Origin: Anaerolineae bacterium
Lineage (GTDB): Bacteria; Chloroflexota; Anaerolineae; Anaerolineales; Villigracilaceae
Reading direction: 5' to 3'
Assembly: GCA_003524705.1 (NCBI GenBank)
Contig: DQGV01000056.1
Location: 1 to 10,141 of the forward strand
Length of the DNA: 10,141 bases
Part shown: positions 1 to 10,141 of the stretch, one piece after another
Layout of the letters: each line of letters begins with the position of its first letter
Numbering within the stretch: position 1 is the stretch's first letter
Made by a program: the position numbers and the translations under genes
Notes under the pieces: model-generated
Seen by the model: only the letters and a program-made list of their open reading frames with translations
Database searches by the model: none
What the model was told of the DNA's origin: nothing

Positions 1-89
1 GCAATTTTTTGAGTCAATTCGCGCGTGCCAGTGCCGCCGAATAATTTAATCCCGCCGTACACTTTCAAGTCGTGATGAACATGTTGCAT
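1..89 (-). CDS. prs: Probable ribose-phosphate pyrophosphokinase, N-terminal fragment (runs off window)
   Basis: Only the first 29 codons are present; the gene continues beyond base 1. The visible product begins MQHVHHDLKVYGGIKLF and continues with GGTGTRELTQKI. This resembles the N-terminus of PRPP synthetases, in which a short beta strand ('I.LF.G') is followed by a Gly-rich turn and a helix with 'L...IA'. If correct, the enzyme makes PRPP from ribose 5-phosphate and ATP in the cytoplasm, for nucleotide, His and Trp synthesis. The start is supported by an AAGGAG ribosome-binding site 9 nt upstream, lying inside the 3' end of the acetyltransferase gene. The two genes are separated by only 3 bp and are probably co-transcribed. 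The call rests on a short N-terminal match, so it is moderate. Confidence 0.6.
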   Translation of the reverse strand, partial: MQHVHHDLKVYGGIKLFGGTGTRELTQKI

Positions 90-92
90 TAA

Positions 93-650
93 TTATTTCT
101 CCTTCTTTTTCTTCTTAAACCATTCAGAACGTAACACGCCCATCAACAAAACATCTTCATATTTGCCATGTTTGTAATTGGCTTCTCGTAATCGTCCTTC
201 TAAAACAAAACCGGCATGTTCATACGAGCGGACTGCTCTAACATTATCGGCATACACTCGCAAATATACACGATTCAAATTCAAAGTTTCAAAACCATGT
301 CGTTGCAATAATGTCATGGCTTCTGCACCATAGCCTTTGTTCCATTCGGTTTTATCGCCAATCACAATACCAACCTCGCCACAACGATTTTGATTTTCTA
401 AAGCATGAAAACCGCAATTACCAATTAATTTCCAATTCTTACCCTTTTTTACTTCGATTGCAAATGGTTTTTCATTAGGGTCACGTTTTGTCATGGCATC
501 GAACCAATTTTCTTCATCAGCCATAGAAAGCGGAAGATACAAAGCTAATCCGCGAGTTACTTCGGGGTCATTCAGCCATTCGTGATATTTTTTCAAATCA
601 TCACGTTCGATAGAACGCAAACGAATTCGCTCACCATAAATGATACTCAT
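93..650 (-). CDS. GNAT-family N-acetyltransferase (RimJ/RimL/SpeG-like)
   Basis: This is a cytoplasmic acetyl-CoA-dependent N-acetyltransferase of 185 aa with the usual single-domain GNAT length. The start 'MSIIYGERIRLR' is typical of the Rim/Spe-like branch. The acetyl-CoA pyrophosphate-binding loop is at residues 103-111 (WNKGYGAEA), preceded by the beta-4 strand EVGIVIGD (92-99). The C-terminal 'N..A...YE..GF..EG..R' block is at about 136-155 (NVRAVRSYEHAGF, then VLEGRLR). I chose the ATG at 650 over an upstream one at 689. It overlaps the meaB stop in an ATGA arrangement and has GGAAGG a few bases upstream, and the 13 extra residues would lie inside meaB. The overlap implies translational coupling to meaB. 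The tail is a run of lysines that carries the next gene's ribosome-binding site. The acceptor substrate cannot be told from the sequence. Confidence 0.88.
   Translation of the reverse strand: MSIIYGERIRLRSIERDDLKKYHEWLNDPEVTRGLALYLPLSMADEENWFDAMTKRDPNEKPFAIEVKKGKNWKLIGNCGFHALENQNRCGEVGIVIGDKTEWNKGYGAEAMTLLQRHGFETLNLNRVYLRVYADNVRAVRSYEHAGFVLEGRLREANYKHGKYEDVLLMGVLRSEWFKKKKKEK
99..104 (-). promoter_or_regulatory. Ribosome-binding site (AAGGAG) for the prs-like gene
   Basis: AAGGAG lies 9 nt before the ATG at 89. It falls within the last codons of the upstream acetyltransferase, whose Lys-rich tail is encoded by AAG, AAA and GAG codons. It therefore serves both as coding sequence and as the next gene's Shine-Dalgarno. 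Confidence 0.6.
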
Positions 651-1651
651 TTCAACCTTCCATTCATTAGCGCTCTTCCGCTCTCCCATGGCGAAATATT
701 TCGTTGGAAAACTTTTTCAAAGACTTCATCATATTTTTCTTTTGATATGTCTTGACGAAAACGATTCATCAACGACTCTTGAATCAACGCCTCCATTTCG
801 ACTTGAAGCCTGATTCTAACGCGGGAAGACCAGCCTTCCCCTGAGAGCAGATGCGTTGCATGTTTGGAAATTAATTCTACAAGTTCAGAAATCCCAACGC
901 CTTCAGTAGAAATCGTTCTTTGAATCGGTGGAATCCATAATTTTGTATTTGTGTTTTGTTTTGGCACATCCACATTCATTGACTTGCCATGATGACGAAA
1001 TATTTTTTCAGTCGGGTGTGCCAAATCAAGCATAGACTTTAACGCTTTTTCTGTATTTTCAACGCCGGGTCTATCACCTTTGTTGACGACGAGAATATCT
1101 GCAATTTCTAAAATACCGGCTTTGATGGCTTGAATATCATCGCCAAGCCCGGGCGCTTCGACAACTAATGTTGTGTGTGCGAGGCGAGCAACATCCACTT
1201 CACTTTGACCCGCACCGACAGTTTCGATGATGACGATATCAAACCCTGCCGCATCAAACACTTGCGTCATATTGGCAGTAGATTGCGCCAAGCCACCCAA
1301 CGAACCGCGCGTTGCCATTGAACGAATAAAAACTTTTTCATCGCCAGATAAATCACGCATCCGCACACGGTCGCCTAAAACTGCGCCACCAGTAAACGGG
1401 CTCGATGGGTCAACTGCTAGGATTGCAATTTTTTTATCTTCTACTTTGCGATAATGCAATGCGAGTTGATTCACCAAAGAAGATTTTCCAGTACCCGGTG
1501 CACCAGTGACTCCGATAAGATGCGCTTTGCCGGTGTGAGGAAATAACTCAATCAACGCATCCCGACCTTCGGGTGCATTATTTTCTATTTTTGTGAGCAA
1601 CCTCGCCAATGCCAAGCGGTTGCCGTTCAGAATATCTTGAGAAGTTGTCAT
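647..1651 (-). CDS. meaB: Methylmalonyl-CoA mutase-associated GTPase MeaB (G3E family, ArgK-like)
   Basis: This GTPase chaperone of 334 aa is full length for MeaB. The family protects adenosylcobalamin-dependent methylmalonyl-CoA mutase from inactivation and gates cofactor loading and exchange in the cytoplasm. Visible motifs are the P-loop GAPGTGKS (50-57), the DPSSPFTGGAVLGDRVRM block (81-98, switch region), ETVGAGQSEVD (143-153) and the base-specificity motif NKGD (190-193, a variant of NKAD). The C-terminal helical dimerisation arm follows. The start ATG at 1651 has only a weak purine stretch upstream (AAAGA) and no strong Shine-Dalgarno. It lies 50 bp after the cobalamin-binding subunit gene, on the same strand, with a hairpin terminator between them. 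Its stop overlaps the acetyltransferase start. The neighbouring mutase subunit makes the assignment to the mutase system firm. Confidence 0.95.
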   Translation of the reverse strand: MTTSQDILNGNRLALARLLTKIENNAPEGRDALIELFPHTGKAHLIGVTGAPGTGKSSLVNQLALHYRKVEDKKIAILAVDPSSPFTGGAVLGDRVRMRDLSGDEKVFIRSMATRGSLGGLAQSTANMTQVFDAAGFDIVIIETVGAGQSEVDVARLAHTTLVVEAPGLGDDIQAIKAGILEIADILVVNKGDRPGVENTEKALKSMLDLAHPTEKIFRHHGKSMNVDVPKQNTNTKLWIPPIQRTISTEGVGISELVELISKHATHLLSGEGWSSRVRIRLQVEMEALIQESLMNRFRQDISKEKYDEVFEKVFQRNISPWESGRALMNGRLK

Positions 1652-1671
1652 TGAATCTTTGTCTTAATAAC

Positions 1672-1695
1672 AAAAAAACAGAGCCTTTGCTCTGT
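1672..1695 (-). terminator. Intrinsic terminator between the mutase B12 subunit gene and meaB
   Basis: Read on the minus strand, there is a 7-bp perfect stem (ACAGAGC / GCTCTGT) with a 4-nt AAAG loop, followed immediately by a run of T. It starts 6 nt after the B12-subunit stop codon and ends about 20 nt before the meaB ATG. Its position suggests partial termination that lowers meaB expression relative to the mutase subunit, because no convincing separate meaB promoter fits in the remaining gap. Confidence 0.75.
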
Positions 1696-1701
1696 GTGAA
1701 A

Positions 1702-2100
1702 TTACCCTGTGACTGTTTCTTTAATATCACGAATAATATCATCAGTGGATGCGCCGGGACCATACACACCGGTCACACCCATTTCTTTTAACCGAACTAA
1801 ATCTTCATCGGGGATGATTCCGCCGATAAAAACTTTCACATGAGATTGTCCGTTTGAACGAAGCAACTCCATGATGCGCGGAGCCAATGCCATGTGTGCG
1901 CCAGATAAAACAGAAAGACCAACTACATCCACATCTTCTTGTAATGCGGCTTCGGCAATCATTTCTGGCGTTTGGCGTAAACCTGTATAAATCACTTCCA
2001 TGCCAGCATCACGCAAAGCGCGCGCCACAACTTTTGCACCGCGGTCATGCCCATCTAAGCCAGGTTTGGCAACGAGGACTCTGATTTTTTTATCTGTCAT
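1702..2100 (-). CDS. Methylmalonyl-CoA mutase, cobalamin-binding (small/C-terminal) subunit
   Basis: A 132-aa stand-alone B12-binding domain. It corresponds to the C-terminal domain of methylmalonyl-CoA mutase, which interconverts (R)-methylmalonyl-CoA and succinyl-CoA. The hallmark D-x-H-x-x-G motif is at residues 16-21 (DGHDRG). His18 is the predicted lower axial cobalt ligand ('base-off/His-on'). The S-x-L segment SVLSGAH and the GG motif (FIGGIIP) that cradle the nucleotide tail follow in order. The length matches split mutases, in which the TIM-barrel catalytic subunit is a separate gene; that partner is not in this window. The ATG at 2100 has GGAGG 4 nt upstream. It is the first gene of a unit leading to meaB. 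The adjacent meaB favours methylmalonyl-CoA mutase over isobutyryl- or ethylmalonyl-CoA mutases, but those share this domain. Confidence 0.9.
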
Positions 2101-2104
2101 TGTT

Positions 2105-2160
2105 CCTCCGATAATGAATCGTTAAAGTGATTATACTCGCGTTTATACTAAAAATCACAA
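2105..2160 (-). promoter_or_regulatory. Promoter and ribosome-binding site for the mutase small-subunit gene
   Basis: On the minus strand a perfect TATAAT lies at 2130-2135. A weak -35-like TTGTGA is at 2155-2160 with a long 19-bp spacer. A strong GGAGG Shine-Dalgarno is at 2105-2109. The predicted leader is about 20-25 nt. The -10 and the RBS are convincing; the -35 is weak. Confidence 0.5.
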
Positions 2161-2171
2161 TCGGATAATTT

Positions 2172-2208
2172 ATAAAAATGAAAGGATTGCTTAAGCAATC
2201 CTTTCATT
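2172..2208 (-). terminator. ftsK intrinsic terminator (32-nt perfect palindrome overlapping the stop codon)
   Basis: Bases 2177-2208 form a 14-bp perfect stem with a TTAA loop; the whole 32 nt is palindromic. On the minus strand it is followed by T-rich sequence (TTTTATAA). The first two bases of the ftsK TAA stop codon (2207-2209, minus) lie in the stem, so termination is placed right at the end of the gene. It separates ftsK from the mutase/meaB unit. Confidence 0.85.
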
Positions 2209-4476
2209 AATCATCTCCAATTTTTGGTTGTTGATTTCCGTAATCCAACACCTGCCGCATTTGTGTTGCCCCTTCCGGTGGACCGACAATCTTTTTATCT
2301 TCCATCATATCCACGATACGAGATGCACGTGTGTATCCGATTCTTAATCTTCTTTGTAACATGGATACTGAAGCGCGTCCTTCTTTGCGGATAATTGATA
2401 CTGCTTCGTCAAACAGTGGGTCACCTTCAACTTTTTCTGTCGCTTCCCATAATGGTGCTTGTTTCATCGGCACATTTTCAGGGATAGATTCTGCCGGCGT
2501 AGAACCCGCCACTGCATACGCACTTCCACCACCTGCTTGGATTTTCCAAAAGTCTACAAGTTTATGAATCTCATGGTCAGAGACGAAGACACCTTGCAAA
2601 CGAACCGGCGCTGGCGCATCGGGTGCTTGATATAACATATCACCACGCCCAAGCAATCTTTCAGCACCCGGTTGGTCAAGGATGACACGGCTATCTGTAT
2701 TCGATGCAACTGCAAACGCAATACGAGCAGGGAAGTTGGCTTTGATTAAACCTGTCACTACATCCACAGAGGGTCTTTGTGTAGCAAGAATCATGTGAAT
2801 GCCAGTAGCACGAGCAAGTTGCGCCAAACGTGTAATCGTTTTTTCTGTTTCATCTGGAGCAATCATCATCAAATCTGCTAGTTCGTCAATGACTACGACT
2901 AGATAAGGCAATTTCTTTTGACCTTGTAATTTCATCTTGGCGTTGTAGTCAATGATATTACGCGAGCCAACTTGTGCAAACATGTGATAACGCTTGTCCA
3001 TTTCGCGCGTCATCCATTGCAATGCGCCGATGACTCTATCCATTTCTACAACGACGGGTCCAAGTAAATGTGGAACACCGTTATAACCAGTTAACTCAAC
3101 ACGCTTGGGGTCAACGAGAACCAAACGCAAATCATCTGGTGTGTTGTAAAGCAACATACAAGTCAATATTGCATTGACACACACTGATTTACCGGAACCG
3201 GTCGTCCCTGCAATTAACATGTGTGGCATGTTTTCAATACTAGCAATAGACGGCAGACCTGCTACATCACGACCTAATGCAAAACTTAAAGGTCGTTTGT
3301 AATTTTTATAGACTTCACTTTCTAAAATATCACGCAAAGCGACCATTGCCATTTCATCATTTGGCACTTCGATACCGACATAGCTATGTCCCGGCACCGG
3401 CGCTTGGATTCTGATTCGTGGTGCGGCGAGTGCTAATGCTAAATCATCAGATAATGATGCGATTTTGCTGACGCGGACTCTTGTTCTTACTCCCCCTCTG
3501 GTTTCGACGAATAACGGCTCAACACCAAATTGGGTAATGCTAGGTCCACTACTGATGGCGACAACTTGGGCAGGTGCACCAAATGAAGCAAGTGTTTCTT
3601 CGATTAATCTAGCACGTTGCTTAATGATTTCATCATTCATAGATGGAGCATTGCCTGAATCTAAAATGTCTGCCATGTCCGGTAATTTCCATTCGATGAC
3701 AGTTGCTCCACTGCGGGTTTGAACGGGTTGAACAGGCACGCTGTTAGTTTGTGTTTGCGGAAGTGCAGAAGAATCTATCGGCGTGAATCCATTTGCAGTT
3801 GCTGAATCAGGCAGACCCGAAGTTTGAGGCGCGATGGGTTTATTCAACAGTTGACGAATCTTTATCCATAATGGAGTCAACCAAAAGAAAAGTTCTATGA
3901 CTGGTTTATCTAATGTGACTGCGATGCCGATGATGAGCCATGCTAGCAATGCGATGAATGCGCCGCCTGCGCCAAGTCCTGTCCAAATAAAGCTTTGGAT
4001 TTTTCCACCAATGTACCCACCGCCTAAACCTGTTAATGAAACTGCTTCTAAAATTGTCAACAACCAAAGAAAAAGAATAACACTACCTACAGCTCTTTCT
4101 ATGGATAATGGCGGAATGCGTTCAATTTTGCGAATGACAAGCCACACACCAAAACCTATAAGTCCAAAAGGAAGAATGTATGCACCCCAACCAAAAATTT
4201 GTAAGAACTTAGTAATAATCCAACCAATGAATACAGAACGATTGGCAGATATAAAACCTAGAAAAATAATGGCACCAAATGCAATAAGAGCATAGCCAAC
4301 AACATCTAATTTTCTTTCGGGAGATAAACTTTCCCACCATGTGGGTTCGCGGGTGATTGGTGCTTGCGGCTTAGACGCAGATTTATTTTGCGGTAAGCCT
4401 CCTCTTTTGGTTGGGGGAGTTTTGCCGTGATTTTTTTTATTTTTGGGGAAGGTTTTTTTTTGAAGAAGGAAAACAT
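2207..4476 (-). CDS. ftsK: DNA translocase FtsK/SpoIIIE (N-terminal frameshift needed to join ATG 4476 to the main frame)
   Basis: This is a septum-anchored ATP-driven dsDNA motor that clears chromosome ends and dimers at division. The main frame is open from 4483 to 2207. Its 646-codon part from GTG 4147 carries Walker A GTTGSGKS (residues 314-321 from that GTG), Walker B VVVIDEL (417-423), the RGDMLY block (501-506) and a C-terminal winged-helix gamma domain (about 577-635). Two transmembrane helices lie at about 18-38 and 54-79. Upstream of GTG 4147 the same frame encodes two further hydrophobic helices (about 4306-4250 and 4228-4133), completing the usual four-helix FtsK anchor. So GTG 4147 is not the true start. 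No ATG, GTG or TTG occurs in frame between 4483 and 4147. ATG 4476 begins a 56-codon frame ending at 4306 and needs a -1 shift to enter ftsK. The joined product would be 756 aa. The identity of the gene is certain; how it starts is not. Confidence 0.93.
4431..4461 (-). other. Putative -1 frameshift or slippage region in ftsK (A9 and A8 runs)
   Basis: On the minus strand the frame from ATG 4476 reads ATG TTT TCC TTC TTC AAA AAA and then AAA CCT. The A9 run (4453-4461) falls as three whole AAA codons, giving an in-phase A_AAA_AAA heptamer. A second run of eight A (4431-4438) gives another (ATA AAA AAA ATC). A -1 slip at either site puts the ribosome or polymerase into the long ftsK frame. At A9 the joined N-terminus would read MFSFFKKKTFPKNKKN. 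A single missing A in the assembly would look identical. Confidence 0.5.
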
Positions 4477-4482
4477 TTTTTA

Positions 4483-4517
4483 ATTATCAATTGTCAATTG
4501 ATAATTGACAATTAAAA
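4483..4517. repeat. Five degenerate 7-bp repeats forming two alternative hairpins (ftsK leader)
   Basis: In plus-strand phase the units are ATTATCA, ATTGTCA, ATTGATA, ATTGACA, ATTAAAA. Two 11-bp perfect inverted pairs overlap and cannot form together: 4482-4492 with 4496-4506 (loop GTC), and 4489-4499 with 4503-4513 (loop GAT). The block sits between the predicted ftsK -10 box and ATG 4476, so it would form almost the whole 5' leader. No Shine-Dalgarno is visible there. Confidence 0.75.
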
Positions 4518-4520
4518 ATG

Positions 4521-4529
4521 ATTATAGCA
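4521..4529 (-). promoter_or_regulatory. Extended -10 promoter (TGCTATAAT) for ftsK
   Basis: The minus strand reads TGCTATAAT, a consensus TATAAT with the upstream TGn extension that can substitute for a -35 box. No good -35 hexamer is seen at the expected distance. Transcription would begin near 4513, giving a leader of about 37 nt to ATG 4476 that consists of the heptamer repeats. Confidence 0.5.
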
Positions 4530-4547
4530 CAAATGGTCTGTTTTTCA

Positions 4548-5231
4548 TTACCACTGAATTTCAACCGGCGTGCCGACATCTGCCCAATCATATAAAAGTT
4601 GTGACTCGTATGCGCCTAACACCACACACCCGTAAGAAATAGGAACGCCCAAATAACCTGACCATAATTGCGCGCCGCTTGGCAAAATTGGTAAGGCATG
4701 GATTCCGTTTTGCAAACTACCAGCCCAATAAATGCCGAGCCAATTGGGCATCCAAATATTCCATGTGGCACCGTAGGCGTTGGGGATTTTGTTTAGCACG
4801 CTGAAATTGCCGACGCGTGTAGCATTGTTCATACCTGTTGATGCGACGAAACTATAAATTAAAACATCGCCTTCATAAACGTACATGTGCTGGTCAGAAA
4901 TATCTACCAAAATATATTTTCCGCCAGTGTACGTGACGGGTGCTTCTGCTTCATAGACTTGGGCAACGGGCGGAATGTATTCACTTGTGGGTGTATCTAG
5001 GATAATTTCGGCTTGAGCGATTGGTTCTGGCGTATTTGTGGGGATTTGAGTGGGCGTGGATGTGATTGTAGGTAACGGCGTGTAAGTCGGTTTGGAAATT
5101 TCGGCAATGGCAAATGAAATGGATTCTGTTGGGGTGACAATTTGATTGACAGGCAAACTTGGAATATTTGCACACGCAGATATTGCCAATGAAATCAATA
5201 AGAGTTTAAGAAAAATTTTTTTACAAAACAT
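4548..5231 (-). CDS. L,D-transpeptidase (YkuD domain) lipoprotein
   Basis: This surface peptidoglycan cross-linking enzyme of 227 aa would form 3-3 cross-links or attach proteins to the wall. A lipoprotein signal peptide is visible: MFCKKIF, a hydrophobic core, and the lipobox ISAC with Cys20 as the predicted lipidated residue. A Thr/Pro-rich linker follows (about 48-70, PTYTPLPTITSTPT and onward). The YkuD domain starts near 105 (KYILVDISDQHMYVYEGD). Its active site is clear: His178 in GIHALP and Cys202 in SYGCVVLG (199-206), the S-x-G-C motif of the family. No LysM or other wall-binding domain is present. The start ATG 5231 has GGAG 5 nt upstream. It lies downstream of the amidase gene on the same strand, with a 39-bp gap holding a short palindrome. 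Hydrolase next to cross-linker suggests a shared cell-wall remodelling role. Confidence 0.92.
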   Translation of the reverse strand: MFCKKIFLKLLLISLAISACANIPSLPVNQIVTPTESISFAIAEISKPTYTPLPTITSTPTQIPTNTPEPIAQAEIILDTPTSEYIPPVAQVYEAEAPVTYTGGKYILVDISDQHMYVYEGDVLIYSFVASTGMNNATRVGNFSVLNKIPNAYGATWNIWMPNWLGIYWAGSLQNGIHALPILPSGAQLWSGYLGVPISYGCVVLGAYESQLLYDWADVGTPVEIQW

Positions 5232-5240
5232 TTTTACTCC

Positions 5241-5264
5241 GTCATTGCTTGCCTTTGCAATGAC
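5241..5264. repeat. Short palindrome GTCATTGC...GCAATGAC (REP-like)
   Basis: An 8-bp perfect inverted repeat with an 8-nt spacer fills most of the gap between the amidase and transpeptidase genes. There is no T-run on either side, so it is not a standard terminator. Arms of this sequence resemble dispersed repeats ending in 'GTCATTGC' that are common in many bacterial intergenic regions. Whether it is repeated in this genome cannot be seen here. Confidence 0.45.
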
Positions 5265-5270
5265 ATGAAC

Positions 5271-6047
5271 TTACGGCACACTTGGTGGCAAAACACTTTC
5301 ATTATTGATAAAACACAAAATACCTTGAGTCACACCTTCAGCGACCAAATCAGTTTGTTCGGTTAATATTTCTCTATCTAAATTCAAAAATCCTGTTTCG
5401 ATGATGGCTGTAATCGTATTTGGGTCAATTTCAGAAAAGGCGTGATATTCCGTCATATCTGGCGTAATGCTATTGGCATGGAAAAACAAACCCGTTAGGC
5501 TTTGATAACGATTGGTCAAACAAGCCGTCAGACGCTGGGCACGATTAATGTCGCGTGTTTCTAATGAAGCCGCCACTTTGAATCCTGTTGCCGCTTCGTT
5601 GATGTATTCACATGAATCATTATGAATTGAAACCAACGCCACAGCGCGATAACCATTTAAGCGTGTATCAAATTCATTTAACAAATCAACTTGATAGCCT
5701 TTGGCTACTAAACTATCACGCACACGTGATGCAATTTCAAAATTAACTTCTGCTTCGGTTAAATCTACAGCACCATTTTCATCCGTGCAGACTGCGCCTG
5801 AGTCATTGCCCATGTGTCCAGCCACAATGCCGATGCGAAGTTGCGGTTGAGGTGTAAGACCAGTTTCAAATCCAGTTTGAGGCGTGAGCAATGTGCGTAA
5901 TTGTTCTTCTAAGTTGCTGTTGAATAAACTATTGGGCGTCCATGCTGTAAATAGAGTCGCAACTAAAATTGCAATGCCAACTGTGTATAGAAAAATATTA
6001 TTGCTATTACGAGGTTTGCGTGTTCTTTTTTCGTTTGTTGATTCCAT
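5271..6047 (-). CDS. N-acetylmuramoyl-L-alanine amidase (Amidase_3 type), membrane-anchored
   Basis: This zinc-dependent hydrolase of 258 aa would cleave the bond between MurNAc and L-Ala of peptidoglycan. A basic N-terminus (EKRTRKPR) precedes one transmembrane segment (about 18-36), so the catalytic part faces outward. The catalytic domain starts near 71. Expected zinc ligands and catalytic residues are all present: His78 in IVAGHMGNDSGA, Glu98 in DLTEAEVNFEIA, His142 in VSIHNDS, and Glu217 in the terminal IIETGFLN motif. The 'SIHND' replaces the commoner 'SIHAN'. There is no SPOR, AMIN or SH3 domain. The ATG 6047 lies 2 nt after the stop of the upstream nuclease-like gene, with no good Shine-Dalgarno, which points to translational coupling. 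The transpeptidase lipoprotein follows downstream. Confidence 0.9.
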   Translation of the reverse strand: MESTNEKRTRKPRNSNNIFLYTVGIAILVATLFTAWTPNSLFNSNLEEQLRTLLTPQTGFETGLTPQPQLRIGIVAGHMGNDSGAVCTDENGAVDLTEAEVNFEIASRVRDSLVAKGYQVDLLNEFDTRLNGYRAVALVSIHNDSCEYINEAATGFKVAASLETRDINRAQRLTACLTNRYQSLTGLFFHANSITPDMTEYHAFSEIDPNTITAIIETGFLNLDREILTEQTDLVAEGVTQGILCFINNESVLPPSVP

Positions 6048-6049
6048 TT

Positions 6050-7018
6050 TTATATGTTACCAAATAATTTCTCTATCGGTTTTAAATTTGAAACAGGCAC
6101 AAATAAATTTTTAACTCGTGTGGTTTCATATTGAAATGTTTTTGAGTTTGGCAATAATGTTTTCGCCTGATGACCAAATTCTTCATACGAAATAAAGCCA
6201 CATAAGAAAATCTGCATACCATATACCCAAATGTTGCTCCAATCAAATGGCGAGATGATGTGAGATTCTTTTATCGCTTCACATTTGATTCCAAGTCGTG
6301 CATCTGCCACGCGGCGAATGTGTAAGGATGTAATCGAATAAAATGATTCACCACAGGTGACTTTCATCTTCGGTGCAAGACTTATCATTTTTCGCTTCAT
6401 TCTTCGATTTTCATCCTGCCCATTGACCTCGACCATTAACTCCTCTTCAGACTCTGATTTGAGTGTTAAAGTTCCCAGCGGATTCCAATTGGCAGGTTTG
6501 CGCCACGCTTCGGGCATGATGTGTACTAGATAATGTTTTTGATTTTTGGCAATTGCTTTTTGCAAATCGGCTTGTGAGGCGGCGATTAATCCTGTTGCAA
6601 AGGCGAAGATGTATAAATCATTGTAGGAATGACCGTCACTAGCGTGATGGTCAGATGGAACGAGTGCAGGCGCATTTAATAAGATGGATGGATTATGTTT
6701 GATCTCTGAAATTTGATTTCGATTTGAAATAAAAAAAGATTTCACTTGACATCTGTATTTATCTAAAAAAACATCATATCGTTCTGAGTCAGTAAATGGG
6801 CGTGAGGCTTTCACTTCAAATTCAATGTTTTTTGTAGCCAAATAACGCCGAAAAGCAAGTTCAACCGACACGTTCGCAACGGTTCTTCTCAACCTGCTAT
6901 ATAAATTTCCGCCTGCTTTTTCATAAATATATGATAACGAACGCAATGCGTATTCAATTCCACCTTCGGTGAGGTCGGGTGTAAAAGGGAGGTGGAGAAG
7001 ATTGTTTGTTGAGAGCAT
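6050..7018 (-). CDS. Uncharacterised protein with a predicted PD-(D/E)XK nuclease-like core
   Basis: I do not recognise a named family for this 322-aa cytoplasmic-looking protein; it has no signal peptide or membrane helix. Residues 50-95 have the layout of a restriction-endonuclease fold. A helix carries Glu53 (NVSVELAFRRYLATKNIEFE), then come Asp82 in RYDVFL and, after a short turn, Gln91-Val-Lys93 (CQVKSFF). The D...QxK form is typical of Mrr-like nucleases, where Gln replaces the usual Glu or Asp. The rest (about 110-322) matches nothing I can name. It contains a His-rich stretch (SDHHASDGHSYND, 122-134) and several Trp/Pro-rich turns. The ATG at 7018 has no clear Shine-Dalgarno and follows a 7-mer repeat array. 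The stop lies 2 nt before the amidase start, so the two are probably co-translated. No methyltransferase or other restriction partner is nearby. The nuclease reading is a fold-level inference. Confidence 0.6.
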   Translation of the reverse strand: MLSTNNLLHLPFTPDLTEGGIEYALRSLSYIYEKAGGNLYSRLRRTVANVSVELAFRRYLATKNIEFEVKASRPFTDSERYDVFLDKYRCQVKSFFISNRNQISEIKHNPSILLNAPALVPSDHHASDGHSYNDLYIFAFATGLIAASQADLQKAIAKNQKHYLVHIMPEAWRKPANWNPLGTLTLKSESEEELMVEVNGQDENRRMKRKMISLAPKMKVTCGESFYSITSLHIRRVADARLGIKCEAIKESHIISPFDWSNIWVYGMQIFLCGFISYEEFGHQAKTLLPNSKTFQYETTRVKNLFVPVSNLKPIEKLFGNI

Positions 7019-7021
7019 AGT

Positions 7022-7098
7022 TATCAGTAAACAGTAATCAGTTTATTAATCGTAATGCGTAATTCGTATTTCGTAAATCTATAACTCATAACTTGTTA
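7022..7098. repeat. Tandem array of degenerate 7-bp repeats (about 11 units)
   Basis: The gap between the lipoprotein and the nuclease-like gene is in 7-bp phase throughout on the plus strand: TATCAGT, AAACAGT, AATCAGT, TTATTAA, TCGTAAT, GCGTAAT, TCGTATT, TCGTAAA, TCTATAA, CTCATAA, CTTGTTA. At least two sub-families are seen, nnnCAGT and TCGTAAn. The last unit contains the stop codon of the lipoprotein gene (7096-7098, minus). There is no stem-loop terminator in it. Confidence 0.7.
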
Positions 7099-7893
7099 CT
7101 TAATCTCTCGAATCACCAAATCCGAAAATGTGACAATGACTGGCGTACTTCCAACCGAACGGGCGAAGACTCCAATTGTGCCGCTGGGGAAACTTGGGTC
7201 AATGATGCTGAATTGAAATCGTCCGTTTAGGAAGAAGCGAATTTCTTTGCCAACTGCCCAAACTCCCATGCGCACGTTGCCTGGTGCGCCGGGCGGAACA
7301 TCACCACTTGGGTCTGGTCCTTCTAAAACCAAACGATTGCCTGAACTATATCTCTCCACACGGACTGTTCCATTACATGCTAAGGTGTAACGATAATATG
7401 TCGCTGAACTGGCGCGAATCAACATGCCGTAATTATCTTCACCTTTGCATAAACTTGGTTGAGCGGTTAACTCGGCGTAAAAATCTGTCAATATCAAATC
7501 ATGTCGCAGACTCAGCATATACACTTCGCTTTGCGCTGAAAGAATCAAACGATTGTTATTGATACTTGCACTGGCTTGGTTTGATGAGGCAATATCCCAT
7601 ACTGTTTCGTCTGAAAAATCATCTTCCAAAATGATATCGCCAATGTCTGGGCGCATTTCAGGCGTGGGGACTTTTGCATTTTCAGTAGCAGAAAAAGGTT
7701 GAAGTGTAGGCGTGGCTGACGCAGGGAACCAAATTCGCGTCGCGGTAGGAAGCGGGGTTTCTGTCAACATTACAGGTGTGGAGGTGATAAGTAAATTATC
7801 AAGCGAAGAACATGATATTAATAATGTCGTTGCAATGAGGGTGAATGTCTGACGAAGTAATCTGTTGTTAAATAGTGAATTTATTTTTTTCAT
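7096..7893 (-). CDS. Lipoprotein with Thr/Pro-rich linker and C-terminal ConA-like (LamG/DUF1080-like) beta domain
   Basis: A 265-aa exported lipoprotein. The signal peptide is basic (MKKINSLFNNRLLR), then hydrophobic, ending in the lipobox LLISC with Cys28. A Thr/Pro/Ala-rich linker spans about 38-80. From about 90 (ILEDDFSDETVWD) the sequence has the 'DDFSD...W' opening and alternating beta-strand pattern of ConA-like jelly-roll domains. This includes YGMLIRASSATYYRYTLACNG, then VGKEIRFFLNGRFQF, and the closing GTIGVFARSVG. No catalytic residues can be assigned, and such domains often bind carbohydrate. The ATG 7893 has no Shine-Dalgarno. The gene is divergent from the dehydrogenase gene, 47 bp away, and is the first of the minus-strand envelope block. 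Confidence 0.75.
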   Translation of the reverse strand: MKKINSLFNNRLLRQTFTLIATTLLISCSSLDNLLITSTPVMLTETPLPTATRIWFPASATPTLQPFSATENAKVPTPEMRPDIGDIILEDDFSDETVWDIASSNQASASINNNRLILSAQSEVYMLSLRHDLILTDFYAELTAQPSLCKGEDNYGMLIRASSATYYRYTLACNGTVRVERYSSGNRLVLEGPDPSGDVPPGAPGNVRMGVWAVGKEIRFFLNGRFQFSIIDPSFPSGTIGVFARSVGSTPVIVTFSDLVIREIK

Positions 7894-7916
7894 TGTGTTG
7901 TAAAATAAGTTAACTC

Positions 7917-7926
7917 ATTCTAGCAT
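7917..7926 (-). promoter_or_regulatory. Possible extended -10 (TGCTAGAAT) for the lipoprotein gene
   Basis: In the 47-bp divergent gap the minus strand reads TGCTAGAAT, a TGn-extended -10 with one mismatch to TATAAT. This would give a leader of about 17 nt. A weak plus-strand pair (TTGTAA at 7898-7903 and TAGCAT at 7921-7926, 17-bp spacer) overlaps it. The two divergent promoters may therefore compete. Confidence 0.35.
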
Positions 7927-7929
7927 AAC

Positions 7930-7934
7930 AGGAG
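7930..7934 (+). promoter_or_regulatory. Ribosome-binding site (AGGAG) for the threonine dehydrogenase gene
   Basis: AGGAG ends 6 nt before the ATG at 7941 and fixes that start. Confidence 0.7.
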
Positions 7935-7940
7935 AAATAC

Positions 7941-8951
7941 ATGACCGTGAAGCAAGTGCTGGTAACAGGTGCGTGCGGAGAAATTGGTCAGGCGCTCGTT
8001 GAAGAATTATCGAAGGGTGGCTATCGAATCACAACAGCTGATTTTATGCCCTTGCCCGATTCGATTAAAAAATTTTCAGCAGAACATGTACAAGGTGATT
8101 TGCTTTACAAAATAAAAACTTTTTATGATTATGATTTTGATGTCATTTTTCATTTAGCCGCATCGCTTTCATCAAAAGCAGAAGTTGCAACCGAAGACGC
8201 GCATCGCATCAACGTGGAAGGCACAATGCAATTGCTGATGTTGGCGGCGTATCGTTCTGAAAAATATAAAAAGTCTGTCAAGTTTTTATTTCCAAGTTCA
8301 ATTGCGGCGTATGGGTTACCAACACTTGCTGATAAAAATAAAGCGGGTTCATTAAGAGAAGATGATTGGAATAATCCGCAAACGATGTATGGATGCAATA
8401 AATTGTATTGCGAAAAATTGGGGATGTATTACGGAAAATTTTTTGGTCAAAAACATTTAGATGAAAACCCGCCTCACTTCTTAGACTTCCGCTCGATTCG
8501 GTTCCCCGGCTTAATCTCAGCCTTTACATTGCCAAGTGCAGGGACGAGTGACTACGGACCTGAAATGCTCCACGCCGCGGCACAAAACAAACCTTACAAA
8601 TGTTTTGTGCGACCTGATTCAAAAATCCCATTCATGGCAATGCCCGATGCAATTAAATCTTTGTTGATGTTGATGGATGCTCCGCGCGAATCATTAACCT
8701 CTAATGTCTATAACATTGCCGCGTTTGCCATTACTGCCGAGGAATTTCGTCAACGCGCTATTAAAGCCTTCCCCAATGCAGATATAACATTTGAACCAAA
8801 TCCGCGCCGCCAAGGGATTGTCGACTCTTGGCCCCAAGATGTAGATGACTCTCACGCCCGCAAAGACTGGAACTGGTCAGCGGATTATGACGTGGATCGT
8901 TTCTTTGATGATTACTTTTTGCCGGAGATTAGGAAGAGATATGGGAAGTAG
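7941..8951 (+). CDS. NAD-dependent epimerase/dehydratase-family protein, probable SDR-type L-threonine 3-dehydrogenase
   Basis: This extended short-chain dehydrogenase of 336 aa is cytoplasmic. The NAD-binding Rossmann motif is VTGACGEIGQ with Gly10, Gly13 and Gly16. Asp34 at the end of beta-2 (TTADF) favours NAD over NADP. The active site has the Ser119-Ser120 pair (FPSSIAAYG) and Tyr150-x-x-x-Lys154 (YGCNK). Beyond the generic fold, several blocks match the short-chain (animal-type and bacterial) L-threonine 3-dehydrogenases as I recall them: SIRFPGLIS (185-193), GTSDYGPEMLHAA (201-213), the PDSKIPFM loop, YNI near 257, and the late RQGIVDSWP...DDSHARKDWNW segment. Such enzymes oxidise L-threonine to 2-amino-3-ketobutyrate, which a CoA ligase would split to glycine and acetyl-CoA; no ligase gene is in view. 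A nucleotide-sugar or erythronate dehydrogenase is the main alternative. A clear AGGAG precedes the start. Confidence 0.8.
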   Translation: MTVKQVLVTGACGEIGQALVEELSKGGYRITTADFMPLPDSIKKFSAEHVQGDLLYKIKTFYDYDFDVIFHLAASLSSKAEVATEDAHRINVEGTMQLLMLAAYRSEKYKKSVKFLFPSSIAAYGLPTLADKNKAGSLREDDWNNPQTMYGCNKLYCEKLGMYYGKFFGQKHLDENPPHFLDFRSIRFPGLISAFTLPSAGTSDYGPEMLHAAAQNKPYKCFVRPDSKIPFMAMPDAIKSLLMLMDAPRESLTSNVYNIAAFAITAEEFRQRAIKAFPNADITFEPNPRRQGIVDSWPQDVDDSHARKDWNWSADYDVDRFFDDYFLPEIRKRYGK

Positions 8952-8965
8952 AAATTGGAGAAATT

Positions 8966-10141
8966 ATGATTAAGCAAATATTTGCTATATGGCTTATTTT
9001 GTTGCCAAATTATGTAAATAACTTTAATTTTGAAATAAACGAAAAACTAACAGAACCAATAAAGCTGAATATCTTTGCAAATGAAGTCACTAATATTGAT
9101 TTGATATATCATTTGTCAACGTTTGAGCCATATACTAAAGAATATAGTTTTCAAGTTGTTGAGAATAGACTTGTAGGTGGAGATATTACCTTGCCATTAT
9201 CATTGCTTAGTTCTATTTTACAGAATCTTGATAATTTATACCCTAGTACTAATCCTGTGTATATTGAGAGATGGTCAGATGACTATCCATTTGCTGGTGT
9301 GAAAATTGCACTTAAAGATGAACGTTATATCTTAATTACTTCTCAATCCCAATATGGGCGATTAATACCATGGAATGTTCAAATCTGGCAGGGTAATCCA
9401 GATACTGATGGAAATATTCTTGAAAGTTATATATTATTGCATGAAGATTTTCATAAAGGATTATCGGTCTTTTGGAATAGATTAACGGGTACAAATTTTC
9501 CTAGAGACTATGGAGATGAAGCATTTTGGGAATATTATGAAAAGACCGAAACTGTAGATTTCTTTCGGCTTACTGAAAAGAAGCTATACGGTTCGTCAAT
9601 AAATGTTATAGAGCCATTTTTATCAACACTAAAACAAAATAAAGCAATATCTGAATTGCTTCAGCAAGGCTATTTTGTTTATGATTTAGATTTGGATGTA
9701 ACAGTAACTGTGGAACAAATGCATCCAGTGAGCTATTCAGGCTCTATTGCTTTAATGACCCCAAATAAAAAAGATGTAATAGTATCTACCGTAGAGATTT
9801 ACTTAGAACCGGAAATTTTAGTTAAGACGCCATTAATAAGCACTGAAGTTATTAAGCAAGTAAGTCAGCGTCAAGAATACATTTTCTTGCAGAATGCAGA
9901 AAAACTATTTCCAGATATTGTTTTCCTCTCATACTTTGAAGAAAAGACGGGGTTGCTTAAGATAGATTGCCCAGAAAATCATAGGGCACATCACAGTAAT
10001 TATGGGATTGAAGCCTTTTTATCAGATAATAAAAATTTACCAATTTATTTTTATTATCTGAATAGCCTTAAAGCATGGTCAGTTAATATTGATTTTAATC
10101 GCCAAAACGGTTATTGGGATGATGAACTTGTAAATTTAGTT
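8966..10141 (+). CDS. Unrecognised, probably exported protein, 3' end beyond window
   Basis: The frame is open for 392 codons from ATG 8966 to the last base with no stop, so the C-terminus is missing. GGAG lies 5 nt before the ATG, and the gene starts 14 bp after the dehydrogenase stop, so co-transcription is likely. The N-terminus (MIKQIFAIWLILLPNYVNN) has a short basic end and a hydrophobic stretch, as in a signal peptide or anchor. The rest is rich in Asn, Tyr, Ile and aromatic residues with alternating strand-like segments. I find no nameable domain. An HEDFH string (159-163) resembles a zinc-protease HExxH, but the charged Asp within it and the lack of a clear third ligand make that unreliable. 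Base composition is visibly more AT-rich than in the dehydrogenase gene, and codons end mostly in A or T. This may mark an acquired gene. Function unknown. Confidence 0.7.
   Translation, partial: MIKQIFAIWLILLPNYVNNFNFEINEKLTEPIKLNIFANEVTNIDLIYHLSTFEPYTKEYSFQVVENRLVGGDITLPLSLLSSILQNLDNLYPSTNPVYIERWSDDYPFAGVKIALKDERYILITSQSQYGRLIPWNVQIWQGNPDTDGNILESYILLHEDFHKGLSVFWNRLTGTNFPRDYGDEAFWEYYEKTETVDFFRLTEKKLYGSSINVIEPFLSTLKQNKAISELLQQGYFVYDLDLDVTVTVEQMHPVSYSGSIALMTPNKKDVIVSTVEIYLEPEILVKTPLISTEVIKQVSQRQEYIFLQNAEKLFPDIVFLSYFEEKTGLLKIDCPENHRAHHSNYGIEAFLSDNKNLPIYFYYLNSLKAWSVNIDFNRQNGYWDDELVNLV

What the first reader, a model, noticed from the sequence alone, without database searches (positions are those of the whole stretch)
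4306..4483. ftsK lacks an in-frame start; ATG in another frame is joined via in-phase A_AAA_AAA sites
The long ftsK frame encodes the first two of four membrane helices upstream of its first GTG (4147), yet has no ATG, GTG or TTG before its upstream stop at 4484-4486. The only nearby ATG (4476) opens a 56-codon frame that needs a -1 shift. Within it are an A9 run made of exactly three AAA codons and an A8 run, both matching the classical A_AAA_AAA slippery heptamer in phase. Options are programmed ribosomal frameshifting, transcriptional slippage making a mix of full-length and aborted FtsK, phase variation by homopolymer length, or a one-base assembly error. If real, production of a division motor would depend on slippage.
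Basis: partly seen in the sequence, partly recalled or inferred. Interest (0 to 1): 0.7.

Follow-up and report, generated by a model that had tools for sequence, protein, structure and literature searches.

The report
One-base slip in an ordinary ftsK
The DNA-pump gene ftsK looks out of frame here because a short run of A's near its start is one letter shorter than in its nearest relative, most likely a sequencing slip or a private mutation and not a programmed frameshift.

Summary
In detail: the ftsK frame (4483->2207, minus strand) has no ATG/GTG/TTG before GTG 4147; the ATG at 4476 opens a frame that needs a -1 shift; A9 (4453-4461) and A8 (4431-4438) lie in slippery phase. The frameshifting reading is not supported. 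ATG 4476 is the normal ftsK start, and intact copies exist. A protein 99% identical to the window's (P0001) reads in one frame from MFSFFKKKPSPKNKKNHGK and differs at one residue downstream of the tract. The nearest genome, UBA2317, is also in frame. Of 100 distinct related loci, 97 have an in-frame ATG. The one other case with the same offset, OLB14, comes from an Ion Torrent study, and its otherwise identical twin P0010 is intact. No stimulatory structure was found. A homopolymer error is most likely, a recent private indel next; leaky rescue by slippage is untested. Side finding: the ftsK promoter carries a LexA-like box with variants before recA, uvrA and dnaE.

The parts
2207..4483 (-). 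Open ftsK frame (4TM, alpha, FtsK_SpoIIIE motor and gamma domains); no ATG/GTG/TTG before GTG 4147
4474..4476 (-). ATG, homologous to the in-frame ftsK start of relatives
4306..4476 (-). 56-codon frame opened by that ATG; its first 12 codons encode the same residues as the intact FtsK N-terminus (P0001), the rest is out of frame
4453..4461 (-). A9 run (three in-phase AAA codons); same length in UBA2317 and MAG-271, A10 in OLB14
4440..4444 (-). A5 run; A6 in UBA2317, AAAAAG in MAG-271: the place of the one-base difference
4431..4438 (-). A8 run, same length in UBA2317 and MAG-271
4145..4147 (-). First in-frame GTG of the open frame, inside transmembrane helix 2; not a plausible start
4521..4538 (-). 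Conserved ftsK promoter GACCATTTGTGC-TATAAT: LexA-like operator (inferred) overlapping an extended -10
4477..4520 (-). Variable leader with degenerate 7-base repeats that fold into a hairpin ending just before the ATG

Best explanation
This is an ordinary chromosomal ftsK of an Anaerolineales bacterium (Chloroflexota). It starts at ATG 4476 and in relatives reads in one frame through a lysine-rich N-terminal tail into the four-helix membrane domain. In this contig one of three closely spaced A runs is one base shorter than in the nearest relative, which puts the ATG and the rest of the gene in different frames. Shown: an intact protein 99% identical to the window's and an intact nearest genome exist, and the offset is not conserved. 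Inferred: the shortening is a homopolymer sequencing or assembly error (about two to one over a real, recent, strain-private indel). If real, some full-length FtsK could still be made by unprogrammed slippage at A9 or A8, and a second FtsK-type protein might cover part of the function.
For: P0001 (756 aa, source ENA, cluster of 5 members, 2 contigs) begins MFSFFKKKPSPKNKKNHGK in one frame. It matches the window's open frame at 748 of 755 aligned residues; six of the seven differences (and a one-residue gap) lie in the tract and one lies downstream. UBA2317 (G001, 95%) has the same ATG in frame, with A9 and A8 unchanged and the middle run one longer. Of 133 loci, 8 were set aside as weak and 25 as duplicates; of the 100 left, 97 have an in-frame ATG within 100 codons before helix 1. 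The exceptions are OLB14 (L003), one GTG start (L023) and one masked with N (L115). OLB14 has the same offset, but P0010 matches it at 763 of 770 residues, with all 7 differences inside the tract; the OLB14 record's accession prefix LMZR occurs 3 times in a study sequenced on Ion Torrent PGM whose authors corrected 'persistent frameshifts, common in IonTorrent data' (PMC4821891, passages). 17 of 19 same-genus genomes (G001-G019) hold another FtsK homologue at 43-45% identity.
Against: The window is otherwise clean: 8 of 8 other genes with a UBA2317 counterpart in the two loci compared align in a single segment, and 65 runs of 5-7 identical bases inside the other coding regions and the rest of ftsK leave those frames open. 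That weakens 'error' relative to 'real indel'. The window's reads and platform are unknown, and P0001 is held as protein only, so its run lengths are inferred. A long run at the A9 place (A9, A9, A10) is kept in the three relatives of this small clade whose DNA is held.
Confidence: 0.9

Rival explanations
1. Real, strain-private frameshift allele whose full-length FtsK is rescued by unprogrammed RNA-polymerase slippage at A9/A8 (or by spontaneous ribosomal slipping). This overlaps with the private-indel form of the best explanation.
For: A9 and A8 lie before any stop in the ATG frame, and a slip of the right sign restores the frame at either run. Slippage on runs of 9 A or T is documented in bacteria, and Buchnera and Blochmannia are named among slippage cases (PMC5009743 passages); about 20-25% efficiency was measured at A11 in Citrobacter rodentium tssM (PMC4256274 passages). 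The N-terminal tail is variable among relatives, so junction residues should matter little.
Against: Intact allele in a near-identical protein. No sign of age or conservation. E. coli RNA polymerase is reported to slip less on A than on T runs and to need long A runs (PMC6260861 passages).
Confidence: 0.12
2. Programmed -1 ribosomal frameshifting at A_AAA_AAA makes FtsK from ATG 4476, as in dnaX.
For: In-phase heptamers.
Against: Offset not conserved: 97 of 100 related loci have an in-frame ATG. No significant structure after either run (z -1.44 and -0.44; 21 and 64 of 200 shuffles fold as well). No Shine-Dalgarno-like element upstream of either run by eye. In E. [quoted passage not shown]
Confidence: 0.02
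3. Phase variation: A-run length switches FtsK on and off in the population.
For: Two members of this A-rich clade (window, OLB14) are out of frame while near-identical proteins are intact.
Against: OLB14 comes from Ion Torrent data with known frameshift errors. The altered run is only 5-6 bases. FtsK is not a typical contingency gene (general knowledge).
Confidence: 0.03
4. A non-canonical in-frame start (ATT, ATC, ATA or CTG) is used between 4483 and helix 1.
For: An in-frame ATC codon exists at 4357.
Against: Relatives start at the homologous ATG; after the GAGGAGG at about 4399-4405 I see no start codon at proper spacing in frame (by eye).
Confidence: 0.02

Closest known systems
Homopolymer indel errors in draft metagenome assemblies (for example the Ion Torrent frameshifts described in PMC4821891)
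   Same: One-base length change in an A run in an otherwise intact gene; an intact near-identical protein exists
   Different: The window's sequencing platform is unknown and the rest of the window shows no such error
Transcriptional-slippage rescue of frameshifted genes (Citrobacter tssM, PMC4256274; Buchnera and Blochmannia, named in PMC5009743)
   Same: Long A run in the gene; frame could be restored by a slip
   Different: No RNA or protein evidence here; the disrupted state is not conserved; A9/A8 instead of A11
dnaX-type programmed -1 ribosomal frameshifting
   Same: In-phase A-rich heptamer
   Different: No conserved offset, no significant downstream structure, no upstream Shine-Dalgarno-like element seen; site A_AAA_AAA, not A_AAA_AAG

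Membership tests
Programmed -1 ribosomal frameshifting (dnaX type) | Slippery heptamer X_XXY_YYZ in the zero frame | tested here: met
   A_AAA_AAA in phase in A9 and A8
Programmed -1 ribosomal frameshifting (dnaX type) | Downstream stimulatory stem-loop or pseudoknot | tested here: not met
   z -1.44 and -0.44 for the stretches after A9 and A8; pseudoknots not tested
Programmed -1 ribosomal frameshifting (dnaX type) | Upstream Shine-Dalgarno-like stimulator | tested here: not met
   None seen 5' of either run (by eye)
Programmed -1 ribosomal frameshifting (dnaX type) | Frame offset conserved among relatives | tested here: not met
   97 of 100 distinct loci have an in-frame ATG; near-identical P0001 is intact
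Transcriptional-slippage rescue | A/T run long enough to slip, between start and first stop of the broken frame | tested here: met
   A9 and A8
Transcriptional-slippage rescue | mRNA length heterogeneity at the run and trans-frame protein | not testable with these tools
   No RNA or peptide data
Homopolymer sequencing error | Same gene intact in a near-identical sequence | tested here: met
   P0001: one residue difference outside the tract; protein only
Homopolymer sequencing error | Reads disagree with the assembled run length | not testable with these tools
   Reads not available; own assembly not held
Homopolymer sequencing error | Other run-length errors in the same assembly | tested here: not met
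   8 of 8 other compared genes align in one segment; 65 coding runs of 5-7 bases leave the frames open; only this 10 kb could be looked at

The most novel reading that the evidence does not exclude
In this lineage the N-terminal tail of FtsK is kept as a string of A runs (A9, A6/A5, A8) although A9 runs are scarce in the nearest genome. The window strain then carries a genuine frameshift allele in which all full-length FtsK is made through polymerase or ribosome slippage, giving a reversible, noisy dosage switch on a chromosome-segregation motor that also sits under an SOS-type promoter.
Probability: 0.05. Interest if true: 0.6.

Novelty: not a real feature. Interest (0 to 1): 0.1.

Why it matters
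It shows that the apparent dependence of FtsK on frameshifting is an ordinary one-base difference, and it warns against reading A-run offsets in metagenome contigs as recoding. If the allele were real, it would be a rare test case for how well slippage can sustain a chromosome-segregation protein.

Tried and rejected
Programmed frameshifting: rejected on conservation, structure and site type. Internal GTG 4147 as a start: rejected, because it lies inside helix 2 and relatives start upstream. Non-canonical start after GAGGAGG: no start codon at proper spacing by eye. OLB14 as independent support for a conserved -1 offset: rejected because P0010 is its intact twin and the source study used Ion Torrent. 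L115 looked like a third case without a start, but its region is masked with N. A megablast of window 3700-5300 against phage records found nothing. Literature: (ftsK, ribosomal frameshifting, transcriptional slippage; 172 papers held at least two of the three terms, 10 listed) listed none that by title is about ftsK frameshifting; (LexA, Chloroflexi, SOS response, binding motif, ftsK; 14 papers held at least four terms, 10 listed) listed none that by title reports this box in Anaerolineales. Searches gave listings only, and nothing here rests on them. Tamas 2008 and Wernegreen 2010 were seen only in a reference list and are not held. That E. coli ftsK is dinH and SOS-induced, and the usual anatomy of dnaX frameshifting, are recalled.

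Full report
What is there. The ftsK gene occupies 2207-4483 on the minus strand and encodes the FtsK membrane, alpha, motor and gamma domains. Its open frame begins after a TAA at 4484-4486 and has no ATG, GTG or TTG until GTG 4147. The ATG at 4476 lies in the frame one base off, which ends after 56 codons. GTG 4147 is residue 113 of the open frame, inside helix 2, so it is not a sensible start.

What relatives show. The window's own assembly is not held. The nearest held genome, G001, shares 33% of the window's sampled 31-letter words; its ftsK contig has the same length and ftsK sequence as a contig of the named record Anaerolineales bacterium UBA2317. There the homologous ATG is in frame with ftsK. 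Between the ATG and the lysine tail, the alignment shows identical A9 and A8 lengths and a single one-base length difference in the middle run: A5 in the window (4440-4444), A6 in UBA2317, AAAAAG in MAG-271. The slippery runs are therefore bystanders to the difference.

A near-identical protein. The protein search scored only the 7,999 candidates sharing most words and listed the best 120 of 7,855 hits. Its best hit, P0001, is 99% identical and starts MFSFFKKKPSPKNKKNHGK in one frame. Against the window's open frame it matches 748 of 755 aligned residues. Six of the seven differences, and a one-residue gap, are in the tract near the start, where the window's open frame is not the one that follows the ATG; one difference is downstream. 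P0001 is held only as protein, so its run lengths are inferred from the reading frame.

Breadth. I classified 133 loci (L001-L133). Eight were dropped for weak matches and 25 as duplicates. Of 100 distinct loci, 97 have an in-frame ATG within 100 codons before helix 1, two have only GTG/TTG (OLB14 and L023), and one (L115) is masked with N. The count does not check each ATG for homology: in L025, for example, the ATG lies one codon before the anchor and a GTG further up looks the likelier start. The listing shows the same position and motif (MPLLKPS-like, or M-FFFKKK-like near the window) for most loci of the genus.

The one look-alike. OLB14 (G015, L003/L056) has the same -1 offset with A10, C5 and A9 runs. 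P0010 matches OLB14's open frame at 763 of 770 residues, all 7 differences falling in the tract, and reads in one frame. The OLB14 record's accession prefix (LMZR) occurs 3 times in a study sequenced on Ion Torrent PGM that corrected 'persistent frameshifts, common in IonTorrent data'; the name OLB14 itself does not occur in its text (PMC4821891, passages). I read it as a leftover error that shows how error-prone this tract is.

Mechanism tests. Structures after the two runs are not significant (z -1.44 and -0.44). A third fold that includes the leader is more stable than its shuffles (z -2.49, 4 of 200), but that is a hairpin upstream of the ATG, not a stimulator placed after a slip site. [quoted passage not shown] coli (PMC5009743 passage). 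Programmed frameshifting is therefore unlikely. Slippage at A9 could still leak some full-length protein if the indel is real: slippage on runs of 9 is documented (same review), and 20-25% was measured at A11 (PMC4256274 passages), though E. coli polymerase is reported to need long A runs (PMC6260861 passages). Laboratory drift shows that indels and their bypass both rise with repeat length (PMC3812077, abstract), and selection against slippage-prone runs has been studied across 108 bacterial genomes (PMC1088944, abstract).

Results against my reading. The rest of the window shows no homopolymer damage: 8 of 8 other genes with a UBA2317 counterpart in the two loci compared align in single segments (the gene at 8966 had no match there and was not tested), and 65 coding runs of 5-7 bases leave the frames open. 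This raises the chance that the indel is real. A9 runs are scarce in UBA2317 (27 positions on both strands in 3.6 Mb), while shuffles of the window give a mean of 1.70 per 10 kb, so a run of 9 or 10 A kept in ftsK in the three relatives with DNA is slightly odd. Lysine codons in the window are AAA 123 to AAG 34, which makes three AAA in a row unsurprising locally.

Weighing. I give about 0.9 to 'ordinary ftsK with a non-conserved one-base shortening'; within that, error is roughly twice as likely as a private indel. The slippage-rescue rival (0.12) overlaps with the private-indel form, so the numbers do not add to one.

Side finding. The sequence just upstream, GACCATTTGTGC-TATAAT (4538-4521), or a version with one or two set variations, gives 84 matches in the 143 loci then held, 59 of them distinct by flank. 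With up to 3 mismatches it occurs 8, 9 and 13 times in G001, G057 and G063 (pattern read backwards as control: 3, 1 and 3). I looked at 17 of these loci other than ftsK: 7 carry GAACnnnnGTGC before recA (G001), uvrA (all three genomes) or dnaE (all three); the other 10 precede other genes or no frame of 90 codons. NCBIfam named the three G001 proteins; RecA passes its cut-off, while the UvrA and DnaE pieces, cut to 250 residues, do not; the G057 and G063 copies were named by resemblance. All three genomes have a LexA-type gene (best hits 54-57 bits; the family's control rang in 10 of 14 genomes, archaea included, so weak hits mean little). Before that gene all three carry GAACnnnnGTTC, 81 bases before the frame's start, and AGCACAAATGAGC just after it. 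So ftsK here looks like part of a LexA (SOS) regulon, as recalled for E. coli ftsK/dinH. This is inference from sequence only.

Noticed in passing
window 4521-4538 (minus strand) and L144-L166: The ftsK promoter carries GACCATTTGTGC overlapping TATAAT, found in 59 flank-distinct places in the loci held; close variants (GAACnnnnGTGC) sit before recA, uvrA and dnaE (7 of 17 loci looked at) and related boxes before lexA, suggesting that ftsK is in the SOS regulon.
   Followed up: partly
window 4546/4547: Novel adjacency: the L,D-transpeptidase gene (4548-5231) abuts the ftsK promoter here. In 12 genus genomes searched it is on another contig than ftsK (9) or hundreds of kilobases away (3: G033, G057, G063); G011's ftsK is at a contig edge, so adjacency there is not excluded. 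In UBA2317 and OLB14 a metallo-hydrolase-like and a pfkA-like gene (names by eye) precede ftsK. Rearrangement or chimeric contig.
   Followed up: partly
window 4488-4513 and 7050-7076: Degenerate 7-base repeats (CAATTGA, TCGTAAT) in intergenic spacers; the first folds as a hairpin between promoter and ATG of ftsK, and leaders of some relatives hold other repeats such as CTCTACT. They recall cyanobacterial STRR repeats (from memory).
   Followed up: partly
L003 / L056 (OLB14): OLB14 ftsK is also out of frame with its ATG, with A10/C5/A9 runs, while a near-identical protein (P0010) is intact; probably a leftover Ion Torrent error.
   Followed up: yes
G017 (L014/L089, CFX11): ftsK is split into pieces (query 13-133, 136-200, 202-751), the middle one in a different open frame, in this two-contig, 78% complete assembly; consistent with indel errors.
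   Followed up: no
G001, G011, G015: A9 runs number 27, 44 and 97 positions per genome on both strands, in G001 far fewer than the window's shuffled composition would suggest.
   Followed up: no
window 6050-7018, 7096-7893, 8966-10141: Three genes with no Pfam match at E 0.001; the first two have counterparts in UBA2317 at 96.9% and 99.6% identity.
   Followed up: no
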